From the NCBI GenBank assembly GCA_020725625.1, contig DYET01000033.1, positions 1 to 49,742 of the forward strand: a DNA stretch of 49,742 nucleotides. Direction: 5' to 3'. The notes beneath the pieces were generated by a model that worked only from the letters and a program-made list of their open reading frames with translations, did not search any database and had not been told where the DNA came from. The first letter of the stretch is position 1. Every line of letters starts with the position of its first letter. Shown here piece by piece: positions 1 to 49,742 of this stretch. Position numbers and translations under genes: made by a program. The stretch is from Desulfovirgula sp. (GTDB taxonomy: Bacteria; Bacillota; Desulfotomaculia; Desulfotomaculales; Desulfocucumaceae).

Positions 1-364
1 AGCGACGAGCGTAGAGCCGGTTCAGCCGCAGGTCCTGCAGCCGGATTGAAACCCGGACTCCGGCCCCGGAGTTTCCTTTCCCCGGCTATCTCTAAATACA
101 ATAGAAAAAATGCCGGGAGTTCTACCTGCTAAATCTTGACACAGACGTGTAGTTAATATTATAGTTAAATTAACATGGTGCGACCATATAATATATCACT
201 TGAGAGTCAAAAGTTCTCCAAACGCATGTTCCTTGACATAAGAATACCCGAAGAAGGAATACCTATTAAGTTTTCGGCATAGTTAATTATGTTAGTAATT
301 TTGCTAATTTCCAGTTTTTGCATGACTTTTTAAAGCAGGTTGTTCTATTTTAAAACGCCTGGAA
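1..364. other. Intergenic region, left edge, no complete gene
   Basis: I see no complete gene here. The first bases can be read as the last 15 codons of an unidentified upstream gene (frame 2, stop at 47-49), but that is too short to identify. An imperfect GC-rich hairpin (about 57-72: ACTCCGG then CCGGAGT) followed by a pyrimidine run could terminate it. From about 80 the sequence turns strongly AT-rich, marking the left edge of the low-GC islet. A TTGACA box at 136-141 and a dyad at 152-174 are described separately. Confidence 0.4.
136..174 (+). promoter_or_regulatory. Possible promoter with overlapping AT-rich dyad (candidate ROK operator)
   Basis: A perfect -35 hexamer TTGACA (136-141) is followed 15 bases later by TATTAT (157-162), a slightly short but acceptable spacing. 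The -10 lies inside a 23-base stretch (152-174) with matching ends GTTAAT and ATTAAC, and GTTAA recurs inside it. ROK regulators commonly bind AT-rich dyads of about this size, and a ROK gene lies 640 bases downstream. The link to that regulator is inference; the distance and the transposase debris in between weaken it. Confidence 0.28.
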
Positions 365-590
365 GTGGTGGCCGTCCCCCGGATGCCCCGGGGCATTCGG
401 CACCGGTCCGCAGTTGCGTTGGCCGTAGTGGTTTGCGCCGTTTTATCCGGGGCAGTCAGTTACATGGACTTGGGCCGCTGGGCAGCCAGTCTGACGCAGA
501 GCACCTTAAGGCGTTCAGGCACTCAGCGCAGCCCTCACAAAAGGCGCTTTGTACCCCACAGCGAAGCAACCTTACGCCGGGTAAGCTATC
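365..590 (+). pseudogene. N-terminal remnant of an ISAs1-family transposase
   Basis: In frame from 365 the translation reads VAVPRMPRGIRHRSAVAL, then VVCAVLSGAVSYMDLGRWAA, then a stretch ending PHSEATLRRV. This matches my recollection of the ISAs1/H-repeat transposase N-terminal domain (a VPDPRxPRGxRH start, a hydrophobic LCAVLAGAxSF helix, an IGEWA element, then PSExTLRRVL). Similarity ends at about 585-590, roughly 75 residues in, whereas the full enzyme is about 350-400 residues. The DDE catalytic domain is missing. No terminal inverted repeats could be identified. The reading frame continues to 826 but with unrelated sequence, so this is a truncated remnant and not a functional gene. Confidence 0.6.
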
Positions 591-806
591 AAAGAAAAGA
601 TCCGCTTTGTCCTGGTAAAAGACGGGTCGGAATAACCATTTGGAGAAAGTATACCGGTTGGCTCCGTACCAAAAGAACGGTGGCTCCTTCTGAAGAGATT
701 GTGCGTTTGGTCATCCAGGAAAATTTCTACCATAATTTCGACGGTTTCAGGAATACCGCGATATTCCAAATAATCGGGGCGAAGCGGCGCCGACGCTTAC
801 ACTTGT
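591..806 (+). pseudogene. Possible second, frameshifted transposase fragment
   Basis: Two short stretches in different frames resemble the C-terminal half of a DDE transposase: KIRFVLVKDGS at about 595-630, followed by a stop, and TVAPSEEIVRL at about 680-712 in the frame of the ISAs1 remnant. In intact DDE_Tnp_1 transposases a FVLVxDG strand is followed about 15-20 residues later by a TDLxLSxEEIIRLY helix carrying the catalytic glutamate. The order and spacing fit with one frameshift. The remaining sequence to 806 is not recognised. This could equally be noise. Confidence 0.3.
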
Positions 807-2126
807 ATGTTGAGGATGCCGCGTAGACAACTAAAAACTTTTTACTCTCAAGATATATCAGTAAAAATCGACAAAAGGGCGGTATCTGAGATAAATAAAT
901 CAGGCTATTATAAAAGAAGAAACCGCAGCCAAATTCTGAAAACAATCCTGGAAAAGGGTTCAATCAGCAGGAGGGATATTGCGGAAGAAACAGGTTTTGC
1001 CCGGGCAACCGTCGGTTATTTCGTGGAAGAGCTGATTGACTGCGGCCTTGTACGGGAGATAGGGATTGACACCAGCGCGACCGGCAGACTGGGAGGGCCG
1101 ATCCCTATCCTTTTAAGCATATCGGCAGGAAAACCTTACGTGCTTTCGGTGCATATCGGGAGCACCCTGATCAACGTTGGTCTTCTTAACCTGAAGGCAG
1201 AGCCCCTGAATTACAAGCAGGTAGCAATAAGTCAAAAACTGGATGAAGCGAAATTATTAAGTGTAATCGGTGAACTGGCCGAGACTTTATGCCGCGAGGA
1301 AGGACTTTCTTTGCAAGGAGATGTTGTAGGCGTTGGGGTAGGGGTTGGGGGCATAGTTGACTCAGAAGAGGGAAAGGTCTTATGGCACCGGCACAAATCC
1401 CTGCGAGGCATACATATCAGGGAAAGGCTTGAGGAAATGCTCGGCCTCCCTGTCTTTGTCGAAAATATCATACAGGCCATGGCCTTGGCGGAATCCTGGT
1501 TTGGGAAGGGCAGGCTGTATCAGAATTATCTTTTTTTCTTCGCCGGTGGGATTGTGGGAAGCGCTATTGTTGCAAACGGATCGGTGCTGAAGGGCAGTCG
1601 GAACCTGTCATGCCTGGTAGGACACAGTTTTCTGAAGCCGAACGGCCCTCTGGGGAGCAAAAAGGCCTCCGGCATTGAAAAAGATTTAATGTCAGACGGG
1701 TCGTTTATAAGGCACGCTGAAAAATATGTAAGGGCCAGGGGCGGCATGCTGGCATCTAAGCAGATTAGCAAGGAGGCAATAATAAAGGCTGCGGAGGACG
1801 GCGACGAGGACTGCAGGCAGATACTTCAGAAACGGGGACAGCAGTTTGGCAGGACCATTGCGGATATTGTAAACGTGGTTGACCTGCAGGCGGTAATACT
1901 GGCCATGAATTTCAACACGCCCGAGTCGGACATTGAATATCAGTCGATGTACGAAGCTTACTGGGAAAACCTTCAAATCAGGGAAGATGCGCCGCAAATT
2001 ATCATCAGCAGGAGCAACGGCAAGCTTCTCTTGATGGGGGCGGCCACTCTGGTAATTGAAAAGGTTTTTTCCCCTGATTTAAACGTCATCAGGGAAGCGT
2101 CCGGAAGAACAATAATCCAACTGTAA
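807..2126 (+). CDS. ROK-family transcriptional regulator with degenerate sugar-kinase domain
   Basis: A 439-residue protein of NagC/XylR type. Residues about 35-90 form a winged helix (SQILKTILEKG, then SRRDIAEETGFARATVGYFV), the usual N-terminal DNA-binding module. The rest is a ROK sugar-kinase fold (YVLSVHIGSTLINVGLL, later GVGVGVGG). Catalytic hallmarks have drifted: the ATP-binding DxGxT motif reads HIGST, and the zinc-binding CxCGxxGCxE loop after GH reads GSKKASGIEK, with no cysteines. It is therefore probably a pure sensor/repressor with altered effector binding and no kinase activity. The start is uncertain: ATG 807 and ATG 816 both lie near the transposase debris and neither has a clear ribosome site. 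It precedes and probably controls the phosphodiesterase/TRAP genes. Confidence 0.85.
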   Translation: MLRMPRRQLKTFYSQDISVKIDKRAVSEINKSGYYKRRNRSQILKTILEKGSISRRDIAEETGFARATVGYFVEELIDCGLVREIGIDTSATGRLGGPIPILLSISAGKPYVLSVHIGSTLINVGLLNLKAEPLNYKQVAISQKLDEAKLLSVIGELAETLCREEGLSLQGDVVGVGVGVGGIVDSEEGKVLWHRHKSLRGIHIRERLEEMLGLPVFVENIIQAMALAESWFGKGRLYQNYLFFFAGGIVGSAIVANGSVLKGSRNLSCLVGHSFLKPNGPLGSKKASGIEKDLMSDGSFIRHAEKYVRARGGMLASKQISKEAIIKAAEDGDEDCRQILQKRGQQFGRTIADIVNVVDLQAVILAMNFNTPESDIEYQSMYEAYWENLQIREDAPQIIISRSNGKLLLMGAATLVIEKVFSPDLNVIREASGRTIIQL

Positions 2127-2197
2127 CAAAGACATGTTTTTTTATAAAGATAGTACAATGATTAAACTAACAAATAAAACTGAAAGGGGAATGTCTT

Positions 2198-4180
2198 ATG
2201 AATAACGGTAAACCCAAAGCAAGAAAAGCGGTTCTAATGGGCCTTGACGGAGCTGATCCCAAGATGATTAAGAGACTGATGGATGAGGGAAAGCTTCCCA
2301 ACCTGAAAAGGATAATGGATATGGGTACTACCACTGAAGACCTTTCAATGATTGGCGCTCAGCCCACCATAACCCCGCCCAACTGGGCAAGCCTTTCCAC
2401 CGGGGCATGGCCGGGAACCCACGGCTTCACCTGCTTTTGGAACCATACCAGCGGAAATCACCTTTTAAAGTTGGACTACGGCTTCAACTCAAGGTTGTCC
2501 AAGGCGGAATTCATCTGGGATGCCGCCTCAAGGGCCGGAAAAAAAAGTATTGTATTCAATTACCCCACGGCCTGGCCGCCCACTGACAAGAACAACACCA
2601 TTTATGTTGACGGTTCGGGTATAACGGTCAATATGCGGTCCCTGGTTGATTATGAAAAGATTTACACATGCGAGGAAGGGGATTTCCCGATTCAGGAATT
2701 CCCCCATAATACTGACCAGAGCGGGGCCAACTGCATGGTGGAGGGGGAAGTGGAGGAGAAAACCTTTGATGTTGACTCCGAGCCCGTAGCGACAACCGCC
2801 CCGGGGGGCACAAAGATAAAGGCGCTTAATGAATCCAGGGTTGATATTGAGCAGGAAACCAGGGCTGACAGAGTACTGACTCCTATACGACAGTGTTCGG
2901 ACTGGAAAAATGACACACCGGGCGCCAGGGAGGTAGTTTTACCTGTTAATAACGGACAGCAGAGAAGGTTCGGGCTGATATTGGCGGAGGATGGTAAAAA
3001 ATATAATAAATTTCAGCTATTTAAAAGCAAGCAGGACGATAAACCAATTGGCGAGGCCAAAGCCGGAGATTGGAGCGGCTGGATACACGACAGCTTTAAC
3101 CTGATGGGTATGGATTTACCGGTAGCATATAAAATAAAGGTTTTAAATATGGAACCGGATGGCAGCAAGATGGAATTATATTATTCCTTTGCTCTTTGCA
3201 TGTCGGATTACAAATGGTATTACCCCAATGAAATAGCAAGGGAGCTCTATGAAAACGTTGGACCCATGATGCATATGTCCAATAGTGGGATTAAAGACGT
3301 AATGATAGAAACACATGCCGAAATGTATGACTGGTTTGCAAAATCAATGATTTATTTAATGAAAAAGAAAGATTGGGATTTGCTTTACTTTCATGTACAT
3401 GCGCTGGATTTTGCCAATCATCATTTGCAGAACAAGATACTGGAGGAGCATAACCCTGACTATCAGGCAAACTATGAAGCGCTGGTGGATTATTATTTAA
3501 TATCCGACAAGCTGGTTGGTGACCTGATGCAGCATCTGGATGAGGACACAGTGGTTTTTGTGGTGTCCGATCACGGGGGAATGAGCAGGGAGGCCGGCTG
3601 TGAAACGCCCCTGATAGGGGACCCGTGGAACGTGGGGGGCAGGCTGCTGGAGGAAATGGGCTACCTGGTGGTAACACGTGAAAACGGAAAGGCGGAAATA
3701 GACTGGAGCAAAACAAAGGCCATCAGCCAGCGCTCCGGCTATATATACGTCAATCTGAAGGGCAGGGAGCCCCACGGGAGTGTTGAGCCGGCGGAATATG
3801 ACTCCCTGGTGGAAAAGATTATAGATGACCTGTACAGCTACAGGGATCCGAATAATGGAAGAAGACCCGTCAGTATCGCGTTGAACAAGAGAGACATGAA
3901 AGTTTTAGGACTGTATGGAGAGAATGTCGGGGACATTTACTTTACTTTCAACCCCAGCTGGACCAGAGTGCACGGAACGCAGCTCACTACTGCCGGCTAC
4001 AAGGGCACTTCAGTGGGGTGCCTGTTCATGGCTGCCGGAGCGGGAATTAAAAAGGGTGCGGTCCTAAAGCGGCCCGTAAGGATTGTCGATATAGTTCCCA
4101 CCATTTGTCATTTGACGGGCATACCGGTTCCCAGAGATTGCGAGGGAGGGATTATTTACCAGGCCCTGGAAGATTTTTAA
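2198..4180 (+). CDS. Alkaline-phosphatase-superfamily phosphodiesterase/nucleotide pyrophosphatase-like protein
   Basis: A 660-residue cytoplasmic protein (no signal peptide). It has the metal-binding pattern of the type I phosphodiesterase/nucleotide pyrophosphatase family: LMGLDGADP at residues 14-21 (metal Asp17), a probable nucleophile Thr59 in TITPPNWASLSTG, HVHALDFANHH near 400 (Asp and His ligands), VSDHGG near 450 (Asp-His), and a late VHGTQ histidine near 590. About 250 residues inserted between the nucleophile and the second metal site probably set substrate choice. Members hydrolyse phosphodiesters, phosphomonoesters or sulfate esters; the substrate here is unknown. ATG 2198 follows GAAAGGGG at good spacing. 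It lies 70 bases after the ROK gene and upstream of the enolase remnant and TRAP genes, so it probably acts on an imported organic ester or on a product made from it. Confidence 0.8.
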   Translation: MNNGKPKARKAVLMGLDGADPKMIKRLMDEGKLPNLKRIMDMGTTTEDLSMIGAQPTITPPNWASLSTGAWPGTHGFTCFWNHTSGNHLLKLDYGFNSRLSKAEFIWDAASRAGKKSIVFNYPTAWPPTDKNNTIYVDGSGITVNMRSLVDYEKIYTCEEGDFPIQEFPHNTDQSGANCMVEGEVEEKTFDVDSEPVATTAPGGTKIKALNESRVDIEQETRADRVLTPIRQCSDWKNDTPGAREVVLPVNNGQQRRFGLILAEDGKKYNKFQLFKSKQDDKPIGEAKAGDWSGWIHDSFNLMGMDLPVAYKIKVLNMEPDGSKMELYYSFALCMSDYKWYYPNEIARELYENVGPMMHMSNSGIKDVMIETHAEMYDWFAKSMIYLMKKKDWDLLYFHVHALDFANHHLQNKILEEHNPDYQANYEALVDYYLISDKLVGDLMQHLDEDTVVFVVSDHGGMSREAGCETPLIGDPWNVGGRLLEEMGYLVVTRENGKAEIDWSKTKAISQRSGYIYVNLKGREPHGSVEPAEYDSLVEKIIDDLYSYRDPNNGRRPVSIALNKRDMKVLGLYGENVGDIYFTFNPSWTRVHGTQLTTAGYKGTSVGCLFMAAGAGIKKGAVLKRPVRIVDIVPTICHLTGIPVPRDCEGGIIYQALEDF

Positions 4181-4200
4181 ATGCGAGGGGCGTAAAAAAG

Positions 4201-4723
4201 ATGAAAGTTATCAACGTTGTTGCAGGGTTTTCTCGAGGATCAGAATGTGTACTGGCTGGAGGAGCCGGTGGTATCAAAAGATTATGAAAACATGGCTGCT
4301 GTTAAATCACGTTCCGGAAATGTAAAGATAGCCTGTGGAGAAAATTATTACCGTAAGGATTTCGCAGATGCGTTGAAATACGATGTATTTGACATTCTTC
4401 AGCCTGACGTCACCAAATGCGGCGGTATTACCGAAATGGTCAAAATAGCGGTCAAAATAGCAAACATGGCCAGAATTTGGTCAAAAGAATGGGCTCCTCA
4501 TTATTATGGTGGGGGCTTGGGGCTGGCAGCCTGCCTGCAGGTTATGGACGCGGTGCCGGATGGCTTGATGATGGAGTTTCCCCATAATGAATCGGTCCTA
4601 AGAAATGGTATCCTGGAAACAAAAATTGAGATAATTGACGGACATGTTGAGGTGCCATCAATGCCAGGGCTTGGAGTAGTTCTTGATGAGAAGGTAATGA
4701 ATAGCTGCAGGATTGACCGGTAA
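4201..4723 (+). pseudogene. Enolase-superfamily (mandelate racemase/muconate lactonizing type) remnant, N-terminal half deleted
   Basis: From about 4217 the frame encodes 168 residues of the C-terminal barrel half of an acid-sugar dehydratase-like protein: YWLEEPV (metal-binding Glu), IACGENYY (metal-binding Glu), DILQPDVTKCGG, then WAPHYYGGGLGLAACLQ and a closing PSMPGLGVVLDE. A complete member has about 370-400 residues, with an N-terminal capping domain and a KxK catalytic lysine motif, both absent. A good start, ATG 4201 (MKVINVVAG, after GAGGGGCG), lies in another frame and resembles the normal N-terminus of the family. The simplest reading is an internal deletion of about 500-600 bases that also shifted the frame. 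The protein cannot be catalytically complete. Confidence 0.7.
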
Positions 4724-4809
4724 CCCGGGCAACTGGTTAGTTGCCTGGGACGAGCTGGTTGCCGGGTTAAAAGCATACTGTCAAGTGTATCTCATGGAAG
4801 GTGTTTATT

Positions 4810-5130
4810 ATGCTTAAAGAACTTACCGACTTGAACTTTGACCAGGAAACCTTTGAAAGCAGTAAACCGGTGCTGGTTTTCTTCGGGGCGGAGCGCTGTT
4901 CTGTGTGCAAGGAACTGCTGCCCACCGTGGAGGAACTGGCAGACGATTACAGCGGAAAAATCAAGTTTTTTTGGGTTGAGGTGGATAGGTACAAGACACT
5001 GTTCAGGCGGTTCAGGTTAAGGGGGATACCGACTTTAATACTGTTCAGAGAGGGGGCGGCGAAGGACCGAACCGGGGGATTACGTTCCAAGGAAGAGTTG
5101 GTGGAAATGATTGAGAACCATATTAGCTGA
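4810..5130 (+). CDS. Thioredoxin-family protein
   Basis: A 106-residue single-domain thioredoxin fold. The active-site motif is CSVC at residues 30-33 of the ATG 4810 form, in the context FFGAERCSVC; the usual bacterial motif is WCGPC. The cis-proline loop RLRGIPTLILF is intact, so it should be redox-active. The start at 4810 is preferred over GTG 4801 because GGAAGGTG sits 5-8 bases before it. It has no signal peptide. It lies between the enolase remnant and the TRAP receptor, co-directional with both. It may reduce a cluster-containing or thiol enzyme of the islet, or simply be a stray accessory thioredoxin. Confidence 0.8.
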   Translation: MLKELTDLNFDQETFESSKPVLVFFGAERCSVCKELLPTVEELADDYSGKIKFFWVEVDRYKTLFRRFRLRGIPTLILFREGAAKDRTGGLRSKEELVEMIENHIS

Positions 5131-5157
5131 ATTGTATTTACATGTTATTTACAATAC
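5131..5157. promoter_or_regulatory. AT-rich dyad upstream of the TRAP receptor gene
   Basis: The short gap between the thioredoxin gene and the TAXI receptor gene holds an interrupted inverted repeat: ATTGTA at 5131-5136 answered by TTACAAT at 5149-5155, plus a repeated TATTTAC core. It lies about 60-80 bases before the receptor start, a reasonable operator position. The regulator is unknown; the islet's ROK protein is one possibility. The repeat is imperfect and AT-rich, so chance is possible. Confidence 0.25.
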
Positions 5158-5214
5158 TTGGAGTAATGTGCCTAATAATATGCCCATGGAAATGATTTGA
5201 AAGGAGTGCACGTA

Positions 5215-6249
5215 ATGTTAAAACGTAGAGTGCTGTTATTGGGCGTTGTGTTGATCTGTACAGGCCTGCTGCTGCTGAGCGGGTGCTCAAGCTCCGGCAA
5301 GGGAGCAGAGCAGGGAGAAAAAGAAAAGGGGAAAGCAGCGCAGGGGGTTACGGAACTCACCTTCGGATCGGGAAGTTTAGGGTCTGTAGGTTATACTGCC
5401 TTGGAAGCGATGTGCAATGTAATCAACAGATATGAACCGACTCTTAAATGTTCTGCGATTTCCACTGCCGGCGGTCCGGAAAATATTGTTTTGTTGTTCA
5501 ACAAAAAGATTGACGTCGGGCACACAAACAGTTCCGACTGGTTTAAAGCATATAAGGGAGAAAAGCCCTTTAAGGAAAAACTGGAACCTGTACAGCTGCT
5601 TTCATATGGATCTACGGCAAGTCTTATTGTGGTTAAGGCTAACTCGAACATAAAATCATTGCAAGACCTAAAAGGGAAAAAGCTGGCTGTTGGGCCGGCC
5701 GGGAGTACACTGGCGCAAGCTCAAATAAACTATATGAAGGTAGCGGGCATTGAGGGTATACAGTATGTTTACCTCTCTTTTGAAGAAGGAAAGGATGCCT
5801 TTATAAGTGGAAATGTGGATGCTTATACTGCACTGTTTCAGAATGGAAAACCATATCCCGTCACCATGCAGGTTGAAGCTGCGACACCGGTAAGGTACCT
5901 GCCCACAGACCCGAAAGCTGACAAAGCGCTTGTAGATGCGAAAGTGGGCTATGTTCTTATGGACATCCCGAAATCCGCCTCCAAGTATTTGGAGAACCCA
6001 ATCCCAGCCCTGCATACAACCATGGTGCTGGCCGTGCATCCGGACATGCCGGAGGAAATAGCATATAAAATTACCAAGACCCTTGTTGAGCACTCGGATG
6101 ACTTAATAAAAATATCTTCTGATTTAGGTGCGGTAAAGCCCGAAAATGTTACGAAAGGGCTCCTGGAAGGGATACCCGTTCACCCGGGTGCGGCAAAGTA
6201 TTACAAGGAAAAAGGAATATGGTCCGACAGGCTTACTACAACAAAGTAA
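5215..6249 (+). CDS. TAXI-family TRAP transporter solute-binding lipoprotein
   Basis: A 344-residue extracytoplasmic receptor. An N-terminal hydrophobic helix ends in the lipobox LLLSGC followed by a Ser/Gly/Glu/Lys-rich linker, so the mature protein should be lipid-anchored outside the membrane. The body matches the TAXI (NMT1-like) family: LTFGSGSLGSVGYTALEA near the mature start, STAGGPENIVLL, and KGKKLAVGPAGSTLAQAQ. ATG 5215 is chosen over the in-frame TTG 5197 because AAAGGAG at 5199-5205 precedes it at ideal spacing. TAXI receptors feed a fused TRAP permease, which is the next gene. Known ligands are small organic acids or amino acids such as glutamate; this ligand cannot be read from sequence. 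Confidence 0.9.
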   Translation: MLKRRVLLLGVVLICTGLLLLSGCSSSGKGAEQGEKEKGKAAQGVTELTFGSGSLGSVGYTALEAMCNVINRYEPTLKCSAISTAGGPENIVLLFNKKIDVGHTNSSDWFKAYKGEKPFKEKLEPVQLLSYGSTASLIVVKANSNIKSLQDLKGKKLAVGPAGSTLAQAQINYMKVAGIEGIQYVYLSFEEGKDAFISGNVDAYTALFQNGKPYPVTMQVEAATPVRYLPTDPKADKALVDAKVGYVLMDIPKSASKYLENPIPALHTTMVLAVHPDMPEEIAYKITKTLVEHSDDLIKISSDLGAVKPENVTKGLLEGIPVHPGAAKYYKEKGIWSDRLTTTK

Positions 6250-6276
6250 TAAAGAGCCACAGAAAAAGACGGAAGA

Positions 6277-6308
6277 GATGTGGGAATGGCCTGGGCTATT
6301 CCCACATC
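6277..6308 (+). terminator. Strong hairpin between TRAP receptor and permease genes
   Basis: An 11-bp perfect stem (GATGTGGGAAT at 6277-6287 with ATTCCCACATC at 6298-6308) closes a 10-base loop and is followed by a loose T-rich stretch, not a clean T-run. In binding-protein transporter operons such hairpins often stop part of the transcription or protect the upstream mRNA, so that receptor is made in excess over permease. That role is inferred. Confidence 0.6.
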
Positions 6309-6361
6309 AACCCTTATTTTAAAATTACTGAGTGATATGTAAAACAGAAAGGGTGGTTGGC

Positions 6362-8275
6362 TTGGAACCGGAAACTAGTGGTCGGGGCTTTATCCTGAAG
6401 AAAATAATTGCAGTACTTGCAGTGGCTATGTCGTTGTTCCACCTCTATGCGGTTGCTTTTGTACCTTTCCCTTTGGACCAGTTAAAGAACATTCATTTAT
6501 TCTTTGGCCTGGTGATATTTTATCTGATTAGTATACAGAGACGTAAAAAATGGAAGTTTTTAAATATTATTGATTTTTTAATTATAGTTGTCACGGTATT
6601 GTTTACGGCCTATATTCACTTCAACTACTATAACCTTGCTGAAATGATGGGAATAATGGATTTGTCCTCCACTATAATAGGTGTGTTTCTTGTGGCAGCA
6701 GTCTGGGAGGGTGCAAGAAGGGACTGGGGGGCGGTAATACCTGTATTTGTTTTGTTAACTGTGCTGTATGCCTATTTCGGGAAAATTTTTCCGGGCGCGC
6801 TTTATCATGGAGGTATTTCATTCGACCGCATAATCGGTTATTCATCAATGTTTTTCAGGGGTATTTACGGCAGTATCACGGGTATCAGCGCCTCCATGGT
6901 CTTTGTTTTGTTTGTCTTTGTGAGCCTGCTTGAAGTCCTGGGCGGGAGCAACATGTTTATGCGTATGGGACAGCTGCTGTCATCGAGGTTCAGGTCCGGG
7001 CCGGCACAGTCTGCTGTCATCTGCAGCGCCTTTATGGGATCACTAACAGGCAGTGCGGCTGCAAACGTTGCCTCCACCGGGTCATTTACAATTCCCATGA
7101 TGAAACATACCGGTTACAAGCCTGAATTTGCCGGGGCAGTTGAAAGTGTGGCTTCTACGGGTGGACAGATTATGCCGCCGGTAATGGGAGCCGCAGCTTT
7201 TATTATGGTCGGTATTACAGGGATTCCCTATGTCGACATTATTATAGCGGCTTTGTTACCGGCTTTACTATATTACTTTTATGTAGGCTTATCGGTGGAA
7301 TTACATGCGCAAAAGGAAAAAATTACTGTTTCAAAACCGGTATTAACGATAGAAAATGACACGTTTGCAAAAATATTTAAAGATTATTTTCAGCTAATGC
7401 TTCCTATTGTTGTAATGATATACTTTCTGGTTAAGCAGTATGCTGCAGGTATCTGCGCAGTCTATGCCACTATTACGCTTGTTGTTCTGGTCGTACTAAA
7501 AGTTGTTATAGTTAACCGAGATAACAGACTGGAAAGTTTAAAGAATGTTTCGTTAAATATACTTTCGGGGTTGAAGAAGGCGCCTCTACAGGCTGTTCCT
7601 CTTTTGCTTTTTTTCGCCTGTGTAAATATCGGTATTGAAATGCTGGTTGTGACTGGTGTAGCCCAAAAGTTCTCTCACCTGATGTTTCAAATCTCGGGCG
7701 GGTCTTTTATCCTGCTGCTCATTCTTGCGGCAATTACGGCCATTATATTCGGAATGGGTATGCCTACCCCCGGCGCGTACATCCTGGTGGCTTTACTGGG
7801 AGCCCCGGCCCTGGCGGAGGCAGGCAGTACAGTGTTGGCCGCCCACCTGTTTGTTCTGTTTTATGCAGTATTATCCTGCATTACACCGCCTGTTGCAGTG
7901 GCTCCAATGATCGCCTGCGGTATAGCGGAAAGCAACTTCTGGGCTACGGCCATACAGGCTGTCCGTCTGGGACTGCCGGGGTTTCTCTTACCATTTTTAT
8001 TCATGTATCGTCCCGCTTTATTAATTCATAACTCGGACTTGCCAACTGTAATATACTCATTTTTATGCGCCGGTATAAGCTTGGCGTGCCTTTCCATTGC
8101 TAATGAAGGATATCTTTTCAGAAAACTGAGGGTGGCTGAAAGGATAGTCATGGTTGTTGTTGCCGTGTTGCTTATTGATAAAGGGTTGGTTACTTCCATA
8201 ATAGGATTCGGGATTTTGCTTTTCCTGGGAGTATTTTTGGAAAAAACTAGTAGATATACCCCGCTGAATGGATAA
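6362..8275 (+). CDS. TRAP transporter fused permease (4TM/12TM)
   Basis: About 637 residues with roughly 16-18 hydrophobic segments: an N-terminal DctQ-like small module (to about residue 150) followed by a DctM-like large module. Family landmarks include TGSAAANVASTGSFTIPMMK and GGQIMPPVMGAAAF, and later GMGMPTPGAYILVALLG with SCITPPVAVAPMIACG, typical of TAXI-type fused permeases. TRAP systems use an ion gradient to drive uptake of organic acids captured by the receptor encoded just upstream. TTG 6362 is preferred over GTG 6332: AAAGGGTGG precedes it, while 6332 has no ribosome site. The stop codon overlaps the beginning of a transposase remnant. Confidence 0.88.
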   Translation: MEPETSGRGFILKKIIAVLAVAMSLFHLYAVAFVPFPLDQLKNIHLFFGLVIFYLISIQRRKKWKFLNIIDFLIIVVTVLFTAYIHFNYYNLAEMMGIMDLSSTIIGVFLVAAVWEGARRDWGAVIPVFVLLTVLYAYFGKIFPGALYHGGISFDRIIGYSSMFFRGIYGSITGISASMVFVLFVFVSLLEVLGGSNMFMRMGQLLSSRFRSGPAQSAVICSAFMGSLTGSAAANVASTGSFTIPMMKHTGYKPEFAGAVESVASTGGQIMPPVMGAAAFIMVGITGIPYVDIIIAALLPALLYYFYVGLSVELHAQKEKITVSKPVLTIENDTFAKIFKDYFQLMLPIVVMIYFLVKQYAAGICAVYATITLVVLVVLKVVIVNRDNRLESLKNVSLNILSGLKKAPLQAVPLLLFFACVNIGIEMLVVTGVAQKFSHLMFQISGGSFILLLILAAITAIIFGMGMPTPGAYILVALLGAPALAEAGSTVLAAHLFVLFYAVLSCITPPVAVAPMIACGIAESNFWATAIQAVRLGLPGFLLPFLFMYRPALLIHNSDLPTVIYSFLCAGISLACLSIANEGYLFRKLRVAERIVMVVVAVLLIDKGLVTSIIGFGILLFLGVFLEKTSRYTPLNG

Positions 8276-8508
8276 CCGAAACAGCAAAGAAAGTTGGATT
8301 TATAATCAGGGACCGGAAAATTGACCCAGTTATTTTCTTCTGGACACTTATACTAGGTTTTGGTGTAAGTATGCAGCAGACCCTTGCCAAGTTGAGGCGG
8401 GCACACGAAACGGCTTCAGCCAGTTCCATTGTGCCGTCAGCATTTTACGATCGTTTCACGCCACGTTTGGTACGTAGCCTTATATTCGGAAAGAACGCCG
8501 GAAATTAA
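8269..8508 (+). pseudogene. N-terminal remnant of an IS4-type transposase
   Basis: Reading from 8269, overlapping the end of the TRAP permease gene in another frame, the translation is WITETAKKVGFIIRDRK, then IDPVIFFWTLILGFG, then RRAHETASASSIVPSAFYDR and FTPRLV. This is the conserved N-terminus of a large IS4-like transposase group (a TGFxxRxRKxDPxxFFWxLxLGFG block and a SxFYDRFTP block, from memory). It stops at TAA 8506-8508 after about 80 residues, whereas intact enzymes have about 400-450. There is no start codon or ribosome site in this frame. With the remnants at 365-806 it brackets the low-GC islet. Confidence 0.7.
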
Positions 8509-8860
8509 AACCATTAAAATAGGTGCTTGGATGAATCCATTCCCTCCGTACACTCCGGCACTGATGTTATTTATCCAAAAAACAGGGCTTTCAGATTCTG
8601 TCTCCTGTCTCCTGACCGGTAGTGCCCATGGCCGGGGGCCAACCACCTGCGACGGGTGAAAACAAGGTTTTTCTCTTTAATATACACGTTAATATACACG
8701 CCATACAGGGCAGCCCTACTTCATACGCAATGCGGCACCGAAAGTTTATACCGACTGGAGGTGTTTTTTTTATTTTAATTTGTGACATTGTTTTCCGGTT
8801 ATACTATAGAACTGGAAGCCGAAGACCACGGCGCTGAAGGTGAACGCGGAGGAGTGCAAG
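8509..8860. other. Intergenic region with repeats, no convincing gene
   Basis: This stretch joins the AT-rich islet to the GC-rich core. It holds one copy of a 37-bp dispersed repeat (8578-8614), a 12-base perfect tandem duplication (TTAATATACACG at 8677-8688 and 8689-8700), and AT-rich sequence that could hold the steA promoter (TTGTGA at 8780-8785 and TATACT at 8800-8805, but only 14 bases apart). Short open frames here show no codon-use signal or ribosome site. Confidence 0.5.
8578..8614 (+). repeat. 37-bp dispersed repeat, copy 1
   Basis: The sequence begins AAAAACAGGGCTTTCA and ends in the internal tandem CTGTCTCCTGTCTCCTG. A second copy, differing by a single base (G here, C there), lies at 45788-45824, where it encodes the end of LysA. 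Identity is lost abruptly on both sides, suggesting a mobile or recombined short element and not a duplicated gene. Confidence 0.85.
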
Positions 8861-9982
8861 GTGACCGTAAGGGGGACAGCCAGGGTTGACAGAGTGACCA
8901 AGGTATTGGTCCGGAGGCTGCATCCGGGAGATATTGCGGTCATCGACCATCCGGAACTGGACGACCTGGCGGCCCGCGCCCTTGTGGAGGCCAGGGTCAG
9001 GGCGGTGATCAACGCCTCGCCCTCCATGAGCGACAGGTACCCCAACGGGGGCCCCCTGACCCTGGTGTCCTCGGGAGTCCTGCTGGTGGACAGCGCCGGC
9101 CGGGAGGTCCTGGAATTGATCAGGGAAGGCCAGCTGGTTGAAATATCAGGGGGCAGGGTACTGGCCGGAAAAAGGCAGGTCGCCGCCGGGAAGGTCCTTA
9201 CCTTGGAAGAGATCAGGCAGAAGATGAACCGGTCAAGGGAAAGGATGCAGGATGTGCTCTGCGATTTCGTTTCCAACACCCTGGAGTATGCCCGCCGGGA
9301 AATAGGCCTGATCAACGGCCAGTACGAGATTCCTGAAATCAAAACGCCGTTCAAGGGGCGCCATGCCCTGATCGTGGTCAGGGGCCAGAACTACAAGGAT
9401 GACCTCAATGCCATCAGATCCTACATCGAGGAAATGAAGCCCCTGCTGGTGGGCGTCGACGGCGGTGCCGACGCCCTGGTGGAATCAGGATACAGGCCGG
9501 ACCTGATCATCGGCGACATGGACAGCGTCTCCGACGGAGCCCTCTTCTGCGGCGCCGAGCTGGTCGTCCATGCGTACAGTGACGGGCGCTCCCCGGGCCT
9601 GGAGAGGCTTAAAAGGCTCGGGATCCAGGCCGGGGTTTTCGCCGCCCCTGGAACCAGCGAGGACATCGCCCTGCTTCTGGCTTACGAGAAGGGCGCCGAC
9701 CTGATCGTCCTGGTGGGGGCGCACTCGAACATATACGACTTTCTGGAAAAGGGCAGAAAGGGGATGGCCAGCACCTTCCTGGTAAGGCTGAAGGTAGGGT
9801 CGGTGCTGGTGGACGCCAAGGGCGTCGGCAGGCTGTATAAAAACAGGGTCAAGGCCGGGCAACTGGCCCAGATAGTGGTCGCCGCCCTCATCCCCGCCGT
9901 GCTGGTGGCCGTCCTCTCCCCGTTCACCAGGCAGATTCTGAAGCTTTTGTACCTGCAGTTCAAATTATTTTTCGGCCTATGA
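8861..9982 (+). CDS. steA: SteA-like putative cytokinetic ring protein
   Basis: About 373 residues. The central part (about 150-290) resembles the nucleotide-binding core of thiamin pyrophosphokinase: VGVDGGADALVESGYRPDLI followed by GDMDSVSDGAL. The C-terminus has one predicted membrane helix (QIVVAALIPAVLVAVL) and a short basic tail. This layout is that of SteA, a protein first linked with SteB to cell division and envelope assembly in actinobacteria, with homologues in sporulating Firmicutes. GTG 8861 is preferred over GTG 8840 because GGAGGAG at 8847-8853 precedes it. It is followed at 17 bases by steB, the usual partner. A true thiamin pyrophosphokinase is unlikely because of the N-terminal extension and membrane anchor. 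Confidence 0.75.
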   Translation: MTVRGTARVDRVTKVLVRRLHPGDIAVIDHPELDDLAARALVEARVRAVINASPSMSDRYPNGGPLTLVSSGVLLVDSAGREVLELIREGQLVEISGGRVLAGKRQVAAGKVLTLEEIRQKMNRSRERMQDVLCDFVSNTLEYARREIGLINGQYEIPEIKTPFKGRHALIVVRGQNYKDDLNAIRSYIEEMKPLLVGVDGGADALVESGYRPDLIIGDMDSVSDGALFCGAELVVHAYSDGRSPGLERLKRLGIQAGVFAAPGTSEDIALLLAYEKGADLIVLVGAHSNIYDFLEKGRKGMASTFLVRLKVGSVLVDAKGVGRLYKNRVKAGQLAQIVVAALIPAVLVAVLSPFTRQILKLLYLQFKLFFGL

Positions 9983-9999
9983 TCCGGGGCTGGTGATTC

Positions 10000-10884
10000 A
10001 TGTTTTTTAACTTGAAGTACCATATAGCATCTCTGGTGGCGGTATTCCTGGCCCTGGGCCTGGGGATCCTGATCGGCAGCGCCGTGCCGGGCGGCGACGC
10101 CCTGGTCAGCCAGCAGCAGCAGCTGACCAGGACCCTGGAGATCCAGCTTGACACCCTGAGGAAAAAAAATCAGTTCCTTGAGGCCAGGGTGATCAGCCTG
10201 GAAATGAACAACAACATTCAGAGACAGTTTGAAAGCCGGGTGCTCCCGGTTCTGGTGGCGGGCAGGCTGAAGGGGCGCAGCATAGCGATAATTGAGACCG
10301 CAGGCCGGCGTTTTGCAGACGACCTGGCCGGCATTCTGAAGGCGGCCGGGGCTGAAATCCAGTCCACCACCGCCCTAAGCGGCCTTCAGATCCGGGACAG
10401 AAAAGGACTGCTGGAAAAACTGAACTGGCCGGATACCGACGAAAAAACCCTGACTTCCAGGCTGGCCGGAGAAATCGCCGGGGCGGTTTTGACCGGAAAT
10501 ACAGGTACGCTTGGCGTTTTGGAGGCCGGCCGGATTATAAGGACAGGCGGCCGCTACGGGGGGCCGCTGGACGACGTGGTAATAGTCGGAGGGAGCCCGG
10601 ACAAGGGGCTGGTGAAAATAGACGCCGTGGATTTCACCATCATAGACTTTTTCAAATCCCGGGGGATAAATGTATACGGCGTGGAGGAAAGCTGCGCCGC
10701 CTATTCATACATGAAGGATTACCAGAAAAAGGGCATCACCACGGTGGACAACATCGACACCGTGCCCGGGCAGGTGTCCCTGGTTTACGCCATTTCAGGC
10801 AGTCCCGGCCAGTACGGCGTAAAGTCCTCCGCCCGGATGCTGCTGCCCGCCATGGACAGCGGGGTGAGGGCAAATGACAGGTAA
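10000..10884 (+). CDS. steB: SteB/MctB-family membrane-anchored coiled-coil protein
   Basis: A 294-residue protein with an N-terminal signal-anchor (about residues 8-28: SLVAVFLALGLGILIGSAV), a heptad-like coiled coil (about 35-75, rich in Q, L, E and K), and a globular extracytoplasmic domain. It fits the family often labelled copper transporter (MctB/DUF3186), but no cysteine or histidine cluster supports metal transport here. In actinobacteria the equivalent gene, steB, acts with steA, and the two are adjacent here as well. SteB is the better reading. It overlaps the next gene by 11 bases, implying translational coupling. Confidence 0.7.
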   Translation: MFFNLKYHIASLVAVFLALGLGILIGSAVPGGDALVSQQQQLTRTLEIQLDTLRKKNQFLEARVISLEMNNNIQRQFESRVLPVLVAGRLKGRSIAIIETAGRRFADDLAGILKAAGAEIQSTTALSGLQIRDRKGLLEKLNWPDTDEKTLTSRLAGEIAGAVLTGNTGTLGVLEAGRIIRTGGRYGGPLDDVVIVGGSPDKGLVKIDAVDFTIIDFFKSRGINVYGVEESCAAYSYMKDYQKKGITTVDNIDTVPGQVSLVYAISGSPGQYGVKSSARMLLPAMDSGVRANDR

Positions 10885-11563
10885 TTCCGTCACCGTGATA
10901 ATCCCGGCCTACAACGAGGAGGACCTGATCGGCGTGACCGTATGGACGTCCTGGGAAATCCCGGGCGTGGTCCAGGTGCTGGTAATCGACGACGGCTCCC
11001 GGGACGGCACCGCACGGGCAGCCCTGGACAGCGGGGCCGAAGTGGTGGTTCTCGGCGGGAACCGGGGCAAGGGAGGGGCGCTGAATGCCGGCGCCGCCCG
11101 TGTGAAGGGGGACGTTCTCCTTTTGCTGGACGCCGATCTTGGAAAAAGCGCCTCACTGGCAACGGGACTATTGCAGCCGGTGATCGAGGGGCAAGCGGAC
11201 ATGACGGTGGCGGTGTTTCCGAGGCCGGCCAAAAAAGGCGGCTTCGGTCTGACCAGAGGACTGGCCAGGCTTGGTATCAGGCACTTTACCGGACTGGACC
11301 TGGAGGCACCCCTCTCCGGGCAGAGGGCCATGCACCGCCGGGTTTTCACCGACTGCCTGCCCCTGGCCGGGGGCTTCGGCGCCGAAGTGAGCCTGACCGT
11401 GCGGGCCGTCCTGAAGGGATACCGGATTGCCGAGGTGCCCTTAAACATGCTTCACCGGGAAACGGGCCGGGATTTAACGGGGCTCATGCACAGGGGCAGA
11501 CAGTTCTGCCACGTGGCCAGGGCGTTTTTATTGTTGAAAAGACCGGGGTGCGGCGATGCTTGA
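10874..11563 (+). CDS. Family 2 glycosyltransferase
   Basis: A 229-residue soluble GT-A enzyme. N-terminal nucleotide-binding landmarks are VIIPAYNEEDLIG (about 8-20) and VIDDGSRDGT (about 38-47), followed by GNRGKGGALNAG and the DxD-type metal site LLLDADLG (about 80-87). This is the layout of dolichyl-phosphate-mannose synthase-like and polyprenyl-phosphate glycosyltransferases, though no C-terminal membrane segments follow. It overlaps steB upstream and the polyprenyl-phosphate transferase gene downstream by 8 bases, so the four proteins are probably made together. Acceptor and donor are unknown. Confidence 0.82.
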   Translation: MTGNSVTVIIPAYNEEDLIGVTVWTSWEIPGVVQVLVIDDGSRDGTARAALDSGAEVVVLGGNRGKGGALNAGAARVKGDVLLLLDADLGKSASLATGLLQPVIEGQADMTVAVFPRPAKKGGFGLTRGLARLGIRHFTGLDLEAPLSGQRAMHRRVFTDCLPLAGGFGAEVSLTVRAVLKGYRIAEVPLNMLHRETGRDLTGLMHRGRQFCHVARAFLLLKRPGCGDA

Positions 11564-12404
11564 GGCCTTTGCCCCGACAATCCTCTTTTTCATGGGCGGG
11601 TGGCTTGCCTGCCGCCTCATTCTGCCGGGCATAACCGGCATGATCGCAGGGGCCGGATTCCTGAGGCCCAACTACAGGGGAGATGAAATACCCTCCGGTG
11701 TGGGCGTTGTCCTTTTTCTGGGAAGCCTGGCAGTGGTGGCGGCGGCGGCCTTGTTTTGGCCGGGGGGGACGGCGGTCAGGGCCGCCGTCTACCTGCTGGG
11801 CCTGACCGGCTTTACCTGCCTTGGTCTGATGGATGACTTTTGGGGGTCCGGCCGCTGCAAGGGGTTGGCCGGACACATGAAAAGCCTCCTCCGGGGCCGG
11901 CTGACCACGGGCGCCTTGAAGGCCCTGGCCGGAGGCGTCCTGGCGCTTTTCGTCGCGGCGTCCGGCGGGGAGCGGTCCGAGGTTCCCCTGGACGCCCTCG
12001 TCATCGCTCTGTCGGTGAACATGATCAACCTGCTGGACTTAAGGCCCGGCAGGGCCGGGAAGTGTTTCCTGGTCCCGGCGGCACTGATCCTGGCGGCCTG
12101 CCCCCGGAGGGAGGAGGTTTTCTACCTCTCGGCGGTGGCCGGAAGCCTGCTGGCATACCTGCCGGCCGATTTAAGGGCCAAGGCCATGATGGGGGACGCC
12201 GGGTCCAACGCCCTGGGGGCCGCACTGGGAATGACCGCGGCCTGGACACTCGACCTGAAATTGAAGGCCCTGTTCCTGGCCGTCCTGGTGTTGCTTCACC
12301 TCCTGGCGGAAAAATACTCTCTGACCGGGATTATCGCCGCCAACAGGGTGTTGGACTATCTGGACAGGCTGGGGCGGAGACAGCCTCCGGACCGTGACCA
12401 TTAA
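11556..12404 (+). CDS. MraY/WecA-like polyprenyl-phosphate sugar-1-phosphate transferase family protein
   Basis: A 282-residue polytopic membrane protein with about 8-9 hydrophobic segments. It keeps the order of the MraY/WecA motifs: NYRGDEIPSGVG (the substrate-side RGxxxPxxGG element), LMDDFWG with Asp93-Asp94, NMINLLDLRPG (the NxxNxxDGxDG element, with the second half altered), and MMGDAGSNALGAALG (the nucleophile-bearing GDxGS loop). It is shorter than MraY (about 320-360). It could transfer a sugar-phosphate to undecaprenyl phosphate, starting a lipid-linked glycan for which the neighbouring family 2 enzyme adds a sugar. It is not MraY itself, whose place is the murein cluster. Confidence 0.72.
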   Translation: MLEAFAPTILFFMGGWLACRLILPGITGMIAGAGFLRPNYRGDEIPSGVGVVLFLGSLAVVAAAALFWPGGTAVRAAVYLLGLTGFTCLGLMDDFWGSGRCKGLAGHMKSLLRGRLTTGALKALAGGVLALFVAASGGERSEVPLDALVIALSVNMINLLDLRPGRAGKCFLVPAALILAACPRREEVFYLSAVAGSLLAYLPADLRAKAMMGDAGSNALGAALGMTAAWTLDLKLKALFLAVLVLLHLLAEKYSLTGIIAANRVLDYLDRLGRRQPPDRDH

Positions 12405-12470
12405 AAAAATAAATTGACTGTTAAAGGATTTCTCATCCTGCTGTCGAAAAATACTTTTTGGAGATCAACC

Positions 12471-12496
12471 GCCGGATATCAACCGGCTTTGCTTTT
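12471..12496 (+). terminator. Weak intrinsic terminator after the steAB-glycosyltransferase operon
   Basis: A GCCGG/CCGGC stem (12471-12475 and 12483-12487) with a 7-base loop is followed by TTTGCTTTT. It lies 70 bases after the last gene of the preceding operon and 80 before the ATPase gene. Confidence 0.5.
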
Positions 12497-12575
12497 GTAA
12501 GGCCGCCGGAGGCGCATCAGGCAGGAAAGCGGATCCGCCGCCGGCGCCCGATCTTCCGTGCAGTGGTGATGAAAC

Positions 12576-13259
12576 TTGTTTGACCGCCTGAAAAGGATAA
12601 CCATATACGTCGGCAACCTGGGCAGCGGCAAAACCGAGGTGGCCGTCAACACCGCCCTGGGCTTGTTGAAGCTGGGCAAAGAAACCGCCCTGGTGGATCT
12701 CGACATAATCAACCCCTACTTCAGGGCCAGGCTGGTCAGAAAACAGCTGGAAGACATGGGGCTCAAGGTGGTTTCCCCCGCGGGCAGGCTTTCCTTCGCC
12801 GATCTGCCGGCCGTCTCCCCGGCAGTCAAGGGGGTTGTCGAAAACGTCGAAATGACCGGGGTGTTTGACGTCGGCGGAGACGACGTGGGCGCCGTGGCCC
12901 TGGGGCAGTACCGGGAGCTCCTGGAGGGCCGGGATTTTCAAATGATCTTCGTGATTAACACCTGCCGGCCCTTTACCAGGGATCCGGAAGGAATCATCCG
13001 CTACCTCGACGGCATCCAGGAGGCGTCCGGAATCAGGGCGCACGGGCTGGTAAACAACGCCAACCTGGGCGGGGAAACCGACCTGGACACCGTTCTAAAC
13101 GGATTTTCTGTGGTTTCGCGGGTGGCCGCAAGGATCGGCCTGCCCCTGGTTTTCACCGCCGTAAAAAGGGACTTGGCGGAGGAGGTTAGGCTTGCGCTGG
13201 GCGGGGAGGCCGGAGTCCTGCCCCTGGACAAATTCATGAAGGCTCCGTGGGACCCGTAA
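12576..13259 (+). CDS. P-loop ATPase associated with the 2-oxoacid oxidoreductase genes
   Basis: A 227-residue cytoplasmic protein with Walker A GNLGSGKT at about residues 13-20 and an Asp-rich strand LVDLDIINPYFRARLV that acts as switch I/Walker A-prime in the SIMIBI/ParA-like superfamily. The dimerisation lysine of deviant-Walker (MinD/NifH) proteins is not evident. TTG 12576 after GGTGATG is the assumed start. It lies about 70 bases before korD on the same strand. By analogy with other small SIMIBI ATPases it might help cofactor or cluster insertion into the neighbouring oxidoreductase, but that is only positional inference. The biochemical function is unknown. Confidence 0.65.
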   Translation: MFDRLKRITIYVGNLGSGKTEVAVNTALGLLKLGKETALVDLDIINPYFRARLVRKQLEDMGLKVVSPAGRLSFADLPAVSPAVKGVVENVEMTGVFDVGGDDVGAVALGQYRELLEGRDFQMIFVINTCRPFTRDPEGIIRYLDGIQEASGIRAHGLVNNANLGGETDLDTVLNGFSVVSRVAARIGLPLVFTAVKRDLAEEVRLALGGEAGVLPLDKFMKAPWDP

Positions 13260-13332
13260 GATTTTCCCTCTGCCGAAAAGCAGCCGAAAATACTGACTTT
13301 TTAATAAATTACTGAAAAAGGAGAGATTGCCT

Positions 13333-13554
13333 TTGCCCAGGGTGACGTTCAGGGAGGAAAGGTGCAAGGGTTGCGAACTCTGCAAGCATTTTTGCCCCAA
13401 AGGGATTATCGAAATGGCGGGGCACATCAACGCAATGGGGTTTCACCCGGCCACGGTGGTGGACGCGGAGAGCTGCACCGGGTGCGCCACCTGCGCCAGG
13501 ATGTGTCCGGACATCGTCATAGAGGTGGAGAAGGAGGAGAAAAAGGTTGGCTAA
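13333..13554 (+). CDS. korD: 2-oxoacid:ferredoxin oxidoreductase delta (ferredoxin) subunit
   Basis: A 73-residue 2[4Fe-4S] ferredoxin. Two complete motifs are visible: CKGCELCKHFCP and CTGCATCARMCP. It passes electrons from the TPP-dependent catalytic subunits to a soluble ferredoxin. TTG 13333 is preferred over TTG 13327 because AGGAGAG at 13317-13323 is correctly spaced only for the former. It overlaps the alpha-subunit gene by 8 bases, so the subunits should be made in fixed ratio. Confidence 0.88.
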   Translation: MPRVTFREERCKGCELCKHFCPKGIIEMAGHINAMGFHPATVVDAESCTGCATCARMCPDIVIEVEKEEKKVG

Positions 13555-14614
13555 GATTTTGATGAAGGGCAACGAGGCCATCGGCGAGGGAGCCGTCAGG
13601 GCCGGCTGCCGGTACTTCTTCGGCTACCCCATCACTCCCCAGAGTGAACTGCCCCATTACCTGGCCAAAAGGCTGCCGGAGGTGGGGGGGCTTTACCTGC
13701 AGGCCGAAAGCGAGGTGGCCTCGATAAACATGGTTTTCGGTGCGGCCGGCGCCGGGGCAAGGGTGATGACCTCTTCCTCGGGGCCGGGCATCAGCCTGAT
13801 GCAGGAGGGGATATCCTACCTGGCCGGTGCCGAACTTCCCTGCGTCATTGTCAACATGATCCGGGGAGGCCCGGGGCTGGGCAACATCGCCCCGGCCCAG
13901 TCGGACTACTTCCAGGCCACCCGCGGCGGCGGCCACGGGGACTACCGGGTGCTGGTGCTGGCGCCGTCTTCGGTGCAGGAGATAATCGACCTGATGCAGG
14001 ACGCCTTCGACCTGGCAGACAAGTACAGAAACCCGGTCATGCTTGCAGGGGACGGTGTGCTGGGCCAGATGATGGAGCCGGTTATCCTGGACGACGAGAT
14101 AAAGCCGCCGTCTCTGCCCGAAAAAAGCTGGGCGGCCACCGGCAGAATGGGGAGGGACAGGAAAAACCTGATTAACTCCCTTTACATAGTGCCGGAAAAC
14201 TGCGAGATTCACAACCTGGAGCTGGGGCGCAAGTACGCGGCCATGGAGGAATCCGAGCAGCGCTGGGAGGATTACCACACCGAGGGCGCCGAAATGGTCC
14301 TGGTGGCCTTCGGCACGGCCGCCAGGGTGTGCAAGGCGGTGGTGGATATGTTCAGGGAAGAGGGCAGGCCGGTGGGCCTGCTGCGCCCAATCACCCTCTG
14401 GCCGTTCCCGTGGAAAAGGGTGTCGGCCCTGGCCGACAGCGTCCGGTGCTTCCTTACGGTGGAAATGAACATGGGCCAGATGGTGGAAGACATCCGGCTG
14501 GCAGTCAACGGAAAAAGGCCGGTCCGTTTCTACGGGCGGGTCGGGGGTATGCTGCCCGTGGCCAGGGACGTCTACCGGGAGGCCCTGAAGATACTTGACG
14601 GGGGTGCGGATTAA
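13547..14614 (+). CDS. korA: 2-oxoacid:ferredoxin oxidoreductase alpha subunit (KorA/VorB type)
   Basis: A 355-residue subunit carrying the pyrimidine-binding half of TPP catalysis and the transketolase-C-like domain. The N-terminus [20 protein letters not shown] followed by [10 protein letters not shown] is typical of the KorA/VorB clade, as is the [20 protein letters not shown] region. The complex oxidatively decarboxylates a 2-oxoacid to its CoA thioester with reduction of ferredoxin, or runs reductively. 2-Oxoglutarate and branched-chain 2-oxoacids are both possible and cannot be told apart by eye. TTG 13547 follows AAGGAGGAG. Its stop codon overlaps the korB start (TTAATG). Confidence 0.88.
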
Positions 14615-15360
14615 TGAAAAAAGTATTCACCAGGCCGAAATCCCTGAAAGATATGCCTTTTCACTACTGTCCAGGCTGCACCCACGGCATCGTGCACAGG
14701 CTGGTGGCCGAAGTCATAGACGAGATGGGCATCTTCGACCGGGCCATAGCCGTGGCCCCGGTGGGCTGCTCGGTATTCTGCTACGAGTACTTCGACTGCG
14801 ACGCCTACCAGGCGTCCCACGGCAGGGCCCCGGCGGTAGCCACCGGCATCAAGAGAGTGCTTCCGGACCGGGTTGTCTTCACCTACCAGGGCGATGGCGA
14901 CATGGCGGCCATAGGCACCGGGGAGGTAGTGCACGCCGCCGCCCGGGGGGAGAAGTTCACCGTGATTTTCATCAACAACGCCATATACGCCATGACCGGC
15001 GGCCAGATGGCCCCCACCACCCTGCTGGGACAGGTCACCACCACCACACCCTACGGAAGGAGCAGGGAGGTCAACGGCTGCCCGGTCAGGATGTCCGAAA
15101 TGCTGTCCGTGCTGGACGGGTCCGCCTATATAGCCAGGGTTTCGGTGCACGACCCGCCCAACGTGGCCAGGGCCAAGAGGGCCATCCGGAAAGCCTTTGA
15201 GGTCCAGGAGGCCGGGCTTGGCTTCACCATGGTCGAGGTCCTCTCTTCATGCCCCACCAACTGGGGCCTATCACCTCTCAAGGCGTTGAAATGGCTTGAG
15301 GAAAACATGATTCCGTACTACCCCCTGGGTGAATACAAAAAGCCGGCGGAGGTGGGCTAA
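14614..15360 (+). CDS. korB: 2-oxoacid:ferredoxin oxidoreductase beta subunit (TPP-binding)
   Basis: A 248-residue subunit with the TPP diphosphate/Mg motif [17 protein letters not shown] (about 91-107), completed by the [18 protein letters not shown] segment. The N-terminal [15 protein letters not shown] block is conserved in Kor/Vor beta chains. TPP here links the operon functionally to the thiamin genes at 37.5-44.0 kb. It overlaps korA by one base and is directly followed by the gamma gene. Confidence 0.9.
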
Positions 15361-15912
15361 ATGTTTGAAGCCATACTGATAGCCGGATTCGGAGGCCAGG
15401 GGGTGCTGTCCACCGGCCAGCTGCTGGCGTATGCGGGGATGGTGGAGGGCAAGCACGTGGCCTGGATCCCTTCCTACGGCCCGGAAATGAGAGGCGGCAC
15501 CGCCAATTGCGGAGTCACCATCTCCAGCAGACCGATCAGCTCGCCGGTGGTCAGTGAGCCCACCGTCCTGATCGTCATGAACAGGCCCTCCCTGGAAAAA
15601 TTCCAGAACAGCGTGGTAAAGGGCGGTATCATCTTCGTCAACAGCTCCCTGATCGACCTTAGGGCGTCCCGGAACGACGTCCGGGTGTTCTACGTCCCGG
15701 CCAACGAAATGGCCGAGGAACTTGGAAGCGGCAAGGTGGCCAACAACATTATCCTTGGCGCCCTGATCGAACTGACCGGGGTAGTCAGCCCCGGGGCGGT
15801 GGAAAAATCCCTCCAGGAGGTGCTTCCCCCTCACCACCACAAGACTATTCCTCTGAACCTGAAGGCCCTGGAGACAGGGGCGAAACTGGTCAGGAACGGG
15901 CAAAAGACCTGA
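15361..15912 (+). CDS. korC: 2-oxoacid:ferredoxin oxidoreductase gamma subunit
   Basis: A 183-residue catalytic-domain protein opening with LIAGFGGQGVLSTGQLLAYA (about 6-25), the hallmark of the gamma subunit. PSYGPEMRGGTANC and VVSEPTVLIVMNRPSLEKF follow as expected. It starts immediately after the korB stop. It is the last gene of the D-A-B-C order, which is common for 2-oxoglutarate-type enzymes of anaerobes. Confidence 0.9.
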   Translation: MFEAILIAGFGGQGVLSTGQLLAYAGMVEGKHVAWIPSYGPEMRGGTANCGVTISSRPISSPVVSEPTVLIVMNRPSLEKFQNSVVKGGIIFVNSSLIDLRASRNDVRVFYVPANEMAEELGSGKVANNIILGALIELTGVVSPGAVEKSLQEVLPPHHHKTIPLNLKALETGAKLVRNGQKT

Positions 15913-15990
15913 TCCCGCCCGGAGAAATCCGGAACGGTGGATAGAGGATCCGGGAGCTGGAAATAAATAGATTGAGGCTTTTTTTAAGCG

Positions 15991-16016
15991 GGCCGCGGTT
16001 GAAAGCGGCCTTTTTC
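15991..16016 (+). terminator. Intrinsic terminator of the kor operon
   Basis: GGCCGC (15991-15996) pairs with GCGGCC (16005-16010) around an 8-base loop, followed by TTTTTCTC. It lies 80 bases after korC and just before the peptidase ribosome site. Confidence 0.8.
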
Positions 16017-16033
16017 TCACGGAGGTGTCAGAA

Positions 16034-17152
16034 ATGGTAAACCGGGACAGGATGGTAGCCGAATTCCTGGAGATGGTCAGGGTGGACAGCGTAAGCGGCA
16101 AAGAGAGGGATTTGGCCGACCTGCTCAAGGCCAGGCTGGAAAACCTGGGCCTGGAAGTGTTCGAAGACGACGCCGGGAAAAAAATCAACAGCAGTGCCGG
16201 CAACATCATCGCCAGGCTGCCTGGAACCGCTGCCGGACGGCCGGTCATGGTCTGCGCCCACATGGACACCGTGGAGCCGGGAAGAGGCGTGAGGCCGGTG
16301 GTTAAAGGAGGCATCATCAGGTCCTCCGGCGACACCGTGCTCGGGGGGGACGACAAGGCCGGCATCGCCGCCGCGCTTGAAGCCGTCAGGGTAATCAAAG
16401 AAACCGGGATCCGGCACCCGGGGCTGGAGTTGGTATTCACCGTCTTCGAGGAGGGCGGCCTGCTGGGGGCGAAGAACCTAGACCCGGGGCTGATCAGATC
16501 CGGTTTTGGGTACGTGCTGGACAGCGATGGCCTGCCGGGATCGATTGTGACCAGGGCGCCCACCCAGGACAGAATAACGGCCACGGTTACAGGGAAGTCG
16601 GCCCACGCGGGTATTTGCCCGGAAAAGGGCATAAATGCCATCGAAGTGGCGGCCAAGGCCATCGCGGCCATGAAAATCGGGCGCATCGACCACGAGACCA
16701 CCGCCAACATCGGTGTAATCAGCGGCGGAAAGGCCACCAACATAGTCCCGGACTCTGTCTTCATCCAGGGTGAAACCAGGAGCCTGGACCGGGCCAAGAA
16801 GGATCGGCAGACCCGCCTGATCGCCGAAAAGCTCCGCGAGGCCGCCGCGGCTGCCGGAGCCTCGGTGGAGGTGAAGGTGGAAAACCTCTACCGGGAGTTC
16901 GGCCTCGGCGATGACCATGAAGTCGTCCTGACGGCGGTAAAGGCCGCCCAAAACCTGGAAATCGTTCCCCAGCTGCAGTCCACAGGCGGGGGAAGCGACG
17001 CCAACATCTTCAACGAAAAGGGAATACCGACGGTAATCCTGGGGATAGCCATGCAGAACGTGCACACCACCGAGGAGTTCATCAGGATAGACGATTTGGT
17101 TATGAGCTGCCGCTACCTGGTGGAAATCATAAAAACTGCCGGGGGGCACTGA
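16034..17152 (+). CDS. M20-family metallopeptidase, PepT-like
   Basis: A 372-residue di-zinc aminopeptidase-type enzyme. Metal and catalytic motifs are in order: CAHMDTVEPG (His and Asp), GGDDKAGIAAALEA (bridging Asp), FTVFEEGGLLGAKNL (catalytic and metal Glu), DSDGLPG, and VHTTEEF near the end. The lid/dimerisation domain lies at about 180-290 (TGKSAHAGICPEKGINAI). The length fits PepT-like peptidases. ATG 16034 is preferred over GTG 16025 because GGAGGTG sits 6-8 bases before it. It has its own transcription unit between two terminators. It probably acts on short peptides in the cytoplasm; the exact substrate is not known. Confidence 0.85.
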   Translation: MVNRDRMVAEFLEMVRVDSVSGKERDLADLLKARLENLGLEVFEDDAGKKINSSAGNIIARLPGTAAGRPVMVCAHMDTVEPGRGVRPVVKGGIIRSSGDTVLGGDDKAGIAAALEAVRVIKETGIRHPGLELVFTVFEEGGLLGAKNLDPGLIRSGFGYVLDSDGLPGSIVTRAPTQDRITATVTGKSAHAGICPEKGINAIEVAAKAIAAMKIGRIDHETTANIGVISGGKATNIVPDSVFIQGETRSLDRAKKDRQTRLIAEKLREAAAAAGASVEVKVENLYREFGLGDDHEVVLTAVKAAQNLEIVPQLQSTGGGSDANIFNEKGIPTVILGIAMQNVHTTEEFIRIDDLVMSCRYLVEIIKTAGGH

Positions 17153-17170
17153 CCGGGAAGACTGTCTTGT

Positions 17171-17195
17171 CCCGGCGGGCCGGGCTCATTTTTCT
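17171..17195 (+). terminator. Intrinsic terminator after the M20 peptidase gene
   Basis: CCCGGC (17171-17176) pairs with GCCGGG (17179-17184) across a very tight turn; a slightly opened loop is likely. CTCATTTTTCTC follows. It lies 20 bases after the stop codon. Confidence 0.6.
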
Positions 17196-17288
17196 CGGCT
17201 CCCGAAAATGATGATCCGGGAATATTCAAGGGCGTAAAGGAGAATATATACATTAGAGGCAAATGCTTCATCCCGCGGGGGTGAGGGG

Positions 17289-18398
17289 TTGATCCGGTTC
17301 AGGCGTGGCGTGGTGGCGACCGTAGGCTCCCGGCGGCCGGGACTTACCGAAGTGACCGTGAAGGTCGGGGGACGGGAAGAAAAGGCCGTGAATTACGACA
17401 GGCTCACCGGCAGGGTGGAGGCGGGGGACGTGGTGCTGCTCAACACCACGGCGGTGGCGAAGGGACTGGGCACCGGGGGTTTTCACTTTGTGGCCGCCGT
17501 CGAGGGGAGGATCGTCCCGGACCCGGGTCCGGAAGGGCACATCATGAAGCTGCGGTACACCCCCTTCCAGATCAAGGTGCTGGCCGTCGAGGAAGAGGAT
17601 CACCCCGGCAGCGCACTTTACCGGTCGACAAGGGATCTGGCCGGGATGCCGGTAGTAGCGGCTTCACTGCACAGCGCGGTCGGGCCGGTGGCGGCGGCGG
17701 TGAAACATCTGGCCGGCCCCGGGACAAGGCTTTTCTACCTCATGACCGACGGGGCGGCGCTGCCAGCTTGGTTCAGCCGGCTGGTGCACGAACTGAGGGA
17801 AAAGAAGCTGATCGACGGCACGGTGACCTGCGGCCACGCCTTCGGGGGCGACTACGAGGCCGTCAACGTGTACAGCGGCCTGCTATGGGCCAGGGCTGCC
17901 GGAGCCGACCTGGCTGTGGCGTCCATGGGGCCGGGCATTGTCGGCAGTTCGTCGGAATTCGGCCACACCGGGCTGGAGCAGGGGGAGATCGTCAATGCGG
18001 TGAACATCCTTGGCGGTCGGGCCATCGCCGTCCCCCGGATAAGTTTCGCAGACGTCAGGGAAAGGCACCGGGGCTTAAGCCACCACACCAGGACCGCCCT
18101 GGGCCGGGTGGCTCTGGCTCCCTGTACCGTTCCGATCCCGGCCTTAAGGGGCAAAAAAAAATCCCTCGTCCACAAGCAGTTGACAGATTCAGGGATTTGC
18201 AAAAAACATCGGGTGGTGGAGGTGAATACCGCCGCCATGCCCGAAATAATGGCCTCGTACGGGCTTATGACAACCACCATGGGAAGGTCCTTTGCCGAAG
18301 ATCCCGAGTTTTTCCACGCCGCCGGGGCCGCCGGCATTTACGCCGCCGGCCTACTGCAGACCGGCGCCGATGAATTCCCGTACAGTGCAGATTCATGA
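17289..18398 (+). CDS. DUF3866 family protein
   Basis: A 369-residue soluble protein that I recognise as DUF3866, a family of unknown function found mainly in Gram-positive bacteria. Visible features are an N-terminal small beta-rich part (to about 80), a central Rossmann-like stretch (LFYLMTDGAALPAWFS near 145-160) and a glycine-rich segment, SMGPGIVGSSSEFGHTGLEQ, near 215-235. Another conserved part is RHRGLSHHTRTALG. TTG 17289 after GGGGTGAGGGG is the likely start. It is not clearly in an operon with either neighbour. No function can be assigned. Confidence 0.75.
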   Translation: MIRFRRGVVATVGSRRPGLTEVTVKVGGREEKAVNYDRLTGRVEAGDVVLLNTTAVAKGLGTGGFHFVAAVEGRIVPDPGPEGHIMKLRYTPFQIKVLAVEEEDHPGSALYRSTRDLAGMPVVAASLHSAVGPVAAAVKHLAGPGTRLFYLMTDGAALPAWFSRLVHELREKKLIDGTVTCGHAFGGDYEAVNVYSGLLWARAAGADLAVASMGPGIVGSSSEFGHTGLEQGEIVNAVNILGGRAIAVPRISFADVRERHRGLSHHTRTALGRVALAPCTVPIPALRGKKKSLVHKQLTDSGICKKHRVVEVNTAAMPEIMASYGLMTTTMGRSFAEDPEFFHAAGAAGIYAAGLLQTGADEFPYSADS

Positions 18399-18439
18399 TC
18401 ATCCCCCGCCTGAAGACCCGCCGGAGGAACCGGGGCGGG

Positions 18440-18464
18440 CCGGGACCTTTCCGTAAAGTCCCGG
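18440..18464 (+). terminator. Hairpin after the DUF3866 gene
   Basis: CCGGGAC (18440-18446) pairs with GTCCCGG (18458-18464) around an 11-base loop. No T-run follows, so termination would be weak; it may be a processing or stabilising hairpin. Confidence 0.4.
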
Positions 18465-18558
18465 ACAAACCAGGGTTCCCGGCCTAATGGTTTATGCTTG
18501 TATGCCAGCGAAATAATTTTTATAACTTAAAAATACGGGATCAGGAAGGTCAAGCACC

Positions 18559-19215
18559 ATGCGGGTTATCCTTACCGCCGATGCCAGCGGGGCGGCCCTG
18601 GCCGGGTCGATGGGCCTGGTAGTCGTGGTGGTGGACGTGATAGATTTTTCCACAAGCATGGAAGCAGCTTTAGACGAAGGGGCGGCGGCCGTTTTCGGGG
18701 CCGCCCCGGATGCGGCCAGACCCCCGGTGGAAGTGAACCCCTACCTGATCGGGGCCACGGCCGGTAAGGAGGCGCTGCGCCTAGGCACCGGGGTGGTGGT
18801 CCTGACCGAGCCCCGGGCTGGCGGTGCCGACGACCGCCGCGCAGGAGCGTCCTGGGCGCTGTCGGGAATCCGGTCCGCCGGGGCGGAGGTTGAGGCGGTA
18901 ATACCCAACCTGGGGGCCGAAATTCCCAGGTTGGCCGACATGAAAGGAAAGGTCCTAGTCGGGGCCACGGGCTCCGGGGGAGTGGCCTTCGATGCGGCGG
19001 TTTGCGCCGGGTCCCCGGCGGCGCTTACCGGAACCGTGGCCAGAACCCTGAAGAAAAGCGGCTTTGCGGCGGCCCGGGAGGCGGCCGGGAGGGCGGCGGC
19101 CCGGGCCCGCCTGCTGGGCACAGGAATCGCGGTGGTGGCCGCCAGCGGGAATTCCCTAGAGGATGTCCTGGCAGCCGAATACATTTACAAGGAAATACTG
19201 TGCCAAGTCCGTTAG
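18559..19215 (+). CDS. Conserved hypothetical protein, weakly ComB (phosphosulfolactate phosphatase)-like
   Basis: A 218-residue, Ala/Gly/Val-rich soluble protein. The segment VVVVDVIDFSTSMEAALDEG (about 22-41) recalls the VVIDVLRASTTIVTAL strand of ComB-type phosphatases, and a later KGKVLVGATGSGGVAFDAAV segment sits where ComB has its TTNGTRA motif. The remaining catalytic positions are not convincingly conserved, so the enzyme activity should not be assumed. ATG 18559 follows AGGAAGG with a short gap. Its neighbours (DUF3866 before, spoIIM after) give no pathway hint. Confidence 0.5.
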   Translation: MRVILTADASGAALAGSMGLVVVVVDVIDFSTSMEAALDEGAAAVFGAAPDAARPPVEVNPYLIGATAGKEALRLGTGVVVLTEPRAGGADDRRAGASWALSGIRSAGAEVEAVIPNLGAEIPRLADMKGKVLVGATGSGGVAFDAAVCAGSPAALTGTVARTLKKSGFAAAREAAGRAAARARLLGTGIAVVAASGNSLEDVLAAEYIYKEILCQVR

Positions 19216-19477
19216 ACCAGCCTCCGGAACCCCGCCGTGCCGGGAGCTTTCGGCCCTTCACCGCCTCATGAAGCTGACCCGGAATCTTTTTCATCCCCCG
19301 TCCCCACATTTCTCAGTGCATGATTCCAGGACCCGTATGCCGGTTCCTCTGTCCGGCCCCGGTCTTTCAAGTCAAAAAATTTTTCCGGGCATATGCCTGC
19401 CCGGCTGCCGTTCAGGGTATATTGGTCCTTCCGGCCTAATAAAAATAGTATGGACAGGTTCCCTTGGGGGAGATGCC

Positions 19478-20134
19478 ATGAACGGTTATCAAAGACGATC
19501 CCCCGGCAGGATCGCCCCGGTATTCTTCAGCAACTGGGCGGTGTTCCTGGTCGTGCTGGCGGTCCTGGCCTCCGGCCTTCTGGTCGGGTCCATGTCAGCC
19601 AGCCGGATGGACCGGTTAAAGTCCGAGGAACTGGGCATTTACGTCAGGGATTTTGTGCAGAAGGTGGAAAGAGTCGATTTTGAGTCTTTCAGGATGGCCA
19701 AAAACGCCATGGTTAACAACGCCATCATGGTGGCTGCCGTATATGTGCTGGGCCTGACTGTAATAGGCATACCGGTCACCCTGGCCGTTCTTTTCGTCAG
19801 GGGCTTTGTAATCGGCTTCGCGGCAGGGTTTTTAACCAGGGACATGTCGCTGCAGGGGGTCCTGCTGACTTTAGCGGCCATTCTTCCGCACAACCTGCTG
19901 TATTTGCCGGCCTTCTGCATCGGATCGTCCTTTTCCCTGATGTTCTCACTGCTTCTCTTGAAAAGGAACTTCAATACCTCCGTCAGGATATGCCCCGGGT
20001 TTTTGAAATACACTGCCGTCATGGCCGGCGTGCTCCTGGTTGCGCTGGCTGCAGGCCTGGTGGAGGGATACGTAACCCCGGCATTCACCAAGCTGGCGGC
20101 CGGCCTGATATCGTCGGGGCAGGGCTTCAAGTAA
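19478..20134 (+). CDS. spoIIM: Stage II sporulation protein M
   Basis: A 218-residue membrane protein with about five hydrophobic helices: one near the N-terminus (NWAVFLVVLAVLASGLLVGS), and four more after about residue 75. The N-loop-TM arrangement and the PHNLLYLPAFCIGSSFSL segment match SpoIIM. In Bacillus it works with SpoIID and SpoIIP in the mother cell to remodel septal peptidoglycan and drive engulfment. The open frame extends upstream to 19163, but ATG 19478 after GGGGGAG is the natural start and gives the normal family length. It is followed by the yqzK-like gene and xerD, the same side-by-side order as in Bacillus. Confidence 0.88.
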   Translation: MNGYQRRSPGRIAPVFFSNWAVFLVVLAVLASGLLVGSMSASRMDRLKSEELGIYVRDFVQKVERVDFESFRMAKNAMVNNAIMVAAVYVLGLTVIGIPVTLAVLFVRGFVIGFAAGFLTRDMSLQGVLLTLAAILPHNLLYLPAFCIGSSFSLMFSLLLLKRNFNTSVRICPGFLKYTAVMAGVLLVALAAGLVEGYVTPAFTKLAAGLISSGQGFK

Positions 20135-20139
20135 CGGGG

Positions 20140-20418
20140 GTGAAGAGGTTGCTGTTCCTCCTCCTGGAAGTCAAAAAAAAGATCATGTCAACCATCAAGG
20201 CCCTTCTGGCCCTGGCCATTATGGTCATCCTGGCCATGCAGCTATTGGGGGTAATCGAGGAGGCCGCCGGCTACTACCACAGATGGCTGAACAGGAACAC
20301 CCCGCACGGAAACCCGCTCAAGGTCTTCGAGGAAATCGACGACCCGCTGCTGCACGGTGACGACCGTATTTTACAAAAAATCAGAAAGCACTATAAACCC
20401 GCCACCAGCCCGGATTGA
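20140..20418 (+). CDS. Small single-pass membrane protein, YqzK (DUF4227)-like
   Basis: Up to 92 residues with one membrane helix (KALLALAIMVILAMQLLGVI, about 20-40) and a basic/acidic cytoplasmic-looking tail including YYHRWLNRNTPHGNPLKVFE. In Bacillus subtilis, yqzK occupies exactly this slot, just after spoIIM, and its product is a small one-helix protein with a similar YHRYxxPxGxAVKVF segment as I remember it. Assignment rests on position plus that short match. The start is unclear: GTG 20140, TTG 20149 (better spaced behind GGGGTGA) and ATG 20185 are all in frame. Its role is unknown. Confidence 0.5.
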   Translation: MKRLLFLLLEVKKKIMSTIKALLALAIMVILAMQLLGVIEEAAGYYHRWLNRNTPHGNPLKVFEEIDDPLLHGDDRILQKIRKHYKPATSPD

Positions 20419-20532
20419 GCCCGGGCTGTCGCATATCCGAATCAATTTAAAAAAGGGAAATGTGTTTTTGCGCTGAAAATAATACATAGCGGAAAACCGG
20501 GCCGCTGCATTTTTAGGCAAGGAGGTAATGTG

Positions 20533-21645
20533 ATGCCGTCTAAGGTATATTTTACGGACATGAGGGCAACCCAGAAAATGAACCTTCTGAACAAGGTGGG
20601 CAGGCTGTTTGACGAGGCCGGCCTGGCCGGAATTGTTGAGCCCAACGATTTGGTGGCGATTAAGGTGCACTTCGGGGAAAAAGGCAACACCGGGTACATT
20701 AGGCCCCAGTTTATCAGGAAAATCGTGGACGAAGTAAAAAAAATAGGCGGCAAGCCCTTCCTCACCGACGCCAACACGCTTTACGTGGGCAGCAGGTCAA
20801 ACGCCGTGGATCATCTTCAAACCGCCATCGAGAACGGGTTTGCCTATGCGGTGGTCAACGCCCCCCTGGTCATCGCCGACGGCCTGAACGGCAAGGACTA
20901 TATCAAGGTGCCGGTCAACCTCAAGCACTGCCGGGAGGTCAAGATAGGCAGCGCGGTGGTCCTGGCTGACGCCCTGATCGCGATTACCCATTTCAAAGGG
21001 CACGAGGCCACCGGATTCGGCGGGGTCATCAAGAATCTCGGCATGGGTTGCGGATCCAGGGCCGGAAAGCAGGTCATGCACTCGGACATGCTGCCCCAGG
21101 TCAAGGAAAAAAAGTGCAAGGCCTGCGGAAGGTGCCGGGAATGGTGCCCCACTGGCGCCATCGCGGTGGCAGCCGATCTTAAAATAGCGGTGGTGGACGA
21201 AACAACCTGCGTCGGCTGCGGGGAGTGCACAGTCACCTGCCCGCACGGGGCCATCGGGATCAACTGGCGCAACAACCAAAAGGACGGTCTGCAGGAAAAG
21301 ATGGTGGAATACACCGCCGGTGTACTGAAGAACAAGAAAGGAAAGGCCGGCTTCATCACCTTCCTCAACAACATTAGCCCGGACTGTGACTGCTGGACCT
21401 TCTCGGACGCCCCGGTGGTCAGAGACATAGGCATCCTGGCTTCCCTGGACCCGGTGGCCATAGATCAGGCCTCCGCCGATCTGGTCAACCAGGAGCAGGT
21501 ACTCCCGGGATCGCGGCTGGAGGGCCGCGAGGACGCAAGGGACAAATTCACCGCCCTTTTTCCCGACATAGACTGGACGAGGCAGCTTTCCTACGCTGAG
21601 GAAATAGGCCTGGGCAGCAGGCAGTATGAAATCATCAAGATCTAG
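20533..21645 (+). CDS. DUF362 domain protein with 2[4Fe-4S] ferredoxin insert
   Basis: A 370-residue protein. DUF362 halves (about 1-185 and 260-370) flank a two-cluster ferredoxin domain at about 193-240: CKACGRCREWCP and CVGCGECTVTCP, both complete. The N-terminus KVYFTDMRA, the AIKVHFGEKGNTGYIRP block, and the IAITHFKGHEATGFGGVIKN block are typical of the family. DUF362 proteins are common in anaerobes and have no settled function; an electron-transfer or cluster-handling role is reasonable. ATG 20533 is used because AAGGAGGT is optimally placed; the adjacent GTG 20530 overlaps a short TGA-closed frame. Here it replaces fur between yqzK and xerD. Confidence 0.8.
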   Translation: MPSKVYFTDMRATQKMNLLNKVGRLFDEAGLAGIVEPNDLVAIKVHFGEKGNTGYIRPQFIRKIVDEVKKIGGKPFLTDANTLYVGSRSNAVDHLQTAIENGFAYAVVNAPLVIADGLNGKDYIKVPVNLKHCREVKIGSAVVLADALIAITHFKGHEATGFGGVIKNLGMGCGSRAGKQVMHSDMLPQVKEKKCKACGRCREWCPTGAIAVAADLKIAVVDETTCVGCGECTVTCPHGAIGINWRNNQKDGLQEKMVEYTAGVLKNKKGKAGFITFLNNISPDCDCWTFSDAPVVRDIGILASLDPVAIDQASADLVNQEQVLPGSRLEGREDARDKFTALFPDIDWTRQLSYAEEIGLGSRQYEIIKI

Positions 21646-21700
21646 GCGTTTTGATCTGTCTTCCCAATTTATTAACCATTTCCTATCGGGGTGAACGGCG

Positions 21701-22588
21701 GTGGAGAGGGCGATCAGAGATTTTTTAAACTTCCTGGCCGTGGAAAGGGGGCTGTCCAGGAACACCCTGCTGTCATACCGGTCGGATCTGATCTTCTTTA
21801 AAAAATTTTGCGCCCTGAAGGGATTCGATCCCCTGGGGCCGGGTGCGCGGGGCGCCGTCTCGGCCTATCTGCTACAGCTGAAAAACGACGGCCGTTCCGC
21901 TTCCACCATTTCCAGGCGGCTGGCCGCCCTGAAATCGCTTTACAAGTTTTTGATCAACGAGGGTCGGCTTGAGTCCGACCCGACCGAAAACCTCGAATCC
22001 CCCAAAAAAATCCTGAAACTTCCCCGGGTGCTGACCACCGGGGAGGTGGACAGGCTTCTGGCCCAGCCCCGCGCCGGCACTACCTCAGGGCTCAGGGACA
22101 AGGCCATGCTGGAACTGCTTTACGCCACCGGGATAAGGGTTTCCGAACTGGTCTCCCTGGACAGGGGAAGCATCAACCTGGAGGAGGGATATATAAGGTG
22201 CCTTGGCAAGGGCGCCAAGGAAAGGATTGTCCCCATCGGGCAGGTGGCCGCGTATTATACCGAGGCGTACATGCAGGGGGCGAGGGCCAAACTGCTGGGC
22301 GGAAAGAACAGCCAGGCCCTCTTTTTAAACCGGTACGGGAACAGGATGACCCGGCAGGGGTTCTGGAAGATAATTAAAAAATACACCGCCAGGGCAAATA
22401 TAAAGAAGGACATCACCCCGCACACCCTAAGGCATTCCTTCGCCACCCACCTCCTGGAAAACGGTGCCGACCTCCGGTCGGTACAGGAACTGCTGGGCCA
22501 TGCCGACATATCCACCACCCAGATATACACCCATTTAACCGGGAGCAGGCTGAAGGAGGTATACCGGAAATCCCACCCCAGGGCCTGA
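21701..22588 (+). CDS. xerD: Tyrosine recombinase XerD
   Basis: A 295-residue site-specific recombinase, of normal length for XerC/XerD. The N-terminal core-binding domain begins FLNFLAVERGLSRNTLLSYR. The C-terminal domain has the full catalytic set Arg146, His241, Arg244, His267 and Tyr276, within TGIRVSELVSL, HTLRHSFATHLLENG and LGHADISTTQIYTH. It resolves chromosome dimers at dif during division. GTG 21701 lies 7 bases after GGGGTGA. Synteny with spoIIM and deoB supports XerD over XerC or an integrase. Confidence 0.92.
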   Translation: MERAIRDFLNFLAVERGLSRNTLLSYRSDLIFFKKFCALKGFDPLGPGARGAVSAYLLQLKNDGRSASTISRRLAALKSLYKFLINEGRLESDPTENLESPKKILKLPRVLTTGEVDRLLAQPRAGTTSGLRDKAMLELLYATGIRVSELVSLDRGSINLEEGYIRCLGKGAKERIVPIGQVAAYYTEAYMQGARAKLLGGKNSQALFLNRYGNRMTRQGFWKIIKKYTARANIKKDITPHTLRHSFATHLLENGADLRSVQELLGHADISTTQIYTHLTGSRLKEVYRKSHPRA

Positions 22589-22687
22589 CCCGGTCCCCCG
22601 TCGTCAGCCGGTGCCCGGGGCGGGATTTTTCGGTAGTGCGCCGTTTCCCCCGGGCTTACTTCAAAGTAATCGGAAAGGAAAAATGCA

Positions 22688-23866
22688 GTGATTGACAAAG
22701 TCGTTCTGGTAATCATCGACAGCCTTGGCATCGGCGAACTCCCCGACGCCTGGAAGTACGGCGACGTGGGAAGCAACACCCTGGCCAACCTTGCCCGGGC
22801 GGTCAAGGGCCTCAGCCTGCCCCACCTGGAGGCCCTGGGTCTCGGCAGGCTGGGCAGTTTCCAGGGGGTCCGCCCGGTGGACGATCCGGCGGGTTCCTAC
22901 GGAAGGATGTCCCCAAAGTCCCCGGGAAAGGATACCACCACAGGTCACTGGGAACTGGCCGGGATCATCCTGGAAAGGCCGTTCCCGGTCTACCCCGGCG
23001 GCTTCCCCCCGGAAATCATCACCTCCTTTGAGGAAAGAACCGGCCGGAAAATACTCGGCAACAAGGCCGCATCAGGCACCGAAATCATCAGGGAACTGGG
23101 AGAGGAACACATCAGGACCGGCAGGCCGATTGTCTACACGTCCGCCGACAGCGTTTTCCAGATCGCCGCCCACGAGGAAGTGATCCCGGTGTCCGATCTC
23201 TACGAAATGTGCAGAACGGCCAGGGAAATACTGACTGGGGAACACGCGGTGGGCAGGGTCATCGCCAGACCCTTCACCGGCCGGCCCGGGGAGTTTAGGC
23301 GGACCGAAAGAAGGCATGATTTCTCCCTGGCCCCGCCCCGTCCCAACATCCTTACCCTGCTGGCGGATGCGGGCCGCACGGTGGCCGCGGTGGGCAAGGT
23401 GAACGATATCTTTGCCGGGGCCGGCATAACCCTGGCCGTCCACACCGGGAACAACATGGAGGGGATCGACCGGACGGTGGAACTGGCCCGGAGCGTCCCG
23501 GACGGCCTTATTTTCACCAATCTTGTGGAGTTCGACATGGTTTACGGGCACCGCAACGACCCCGAGGGGTACGCCGCCGCCCTGGAGGCCTTCGACCGCC
23601 GCCTCCCGGAAATAACCGCCTCCCTGGGAAAAAGGGACATGCTGATAATCACTGCGGACCACGGCTGCGACCCCACCACCGCCAGCACCGATCACAGCCG
23701 GGAATACGTGCCCCTGCTTGTGGCCGGGCCGCCCGTGCGCCAGGGGGTCAACCTGGGGACCAGGGAGACCTTTGCCGACGTGGCCGCCACCCTGGCGGCT
23801 GTGTTCAACCTGGCCGCCCCTGCGGGCAGGAGCTTCGCGGGCCAAATTCTGAATCCCGGGAGGTGA
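22688..23866 (+). CDS. deoB: Phosphopentomutase
   Basis: A 392-residue cofactor-independent mutase of the alkaline phosphatase superfamily. It interconverts ribose-1-phosphate/deoxyribose-1-phosphate and the 5-phosphates in nucleoside salvage. Motifs include [16 protein letters not shown] at the start (metal Asp), [12 protein letters not shown] (phosphorylated threonine), and [21 protein letters not shown] cut around the metal-binding Asp-His-His set. GTG 22688 is the start. Its end overlaps the pdp frame, consistent with one operon supplying and using pentose-1-phosphates. Confidence 0.93.
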
Positions 23867-23871
23867 AGGCC

Positions 23872-25173
23872 GTGAGGATGTACGACATCATCCTGAAGAA
23901 AAGGGACGGGGGCGTGCTGGACCGATCGGAAATCGAGTTTTGGATCGGGGGCTGCGTGCGCGGAACAATACCGGACTACCAGACCGCGGCGCTGCTGATG
24001 GCCATCTACTTTCGCGGCCTGAGCCGGAGGGAGACTTCCGACCTGACCCTGTCCATGTACAAGTCCGGAGACACCGTGGACCTTTCAGAACTACCGGGCA
24101 TCAAAGTAGACAAGCACAGCACCGGGGGCGTGGGAGACAAAACCACCCTGGTGCTGGCGCCCCTGGTGGCCTCGGCCGGCGTTCCAGTGGCCAAGATGTC
24201 CGGAAGGGGTCTCGGGCATACCGGGGGTACAGTGGACAAGCTGGAGTCGATTCCCGGCTTCCGGGTGGAAATGGACCGTCGGGAATTCATCAGGCAGGTT
24301 GGGAAGATAGGCCTGGCGGTGGTTGCCCAGACCGGCAACCTGGTTCCCGCCGACAAAAAGCTTTACTCCCTGAGGGACGTCACCGCCACCGTAGATCAGG
24401 TTTCCCTCATCGCCGCCAGCATCATGTCCAAGAAGCTGGCCTCCGGTGCCGGCGCCGTTGTCCTGGACGTCAAGGCGGGGAGGGGGGCCTTCATGAAGGA
24501 CGCCGAAGGCGCCGAGGACCTGGCCCGGCTGATGGTGGATATAGGCTCAAGCCTCGGCCTGCGCACGGCGGCGCTGATCACGGCCATGGACCAGCCCCTG
24601 GGGCTGGCCGTGGGCAACGCCCTGGAAGTCCGGGAGGCCATTGAAACCCTGCAGGGAGGCGGCCCCGGGGACCTGCGGGAGCTTTCCCTGGTCATCGGGG
24701 CCGAAATGGTGGTCCTTGCCGGCAGGGCCCGGACCACCAGCGAAGCCCGGGAGATGCTGGAAAAAAACCTCGTGAGCGGAATGGCCCTGGCCAAGTTCCG
24801 GGAGATGATTTCCGCCCAGGGGGGCGACCCGGCGGTGTTGGACAATCCAGGCCTGATCCCCGAAGCAGCCGGCAAAACCGCGATCAAGGCCGAATCCGGA
24901 GGATATCTGTCCCGGTGCGACGCTATGGGCATAGGCCTTGCGGCCATGAACCTGGGTGCCGGAAGGGAAACGAAGGAGTCGGCCATCGACCTGGCGGCCG
25001 GCGTGGTGCTGCACAAAAAGGAGGGCCAGCGGGTGGCTGCAGGGGAAGTCCTGGCCACCCTCCACCACAACCCCGGCGCAAGGCTGGAAATGGCGGTGGA
25101 ACTGGCAAGGCGGTCTTTTGCTGTGCAACAGTCACCCCCGCCGGCAGGTCCGCTGATAATCAGGAAAATATAG
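23872..25173 (+). CDS. pdp: Pyrimidine-nucleoside phosphorylase
   Basis: About 433 residues, the usual length for this dimeric enzyme, which splits uridine or thymidine with phosphate. The phosphate-binding KHSTGGVGDKTTL and the family signature SGRGLGHTGGTVDKLE are complete, and the C-terminal alpha/beta domain (GIGLAAMNLGAGRETKE, then HKKEGQRVAAGEVLATLH) is present. GTG 23872 is favoured over 23863 because GGAGG lies 9 bases before it; ATG 23878 is a third option. It follows deoB directly. In Bacillus the same place is taken by pupG, a purine phosphorylase. Confidence 0.92.
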   Translation: MRMYDIILKKRDGGVLDRSEIEFWIGGCVRGTIPDYQTAALLMAIYFRGLSRRETSDLTLSMYKSGDTVDLSELPGIKVDKHSTGGVGDKTTLVLAPLVASAGVPVAKMSGRGLGHTGGTVDKLESIPGFRVEMDRREFIRQVGKIGLAVVAQTGNLVPADKKLYSLRDVTATVDQVSLIAASIMSKKLASGAGAVVLDVKAGRGAFMKDAEGAEDLARLMVDIGSSLGLRTAALITAMDQPLGLAVGNALEVREAIETLQGGGPGDLRELSLVIGAEMVVLAGRARTTSEAREMLEKNLVSGMALAKFREMISAQGGDPAVLDNPGLIPEAAGKTAIKAESGGYLSRCDAMGIGLAAMNLGAGRETKESAIDLAAGVVLHKKEGQRVAAGEVLATLHHNPGARLEMAVELARRSFAVQQSPPPAGPLIIRKI

Positions 25174-25197
25174 GGTGGCTTGACCGGGCTTTGGAGC

Positions 25198-26631
25198 CTA
25201 CTTCAGGCCGGCCAGACTTTTGGCCAGGTCTTTCTTTTTGTCCAGGTCCGTAAGGGCATAAAGGGCCATTTTCTGAGCCATGGGCGACCCGGCCCCGTGC
25301 CAGGTCCCGGCGCCGTGCAGGCCGGCACACCAGTTCTGGAGGAACTTGGCCATCCTTAGCCTGGACTCGGCCGGGGCCCCCGTTTTTAAAAACTTCCTGA
25401 TGTATTGGGCGGTCTCGGGGTTTTCCAGATCCATTTCACTGGGCATGGTCACCGCCAGCCCGCCGCCGATGTCGCCGGCCCACTTCATGATTTCCCAAAA
25501 GCCGTCGGCAATGGTAAGCTTGGCGGCGTTTCCAAAGATGTCGTCGGGCATGAAAAAACCGGAGCCGGCCGGCTCCTCCCCCCCCTTAAGGGCGGCAGCC
25601 ACCGTGCAGGCCCTGGCCGTTTCGCTGATCCTGATCATGTCGGTGATCTTTTCCACGATGTGAGGGGCCTTGTGCACCCCCGAATATTCTGCCAGCAGCT
25701 GGGAGGCACCGATAATCAGGTCGGCGAAGCCCACCTTGCAGGCCCCCCCGCAGTTCATCCGGTGGGTCTTGGCGAAGCGCGCGATGAGCCGCCCGCAATA
25801 TTTTGTCTCGCCGCACAGGAAAACGCGATCCCAGGGTATGAATACATTGTCGAAAACCATTACACAGGTCTCACGCTGGCCGTACAGGGGGTTCCCCAGG
25901 TATTTGGCGGCCACCAGCTCCCGCTCGGCCGTGAAGGGAGTGTATTGGCAGATGTAGGTAAGTCCCGGCGCCCCGTTGGGCACCGCGAAGGCCACGGCAA
26001 AATCCTCCTCCCCCTCCTTCATGCCCATGGTGGGGATGACGATGGTTTCATGGGCACCGATGGCGCCACTCTGGCTGACCTTGGCACCCCTGACAACGAT
26101 TCCGTCGGCGTTTTTTTCGGTCACGTGGACGTACACGTCCGGGTCCTCCTGCTGCCCCGGGCGCCTGGACCTCTCTCCCTTGGCGTCGGTGACCGCGCCG
26201 CTGACGGCCAGGTCGTTCTCTTGCAGGTATTTAAGGTGGGCCATAAACCTCCTGTGGTACCCTGTACCCAGGTCCCGGTCCATCTCCCAGGTGATGCCGG
26301 CCAGGGCGTTGATGGTGTCGGCCCCCACGCACCGGTAATTGCAGGTGCCCAGCATCTGACTGGTCAGGGTGGCCATTTCCGCCCTTTTTTCCAGGTCCTG
26401 TACACTTCCCGCCACGTGCAGATTCCTGCTTATCCTCCCCCCGGTCAGCGGGGAGACGGTGTTCATGATCCCGTCGTACTCCGGATCCGTTCCCAGTTCA
26501 TACACCCTGGCGTTGGCGTTGACGACGGTCATGGTGGTGGGATTCTCCAAGAGTTTTACCTGCCTGCCGCCCAAAAATATTCTGGGGTTCAGGCTTTTTA
26601 CACTGTCCAGGTATTCCTTGGCGGATTTCAT
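25198..26631 (-). CDS. 4-hydroxyphenylacetate 3-monooxygenase / 4-hydroxybutyryl-CoA dehydratase family flavoprotein
   Basis: A 477-residue protein on the opposite strand to its neighbours. It belongs to the HpaB/AbfD group. Features of the clostridial 4-hydroxybutyryl-CoA dehydratase branch are visible: CNYRC, whose two cysteines (Cys97 and Cys101 of the ATG 26631 form) match the cluster ligands Cys99 and Cys103 of AbfD, and THRMNCGGACKVGFAD, which offers the His and Cys expected from His292 and Cys299, though with one extra residue between them. It therefore probably binds FAD and a [4Fe-4S] cluster and acts as a radical dehydratase or isomerase on an acyl-CoA; an oxygenase is unlikely in an anaerobe. 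ATG 26631 follows GGAGGT at 7 bases. No CoA-transferase or dehydrogenase partner lies nearby. Confidence 0.8.
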   Translation of the reverse strand: MKSAKEYLDSVKSLNPRIFLGGRQVKLLENPTTMTVVNANARVYELGTDPEYDGIMNTVSPLTGGRISRNLHVAGSVQDLEKRAEMATLTSQMLGTCNYRCVGADTINALAGITWEMDRDLGTGYHRRFMAHLKYLQENDLAVSGAVTDAKGERSRRPGQQEDPDVYVHVTEKNADGIVVRGAKVSQSGAIGAHETIVIPTMGMKEGEEDFAVAFAVPNGAPGLTYICQYTPFTAERELVAAKYLGNPLYGQRETCVMVFDNVFIPWDRVFLCGETKYCGRLIARFAKTHRMNCGGACKVGFADLIIGASQLLAEYSGVHKAPHIVEKITDMIRISETARACTVAAALKGGEEPAGSGFFMPDDIFGNAAKLTIADGFWEIMKWAGDIGGGLAVTMPSEMDLENPETAQYIRKFLKTGAPAESRLRMAKFLQNWCAGLHGAGTWHGAGSPMAQKMALYALTDLDKKKDLAKSLAGLK

Positions 26632-26767
26632 TTCAACCACCTCCGGCGATAAAGTTTATCATTTACCGCTTTGCAAAATTTGTGCCCGTACCAGGGCCCC
26701 CGCCACACCCCGCCCTCTTCCGGGTCATCTCGCCGGTCCGCTTCCTGTGTTGTCAATTATCGCAGAC

Positions 26768-26791
26768 AGGATGTAAATAAATTTACATCCT
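26768..26791. promoter_or_regulatory. Perfect 24-bp palindrome, candidate operator
   Basis: Eleven-base arms (AGGATGTAAAT at 26768-26778 and ATTTACATCCT at 26781-26791) flank two central A residues with no mismatch. It lies about 137-160 bases upstream of the minus-strand flavoprotein start and just past the terminator of the micropeptide gene. The core TGTAAATAAATTTACA looks like a dimeric repressor site (GntR- or TetR-like spacing). No T-run on the minus strand supports a terminator role. The binding protein is unknown. Confidence 0.6.
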
Positions 26792-26800
26792 TAAACTAAG

Positions 26801-26828
26801 AAAAAAGTCCTCACCGGCCGGTGAGGAC
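26801..26828 (-). terminator. Intrinsic terminator of the micropeptide gene
   Basis: A perfect inverted repeat at 26807-26828 (GTCCTCACCGG and its complement) is followed on the minus strand by six T residues (26806-26801). It closes the unit starting at 26971. Confidence 0.85.
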
Positions 26829-26854
26829 TGATACATCGGTGCTGTGGGATTATA

Positions 26855-26971
26855 TCAAGGGCTGCAGAAACACAGCACGATGATGATTATAAGGAAGATG
26901 AAGAAAAACAAGAATAAACAGCCGAAAATTACCCACGGGCTGGTGAAAAGACCGCTCAAAGACTCCGCCAC
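26855..26971 (-). CDS. 38-residue single-pass membrane micropeptide
   Basis: The frame starts GTG at 26971, exactly 7 bases after a perfect AAGGAGGT, and runs 38 codons to TGA. The product begins VAESLSGLFTSPWVIFG (Met at the start in vivo), continues as an almost uninterrupted helix of F, L and I residues, and ends VLCFCSP. Both the ribosome site and the strong terminator directly downstream argue for real expression. It is reminiscent of the small hydrophobic sporulation-locus peptides of Firmicutes, but I do not recognise a family. Two cysteines at the end could be exposed. It is transcribed towards the flavoprotein gene but ends before it. Confidence 0.7.
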   Translation of the reverse strand: MAESLSGLFTSPWVIFGCLFLFFFIFLIIIIVLCFCSP

Positions 26972-27130
26972 AAGATTAACCTCCTTGTATGGTTTTTTGG
27001 TCTTTTACCCTATGGTATGTTAAGGCATTAGAAGAGGTTACAGGAAAATGGGCGGGCGGTCCGGTATAACTTTTTTTATTTTTGAACAGCCTAATAAAGG
27101 CTAACTGCAATTTTAAGGGGGGATGCGGCG

Positions 27131-28294
27131 ATGTTCAGGAATAAGGCGGCGAAGATGTTTTTTGTACTGTTGTTATCGACGGTCCTTTTTTCCGCCCAGG
27201 CCCGGGCCGCGCAGGATCCGACCGGGAAAATGGGCGACTTTGAAACCACCGCCGAAAGCGCGGTGTTGATGGCGGCCGACAGCGGGGAGGTCCTTTTTGC
27301 CAAAAACCCGGATGAAAGGCTGCCCATGGCAAGTGTAACCAAGCTGATGACCCTTCTTTTGGGGGTGGAGGCTGTTGAACAGGGCAAGGTAAGATTTGAG
27401 GACAGGGTGGTGGCCTCGGAAAACGCCTGGAGCATGGGCGGTTCCCAGATTTACCTTGAGCCCGGGGAGGAGTTCAGCTACAAGGAAATACTCATCTCGG
27501 TGGCCGTGGGGTCGGCCAACGACGCCAGCGTGGCCCTCGCCGAGCATGTCGCCGGCAGCGTTGAATCCTTCGTGGAGATGATGAACGACCGCGCCCGGAG
27601 GCTTGGCTGCACAAACACAAACTTTGTCAACACCACCGGCCTGCCGGCCGAAGGGCACTATACCTCGGCCATGGACCTGGCCCTGCTGATGAGGGAGTGT
27701 ATCAACCACCCCCTGTTTATGAAGGTTTCCGGAATTTACGAGTACGACCTCAGGGGAGGCGAGTTCAAACTCTGGAACACCAACAAGCTCCTCAAATGGT
27801 ACAAGGGAGTGGACGCCGGCAAGACCGGCTGGACGACAGAGGCCAAATACTGCCTTGCTTCCACCTGCGAAAGGGACAAACTCAGGCTAATCGCGGTGGT
27901 CTTAGGATCTCCGGAGCCGAAAAGCCACTTCAGGGAATCGATAAAGCTTTATAATTACGGCTATGCAAGGTACAAGGCGGTCTGCCTGGAGGAAAAAAAC
28001 AGTCCCGTCAAAACCGTAAAGGTGGACAAGGGCACCGCTGAGGATCTTGAACTGCTGACCAGGGACAGGGTTCTGATGGTGGTCAAAAAAGGCGAAGACA
28101 AGGGCTTTGAGGGCATAATCGAGGCGCCCGCCAGGGTGCCCGCACCGGTGGCCGCAGGTCAGGTGCTGGGACAGTACGTAGTCACCAGAAACGGATCCGA
28201 GGTTTTGAGGGTGCCCTTGGTGGCCGGGAAGGAGGTTCCCCGGAGAAGTTTCACGGAACAGTTCAACAAATCCCTGCGCAGCCTCTTTGAATAG
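27131..28294 (+). CDS. dacF: Sporulation D-alanyl-D-alanine carboxypeptidase DacF
   Basis: A 387-residue penicillin-binding protein 5-type carboxypeptidase with a cleavable signal peptide (MFRNKAAKMFFVLLLSTVLF, cleavage near ARAAQ). Active-site elements are Ser68-x-x-Lys71 (ASVTKL), Ser128-Ala-Asn130 (GSAND) and Lys231-Thr-Gly (GKTGWT). The C-terminal beta-rich domain is present, and the basic end could tether it to the membrane. It trims stem peptides, here presumably in spore cortex or forespore wall. ATG 27131 lies after AAGGGGGGATGCGG. It sits just before spoIIAA, as in Bacillus, but separated by a terminator. Confidence 0.92.
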   Translation: MFRNKAAKMFFVLLLSTVLFSAQARAAQDPTGKMGDFETTAESAVLMAADSGEVLFAKNPDERLPMASVTKLMTLLLGVEAVEQGKVRFEDRVVASENAWSMGGSQIYLEPGEEFSYKEILISVAVGSANDASVALAEHVAGSVESFVEMMNDRARRLGCTNTNFVNTTGLPAEGHYTSAMDLALLMRECINHPLFMKVSGIYEYDLRGGEFKLWNTNKLLKWYKGVDAGKTGWTTEAKYCLASTCERDKLRLIAVVLGSPEPKSHFRESIKLYNYGYARYKAVCLEEKNSPVKTVKVDKGTAEDLELLTRDRVLMVVKKGEDKGFEGIIEAPARVPAPVAAGQVLGQYVVTRNGSEVLRVPLVAGKEVPRRSFTEQFNKSLRSLFE

Positions 28295-28311
28295 GCTTGG
28301 CGAGTTTTGTT

Positions 28312-28336
28312 AACGGCCGCCCGGCCGTTTTTTTTT
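28312..28336 (+). terminator. Intrinsic terminator after dacF
   Basis: AACGGCC (28312-28318) pairs with GGCCGTT (28323-28329), with T residues through 28336. It separates dacF from the spoIIA operon, unlike Bacillus, where read-through is known. Confidence 0.85.
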
Positions 28337-28356
28337 AGGCCGCCGGCCCGGTGAAA

Positions 28357-28385
28357 TTGCCTTTCCGCCGCATGTATGGTAAAAT
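28357..28385 (+). promoter_or_regulatory. Candidate promoter of the spoIIA operon
   Basis: TTGCCT (28357-28362) and TAAAAT (28380-28385) are separated by exactly 17 bases, which fits a sigma-A-type promoter with a weak -35. In Bacillus the spoIIA promoter is read by sigma-H and activated by Spo0A; a clear sigma-H pair is not obvious here. Confidence 0.45.
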
Positions 28386-28429
28386 TTAGCAGATAAAAAT
28401 CCGAAGATGAGGGGGTGGATCTTGCCAGG

Positions 28430-28771
28430 ATGGACCTGCAGGTGGAAATAAAGGGCGGGACATTGCTGGCCCGGCTGGCCGGTGAAATCGACCTGGCCGC
28501 GGCCGATACACTGAGAAGTTCCCTGGAAAATGAACTGGACCGGAATCCGGGCGTAAGGCATATCGTGGTAAATTTGGGCGGGGTTAAATACATCGACAGC
28601 TCGGGACTCGGCGTCCTGCTGGGAAGATACCGGCGGTTGTCCAGGGAAGGCGGCGGGATGTTCATCGTGGGAGCGGCGCCGCAGGTGAGAAAGATTTTTC
28701 AAATGTCCGGGCTGCTGGGAATCATGCGGGAGTTTTCCAACGAGGCGGAAGCGATGGATCACGCTGGATAG
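28430..28771 (+). CDS. spoIIAA: Anti-sigma-F factor antagonist SpoIIAA
   Basis: A 113-residue STAS-domain protein. The phosphorylation motif YIDSSGLGVLLGRYR is intact; Ser57 of the ATG form corresponds to Bacillus Ser58. When dephosphorylated it binds SpoIIAB and frees sigma-F in the forespore. ATG 28430 gives a N-terminus close in length to known homologues; GTG 28415 is in frame but has its purine-rich site abutting it. It is first in the spoIIAA-spoIIAB-sigF operon. Confidence 0.92.
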   Translation: MDLQVEIKGGTLLARLAGEIDLAAADTLRSSLENELDRNPGVRHIVVNLGGVKYIDSSGLGVLLGRYRRLSREGGGMFIVGAAPQVRKIFQMSGLLGIMREFSNEAEAMDHAG

Positions 28772-28783
28772 GAGGAGTCTATA

Positions 28784-29242
28784 TTGGAACCGGTCAACAG
28801 GATGAGAGTCGAGTTCACCAGTCTGCCGGCCAACGTGGCCTTTGCCAGGGTAGCCGCAGCCGCCTTCGCCTCACAGCTGGATTTTACCTTAAACGACCTG
28901 GAGGAGATCAAGGTGGCCGTGTCAGAGGCGGTAACCAACGCCATCGTCCACGGCTATGAAAACAGGTCCGACGGTACTGTTGTGATGTCGGTGGAAATAA
29001 GGAAAAATCATCTGGAAATTGTGGTGGAAGACAGCGGGAAGGGCATCGAGGACTTAGAAAAGGCCCTTCAGCCGGCGTATTCTACCGACCCGGAGCGGAT
29101 GGGCCTCGGGTTTGCCTTCATGCAATCCTTTTCCGACAGCCTGCGGGTTGAATCCAGTCCCAACGCCGGGACCAGGGTAACCATGACCAAGGCGTGCAAC
29201 AGGGCGATTTCTTCCCGGCGGGACACTGAGGTGCCTTTTTGA
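28784..29242 (+). CDS. spoIIAB: Anti-sigma-F factor, serine kinase SpoIIAB
   Basis: A 152-residue GHKL-fold ATPase. The N-box is VAVSEAVTNAIVHGY (about 44-58), and the G1 and G2 boxes are VVEDSGKGIED and ERMGLGFAFMQSF. It binds sigma-F and phosphorylates SpoIIAA. TTG 28784 follows AGGAGGAG. The C-terminal ten or so residues (NRAISSRRDTEVPF) extend beyond the usual end. Its TGA overlaps the sigF ATG. Confidence 0.93.
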   Translation: MEPVNRMRVEFTSLPANVAFARVAAAAFASQLDFTLNDLEEIKVAVSEAVTNAIVHGYENRSDGTVVMSVEIRKNHLEIVVEDSGKGIEDLEKALQPAYSTDPERMGLGFAFMQSFSDSLRVESSPNAGTRVTMTKACNRAISSRRDTEVPF

Positions 29243-30066
29243 TGAACTCCAGGCTGATCGAAATGAACTTGCCGCGGTTCCCCCTGCTGGGCGACAAGGA
29301 AATGCGGGAACTGATCAAAAGGGCCCAGGAAGGGGACCGCTGCGCCAGGGACCGCCTGGTGAACTGCAATCTCAAACTTGTCTTCAACCTGGTCAAGAGG
29401 TTCCAGAACCGCGGCTACGACCTGGAAGATCTTTTCCAGATCGGCTGCATAGGCCTGATCAAGGCCATAGACAAATTCGACCTGAAATACGACGTCAAAT
29501 TTTCCACCTACGCCGTACCCATGATCGTGGGGGAAATAAGGCGTTTCTTAAGGGACGACAACCCGGTGAAAATAAGCCGGTCGCTCAAGGAAATGGCCTT
29601 CAAGGTTCAACTGGCCAGGGAAAAGCTGACCGGGAAAATAGGCCGGGAGCCCACAGTGGGTGAGCTGGCGGAAGAAATGGGCATCCAGCGGGAGGAAGTG
29701 GTGGCGGCCATGGAGGCCGCCCAGGCACCCACCTCGATATATGAAACCCTGCACCAGGACGACGGCGACCCGATTTACCTGCTGGACCAGCTGAAGGACG
29801 AGTCGGGAAGCGACACACCGTGGCTGGACCGCCTGGCCGTAAAGGAACTCCTGCAGGTTTTGCCCGAAAGGGACAGGAAGATTCTGATCTGGAGATTTTT
29901 CGAGGACAGGACCCAGGCCGACATCGCTTTCCGGATGGGCCTTTCCCAGGTCCAGATATCCCGCCTGGAAAGGCAAGCCCTGAAAAAAATAAGGGACTTG
30001 CTGAACCCGGCCGGCGGCAGGGAAGTCCGGGAAAACGAGCAGGAAGATAACCAGGCCCCCGGTTAA
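29242..30066 (+). CDS. sigF: RNA polymerase sporulation sigma factor F
   Basis: A 274-residue sigma-70-family factor, forespore-specific. Region 2 contains DLEDLFQIGCIGLIKAIDKF and FSTYAVPMIVGEIRRFLRDD; region 3 contains GREPTVGELAEEMGI; region 4 ends in a helix-turn-helix TQADIAFRMGLSQVQISRLE. ATG 29242 overlaps the spoIIAB stop (TGATG), coupling translation and matching the stoichiometric partner-switch logic. Its last codons and stop lie inside a 19-bp perfect stem (see terminator). About 15 acidic/polar residues follow the HTH. Confidence 0.95.
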   Translation: MNSRLIEMNLPRFPLLGDKEMRELIKRAQEGDRCARDRLVNCNLKLVFNLVKRFQNRGYDLEDLFQIGCIGLIKAIDKFDLKYDVKFSTYAVPMIVGEIRRFLRDDNPVKISRSLKEMAFKVQLAREKLTGKIGREPTVGELAEEMGIQREEVVAAMEAAQAPTSIYETLHQDDGDPIYLLDQLKDESGSDTPWLDRLAVKELLQVLPERDRKILIWRFFEDRTQADIAFRMGLSQVQISRLERQALKKIRDLLNPAGGREVRENEQEDNQAPG

Positions 30067-30086
30067 CGGGGGCCTGGTTATCTTCC
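30042..30086 (+). terminator. 19-bp perfect hairpin across the sigF stop codon
   Basis: The arm at 30042-30060 (starts GGAAGATAACC) is exactly complementary to 30068-30086, leaving a 7-base loop GGTTAAC that contains the TAA stop. It is very stable and ends the spoIIA operon, but the following bases (TATCTTTCCCC) are not a clean T-run. Because ribosomes terminating at TAA would melt the stem, termination could be translation-dependent. Confidence 0.75.
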
Positions 30087-30189
30087 TATCTTTCCCCACA
30101 TTATTTTTATTCGGCTGGGCATAATATCCACCGGAAGGCTCGTAAGCCCATAATTCAAAATGCCAGTTATGACTTAGGAGGGATGTCTG

Positions 30190-30384
30190 ATGCACATCAA
30201 GGTGGCCGAAATGGTAGGCCATTCCCCGGCGGGGTGGAAGGACGCGGTTCAGTCGGCCGTCACCGAGGCCTCGAAGACGCTGAACGAGATTGTGGCGGTA
30301 GAAGTGGTCAATTTTACGGCCAACGTTGAAAACGGCAAAGTAGTGGACTACAAGGCCAATCTCAAAATCGCCCACAAGTCCTGA
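30190..30384 (+). CDS. Dodecin family flavin-binding protein
   Basis: A 64-residue protein of the dodecin fold: VAEMVGHSPAGWKDAVQSAV, then ASKTLNEIVAVEVVNFTANV, then a strand ending VDYKANLKIAHKS. Dodecins form hollow dodecamers that store or buffer riboflavin, FMN or CoA. The Trp in GWKDA is the residue that stacks on the flavin in bacterial dodecins. GGAGGG precedes ATG 30190. It lies between sigF and spoVAE, an unusual place; whether it is forespore-expressed is unknown. Confidence 0.9.
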   Translation: MHIKVAEMVGHSPAGWKDAVQSAVTEASKTLNEIVAVEVVNFTANVENGKVVDYKANLKIAHKS

Positions 30385-30393
30385 ACCGGAACC

Positions 30394-30415
30394 GGAAGGC
30401 CGGGCAAAGCCTTCC
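30394..30415 (+). terminator. Hairpin after the dodecin gene
   Basis: GGAAGGC (30394-30400) pairs with GCCTTCC (30409-30415) around an 8-base loop, just after the stop codon; no T-run follows. Confidence 0.45.
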
Positions 30416-30442
30416 AAAGCCTTGCGACGGGCAGGAACCCGG

Positions 30443-30477
30443 GCCGGAGGGGCACTCCTGGCGGGTGCCCCTCCGGC
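30443..30477 (+). terminator. 13-bp GC-rich hairpin upstream of spoVAE
   Basis: GCCGGAGGGGCAC (30443-30455) is fully complementary to GTGCCCCTCCGGC (30465-30477) with a 9-base loop. Very stable, no T-run. It could insulate spoVAE from upstream transcription or serve as an mRNA 5'-end stabiliser. Confidence 0.55.
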
Positions 30478-30521
30478 GCATACAGCGCAACAGGCAGTGG
30501 GAACCTGTGCTTTAACAGGTG

Positions 30522-31148
30522 ATGGCTGTGGACCGGGCAAAAAACAACCGCCCCCGCACGATGGACGGGCGAAAGAGAAACGTGATCCTGGTCACCGACG
30601 GGGACCCGGTGGCCAAAAAGGCGGTGGAGGCCGCTTCCCGCAACATTGGAGCCAGGTGCATCTCCTGTTCGGCCGGCAACCCCACCGGGCTTACCGGGGA
30701 ACAGCTGCTGGCGGAGATTAAAAAGGCTCCCCACGACCCGGTGGTGGTTATGCTTGACGACAGGGGATTTCTGGGACAGGGAAGAGGGGAGCGGGCGCTG
30801 GAGCACCTGGCTGGGCACCCGGAAATCCGGGTCCTGGGGATGCTGGCCGTGGCGTCAAACACCGAATTTGCAGGGTCGGTGAAGGTGGACTGCTCGGTCA
30901 CCAGCGGGGGAACGGTGACCCCGGCGGCGGTGGATAAAAACGGGCGGGTGGTCCCGGGGCAGGGCCCGTCCCTGTCCGGCGACACCGTGGAGGTACTGGA
31001 CAGGCTTGATGTACCGGTAATAATCGGCATCGGCGACATCGGGAAAATGGGCACGGCAGACAACCCGGGCCTGGGTGCCCCCCTTACCACCAGGGCGCTG
31101 GAAGAAATCTTGCACAGGAGTGGTTTCAATGGCCGTGGAGGCCAATGA
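30522..31148 (+). CDS. spoVAE: Stage V sporulation protein AE (SpoVAEA type)
   Basis: A 208-residue soluble protein. The order NVILVTDGDPVAKKAVEAAS, ARCISCSAGNPTGLTGEQLL, DPVVVMLDDRGFLGQGRGER, VLGMLAVASNTEFA and VIIGIGDIGKMG follows the Bacillus SpoVAEA product closely. SpoVA proteins handle dipicolinic acid movement into the forespore and out at germination; the AEA subunit is peripheral and its exact task is unsettled. ATG 30522 is chosen, GTG 30519 is adjacent. It overlaps spoVAF by 20 bases. The channel genes spoVAC, spoVAD and spoVAEB are not here. Confidence 0.85.
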   Translation: MAVDRAKNNRPRTMDGRKRNVILVTDGDPVAKKAVEAASRNIGARCISCSAGNPTGLTGEQLLAEIKKAPHDPVVVMLDDRGFLGQGRGERALEHLAGHPEIRVLGMLAVASNTEFAGSVKVDCSVTSGGTVTPAAVDKNGRVVPGQGPSLSGDTVEVLDRLDVPVIIGIGDIGKMGTADNPGLGAPLTTRALEEILHRSGFNGRGGQ

Positions 31149-32640
31149 AAGAAAGGCGACCCGGATCAGCAGGAAACTGGATGAAAACATATCCCTGCTG
31201 GAAGAAATGATGTCGATAAAGGAAAATTTCGACGTCATCCTGCGGGAAATGACCATCGGCAACGTGAGAACGGCGCTGCTGTTCATCGACGGCTTGACCA
31301 ACGACCAGACGGTCACCCTGATCCTCCAGGAACTGGTCGACGTAAAGCGGGGCGAACTGTCCCTAAACGCCCTGGACAAGTTAATCGGCCGGCACCTGCC
31401 CTATACCGAAGTGGAAAAGGCGGACAGCCTGGAGGACGCCGTCAGCAAGGTGCTGATGGGGACCCAAGCGCTTTTCATCAACGGCGAGGACAGCGCCGTG
31501 ATTATCGATGCCCGCACCTACCCCTCCCGGCAGCCGGAAGAGCCCGACCTGGAAAAAGTGGTCCGGGGATCCCGGGACGGCTTCGTGGAAACCCTGGTCT
31601 TCAACACCGCCCTAATCCGCAGGCGGATCAGGGACCCCAGGCTGCGCATGGAGGCGCTTCAGGCCGGGGACAGGTCCAAGACCGACGTGGTCATCTGCTA
31701 CATCAAGGACGTGGCCAACCCGCAGCTGGTGGAAAACGTCCGGCGGAACGTCGGGAGGATAAACATCGACGGCCTGCCCATGGCCGAAAAGGCGGTGGAG
31801 GAGCTGATTTCCCCCGGGTCCTACTGGAACCTCTTTCCCAAGGTGAGATACACCGAGCGCCCCGACGTGGCCGCCGTACACCTCCTGGAGGGACATGTGC
31901 TGGTGCTGGTGGACACCTCGCCCTCGGTCATGATCACCCCGGCCACTTACTGGCACCACCTTCAGCACGCCGAGGAATACCGCCAGAGTCCTTCCACGGG
32001 GGTATACATCAGGTGGGTGAGGTTCGCAGGCATCGCCATATCCCTCTTCCTGCTTCCCCTGTGGCTCCTGGTGGTCATGAACCCCGGCCTGATCCCGCCG
32101 GACCTGCGCTTTATCGGCCCCGACAAGCCGGGCAAAGTACCCCTCGTCCTGCAGTTTATAGCCGCGGAGCTGTCGGTGGACATGGTCAGGCTGGCCACCA
32201 TTCACACCCCCAACGCCCTGGCGGCGGGCATCAGCATCATCGCCGCCCTGCTGCTCGGCCAGATTTCCGTGCAGGTGGGGCTCTTTTCGGCGGAAGTGGT
32301 CCTGTACGTGGCCGTCGCCATGATCGGGATATTCCTCACCCCCAGCTACGAACTGGGCTGGTCCAACAGGATTATCCGGCTGTTCCTGATCCTGATGGTT
32401 GCCGCCTTCGGCCTGCCGGGATTCATCGCCGGGTCCCTGCTCTTCACCGGTTATCTCGCCTTTACCAGGTCCTTTGGTGTTCCCTACCTTTGGCCCCTGA
32501 TTCCCTTCAACTGGGCAGCCCTGAAGAACGTGCTGGTGAGAACCCCGGTGCCGGTAAGCAACGTCAGGCCGGCAGTCCTCAAGCCCCTGGACAGGGTAAG
32601 CCAGGGAATCCCCGATCCGGCCCTCAAGCGCGGGAAGTAG
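31129..32640 (+). CDS. spoVAF: Spore germination protein SpoVAF (GerA family)
   Basis: A 503-residue GerA/GerAA-type protein: a long N-terminal cytoplasmic part (about 1-290) and about five membrane helices after about 295 (IAISLFLLPLWLLVVM; later ALAAGISIIAALLLGQISVQ; LFLILMVAAFGLPGFIAGSL). In Bacillus, SpoVAF is dispensable but modulates germination together with FigP. ATG 31129 after AGGAG is used instead of the ORF start at 31075. The Pro-rich GVPYLWPLIPFNW segment near the C-terminus is a family hallmark. The gene is last in its operon. Confidence 0.9.
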   Translation: MAVEANERKATRISRKLDENISLLEEMMSIKENFDVILREMTIGNVRTALLFIDGLTNDQTVTLILQELVDVKRGELSLNALDKLIGRHLPYTEVEKADSLEDAVSKVLMGTQALFINGEDSAVIIDARTYPSRQPEEPDLEKVVRGSRDGFVETLVFNTALIRRRIRDPRLRMEALQAGDRSKTDVVICYIKDVANPQLVENVRRNVGRINIDGLPMAEKAVEELISPGSYWNLFPKVRYTERPDVAAVHLLEGHVLVLVDTSPSVMITPATYWHHLQHAEEYRQSPSTGVYIRWVRFAGIAISLFLLPLWLLVVMNPGLIPPDLRFIGPDKPGKVPLVLQFIAAELSVDMVRLATIHTPNALAAGISIIAALLLGQISVQVGLFSAEVVLYVAVAMIGIFLTPSYELGWSNRIIRLFLILMVAAFGLPGFIAGSLLFTGYLAFTRSFGVPYLWPLIPFNWAALKNVLVRTPVPVSNVRPAVLKPLDRVSQGIPDPALKRGK

Positions 32641-32836
32641 CCTTTTCTTTTAAACTCCTTCCCCCGGCACGAGAATTACCCTTATTTGGTTCGCCACATT
32701 TTCCCAATCTATTTAACAAGATAAAAGACCGTTGATACATACTTCGCCAACGGCCCCGGCCCGGCCCGTCAGGGGCTCCTTCGCGCCAAGTATAACCCGG
32801 CTGCAAATTTGACCATAATATTGCAGGAGGGTGAAA

Positions 32837-33814
32837 ATGACGGTAAAGATTGGTATTCCCAGATCGCTTCTCTTTTACTATTATTACCCGTTATGGAAAA
32901 CCTTTTTTGAAGGCCTGGGGGCCGAGGTTACGGTCACCGGCCCCAGCACCAAGGCTGTCCTTGAGGAGGGGCTGGGGCTGTGCGTAGATGAGGCCTGCCT
33001 GCCCGTAAAGGTCGCCTTCGGCCACGTGGCGGCCCTCAGGGGAAAGGTGGACTTTATTTTCGTCCCCAGGCTGGTCAGCGTTTTCCCCCGGGAGTATATC
33101 TGCCCCAAGTTTCTGGGCTTCCCCGACATGGTGCGCAGCTGCGTCGGCGGCCTGCCGGGTCTTATAGACATTAACATAAACCTTTACCGCCGGGAAAAAG
33201 ACCTGTACCGGCAACTTCGGGAGGCCGCCTCCCCTTTCTGCCGGAACCCTTTAAGGATAGCCGCCGCCTTCGGAGAGGCGCTGGCCGAACACAGGCGCTT
33301 CACCGAAAGGTTGGAGGCCGGGATGCTGCCCGACGACGCCTTCGGGGACCGGGAAGTGGCGGGCGGAAAACCGGGCGGGGAAAACTGGACGGTGGCGCTG
33401 GTCGGCCACCCGTACAACATATACGACAGCTTCATCAACCTTAACATAATCAAGCGGATCCGGGAAGCAAGGATGAACGTGGTCACCGCCGACAATGTGC
33501 CCGGTCCGGTGGTCGACAGATACGCCGGCACCCTAAGCAAGCGTCTTTTCTGGACCCTGGGCAGAAGGATGGTGGGTTCGGCCTATTACTTCATGGATAA
33601 CCCGGCCATTGACGGGATTATCCACGTCGCGTCCTTTGCCTGCGGGCCCGACTCCATGACCGGGGAACTGATTCAAAGGAGGGCCCGCCGCACCGGCACG
33701 CCATTTTTGAGCCTGACCCTGGACGAGCACGCCGGAGAGGCCGGAATAGTAACCAGAATAGAGGCCTTCCTGGACATGGTGGCCATGAAGAGTGAACTGT
33801 CAACCCTATCCTAA
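32837..33814 (+). CDS. DUF2229-type CoA-dehydratase-activase-related protein, paralogue A
   Basis: A 325-residue soluble protein of the 2-hydroxyacyl-CoA dehydratase-related fold (DUF2229). Conserved cysteines stand in LCVDEACLPVK (about 52-62), FPREYICPKFLGFPDM and FACGPDSM, candidates for iron-sulfur ligation. The end DEHAGEAGIVTRIEAFLDM recurs almost unchanged in the next gene (DEQSGDAGLQTRIEAFVDL), so the two are paralogues. ATG 32837 follows AGGAGGG; GTG 32831 is also in frame. In many genomes this domain is fused to the activase encoded two genes downstream. The real substrate is unknown. Confidence 0.75.
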   Translation: MTVKIGIPRSLLFYYYYPLWKTFFEGLGAEVTVTGPSTKAVLEEGLGLCVDEACLPVKVAFGHVAALRGKVDFIFVPRLVSVFPREYICPKFLGFPDMVRSCVGGLPGLIDININLYRREKDLYRQLREAASPFCRNPLRIAAAFGEALAEHRRFTERLEAGMLPDDAFGDREVAGGKPGGENWTVALVGHPYNIYDSFINLNIIKRIREARMNVVTADNVPGPVVDRYAGTLSKRLFWTLGRRMVGSAYYFMDNPAIDGIIHVASFACGPDSMTGELIQRRARRTGTPFLSLTLDEHAGEAGIVTRIEAFLDMVAMKSELSTLS

Positions 33815-33837
33815 CCCGAAACGGAGGCTTTTAGGCC

Positions 33838-34932
33838 GTGAAAGTGACCTTTCCGCACATGGGAAACCTCTGGATTTGCCTTGAGGCCATGCTGGAATAC
33901 CTGGGGGTGGAGACCGTGGTTCCCCCGCCTTCCACCAAAAAGACCCTTTCCCTGGGTTCCAAGCACGCCCCGGAGTTCGCCTGCATGCCGCTGAAGCTGA
34001 ACCTTGGCAACTTCATGGAGGCGAGCGATTTGGGAGCGGACACCATACTTATGGCCGGCGGCTGCGGCCCCTGCAGGTTCGGCTACTACGCCCAGGTTGA
34101 ATACGAAATCCTGTGTGACCTGGGCTACCGGTACAGCCTGGTGGTGATGGAACCTCCCGAGAGACACATCAGCGAGTTTCTGGCCAGGATCAGGCAGATT
34201 ACCGGGAACCGTTCCTGGCTGGAAGTGATTCGCGGGATTAAGTTCGGATACCAAAAAGCCAGGGCGGTGGACGGCCTGGAAATGACGGCCATGCGCCTCA
34301 GGCCCAGAGAAATAGACCCCGGCAGTACGGACGCGGCACTGTCCGCGGCCCTGGAAGAAATTGCCGGGGCCCGGCGGCCGGAAGACCTCCCGCCGGCTAT
34401 CGGGCGGGCCCGGGAAATAATGGGGGGAGTACCCGTCGAAGACCGCCCCGTGATCAGGGTGGGCCTGGTGGGTGAAATATATACCGTTCTGGAGCCATTC
34501 GCCAACCTGGAGATCGAAAAAAAGCTCGGCCGCCTGGGAGTCGAGGTCGACCGGTCGATCTACCTAAGCGAGTGGATCAACGACCATCTTTTTATGGGCC
34601 TGATCAGGGGCATGCGCAGCAGCAGCCTGTATAAAAAGTCGGCCTCCCCGTACCTGAGGCACTTCGTGGGCGGGCACGGCCTGGAGACCATGGGCGGCGC
34701 CGTCTACTACAACAGCCTGGGATATGACGGGGTAATCCAAATTCTGCCCTTCACCTGTATGCCGGAGATAGTCGCCCAGAGCATACTTCCCGGTTTCAGC
34801 CGGGACACCGGAATGCCGGTGATTACCCTGATCTCTGACGAGCAGTCCGGCGACGCCGGCCTCCAAACCAGGATCGAGGCCTTCGTGGACCTGCTGGCGG
34901 AAAAAAAACGGAGAAAGGAGTGGTCGGCCTGA
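33838..34932 (+). CDS. DUF2229-type CoA-dehydratase-activase-related protein, paralogue B
   Basis: A 364-residue relative of the preceding protein. Notable cysteines: EFACMPLKL (about 48), GGCGPCRFGYY (about 78-81) and PFTCMPEIVAQS (about 303); the CGPC pair is characteristic of this half of the family. It shares a closing DEQSGDAGLQTRIEAFVDL with paralogue A. GTG 33838 is the assumed start, 23 bases after the previous stop. Its stop overlaps the activase ATG (TGATG). Probably forms a complex with A and the activase. Confidence 0.75.
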   Translation: MKVTFPHMGNLWICLEAMLEYLGVETVVPPPSTKKTLSLGSKHAPEFACMPLKLNLGNFMEASDLGADTILMAGGCGPCRFGYYAQVEYEILCDLGYRYSLVVMEPPERHISEFLARIRQITGNRSWLEVIRGIKFGYQKARAVDGLEMTAMRLRPREIDPGSTDAALSAALEEIAGARRPEDLPPAIGRAREIMGGVPVEDRPVIRVGLVGEIYTVLEPFANLEIEKKLGRLGVEVDRSIYLSEWINDHLFMGLIRGMRSSSLYKKSASPYLRHFVGGHGLETMGGAVYYNSLGYDGVIQILPFTCMPEIVAQSILPGFSRDTGMPVITLISDEQSGDAGLQTRIEAFVDLLAEKKRRKEWSA

Positions 34933-35906
34933 TGATCGGCTTTTTGGGTTTGGACGTGGGATCAGTAAGCACCAACCTGGTTTTACTGAATGAAGAGGGC
35001 CGGGTGTTGAAGTCGGTCTACCTGCGCACCAGCGGCCGCCCCATCGCCGCCCTGCAGAAGGGGCTGAGGCAGCTTTGCGGTCTCCTGCCGGCAAAGACCG
35101 CCATCAGGGGGGTGGGGGCCACCGGCAGCGGCAGGCACCTGGCCGGGATTATCGCCGGGGCCGACGTGGTCAAAAACGAAATCACCTCCCACGCCGCGGC
35201 GGCCTACAGGCTCGTCCCGGGAGTAAGGACCGTTCTCGAGATCGGGGGCCAGGACTCCAAGATAATCATCATCAGGAACGGCGTGGTGGTTGACTTCGCC
35301 ATGAACACGGTCTGCGCCGCGGGCACCGGATCCTTCCTGGACCAGCAGGCAGCCAGGCTGAACATAAAAATAGAGGACTTCGGCAAAGCGGCCCTGAAGT
35401 CCGCGGCCCCCGTCAGGATTGCCGGAAGGTGCGCGGTATTCGCGGAATCCGACATGATCCACAAGCAGCAGATGGGGTACGACCTGCCGGATATACTGGC
35501 CGGGCTCTGCGAGGCGCTGGTCAGGAACTACCTCAACAATGTGGGCAAGGGCAAGGACATTTCGGACCCGGTGGTGTTCCAGGGCGGGGTGGCCGCCAAC
35601 CAGGGGATGAAGGCGGCCTTCGAGCGGGCGCTGCAAACGGAAGTGATCATTCCGCCTCACTTCGACGTCATGGGCGCGGTGGGCGCGGCCATGCTGGCCA
35701 GGGATTACGTATCGAGGGGAATCCCCACCAAGTTCAAGGGCTTCGGCGCCGCCGAAACAGACTTCCGGGCCGGAAGCTTCGAGTGCGACGGCTGTCCCAA
35801 CCTTTGCGAGGTGGTGGAAATCAAGGAGGAGGGACGTGTCATCGCCCGCTGGGGGGACCGGTGCGGCAGGTGGTCGATCCGGGTGGCCAGGGAAAAAATA
35901 AGCTGA
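34932..35906 (+). CDS. Acyl-CoA dehydratase activase-type ATPase (BadF/BadG/BcrA/BcrD/HgdC family)
   Basis: About 324 residues of the ASKHA ATPase fold. Phosphate-1 motif GFLGLDVGSVSTNLVLL, then ATGSGRHLAGII, LEIGGQDSKIIII, and the cluster-bearing loop VCAAGTGSFLDQQA plus GRCAVFAESDMIHKQQ, whose two cysteines would bind one [4Fe-4S] between two monomers as in HgdC. A C-terminal extension carries CDGCPNLCEV, absent in the shortest HgdC. Such proteins use ATP to lower the potential of one electron before passing it to a dehydratase or reductase. No dehydratase genes lie in the window. ATG 34932 is used because it overlaps the upstream stop; GTG 34920 lacks a ribosome site. Confidence 0.85.
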   Translation: MIGFLGLDVGSVSTNLVLLNEEGRVLKSVYLRTSGRPIAALQKGLRQLCGLLPAKTAIRGVGATGSGRHLAGIIAGADVVKNEITSHAAAAYRLVPGVRTVLEIGGQDSKIIIIRNGVVVDFAMNTVCAAGTGSFLDQQAARLNIKIEDFGKAALKSAAPVRIAGRCAVFAESDMIHKQQMGYDLPDILAGLCEALVRNYLNNVGKGKDISDPVVFQGGVAANQGMKAAFERALQTEVIIPPHFDVMGAVGAAMLARDYVSRGIPTKFKGFGAAETDFRAGSFECDGCPNLCEVVEIKEEGRVIARWGDRCGRWSIRVAREKIS

Positions 35907-35928
35907 CAATACGGTCCGCGGCCGGGGC

Positions 35929-35955
35929 ATTCCGTAAAAGTATTGCGGAATTTTT
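35929..35955 (+). terminator. Intrinsic terminator after the activase gene
   Basis: ATTCCG (35929-35934) pairs with CGGAAT (35946-35951) around 11 bases and is followed by five Ts. It ends the DUF2229/activase operon. Confidence 0.75.
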
Positions 35956-36014
35956 AGCCATAATATACAATTAACAATGTAATTTTCAATACCAGAAGAG
36001 AGGAGTCAGATGAG

Positions 36015-37370
36015 ATGAGCGAAGTCAAAATACTGCTCGCCGAAAAGGAGATGCCCACCCGCTGGTACAACATCCAGGCAGACATGACCGAACTGCCCGA
36101 CCCGCCGCTGCATCCAGCCACCAAGAAGCCCATCGGCCCGGAGGACTTGAAGCCGATATTTCCCATGGGGCTCATCATGCAGGAGGTTTCCCGGGAGCGC
36201 TGGATTGAAATCCCCGAAGAAGTCCAGAAAATCCTGAGGCTGTGGAGGCCGTCGCCACTGTACCGGGCCCGCCGCCTGGAAAAGGCCCTGGACACACCGG
36301 CCAGGATTTTCTATAAATACGAGGGAGTAAGCCCAGCGGGCAGCCACAAGTTGAACACAGCCGCGGCCCAGGCATACTACAACAAAGTGGAGGGGGTCAA
36401 GAGGCTGGCCACCGAAACCGGGGCCGGCCAGTGGGGGATCGCCCTTTCCCAGGCCTGCAACTTTTTCGGCCTCAAGTGCACAGTCTACATGGTCAAGGTC
36501 AGCTACAACCAGAAACCTTACCGGAAATCGGTGATGGAAATTTTCGGTTCCAACGTCATCCCGTCTCCCAGCAACCTGACCGAGTCCGGCAGGAAAATTC
36601 TCGCCGAGAACCCGGAGTCGCCGGGCAGCCTGGGCATTGCCATCAGCGAGGCAGTGGAGGACGCCGCCAGGCACGAGGATACCAATTATTCCCTGGGCAG
36701 CGTTCTCAACCATGTCTGCCTGCACCAGACAGTCATCGGGCTGGAGACCAAGGAGCAGATGGCCAAGGCCGGCTATTACCCCGACGTGGTCATCGGCTGT
36801 TGCGGAGGAGGCAGCAACTTCGCCGGATTTGCCTTCCCCTTCGCCCACGACAAGCTGACCCAGGACGCAAAGGTCAGGCTGGTGGCGGTGGAGCCCATCT
36901 CCTGCCCCACCCTGACCAGGGGGTTGTATGAATACGACTACGGGGACGTGGCCGGTTTGGCCCCCATAGTGAAGATGTACACCCTGGGAGCGGCCTTCAT
37001 GCCCCCGGGTATTCACGCCGGCGGGCTGCGCTACCACGGAGACTCCCCTCTCCTGAGCAAGCTGGTCAGGGACGGCGTGGTGGAGGCCATAGCCCTGGGC
37101 CAAACTTCGGTGTTCGGCGGGGCCGTCCAGTTCGCCCGCTGCGAGGGCATCATCCCGGCCCCGGAGTCGGCCCACGCCGTACAGGCCGCCATCCAGGAGG
37201 CCGTCGCCGCCAGGGAGGCGGGGGAAGCCAGGACGATCCTGTTCAACATGAGCGGGCACGGTTTGCTCGACCTGCCCTCCTACGACCTGTACATGGCCGG
37301 AAAACTGGAAGACTACCCGCTTCCCGAGGAGGACCTGAGGGCGGCCCTGGAAAAACTGCCCAAGATATAG
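36015..37370 (+). CDS. TrpB2-type pyridoxal-phosphate enzyme (tryptophan synthase beta-like)
   Basis: A 451-residue fold-type II PLP enzyme. The N-terminal extension (about 1-80, including RWYNIQADM and MGLIMQE) marks the TrpB2 branch. The cofactor lysine is Lys112 in [11 protein letters not shown], and the phosphate-binding loop is [11 protein letters not shown] near 256. TrpB2 proteins condense indole with serine and do not need TrpA. There is no trpA nearby, so it is a stand-alone enzyme, possibly recycling indole. GAGAGGAGTCAGATGAG precedes ATG 36015. A strong terminator follows. Confidence 0.88.
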
Positions 37371-37383
37371 ACAAGAACTACTT

Positions 37384-37413
37384 AACTCCCCCCAGTTAAA
37401 ACGGGGGGTTTTT
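37384..37413 (+). terminator. Intrinsic terminator after trpB2
   Basis: Six Cs (37388-37393) pair with six Gs (37403-37408) across AGTTAAAAC, followed by TTTTT. The cleanest terminator in this part of the window. Confidence 0.85.
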
Positions 37414-37531
37414 CACGGGGTAACCCGCGGTTTCGCAAGACCCGGCCTCCGGGAGGACATCTTGTTGCCCCGGGATAAGATGCCTGAACCTCGACGAAAT
37501 ATTTTCCTGAAGCAAACCGCAAGGAGGTACT

Positions 37532-38644
37532 ATGAGAAGGAAAACACTCTTAACCGAGGTTGGCGAGTTCGGGCTCATTGACCGGCTGGCCGCGGCCTGG
37601 GAAAGAGGACGGCGGAAAAAGCCGCTTCCGGAACGGGCCCCGGGCGACGGCGTCCGGGCCGCGCCGGGTGCCGGAAAGCCCGTCCTGCGGCTGGGCATCG
37701 GCGACGATGCCGCCGCCGTCGAAATCCCCGCCGGGAAAACCCTGATCGCCACCACCGACATGCTGGTGGAAGGGGTTCACTTCCTGTGGTCGGAATCCCG
37801 GGTCCGGGTGCTGGGCCGCAAGGCCCTGGCCGCCAACATCAGCGATATAGCGGCCATGGGCGGTGTGCCGGGATGGGCCCTGACGTCCGTGGGGATACCG
37901 CCGCGGGCCGCAGTCGAAGAGGTTGAAGATCTTTATGCCGGGATGGGGGAAATGGCCGCCCTCTACGGGGTGGACCTGGCCGGCGGGGACACGGTGTCCT
38001 CCGATAACTGGATAATCAGCATCACGCTGCTGGGCATGGTGCAGGGAGAACCGATTACCCGGGCCGGCGGCAGGCCGGGCGACTTGATCATGGTCACCGG
38101 CTGGGTGGGGGACTCAGCCGCCGGGCTGCACCTGATCCAAAACCCCGGGGCCGGCCGGGACACGCTGCTGCCGGAGGATCACAGCTACCTGCTGTCCAGG
38201 CACCTTGACCCGCAGCCCCGGGTGGAGGAGGCCCTGGCCCTGGCCGGCCACGGGGGAGTCACCGCCATGATTGACGTGAGCGACGGCGTGGCCAGCGAAA
38301 TCCACCACATCTGCCGCAGATCCGGGTGCGGCGCCCGGATAGATCCCGGCAGCCTCCCGATCAGCCCTCAGGTGCTGAAACTCTCCTCGGCCGTGGAAAG
38401 ACCCGCCGCACACTGGGCCCTGTACGGTGGCGAGGATTACGAGCTTCTTTTTACCGCGCCCCCGGATGCCGCTCCCTCGCTGGTTAGGACGGTAATGGAG
38501 AGGACGGGGACCCGGGTCTCGGTTATCGGCCGCCTGACCGGGGCCCGGGAGGGAATTGCGGCTGAGGTCCCGGGCGGGGGAGGCAGGACCGAACCACTGC
38601 CGGCCAAAGGCTACAACCATTTCGGGCAGGCCGGGAGGTTTTAA
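37532..38644 (+). CDS. thiL: Thiamin-monophosphate kinase
   Basis: A 370-residue kinase of the PurM/ThiL fold. It phosphorylates thiamin phosphate to TPP. The start MRRKTLLTEVGEFGLIDRLA, the LGIGDDAAAVEIP metal site, the TTDMLVEGVHF segment and DLAGGDTVSSDNWIISITLL are all as expected. About 20 residues in the N-terminal part (about 27-50) are a Pro/Arg-rich insert unusual for the family. AAGGAGG precedes ATG 37532. It overlaps translationally with thiD2 (GGGAGG in its 3' end is the ribosome site of the next gene). Confidence 0.92.
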   Translation: MRRKTLLTEVGEFGLIDRLAAAWERGRRKKPLPERAPGDGVRAAPGAGKPVLRLGIGDDAAAVEIPAGKTLIATTDMLVEGVHFLWSESRVRVLGRKALAANISDIAAMGGVPGWALTSVGIPPRAAVEEVEDLYAGMGEMAALYGVDLAGGDTVSSDNWIISITLLGMVQGEPITRAGGRPGDLIMVTGWVGDSAAGLHLIQNPGAGRDTLLPEDHSYLLSRHLDPQPRVEEALALAGHGGVTAMIDVSDGVASEIHHICRRSGCGARIDPGSLPISPQVLKLSSAVERPAAHWALYGGEDYELLFTAPPDAAPSLVRTVMERTGTRVSVIGRLTGAREGIAAEVPGGGGRTEPLPAKGYNHFGQAGRF

Positions 38645-38645
38645 C

Positions 38646-39080
38646 ATGCGGGAAGTGTACAGGGTGATTGACGCCAACCTGAACCGGGCCAGGGAAGGCC
38701 TGAGAGTGCTGGAGGAGGTGGCCCGCTTCATCCTTGAAGACGCTGACCTGTCCCTGAGGATCAAGGAAATGCGCCACAGCCTGGCCGCCGCGGTAAAGGA
38801 CCTTCCCGGCGGGATGCTGGATCTCGTCCGGGCCAGGGACGCGGCCGGCGACGTCGGGGCCGGAACCTGGACCGAGGGGGAAAGGGACAGGCAGGACCTT
38901 TTCGATCTTGTCCTGGCCAATATCAAACGTGTCCAGGAGGCTGCCCGGGTGATGGAGGAATTTGGCAAGCTCCTGAACCCCGACACCGCAGGGTTCAAAA
39001 AAATACGCTTTGATTCCTACTCCCTGGAAAAGGAATTGCTGGCCAGGCTGGCCCCCGGGAGGCCGCCCGAAAAAAACTGA
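38646..39080 (+). CDS. thiD2: ThiD2, HMP-phosphate kinase-type thiamin protein
   Basis: A 144-residue stand-alone protein. It reads YRVIDANLNRAREGLRVLEE, then a helix with RFILEDADLSLRIKEMRH, then DLVRARDAAGDVGAGTWTEG and DLVLANIKRVQEAARVMEEF: the ThiD2 family, described as a monofunctional 4-amino-5-hydroxymethyl-2-methylpyrimidine phosphate kinase and often found fused to ThiE. No classical ThiD is in the window, so ThiD2 probably supplies the HMP-PP needed by ThiE. ATG 38646 lies just after the thiL stop, with GGGAGG inside thiL. Confidence 0.82.
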   Translation: MREVYRVIDANLNRAREGLRVLEEVARFILEDADLSLRIKEMRHSLAAAVKDLPGGMLDLVRARDAAGDVGAGTWTEGERDRQDLFDLVLANIKRVQEAARVMEEFGKLLNPDTAGFKKIRFDSYSLEKELLARLAPGRPPEKN

Positions 39081-39087
39081 ACAGCTT

Positions 39088-39119
39088 TAAGGCAGCGGCA
39101 GCATAAGGCAGCGGCAGCA
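39088..39119. repeat. Two perfect 16-bp tandem repeats
   Basis: TAAGGCAGCGGCAGCA occurs twice in direct tandem (39088-39103 and 39104-39119), between thiD2 and the thi promoter. It ends one base before the -35 box, so slippage or duplication would not change the promoter itself. The -35 of the promoter starts at 39121. Confidence 0.9.
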
Positions 39120-39120
39120 A

Positions 39121-39149
39121 TTGACAAATTCATAACCGTGTACTATAAT
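39121..39149 (+). promoter_or_regulatory. Perfect consensus sigma-A promoter of the thi operon
   Basis: TTGACA (39121-39126), a spacer of exactly 17 bases, and TATAAT (39144-39149). Transcription should start near 39156, about 15 bases before the TPP riboswitch. A full-consensus promoter with riboswitch control suggests strong transcription that is set mainly by attenuation. Confidence 0.9.
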
Positions 39150-39170
39150 TACATCACTAAAACCAAATAG

Positions 39171-39255
39171 CCAGCTAGGGGTGCCGCAAGGCTGAGAGAG
39201 ACGCGATCTCAACCCTTTGAACCTGATGTGGGTAATGCCAACGTAGGGAAGCGTG
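39171..39255 (+). ncRNA. TPP riboswitch (thi box)
   Basis: The core elements are all present and in order: GGGGTGCC, GGCTGAGA, ACCCTTTGAACCTGA, GGGTAATGCCAACGTAGGGA. This RNA binds thiamin pyrophosphate and shuts off the downstream operon. A terminator-like hairpin follows at 39305-39333, which is the likely expression platform. It controls thiS-thiG-thiH-thiF-thiE-thiC. Confidence 0.95.
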
Positions 39256-39304
39256 ATATGGGTTTGCAGCTGCTTGTTGCAGTTGTGAGTCATCCATCAA
39301 CCAC

Positions 39305-39333
39305 AAGCTTACCCGCCGAGGTAAGCTTTCTTT
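39305..39333 (+). terminator. Riboswitch-controlled terminator upstream of thiS
   Basis: AAGCTTACC (39305-39313) pairs with GGTAAGCTT (39320-39328) with a 6-base loop, followed by TCTTTAT. Formed when the riboswitch holds TPP, it would stop transcription just before thiS. Its T-tract abuts ATG 39334, which argues for a later thiS start. Confidence 0.75.
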
Positions 39334-39348
39334 ATGGGGGCGGGAAAA

Positions 39349-39549
39349 TTGATCATCATCTTGAACGGCACGGAAGAAACGGTTCCGGAAGACACCACCC
39401 TGGAAGGGCTGATCCGGTCAAGGGGCTTAAAACCCGACAGCATTATCGTGGAGTACAATTTCGGCCTGGTGAAAAGGGACTCCTGGGCCGGCATCGTCCT
39501 CAAGGAGAACGATCGGGTCGAGATTTTAAGGTTTGTTGGGGGGGGTTGA
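39349..39549 (+). CDS. thiS: Sulfur carrier protein ThiS
   Basis: A 66-residue ubiquitin-like protein, the standard ThiS length, starting MIIILNGTEETVPEDTTLEG and ending in Gly-Gly-Gly. The C-terminal diglycine is adenylated by ThiF and turned into a thiocarboxylate that ThiG uses to build the thiazole. TTG 39349 is preferred over ATG 39334 because GGGGGCGGG lies just upstream of it and the ATG sits in the T-tract of the attenuator. Confidence 0.88.
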   Translation: MIIILNGTEETVPEDTTLEGLIRSRGLKPDSIIVEYNFGLVKRDSWAGIVLKENDRVEILRFVGGG

Positions 39550-39552
39550 AAA

Positions 39553-40323
39553 ATGGCGGACATTCTTAAAATCGGCGGAAGGGATCTGACCAGCCGCCTG
39601 TTCCTCGGCACTGGCAAATTTTCTTCGAACAGACTGATCCCGGAAGTTGTCAAGGCCTCCGGGGCCCAGGTGGTGACCGTGGCCTTGAGGCGGGTGGATA
39701 TGGATTTCCAGGAGGAAAATATCGCCGCCTACGTGCCCGGAGAATGCGTTCTGATGCCCAACACCTCCGGGGCCAGGAACGCCGAGGAGGCCGTCCGGAT
39801 AGCCAGGCTGGCCAGGGCTGCCGGCTGCGGCAACTGGGTCAAAATCGAAGTAATCAAGGACAACAGGTACCTGCTCCCCGACAACCAGGAGACCGTCAGG
39901 GCCACCGAGATCCTGGCGGCGGAAGGCTTCGTGGTCCTGCCCTACATGAGCCCGGACCTGATAACGGCCAAAAAGCTGGCCGAGGCCGGGGCCGCAGCGG
40001 TGATGCCCCTGGGATCCCCCATCGGCAGCAACCGCGGGCTGAAAACAAAGGAACTGATCCGTATTCTGATCGATGAAATCCCCCTGCCCATCATCGTGGA
40101 CGCCGGTATCGGGCGGCCTTCCGAGGCCGCGGAGGCCATGGAGATGGGCGCCGCGGCAGTGCTGGTGAACACCGCCATCGCCACCGCCGAGGACCCGGTT
40201 GCCATGGGCCGGGCCTTCGGCCTTGCCGTGGAAGCGGGGCGGGCGGCCTACCTGGCGGGGATGCCCGAGGCCGCCGAGTATGCCAGGGCATCCTCGCCCC
40301 TGACCGGGTTTTTGAGAGATTGA
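39553..40323 (+). CDS. thiG: Thiazole synthase
   Basis: A 256-residue TIM-barrel enzyme. The Schiff-base lysine is in NWVKIEVI, preceded by RLFLGTGKF at the start; the phosphate-binding segments [10 protein letters not shown] and [18 protein letters not shown] are present. It joins DXP, the ThiS thiocarboxylate and dehydroglycine. It starts 3 bases after thiS. Its TGA overlaps a TTG of the thiH frame. Confidence 0.95.
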
Positions 40324-40340
40324 AAAAAGGACGGGTAACC

Positions 40341-41441
40341 ATGAGTTTTTACGACCTGCTTCGCAAATACGGCGATTTTGATTTCGAGGACTTCTTCCGC
40401 AGGGTTGCCGAGGATCAAATAAAAAGGATCATTTCCAAGCACCGCCTGGGCGCCTTGGATTACCTGGCCCTGCTGTCGCCCCGGGCGGAGGGACAGATCG
40501 AGGAGATGGCCTTAAGGGCGCACCGTCTCACGGTCCAGCACTTCGGCCGGGTCATCCTGCTCTACACCCCGCTGTACCTCTCAGACCACTGCGTGAACCA
40601 CTGTCTCTACTGCGGGTTCAGGGCTCAAAACAAAGTGGAAAGGAAAAAGCTTACCCCGGCCCGGGTGGAGGAGGAGGCCAGGATCATAGCCGCCACCGGC
40701 CTTAAGCACATCCTGGTGCTGACCGGGGAGTCCCGGAAGGAGTCCCCGGTCTCCTACATCAGGGAATGCGTGGAGATTTTGAAAAAGTACTTTACCTCAA
40801 TCAGCATCGAGGTATACCCCCTGGAGGAGGACGAGTACAGGGAACTGATCTCCGCCGGGGTCGACGGCCTGACCATTTACCAGGAGGTCTACGACGAGGC
40901 GGTCTACGCCGAACTCCACCCGGCCGGGCCCAAGCGCAATTACCGGTTCCGGCTGGAGGCGCCCGAGCGGGCCTGCCGGGCCGGGATCAGGACGGTCAAC
41001 GTGGGGGCCCTCCTGGGACTGCACGACTGGCGGACCGAGGCCTTTTTCACCGGGCTGCACGCCGAATACCTTCAGGACACTTTCCCGGAGGTGGAAGTCA
41101 GCATCTCCCCGCCCCGCATGCGGCCGCAGCTGGGCGGCTTCCAGCCCAGGGTCAGGGTCAGCGACCGGAACCTGGTCCAGTACATGCTGGCCTTCAGGCT
41201 GTTTATGCCCCGGGCCGGGATTACCATTTCCACCAGGGAGAGCGCGGAAATGAGGGACCACCTGGTAAAGCTAGGCGCCACCAGGATGTCCGCCGGATCT
41301 TGCACCTCGGTGGGCGGCAGGACCGGCCGGGATTCCTCCGGCCAGTTTGAAATCTCGGACGAACGCAGCGTGGCCGAAATGGCAAGGGTGATTTATTCCC
41401 AGGGGTACCAGCCGGTGTTCAAGGACTGGCAGTACATCTGA
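40341..41441 (+). CDS. thiH: 2-Iminoacetate synthase ThiH
   Basis: A 366-residue radical SAM enzyme that cleaves tyrosine to dehydroglycine for ThiG. The cluster motif is [10 protein letters not shown] (CxxxCxxC). ATG 40341 follows AGGACGGG and gives the normal N-terminus; the frame opens earlier at TTG 40320 inside the thiG stop. Use of ThiH, not the oxygen-dependent glycine oxidase ThiO, agrees with an anaerobic host. Confidence 0.93.
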
Positions 41442-41448
41442 CGGCGGT

Positions 41449-42090
41449 GTGGAAATGAACGGGTTTGAAAAGGCGATGGAAAAGATGCTGGGCGGGGAAA
41501 ATCTGGCCAGAATACAGAAGGTCAAGGTGGGCCTGGCAGGCGCCGGCGGACTGGGGTCCAACTGCGCTCAATTCCTGGTCCGGAGCGGGTTCAAAAGGCT
41601 GAAGATCGTGGATTTTGACCTGGTGGAGGAAAGCAACCTGAACCGGCAGTTTTACTTCGCTTCCCAGGTCGGGCGGCGGAAGGTCGAAGCGCTTAAGGAA
41701 AACCTGCTCGCAATCAACCCGGACCTGGACATAGATGCCCTGCCGGTAAAAATCGAAAGGGAAAACCTGAAGGATCTTTTCGGCGACTGCCAGGCGGTGG
41801 TTGAGGCCCTGGACGGCGCAGGCTGCAAAAAAATGATAGTGGAAGCCCTGATTGATTCGGGAAGGCTCCTGGTGGCGGCCTCGGGACTGGCCGGCTGCGG
41901 CAGGAGCGACGGGATCAGGGTTCGCCGGGTCAGGGACGATTTTTACCTGGTGGGAGACCTGGTGTCCGAGGTGGGCCCCGGCCTGCCCGCCCTGGCGCCG
42001 GGAGTCAACGTCGCGGCGGCAAAACAGGCCGATGTGGTTCTTAGTTACTTTCTGGGAAAACCGTACGGAGGGATGGGAAATGGCTATTAA
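41449..42090 (+). CDS. thiF: ThiF-family sulfur carrier adenylyltransferase
   Basis: A 211-213 residue Rossmann-fold E1-like enzyme. VGLAGAGGLGSNCAQFLVRS is the nucleotide motif, FDLVEESNLNRQFYFASQVG carries the adenylation residues. It activates the ThiS C-terminus with ATP. It is the short clostridial form, without C-terminal zinc cysteines. GTG 41449 and ATG 41455 are both possible starts. Its 3' end overlaps thiE by 11 bases. Confidence 0.88.
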   Translation: MEMNGFEKAMEKMLGGENLARIQKVKVGLAGAGGLGSNCAQFLVRSGFKRLKIVDFDLVEESNLNRQFYFASQVGRRKVEALKENLLAINPDLDIDALPVKIERENLKDLFGDCQAVVEALDGAGCKKMIVEALIDSGRLLVAASGLAGCGRSDGIRVRRVRDDFYLVGDLVSEVGPGLPALAPGVNVAAAKQADVVLSYFLGKPYGGMGNGY

Positions 42091-42736
42091 AAAAGGCCTG
42101 GCCGGACTGCTGGAGGCAGATTTATACGGGATAACGGCGGAGGAGTACTCCCTGGGCCGGAGTAACGCAGAGGTGGCCGAGAGGATGATCACCGCCGGGA
42201 TCAGAGTCATCCAGTACCGGGAAAAGGAAAAGAAGCCCCGGGAAAAATACCTGGAATGCCTTAAAATCAGAGAATTAACCCGCATGGCAGGGGTGACCTT
42301 CATCATCAACGACCACCCCGACCTGGCCCTGCTGGTAGGCGCGGACGGGGTGCACCTGGGCCAGGACGACCTGCCCCCGGAAAAGGTGCGGGAGCTGGTG
42401 GGGGAGGAGATGATCATCGGGCTTTCCACCCACTCGCCCGCACAGGCGCTGGAAGCGGCAAGGATTGGGGTTGATTATATAGGAGTGGGACCCATTTTCG
42501 CCACCAGGACCAAGAAGGACGTGTGCGACCCGGTGGGACTGGAGTACCTTGACTTCGTGGTGAAAAACATCGACCTGCCCTTTGTGGCCATCGGCGGGAT
42601 CAAGGAGCACAACATCGCCGAGGTCAGCAAGAGGGGGGCCCGGTGTTTCGCCCTGGTCACCGAAATTGTCGGTTCTGAGGATATAGGCGCCAAGGTCGGC
42701 GCCCTGAGGGCGATCCTCAGGCGGAAGGAGGTTTAG
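42080..42736 (+). CDS. thiE: Thiamin-phosphate synthase
   Basis: A 218-residue TIM-barrel enzyme that couples HMP-PP with thiazole phosphate. VIQYREKEK, FIINDHPDLALLVGADGVHL with GQDDLP, GLSTHSPAQALEA, DYIGVGPIFATRTKKD and VAIGGIKEHN are the diagnostic blocks. GGGATGGGAA precedes ATG 42080, which lies inside thiF. Confidence 0.95.
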   Translation: MAIKKGLAGLLEADLYGITAEEYSLGRSNAEVAERMITAGIRVIQYREKEKKPREKYLECLKIRELTRMAGVTFIINDHPDLALLVGADGVHLGQDDLPPEKVRELVGEEMIIGLSTHSPAQALEAARIGVDYIGVGPIFATRTKKDVCDPVGLEYLDFVVKNIDLPFVAIGGIKEHNIAEVSKRGARCFALVTEIVGSEDIGAKVGALRAILRRKEV

Positions 42737-42739
42737 CCC

Positions 42740-44044
42740 TTGAATTACGCCACCCAGATGGAAGCGGCCCGGAAAGGAATCGTGACCCCGGAGATGGAGG
42801 CGGTGGCCCGGAATGAAAAAGTTGACGCGGAATATTTAAGGCAATCCGTGGCCGAAGGCAAGGCGGTCATCCCGGCCAACAAAAACCACCGCTCCCTGAG
42901 GCCCTGCGGCATCGGACGAGGCCTCAGGACAAAGATAAACGTCAACCTGGGCGTGTCCAAGGACTGCTGCGACATCGGCAGGGAGCTGGAAAAGGCCCGG
43001 CTGGCCATAGAACTTCAGACCGACGCCATCATGGACCTGAGCTGCTACGGCAAAACGGAGGAATTCAGGCGCCGGCTGGTTGAAATGTCCCCGGCCGCCG
43101 TCGGCACGGTGCCGGTATACGACGCCGTGGGATTTTGTAACAAGGACCTGAAGGACATGTCCGCCGGGGACTTCCTGACAGTGGTGGAAAAGCACGCCCG
43201 GGACGGGGTCGATTTCATGACCATCCACGCCGGGATCAACCTGGAAGCGGCGGCCAGATTCAGGAAAAACCCCCGGCTGACCAATATAGTGTCGAGGGGG
43301 GGATCCCTGATCTTTGCCTGGATGGAATTAAACGGCCGGGAAAATCCCTTCTACGAGTATTTCGACGACCTCCTGGAAATCTGCCGGCAGTACGACGTGA
43401 CCATCAGCCTGGGGGACGCCTGCCGTCCCGGCTGCCTGAAAGATTCCACCGACGCCTCCCAGATTCAGGAGCTGATTGTCCTCGGGGAACTGACCAAAAG
43501 GGCCTGGGAAAAGGACGTCCAGGTGATCATTGAGGGCCCGGGGCACATGCCCCTCAACGAAATCGCACCCAACATGCTGCTGGAGAAAAAACTCTGCCAC
43601 GGCGCCCCCTTTTACGTTCTCGGACCGCTGGTCACCGACGTCGCCCCGGGCTACGACCACATCACCAGTGCCATCGGCGGGGCGATAGCGGCGGCCAGCG
43701 GGGCCGACTTCCTGTGTTACGTGACCCCGGCGGAACACCTGCGCCTGCCGACCCTGGAAGACATGAAGGAGGGCATCATGGCCTCGAGGATTGCCGCCCA
43801 CGCCGCCGACATAGCCAAAGGAATCCCCGGGGCCCGGCAATGGGACGACGATATGAGCGAGGCAAGGCGGAACCTGGACTGGGAGAGGATGTTCAGCCTG
43901 GCCCTGGACCCGGAAAAGGCCAGGAGGTACCGGCGGGAATCAAGGCCTGAAAACGAGGACTCCTGCACCATGTGCGGCAAAATGTGCGCGGTGCGCAACA
44001 TGAACATGGTGCTGGACGGGTCGGACCCGCTGCAAGCGGATTGA
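42740..44044 (+). CDS. thiC: Phosphomethylpyrimidine synthase
   Basis: A 434-residue non-canonical radical SAM enzyme that rearranges aminoimidazole ribotide into HMP phosphate. The C-terminal cluster motif is [11 protein letters not shown] (CxxCx4C). Core blocks such as [41 protein letters not shown] and [19 protein letters not shown] are intact. TTG 42740 lies after AAGGAGG at 42725-42731. It is the last gene of the riboswitch-controlled operon; no clear terminator separates it from the lysine riboswitch promoter. Confidence 0.95.
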
Positions 44045-44073
44045 TTGACTGCCGGAAAAGGACATGGTAAAAT
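44045..44073 (+). promoter_or_regulatory. Promoter of the lysine riboswitch-lysA unit
   Basis: TTGACT (44045-44050), 17-base spacer, TAAAAT (44068-44073). It begins directly after the thiC TGA (44042-44044), so lysA can be read independently of the thi operon. Confidence 0.7.
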
Positions 44074-44106
44074 ATCTAGAAATTTAATAAACCTCATCTC
44101 CCCTTG

Positions 44107-44293
44107 TGAGGAGATGGGGTAGAGGCGCGGGAAACATGAGTAACCCCGGGGAGGAAGGTACCGTTGAACCGGGGGGAAAGGGTCACCGCCGAAGCCACGT
44201 CTGACCTACAGGCGCTGGCTGGGCCGTCGCCGAACAGGCGCCGGACTGTCATCCAGGACCTGTCCCGGGTCCCGGGTGGAGAGCTATCTCATC
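44107..44293 (+). ncRNA. Lysine riboswitch (L box)
   Basis: The conserved core is visible: GGGTAGAGGCGCGG, AGTAACCCCGGGGAGG, GGGGAAAGGGTCACCGCCGAAG, a CTGGCTGGGCC block and GACTGTCAT near the 3' side. It lies 155 bases upstream of lysA. Lysine binding would repress lysA. A 76-codon open frame (44164-44394) across it has no coding support. The expression platform was not fully resolved: two T-runs follow (44318-44324 and 44369-44375). Confidence 0.9.
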
Positions 44294-44328
44294 CTGAGAA
44301 AAGGCACGGGGAGGGGGTTTTTTTATTG

Positions 44329-44375
44329 TGCGGCCTTATACTGTTCCGGATAAAGACGGGCCGTATCGTTTTTTT
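44329..44375 (+). terminator. Probable lysine-riboswitch terminator
   Basis: CGGCCTTAT (44331-44339) pairs with ATAA (44350-44353) and GGCCG (44359-44363) with a 5-base bulge, followed by TATCGTTTTTTT. It is the best hairpin for transcriptional control of lysA. Confidence 0.55.
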
Positions 44376-44447
44376 ACGGCCGGGATCCGACTGAAACAGG
44401 GTGCCATGCAGTAGTTCGGGGGAATATATTACCTTGGAGGTCTGGTC

Positions 44448-45833
44448 ATGAAACTGCGCGGAACGATGAGGGTGAACTCCCGCGGCCACCTCGAAATCGG
44501 GGGTATCGAGGCCGCCGACCTGGCCGGCCGCTTCGGCACGCCGCTTTACGTGCTGGACGAGGAGCTGTTCAGGCAAAACTGCCGGGATTACCACCGTGCC
44601 TTCGTGGAAAAGTACGGTGCGGAAGTCATCTACGCCGGGAAAACACTGATCACCCTGGCCGTTTGCAGGCTGGTGGAGGAGGAGGGGCTCGGGCTCGACG
44701 TGGTTTCCGGCGGGGAAATTTACACCGCCCTGAAGGCCCGCTTCCCCATGCACAGGGTATACTTCCACGGCAACAACAAGTCCCCGGAGGAAATAAAAAT
44801 GGCCCTGGAGGCCGGGGTGGGCCGATTTATGGCGGACAACCTGCAGGAAATCGAAATTTTGAACAGGCTGGCCGGCGACATGAAGGTAAGGGCAAGCGTA
44901 ACCATCAGGCTGACCCCCGGCATCGAGGCGCACACCCACGAGTACGTAAAAACGGGTCAGATTGACAGCAAGTTCGGGCTGGCCATCCAGACCGGGCAGG
45001 CCGAAGAAGGGATAAGGCTGGCCCTTCGGCTTGAGAACATCAGCCTCAGGGGCCTGCACTGTCACATCGGGTCCCAGATTTTCGACCTGGATTCCTACGC
45101 CCACGCGGTAGACGCAATGATGGACTTTGCCGGCAGAATGAAGAGAAAAACCGGCTGGCAGCCCGAAGAAATCAATCTCGGGGGCGGCCTGGGCATATAC
45201 TACGCCAAGGGCGACAGCCCGCCGCCGGTGGATCGGTATGCCGAAGTGGTGATGTCCAGGCTTAAGGCCAAGTCCGCCGAACACGGGATGACCATCCCCA
45301 GGCTGATGGTCGAGCCCGGAAGGTCCATCAGCGGCCCGGCCGGGTCCACCATATACACCGTAGGCACGGTAAAGGAAATCCCCGGCGTAAGGAAGTACGT
45401 GGCGGTGGACGGCGGCATGTCGGATAACCCCAGGCATGCCCTTTACCAGGCCAGGTACGAGGCCATGCTGGCCAACAAGGCCTCCCTGCCGCCGGGGGAA
45501 ATCGTGTCCGTGGCGGGAAAGTGCTGCGAGTCCGGCGACATGTTGATCCGGGACATCGCCCTGCCCCCCGTGGAACCCGGAGACCTGCTGGTGGTAAGCT
45601 GCACCGGGGCGTACAACTATACCATGTCAATGAACTACAACCGCCTCCCCAGGCCGGCCATGGTGCTGGTCAGGGACGGCCAGGCCGACCTGATACTAAA
45701 AAGAGAGAATTACGAAGATCTGATCAGGAACGACACCATTCCCGACCGCCTGAAAAAAAGCAAGGTGGTAAGCATCGCCTCGCCATCAAAAACAGGGCTT
45801 TCACATTCTGTCTCCTGTCTCCTGTATTCCTAA
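44448..45833 (+). CDS. lysA: Diaminopimelate decarboxylase
   Basis: A 461-residue PLP enzyme, alanine-racemase fold, last step of lysine synthesis. Blocks: GTPLYVLDEE, VIYAGKTL (cofactor lysine; YAxKA is usual), GLHCHIGSQIFD, NLGGGLGIYY, MVEPGRSISG and the C-terminal CCESGDMLIRD and CTGAYNYTMSMNYN. The family normally ends a few residues after the YEDLIRNDTIPDRL element; here a tail of about 18 residues, SPSKTGLSHSVSCLLYS, is read from the dispersed repeat at 45788-45824. The tail is unlikely to matter for activity. TTGGAGGTC precedes ATG 44448. Confidence 0.93.
   Translation: MKLRGTMRVNSRGHLEIGGIEAADLAGRFGTPLYVLDEELFRQNCRDYHRAFVEKYGAEVIYAGKTLITLAVCRLVEEEGLGLDVVSGGEIYTALKARFPMHRVYFHGNNKSPEEIKMALEAGVGRFMADNLQEIEILNRLAGDMKVRASVTIRLTPGIEAHTHEYVKTGQIDSKFGLAIQTGQAEEGIRLALRLENISLRGLHCHIGSQIFDLDSYAHAVDAMMDFAGRMKRKTGWQPEEINLGGGLGIYYAKGDSPPPVDRYAEVVMSRLKAKSAEHGMTIPRLMVEPGRSISGPAGSTIYTVGTVKEIPGVRKYVAVDGGMSDNPRHALYQARYEAMLANKASLPPGEIVSVAGKCCESGDMLIRDIALPPVEPGDLLVVSCTGAYNYTMSMNYNRLPRPAMVLVRDGQADLILKRENYEDLIRNDTIPDRLKKSKVVSIASPSKTGLSHSVSCLLYS
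45788..45824 (+). repeat. 37-bp dispersed repeat, copy 2, within lysA
   Basis: Same sequence as 8578-8614 with one substitution. Here it is translated as KTGLSHSVSCLL, providing the non-homologous C-terminus and stop region of LysA. The insertion must have displaced or extended the original end of the gene. Confidence 0.85.
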
Positions 45834-45835
45834 AA

Positions 45836-45863
45836 GTGGCGCTTCCGAAGGAGGCGCTTTTTT
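45836..45863 (+). terminator. Intrinsic terminator after lysA
   Basis: GCGCTTCC (45840-45847) pairs with GGAGGCGC (45850-45857 region, one G-U) and is followed by TTTTTT. It lies directly after the lysA stop. Confidence 0.75.
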
Positions 45864-45880
45864 AAAACAACTATTTATGG

Positions 45881-45886
45881 TATAAT
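45881..45886 (+). promoter_or_regulatory. Likely -10 element for the DHH-CBS-CCA gene
   Basis: A perfect TATAAT with an extended TG-like neighbour (ATGGTATAAT) 33 bases before ATG 45919. The expected -35 falls in the T-run of the lysA terminator and is poor, so this may act as an extended -10 promoter. Confidence 0.45.
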
Positions 45887-45918
45887 ATCCCGTAAATTTT
45901 GCTCAAGGTAGATGGTCG

Positions 45919-48561
45919 ATGGAAATAATAACCACCCATACCAACACCGACCTGGACGCCCTGGCCTCCATGGTGGCGGCAAAAAAGCTGTACCCGGAGG
46001 CCCAAATGGTATTTCCGGGGAAGCTGTCCAGGAATGTGGAAGAATTCATGTCCCTGCACAAGGACATCTTCACGGTGAAGAACAGCAAGGAAGTCAACTT
46101 CGACAAGGTTAAAAGGATCATCCTGGTGGACACCAAAAACCCCAAGAGGATAAACAAGCTGGCCGACCTGTTCGGCAGGCCCGGCCTGGACGTGCATATC
46201 TACGACCATCACCCCTGGACCGAGGGGGACGCGCGGGGTTCCCTGGAGGTGGTGGAGATGATTGGCGCCACCACCACCCTGCTGGTGGAAAGGATAAAAG
46301 AACGGGGGATAGAAATTACCCCCCTGGAAGCCACCATCATGGCCCTGGGAATACACGGCGACACCGGATCGCTGCTGTTTACCAGCACCACCGCCAGGGA
46401 CGCCGCGGCAGTGGCCTTCCTGATCGAAAAGGGGGCCAACCTGGGAGTGGTCTCGGAATTTCTGGGCAGGCCCATGACCGAGGATCAGAAGGCCCTGCTC
46501 AAATCGCTCTTGATGTCCGCCGAAAGGCACGTCATCAACGGGGCCAAGGTGCTCATCGCCAGGGCGGAAACCGAGGAATTCGTGGTCGGGCTGTCCCTGC
46601 TGACCCACACTATTTCGGAGATTGAAAGGCTGGACGCCATCTTCACGGTGGTGTTGATGGAAGACCGGGTGCACGTGGTGGGCAGGAGCAACATCCCCCA
46701 GGTAGATGTAGCGGAGATCCTCAGCCCCTTCATGGGCGGGGGCCACCCGGCGGCGGCTTCAGCCACCATAAAGAACGGAAAGGTCAACGAAACCGCAGAA
46801 AAGCTGGTCAGGACCATCCAGGAGAAGGTAAAGCCCCCCCTCGCGGCCTCGGACATAATGTCTTCCCCGGTGAAAACCGTTTTCGAGGACACCACCATCG
46901 CCGAGGCCAGCAGGGTGATGATGCGCTACGGCCACTCCGGCCTGCCGGTGGTGGAAGGCCTGACCTTAAAGGGCGTGATTTCCCGCCGGGACGTGGAAAA
47001 AGCCATGAGCCACGGGCTGGGCCACGCCCCGGTAAAGGGGTATATGACCGCCAACGTGGTCACTGTGCACCCCAACATGCCGGTGGCCGAGGTCAGGGAA
47101 ATAATGATCGAAAACGACATAGGCCGGGTGCCGGTGGTGGAGGGCGACCGGCTGGTGGGCATAGTCTCCAGGACCGATGTGCTCAAGACCCTGCACGGTG
47201 AACTCCAGGGCATGTACCACGTGGTCCACGGGGGCCAGTCGAAACAGAGCCTTTACAACAACATAGCCGAGGTCATGCGGCGGGGCCTTTCCCCCAGCGT
47301 GCTGGGGGTCTTAAGGCAGGTCGGCGACATTGCCGGATCGATGGGTTTCAAGGTATACGCCGCCGGCGGGGTGGTAAGGGACCTGCTGGTGGGATACGAA
47401 AACATAGATGTGGACATAGTGGTGGAAGGGGACGGCATCGCCCTGGCCGAGGCCATGGCCGAGAAAATGGGGGCCAAACTCAGGGCGCACCGCAAGTTCG
47501 GCACGGCCGACCTGGTTTTCCCCGACGGATTCAAGGTGGACGTGGCCACCGCCCGGGTTGAGTATTACGAGTACCCGGCGGCCCTTCCCCAGGTGGAGAG
47601 TTCGTCCTTAAGGCAGGATCTTTACCGGCGCGACTTCACCATCAACGCCATGGCGGTCTCCCTGAACTCGGACAGCTTTGGGGAGATAGTCGACTACTTC
47701 GGAGGGCGCGAGGACCTGCACTACGGGCTGGTCCGCGTGCTGTACAACCTCAGCTTCATCGAGGACCCCACCCGGATTCTCAGGGCGGTCAGGTTTGAGC
47801 AGCGCTACAAAATACAGATTGAGCCCCAGACTCTGAAGCTCCTGAAAGACGCCGTGCGCCGGCAGGTTCTTCTGAAAGTTTCAAATGACCGGCTGTGGGA
47901 TGAGCTCAGCCATATCATGACGGAGCCGGAGGCCGGAAAGATGTTTTCCAGGCTGGACGCCCTGCAGGTCTGGCCCCAGGTGCTTCCCGACGTCAGCTAC
48001 TGGGAGGTTCAGCCCGTTTTAAACGGCCTCAACAAGGCCGTCAGGCTGCTGAAAGACTGGGGGTTTGCAGACTACCCCGATCCTTGGCTGCCTGTGATGA
48101 TCGCCGTCCTGCACTGGTCCGGCCGGGACACCGTTTTAAAAATATGCAGAAAATACAACCTGAGCAGGAAGAACACCGAAAAGGTGCTGGCCACCCTGGA
48201 CGGCTGGCAGGAGGCCCTGGCCGGACTGTGGAGGCACTCGGAAAAATCGAGGCTCAGCGAACTGGGCCGGAGAATTTTAAGCCTGCCCGTGGAAGCTTAC
48301 CCGCTGATCCTGACGCTTTTGGACGAGGACCAGATGAGGGGCCGTTTCAGGGCCCTGCTTACCGGGATAAGGGAGAGCAGGCCGCTGCTGGGCGGCAAAT
48401 ACATCAGGGCCCTGGGCTACAAGCCCGGTCCCATCTACAGGGAGGCCCTGGACCGGCTCTGGCGGGCCAGGATGGACGGCCTGGTGCGCAGCGAGCAGGA
48501 GGAAAGGGAGTTCCTGGAGGCCTGCCTGAAAAAACTGGAGGGGGAAATGGCCAGTTGCTAG
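45919..48561 (+). CDS. DHH-CBS-CBS-tRNA nucleotidyltransferase fusion protein
   Basis: An 880-residue four-module protein. (1) About 1-300, DHH phosphoesterase: TNTDLDAL at 8-15, VDTKNP near 71, IYDHHPW near 95 and DHHA1 GGGHPAAASATI near 272. (2) Two CBS domains at about 308-430 (ASDIMSSPVKTVFED and VKGYMTANVVTVHPN), which usually sense adenine nucleotides. (3) A poly(A) polymerase/CCA-adding head from about 480: AAGGVVRDLLVGYENIDVDI, the DxD pair in the metal site, then RRDFTINAMAVSL and EDPTRILRAVRFEQRY. (4) A helical C-terminal tRNA-binding part. It probably adds C or CCA to tRNA ends or acts on RNA tails, coupled to a nanoRNase/pAp-type hydrolase. Similar fusions are known in deep-branching Firmicutes. 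It overlaps the M50 gene by 7 bases. Confidence 0.9.
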   Translation: MEIITTHTNTDLDALASMVAAKKLYPEAQMVFPGKLSRNVEEFMSLHKDIFTVKNSKEVNFDKVKRIILVDTKNPKRINKLADLFGRPGLDVHIYDHHPWTEGDARGSLEVVEMIGATTTLLVERIKERGIEITPLEATIMALGIHGDTGSLLFTSTTARDAAAVAFLIEKGANLGVVSEFLGRPMTEDQKALLKSLLMSAERHVINGAKVLIARAETEEFVVGLSLLTHTISEIERLDAIFTVVLMEDRVHVVGRSNIPQVDVAEILSPFMGGGHPAAASATIKNGKVNETAEKLVRTIQEKVKPPLAASDIMSSPVKTVFEDTTIAEASRVMMRYGHSGLPVVEGLTLKGVISRRDVEKAMSHGLGHAPVKGYMTANVVTVHPNMPVAEVREIMIENDIGRVPVVEGDRLVGIVSRTDVLKTLHGELQGMYHVVHGGQSKQSLYNNIAEVMRRGLSPSVLGVLRQVGDIAGSMGFKVYAAGGVVRDLLVGYENIDVDIVVEGDGIALAEAMAEKMGAKLRAHRKFGTADLVFPDGFKVDVATARVEYYEYPAALPQVESSSLRQDLYRRDFTINAMAVSLNSDSFGEIVDYFGGREDLHYGLVRVLYNLSFIEDPTRILRAVRFEQRYKIQIEPQTLKLLKDAVRRQVLLKVSNDRLWDELSHIMTEPEAGKMFSRLDALQVWPQVLPDVSYWEVQPVLNGLNKAVRLLKDWGFADYPDPWLPVMIAVLHWSGRDTVLKICRKYNLSRKNTEKVLATLDGWQEALAGLWRHSEKSRLSELGRRILSLPVEAYPLILTLLDEDQMRGRFRALLTGIRESRPLLGGKYIRALGYKPGPIYREALDRLWRARMDGLVRSEQEEREFLEACLKKLEGEMASC

Positions 48562-49193
48562 ACCTTTTTGATCCGGCCAGGCTTCTTTACAAAATTCTTT
48601 ACATGACCCCGGCGGTTTTGATCGGCCTGACCTTTCACGAGTACGCCCATGCGGCGGCGGCATACCGCCTCGGCGACAGGACGGCCTACCACGAGGGGAG
48701 GCTGACCCTCAACCCGGCCGCCCATATAGACGTACTGGGGCTGATCATGCTGTATTTCGCCGGCTTCGGCTGGGCCAGGCCGGTTCCGGTCAACCCCTAT
48801 AATTTAAGGGGCAACAGGGGCAGGGGAATGCTCCTGGTATCTCTGGCGGGACCGCTTTCAAACCTGGTTCTGGCAGTGGCGGCCGCCGCCCTGCTGGGTG
48901 CCTTCCTGTGGAATGTTCCCTATGCGGACCGGATTGCCACGGAAATAATAAGAATAAACGTCATCCTGGCGGTATTTAACCTGCTGCCCATACCGCCCCT
49001 GGACGGATCGAAAATACTGGCCGGCATCCTGCCTGGCAGCCAGGAATGGCTTTACAAACTGGAGCAGTACGGAACCATCATCCTGATCCTGCTCCTTTTC
49101 ACCGGAATTATCGGCAGGATCTTGAACGTCCTGATAGTACCCATATTCGACTTTCTGACCTGGGTGGCCAGAACCATGAACGCCGTATTCTGA
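48555..49193 (+). CDS. Site-2 protease (M50 family) zinc metallopeptidase
   Basis: A 212-residue membrane protein with about five to six helices. The zinc motif is HEYAH (HExxH) at about residues 28-32 (LTFHEYAHAAAAYRLGDRTA), and the third ligand is in NLLPIPPLDGSK (NxxPxxxLDG). The short, PDZ-less architecture resembles the YwhC/Rip3-like group that cleaves within membranes. The start is TTG 48555 inside the previous gene, after GAGGGGGAA; longer upstream reading frames are shadows of that gene. Substrate unknown. Confidence 0.88.
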   Translation: MLDLFDPARLLYKILYMTPAVLIGLTFHEYAHAAAAYRLGDRTAYHEGRLTLNPAAHIDVLGLIMLYFAGFGWARPVPVNPYNLRGNRGRGMLLVSLAGPLSNLVLAVAAAALLGAFLWNVPYADRIATEIIRINVILAVFNLLPIPPLDGSKILAGILPGSQEWLYKLEQYGTIILILLLFTGIIGRILNVLIVPIFDFLTWVARTMNAVF

Positions 49194-49241
49194 CTGAATG
49201 CTGCAAATAAAAAAGTACTCACTGCAAGAAGGGAGAACAAC

Positions 49242-49742
49242 ATGACCAAGGGAAGAATTCTCAGCGGAATGAGGCCGACCGGCCGCCTTCACGTCGGCCA
49301 CCTGAGCGTGCTGGAAAACTGGAAAAGGCTGCAGGAGGAGTACAGCTGCTTCTTCTTCTCGGCCGACTGGCACGCCCTGACCACGTCCTTCGAGGACACC
49401 GGTGAAATCAAGGAAAATACCCTGGAAATGATCACCGACTGGCTGGCGGTGGGTCTGGACCCCGAAAAGAGCGTCATCTTCACCCAGTCGGACATCAAGG
49501 ATCACGCCGAGCTGCACCTCCTTTTCTCCATGATCATCCCCTTAAGCTGGCTGGAGCGGGTTCCCACCTACAAGGACCAGGTGCAGCAGTTCCGGGAGCA
49601 GGGGAAGGACATCATGACCTACGGTTTTCTGGGCTACCCCCTCCTGCAGGCGGCCGACATCCTGATTTACCGGGCCGACGCAGTACCGGTGGGAGAGGAC
49701 CAGCTCCCCCACCTGGAGCTCTGCCGGGAGGTGGCCCGCCGC
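49242..49742 (+). CDS. trpS: Tryptophanyl-tRNA synthetase (5' part, truncated by window end)
   Basis: 167 codons of a class I synthetase are visible. It starts MTKGRILSGMRPTGRLHVGH, where GRLHVGHL is the HIGH-type motif. Further blocks are CFFFSADWHALTTSF, VIFTQSDIKDHAELHLLFSM and GFLGYPLLQAADILIYRADA with VPVGEDQLPHLELCR, all characteristic of TrpS. The KMSKS loop and anticodon-binding part lie beyond the window. AAGGGAG precedes ATG 49242 at 7 bases. It is the only gene clearly cut by the right edge. Confidence 0.95.
   Translation, partial: MTKGRILSGMRPTGRLHVGHLSVLENWKRLQEEYSCFFFSADWHALTTSFEDTGEIKENTLEMITDWLAVGLDPEKSVIFTQSDIKDHAELHLLFSMIIPLSWLERVPTYKDQVQQFREQGKDIMTYGFLGYPLLQAADILIYRADAVPVGEDQLPHLELCREVARR

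Follow-up and report, generated by a model that had tools for sequence, protein, structure and literature searches.

Three genes in the window (the whole stretch of 49,742 nucleotides of Desulfovirgula sp. DNA analysed here) run in one direction, nearly overlap and seem to encode a machine for ATP-driven delivery of low-potential electrons, which raises the questions of what accepts those electrons and at which stage of the life of the organism the machine is employed. The original prediction, made from the sequence, proposed a self-contained reductase, saw no dehydratase in it and regarded the electron acceptor as missing.

The presence at 32837-35906 of two DUF2229 paralogues and an ATPase was confirmed by open reading frames, Pfam, BLASTP and profile-profile comparison, and all three are real genes. 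The first, P1 (32837..33814, + strand), encodes a DUF2229 protein and starts at ATG 32837, preceded by the ribosome-binding site AGGAGG (32826..32831, +; found in the sequence and conserved in relatives). The second, P2 (33838..34932, +), is a divergent paralogue, and the third, P3 (34920..35906, +), encodes a BadF/HgdC-type ATPase (activase) with start candidates at 34920 and 34932, of which the ATG at 34932, overlapping the P2 stop codon (TGATG), is most likely the one used. Pfam profiling assigned P1 to DUF2229 (1.1e-50, 172.7 bits) and its C terminus to HGD-D (1.8e-7), both over the curated cut-offs, P2 to DUF2229 (3.1e-10, 40.5 bits, cut-off 29.4) and P3 to BcrAD_BadFG (1.4e-50, 172.8 bits, cut-off 31.5). 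P1 and P2 are true paralogues (BLASTP 6e-19, profile-profile 1.4e-36), and the nearly identical C-terminal blocks to which attention had been drawn, DEHAGEAGIVTRIEAF in P1 and DEQSGDAGLQTRIEAF in P2, both fit DExxGxAGxxTRIEAF exactly.

Concerning the acceptor, alignment of about 80-82 homologues of each protein yields exactly three invariant cysteines in P1 (C56, C91 and C271, with residues numbered from GTG 32831) and exactly three in P2 (C49, C79 and C307), so that the cysteine sets are distinct, as had been noticed. The AlphaFold models (pLDDT 94.6 for P1 and 92.0 for P2) predict the same dehydratase/reductase-component fold for both, their best Foldseek matches in the PDB being DCCP, the 2-hydroxyisocaproyl-CoA dehydratase HadBC and the benzoyl-CoA reductases BzdNO and MbdON (1e-5 to 9e-11). 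TM-scores of about 0.45-0.6 against the solved structures indicate a fold in common with a diverged domain arrangement. Profile comparison with the HGD-D proteins of the same genome aligns C49 and C307 of P2 with cluster-ligand positions one and three and C271 of P1 with position three, the alignment of the second cysteine being ambiguous, in P2 by three residues. The P1 C terminus, including its third cysteine, matches DCCP by sequence as well; a PDB search by sequence alone with the P2 profile gave no match. Neither protein matched the NCBIfam dehydratase-component models, the DCCP equivalog NF040772 (at E 0.001) or the benzoyl-CoA reductase subunit equivalogs. Because of the predicted fold, the 3+3 invariant cysteines and the HGD-D match over cut-off, P1 and P2 are, as judged from sequence and models, themselves the electron-acceptor component of the system, and the reading of the locus as one with no dehydratase and no acceptor is to be abandoned.

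P3 scores 193 bits against NCBIfam TIGR00241 (cut-off 125.4), which marks it as an acyl-CoA dehydratase activase, reaches at most 115 bits against the NCBIfam models of benzoyl-CoA reductase subunits (cut-offs 312-578), and matches HgdC (1hux), MbdQ, HadI and DCCP-R. Its cluster cysteines, C132 and C171, are invariant in about 80 homologues, and a 60-residue C-terminal tail carries four more invariant cysteines, C289, C292, C296 and C315 (the alignment begins at 34935, so that 5 must be added to its residue numbers to obtain those given here). Both the complete cluster loop and the extra tail of the original prediction are thus found. Its expectation that the parts encoded separately here form one giant protein elsewhere was also borne out: fused homologues of about 1,409-1,481 residues show the domain order activase-activase-four-Cys tail-P1-P2, with all twelve cysteines (3+3+2+4) conserved in 11 fused forms and no recurrent partner gene among their neighbours. 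The system, split here and fused elsewhere, is probably an uncharacterised ATP-driven reductase of low potential that is self-contained, as had been proposed. Fusions of P1 with P2, about 720-735 residues long and accompanied by a separate P3, also exist (at two loci), and at five spoVA-linked loci P1-P2 are found with no adjacent P3, so P3 may act from elsewhere. Since the fused protein contains a pair of activase domains but only a single tail, P1 and P2, we infer from these sequences an activase2:P1:P2 complex for the split form.

The fold, the cysteines, the gene order, the promoter motif and the clade split come directly from computation; the stoichiometry of this complex, its cluster types, the electron path and the forespore location of the triad are all inferred, and together they give the following candidate mechanism. 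P3 would be an ATPase of the HgdC type, a homodimer whose subunits share one [4Fe-4S] cluster between them, and the four-Cys tail may hold a second cluster through which electrons enter from ferredoxin or flavodoxin. By binding and hydrolysing ATP, P3 would lower the cluster potential, so that single electrons of very low potential could be injected into a P1:P2 heterodimer, by analogy with HgdC/HgdAB and DCCP-R/DCCP. With its 3+3 cysteines, P1:P2 would carry either a pair of cubanes or a double cubane, and would in turn reduce the final acceptor.

Among known systems, DCCP/DCCP-R of Carboxydothermus (PDB 6eno, 7yyl) provides the best Foldseek match of P1 and P2, and its DCCP-R is matched by P3; unlike the triad, DCCP is the product of a single gene and not of two divergent ones and is described by a model (NF040772) that P1 and P2 do not match, and P3 has the four-cysteine tail in addition. 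HgdAB/HgdC and HadBC/HadI share with the triad a heteromeric acceptor, the three-cysteine pattern and an HgdC-type activase (PDB 1hux, 4eht), whereas the P1 and P2 subunits are shorter, have no CoA-pathway neighbours, are permanently fused with P3 in relatives and lie in a spore operon. BzdNOPQ and MbdONPQ (PDB 8s02, 9gai) have the same folds and combine activase and acceptor subunits in one enzyme, but P3 falls far below the reductase-subunit cut-offs and no aromatic degradation genes are nearby. The large fused DUF2229 proteins (COG1924-COG3580/3581 type) have the same domains and all twelve cysteines, and differ in being single polypeptides without conserved neighbours that are also found in SpoVAD-lacking genomes.

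The best-surviving alternative is that the triad is a 2-hydroxyacyl-CoA dehydratase of the classical kind, or a reductase of the benzoyl-CoA type, which acts on a CoA thioester and is used in the spore. The fold, the three cysteines per subunit and the HGD-D match of P1 are what such an enzyme would display. We nevertheless consider it unlikely, as no CoA transferase, ligase or beta-oxidation genes are present among the conserved neighbours in 82 loci, P1 and P2 match no NCBIfam dehydratase component, P3 lies far below the reductase-subunit cut-offs, and the genome encodes separate dehydratase-type subunits at other places.

The original prediction missed the decisive context of the genes: across the phylum, the forespore spoVA operon ends with the triad. 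Upstream of it, the window shows the order dacF-spoIIAA-spoIIAB-sigF, followed by spoVAEa-spoVAF, all that is listed below being on the + strand. SpoIIAA (28415..28771), named by position and sequence with no curated model, starts the sigF operon, a cluster conserved in 29 loci; spoIIAB (28784..29242), the anti-sigma F gene, scores 193.7 bits with NCBIfam TIGR01925 (cut-off 135); and sigF (29239..30066), an open reading frame for the forespore sigma factor, is conserved after spoIIAB in 31 loci. SpoVAEa (30519..31148) matches Pfam SpoVAE (3.1e-72) and is over the cut-off of NCBIfam NF052647, and the GerA-type spoVAF (31075..32640; Pfam GerA 1.7e-160) is the last spoVA gene before the triad, a position it holds in 50 loci. 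The spoVAD gene of this genome is on a separate contig (C136). Among the 80 nearest relatives of P2, spoVA genes precede the triad in nearly all loci with enough upstream sequence, and spoVA-linked triads are found in Desulfotomaculia, Moorella, Heliobacterium, Carboxydothermus, Thermincola, Orenia, Natroniella and Desulfosporosinus. Compared with the known spoVA operon, the triad stands directly after spoVAC-D-Eb-Ea-F, on the same strand and with its own sigma-G-type promoter; B. subtilis, in contrast, has no P1-P3 counterpart, and PF09989 found no match in the B. subtilis control genome. Other recurrent neighbours of the triad are lysA, a trpB-like gene and further housekeeping genes.

In order not to sample near kin only, 91 genomes across the phylum were searched. 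Full-length P2 and SpoVAD are both present in 65 of them, and in the 41 cases where the two are nearby P2 always shares the strand of SpoVAD and lies downstream of it (within 8 kb in 39), with no case on opposite strands. The number of genomes with a linked P2 rises from 41 to 49 of the 65 when SpoIIAB is counted too, and 55 of the 65 have a P2 with a spo neighbour, the last six through direct adjacency to spoVAEb, spoVAEa or spoVAF; for scale, SpoVAD and SpoIIAB are themselves linked in 49/79 genomes. Split P2 occurs in 64 of the 79 genomes with SpoVAD and SpoIIAB (15 are without it) vs 4 of the 12 others (Fisher 0.0014, indicative only, the genomes being related).

Regulation points in the same direction. 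Just before P1 there is a block that is almost invariant when the window is aligned with three relatives (GYATAACC...CCATAATATTG), and with it a predicted sigma-G (forespore) promoter, GTATA-N19-CATAATA (32790..32820, +), which is a 12/12 match conserved in these relatives. The block fits the Bacillus sigma-G consensus, GHATR-N17/18-CATNHTA, and the scan pattern was GHATR-N17..19-CATWHTA; the spacer of 19 in the window site is one above the usual 17-18, the widening to 19 being post hoc for the window, after the alignment. With spacers restricted to 16-18, an earlier scan had not risen above background. With spacers 17-19 the site before P1 is the single 12/12 match on both strands of the window, and 12/12 sites appear in 10 of 76 upstream regions, compared with 0.08% of shuffles and 0.6% of random windows (the spacer is 18 in 8/10 of these perfect sites and 19 in the window and its nearest relative). 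Sites of at least 11/12 are found in 21/51 loci where the gap to the upstream spo gene is at least 50 nt or there is no such gene, vs 0/25 where the gap is below 50 nt (Fisher 6e-5; these counts include several close relatives). Control genes of the same loci have sites in 0/48, 0/25, 3/37 and 2/26 cases, and the stretch preceding the first spoVA gene, as positive control, in 16/54. Tightly abutting genes of the phylum sample have own sites of at least 11/12 in 2/36 cases, the scarcity expected under co-transcription. Two detached copies in the Desulforamulus group, away from the spoVA locus, retain a perfect site. Folding of the 196-nt leader RNA is unremarkable (z -0.05). In C. difficile, spoVA is sigma-G dependent and the sigma-G consensus is reported to be very similar to that of Bacillus (PMC3789822).

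A tree of 121 P2 proteins divides into two clades with 99% local support each. Of the 104 rows in clade A, 82 have spoVA neighbours (about ten clade-A copies have no spo neighbour despite enough upstream sequence); spoVA neighbours are absent from all 17 rows of clade B, where no recurrent partner gene was found either. The second triad of this genome, beside minC and malQ on contig C70, belongs to clade B, as do the single copies of all three genomes with a split P2 but no SpoVAD. The P2 of one further genome, with SpoVAD present and no SpoIIAB over cut-off, forms a long branch within clade A. The occurrence of fused and clade-B forms in non-spore-formers implies that the chemistry is not spore-specific.

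It could be argued that the spoVA neighbourhood is a frozen ancestral gene order, the triad being an ordinary enzyme of vegetative anaerobic cells that lies between spoVAF and lysA by chance. The recurrence of lysA and trpB-like genes as neighbours and the functioning of fused and clade-B forms in sporeless cells would agree with this. Yet the triad has its own sigma-G-type promoter where there is a gap and none where the genes abut, neighbouring control genes do not have it, and detached copies keep it; furthermore, the bond to spoVA survives loss of lysA or inversion of spoIIA (in Desulfosporosinus the spoIIA-sigF operon is inverted and the triad is still with spoVA), and the spoVA-linked clade is not found in SpoVAD-lacking genomes. 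We regard a frozen order as improbable. More doubtful still is the earlier idea that the genes form an activase machine and that another locus encodes its electron acceptor: loci with P1-P2 but no adjoining P3 do show that parts can act in trans, but the acceptor fold and the cluster cysteines are already in P1 and P2, and the fused forms have no conserved neighbour. That the enzyme acts on dipicolinate, the SpoVA cargo, or on its adduct, for example by ring reduction, is the least credible reading of all, even though the triad is co-located with the dipicolinate channel genes and benzoyl-CoA reductase kin reduce aromatic rings, since close homologues exist in SpoVAD-lacking genomes.

Overall, it is probable, as far as sequence comparison and structure models allow one to say, that P1-P2-P3 together make up a complete ATP-driven iron-sulfur reductase of two components, one that serves endospore development specifically, and the triad is most likely a spore-dedicated branch of an uncharacterised family of ATP-driven reductases. 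Sigma-G would drive its synthesis in the forespore alongside the SpoVA dipicolinate channel, and we propose that it is thereby packaged in the spore core; a spore-packaged, nitrogenase-like low-potential reductase of this kind, a spore-specific branch of its family made by sigma-G with SpoVA, has in our estimation an even chance of being the correct description. The fused members have no conserved neighbours and a clade of split forms is found in SpoVAD-lacking genomes, which favours a general anaerobic substrate over a catabolic CoA ester. Tentatively, the acceptor might be an oxidised cofactor or metalloenzyme that strict anaerobes keep reduced, or reactivate, for dormancy or germination.

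In the open-licence literature we found no paper that links spoVA with activases (it may have been noticed earlier elsewhere), and a single paper there mentions DUF2229, in passing; the activases discussed in the selenium and methyltransferase literature are unrelated to the triad. DUF2229 now gains a predicted fold, a complex architecture and a first physiological lead. Endospore biology is largely based on Bacillus, whose control genome is without these genes, and the present analysis suggests that anaerobic spore-formers use a redox step, not described before, when their spores form or awaken. If true, the triad, present in most anaerobic spore formers sampled, would fill a gap in the anaerobic spore programme and be the first known redox enzyme system of the core spore programme of Clostridia, with a possible role in restoring oxidised Fe-S or cofactor systems at germination. 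It would bear on the question of how anaerobes that are sensitive to oxygen maintain their low-potential chemistry, or recover it, across a dormancy spent in oxic conditions.

In the window, the interval between sigF and spoVAEa (30067-30518) lacks spoVAC, spoVAD and spoVAEb, and the SpoVAD of this genome is encoded on a separate contig (C136). The same arrangement around the triad is found in several relatives (L012, L013, L019, L021 and L031), and at L165 and L171 the triad is placed between spoVAEa and a spoVAF-like gene rather than after the latter. The window interval holds, flanked by sigF and spoVAEa, a dodecin gene (30190-30384, + strand) coding for a 64-aa protein with a flavin-binding fold, a further redox-cofactor gene within a spore locus; about ten relatives carry dodecin homologues at the equivalent position. 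A Pelotomaculum-like spoVA-triad locus (L029) comes from a MAG labelled Deltaproteobacteria, probably a misassigned bin.

The genome also harbors a second triad, belonging to clade B of the P2 tree (contig C70, L085:9802-12926), which adjoins minC and malQ, has no spo neighbours and shows no sigma-G-type site (score 9/12). Separate from the triad, a four-gene cluster on contig C175 (L176), which encodes a pair of HGD-D proteins and a pair of BcrAD proteins, resembles BzdNOPQ/MbdONPQ but falls under every equivalog cut-off tested.

Concerning gene organization, five spoVA-linked P1-P2 pairs (L138, L140, L150, L154 and L155) have no adjoining P3; since some of these genomes encode P3 in an unlinked second triad, the data suggest that in them both loci share one activase. 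At L175 and L225, P1 and P2 form a single fusion protein of about 720-735 aa with P3 separate, which is an intermediate between the split and fully fused forms.
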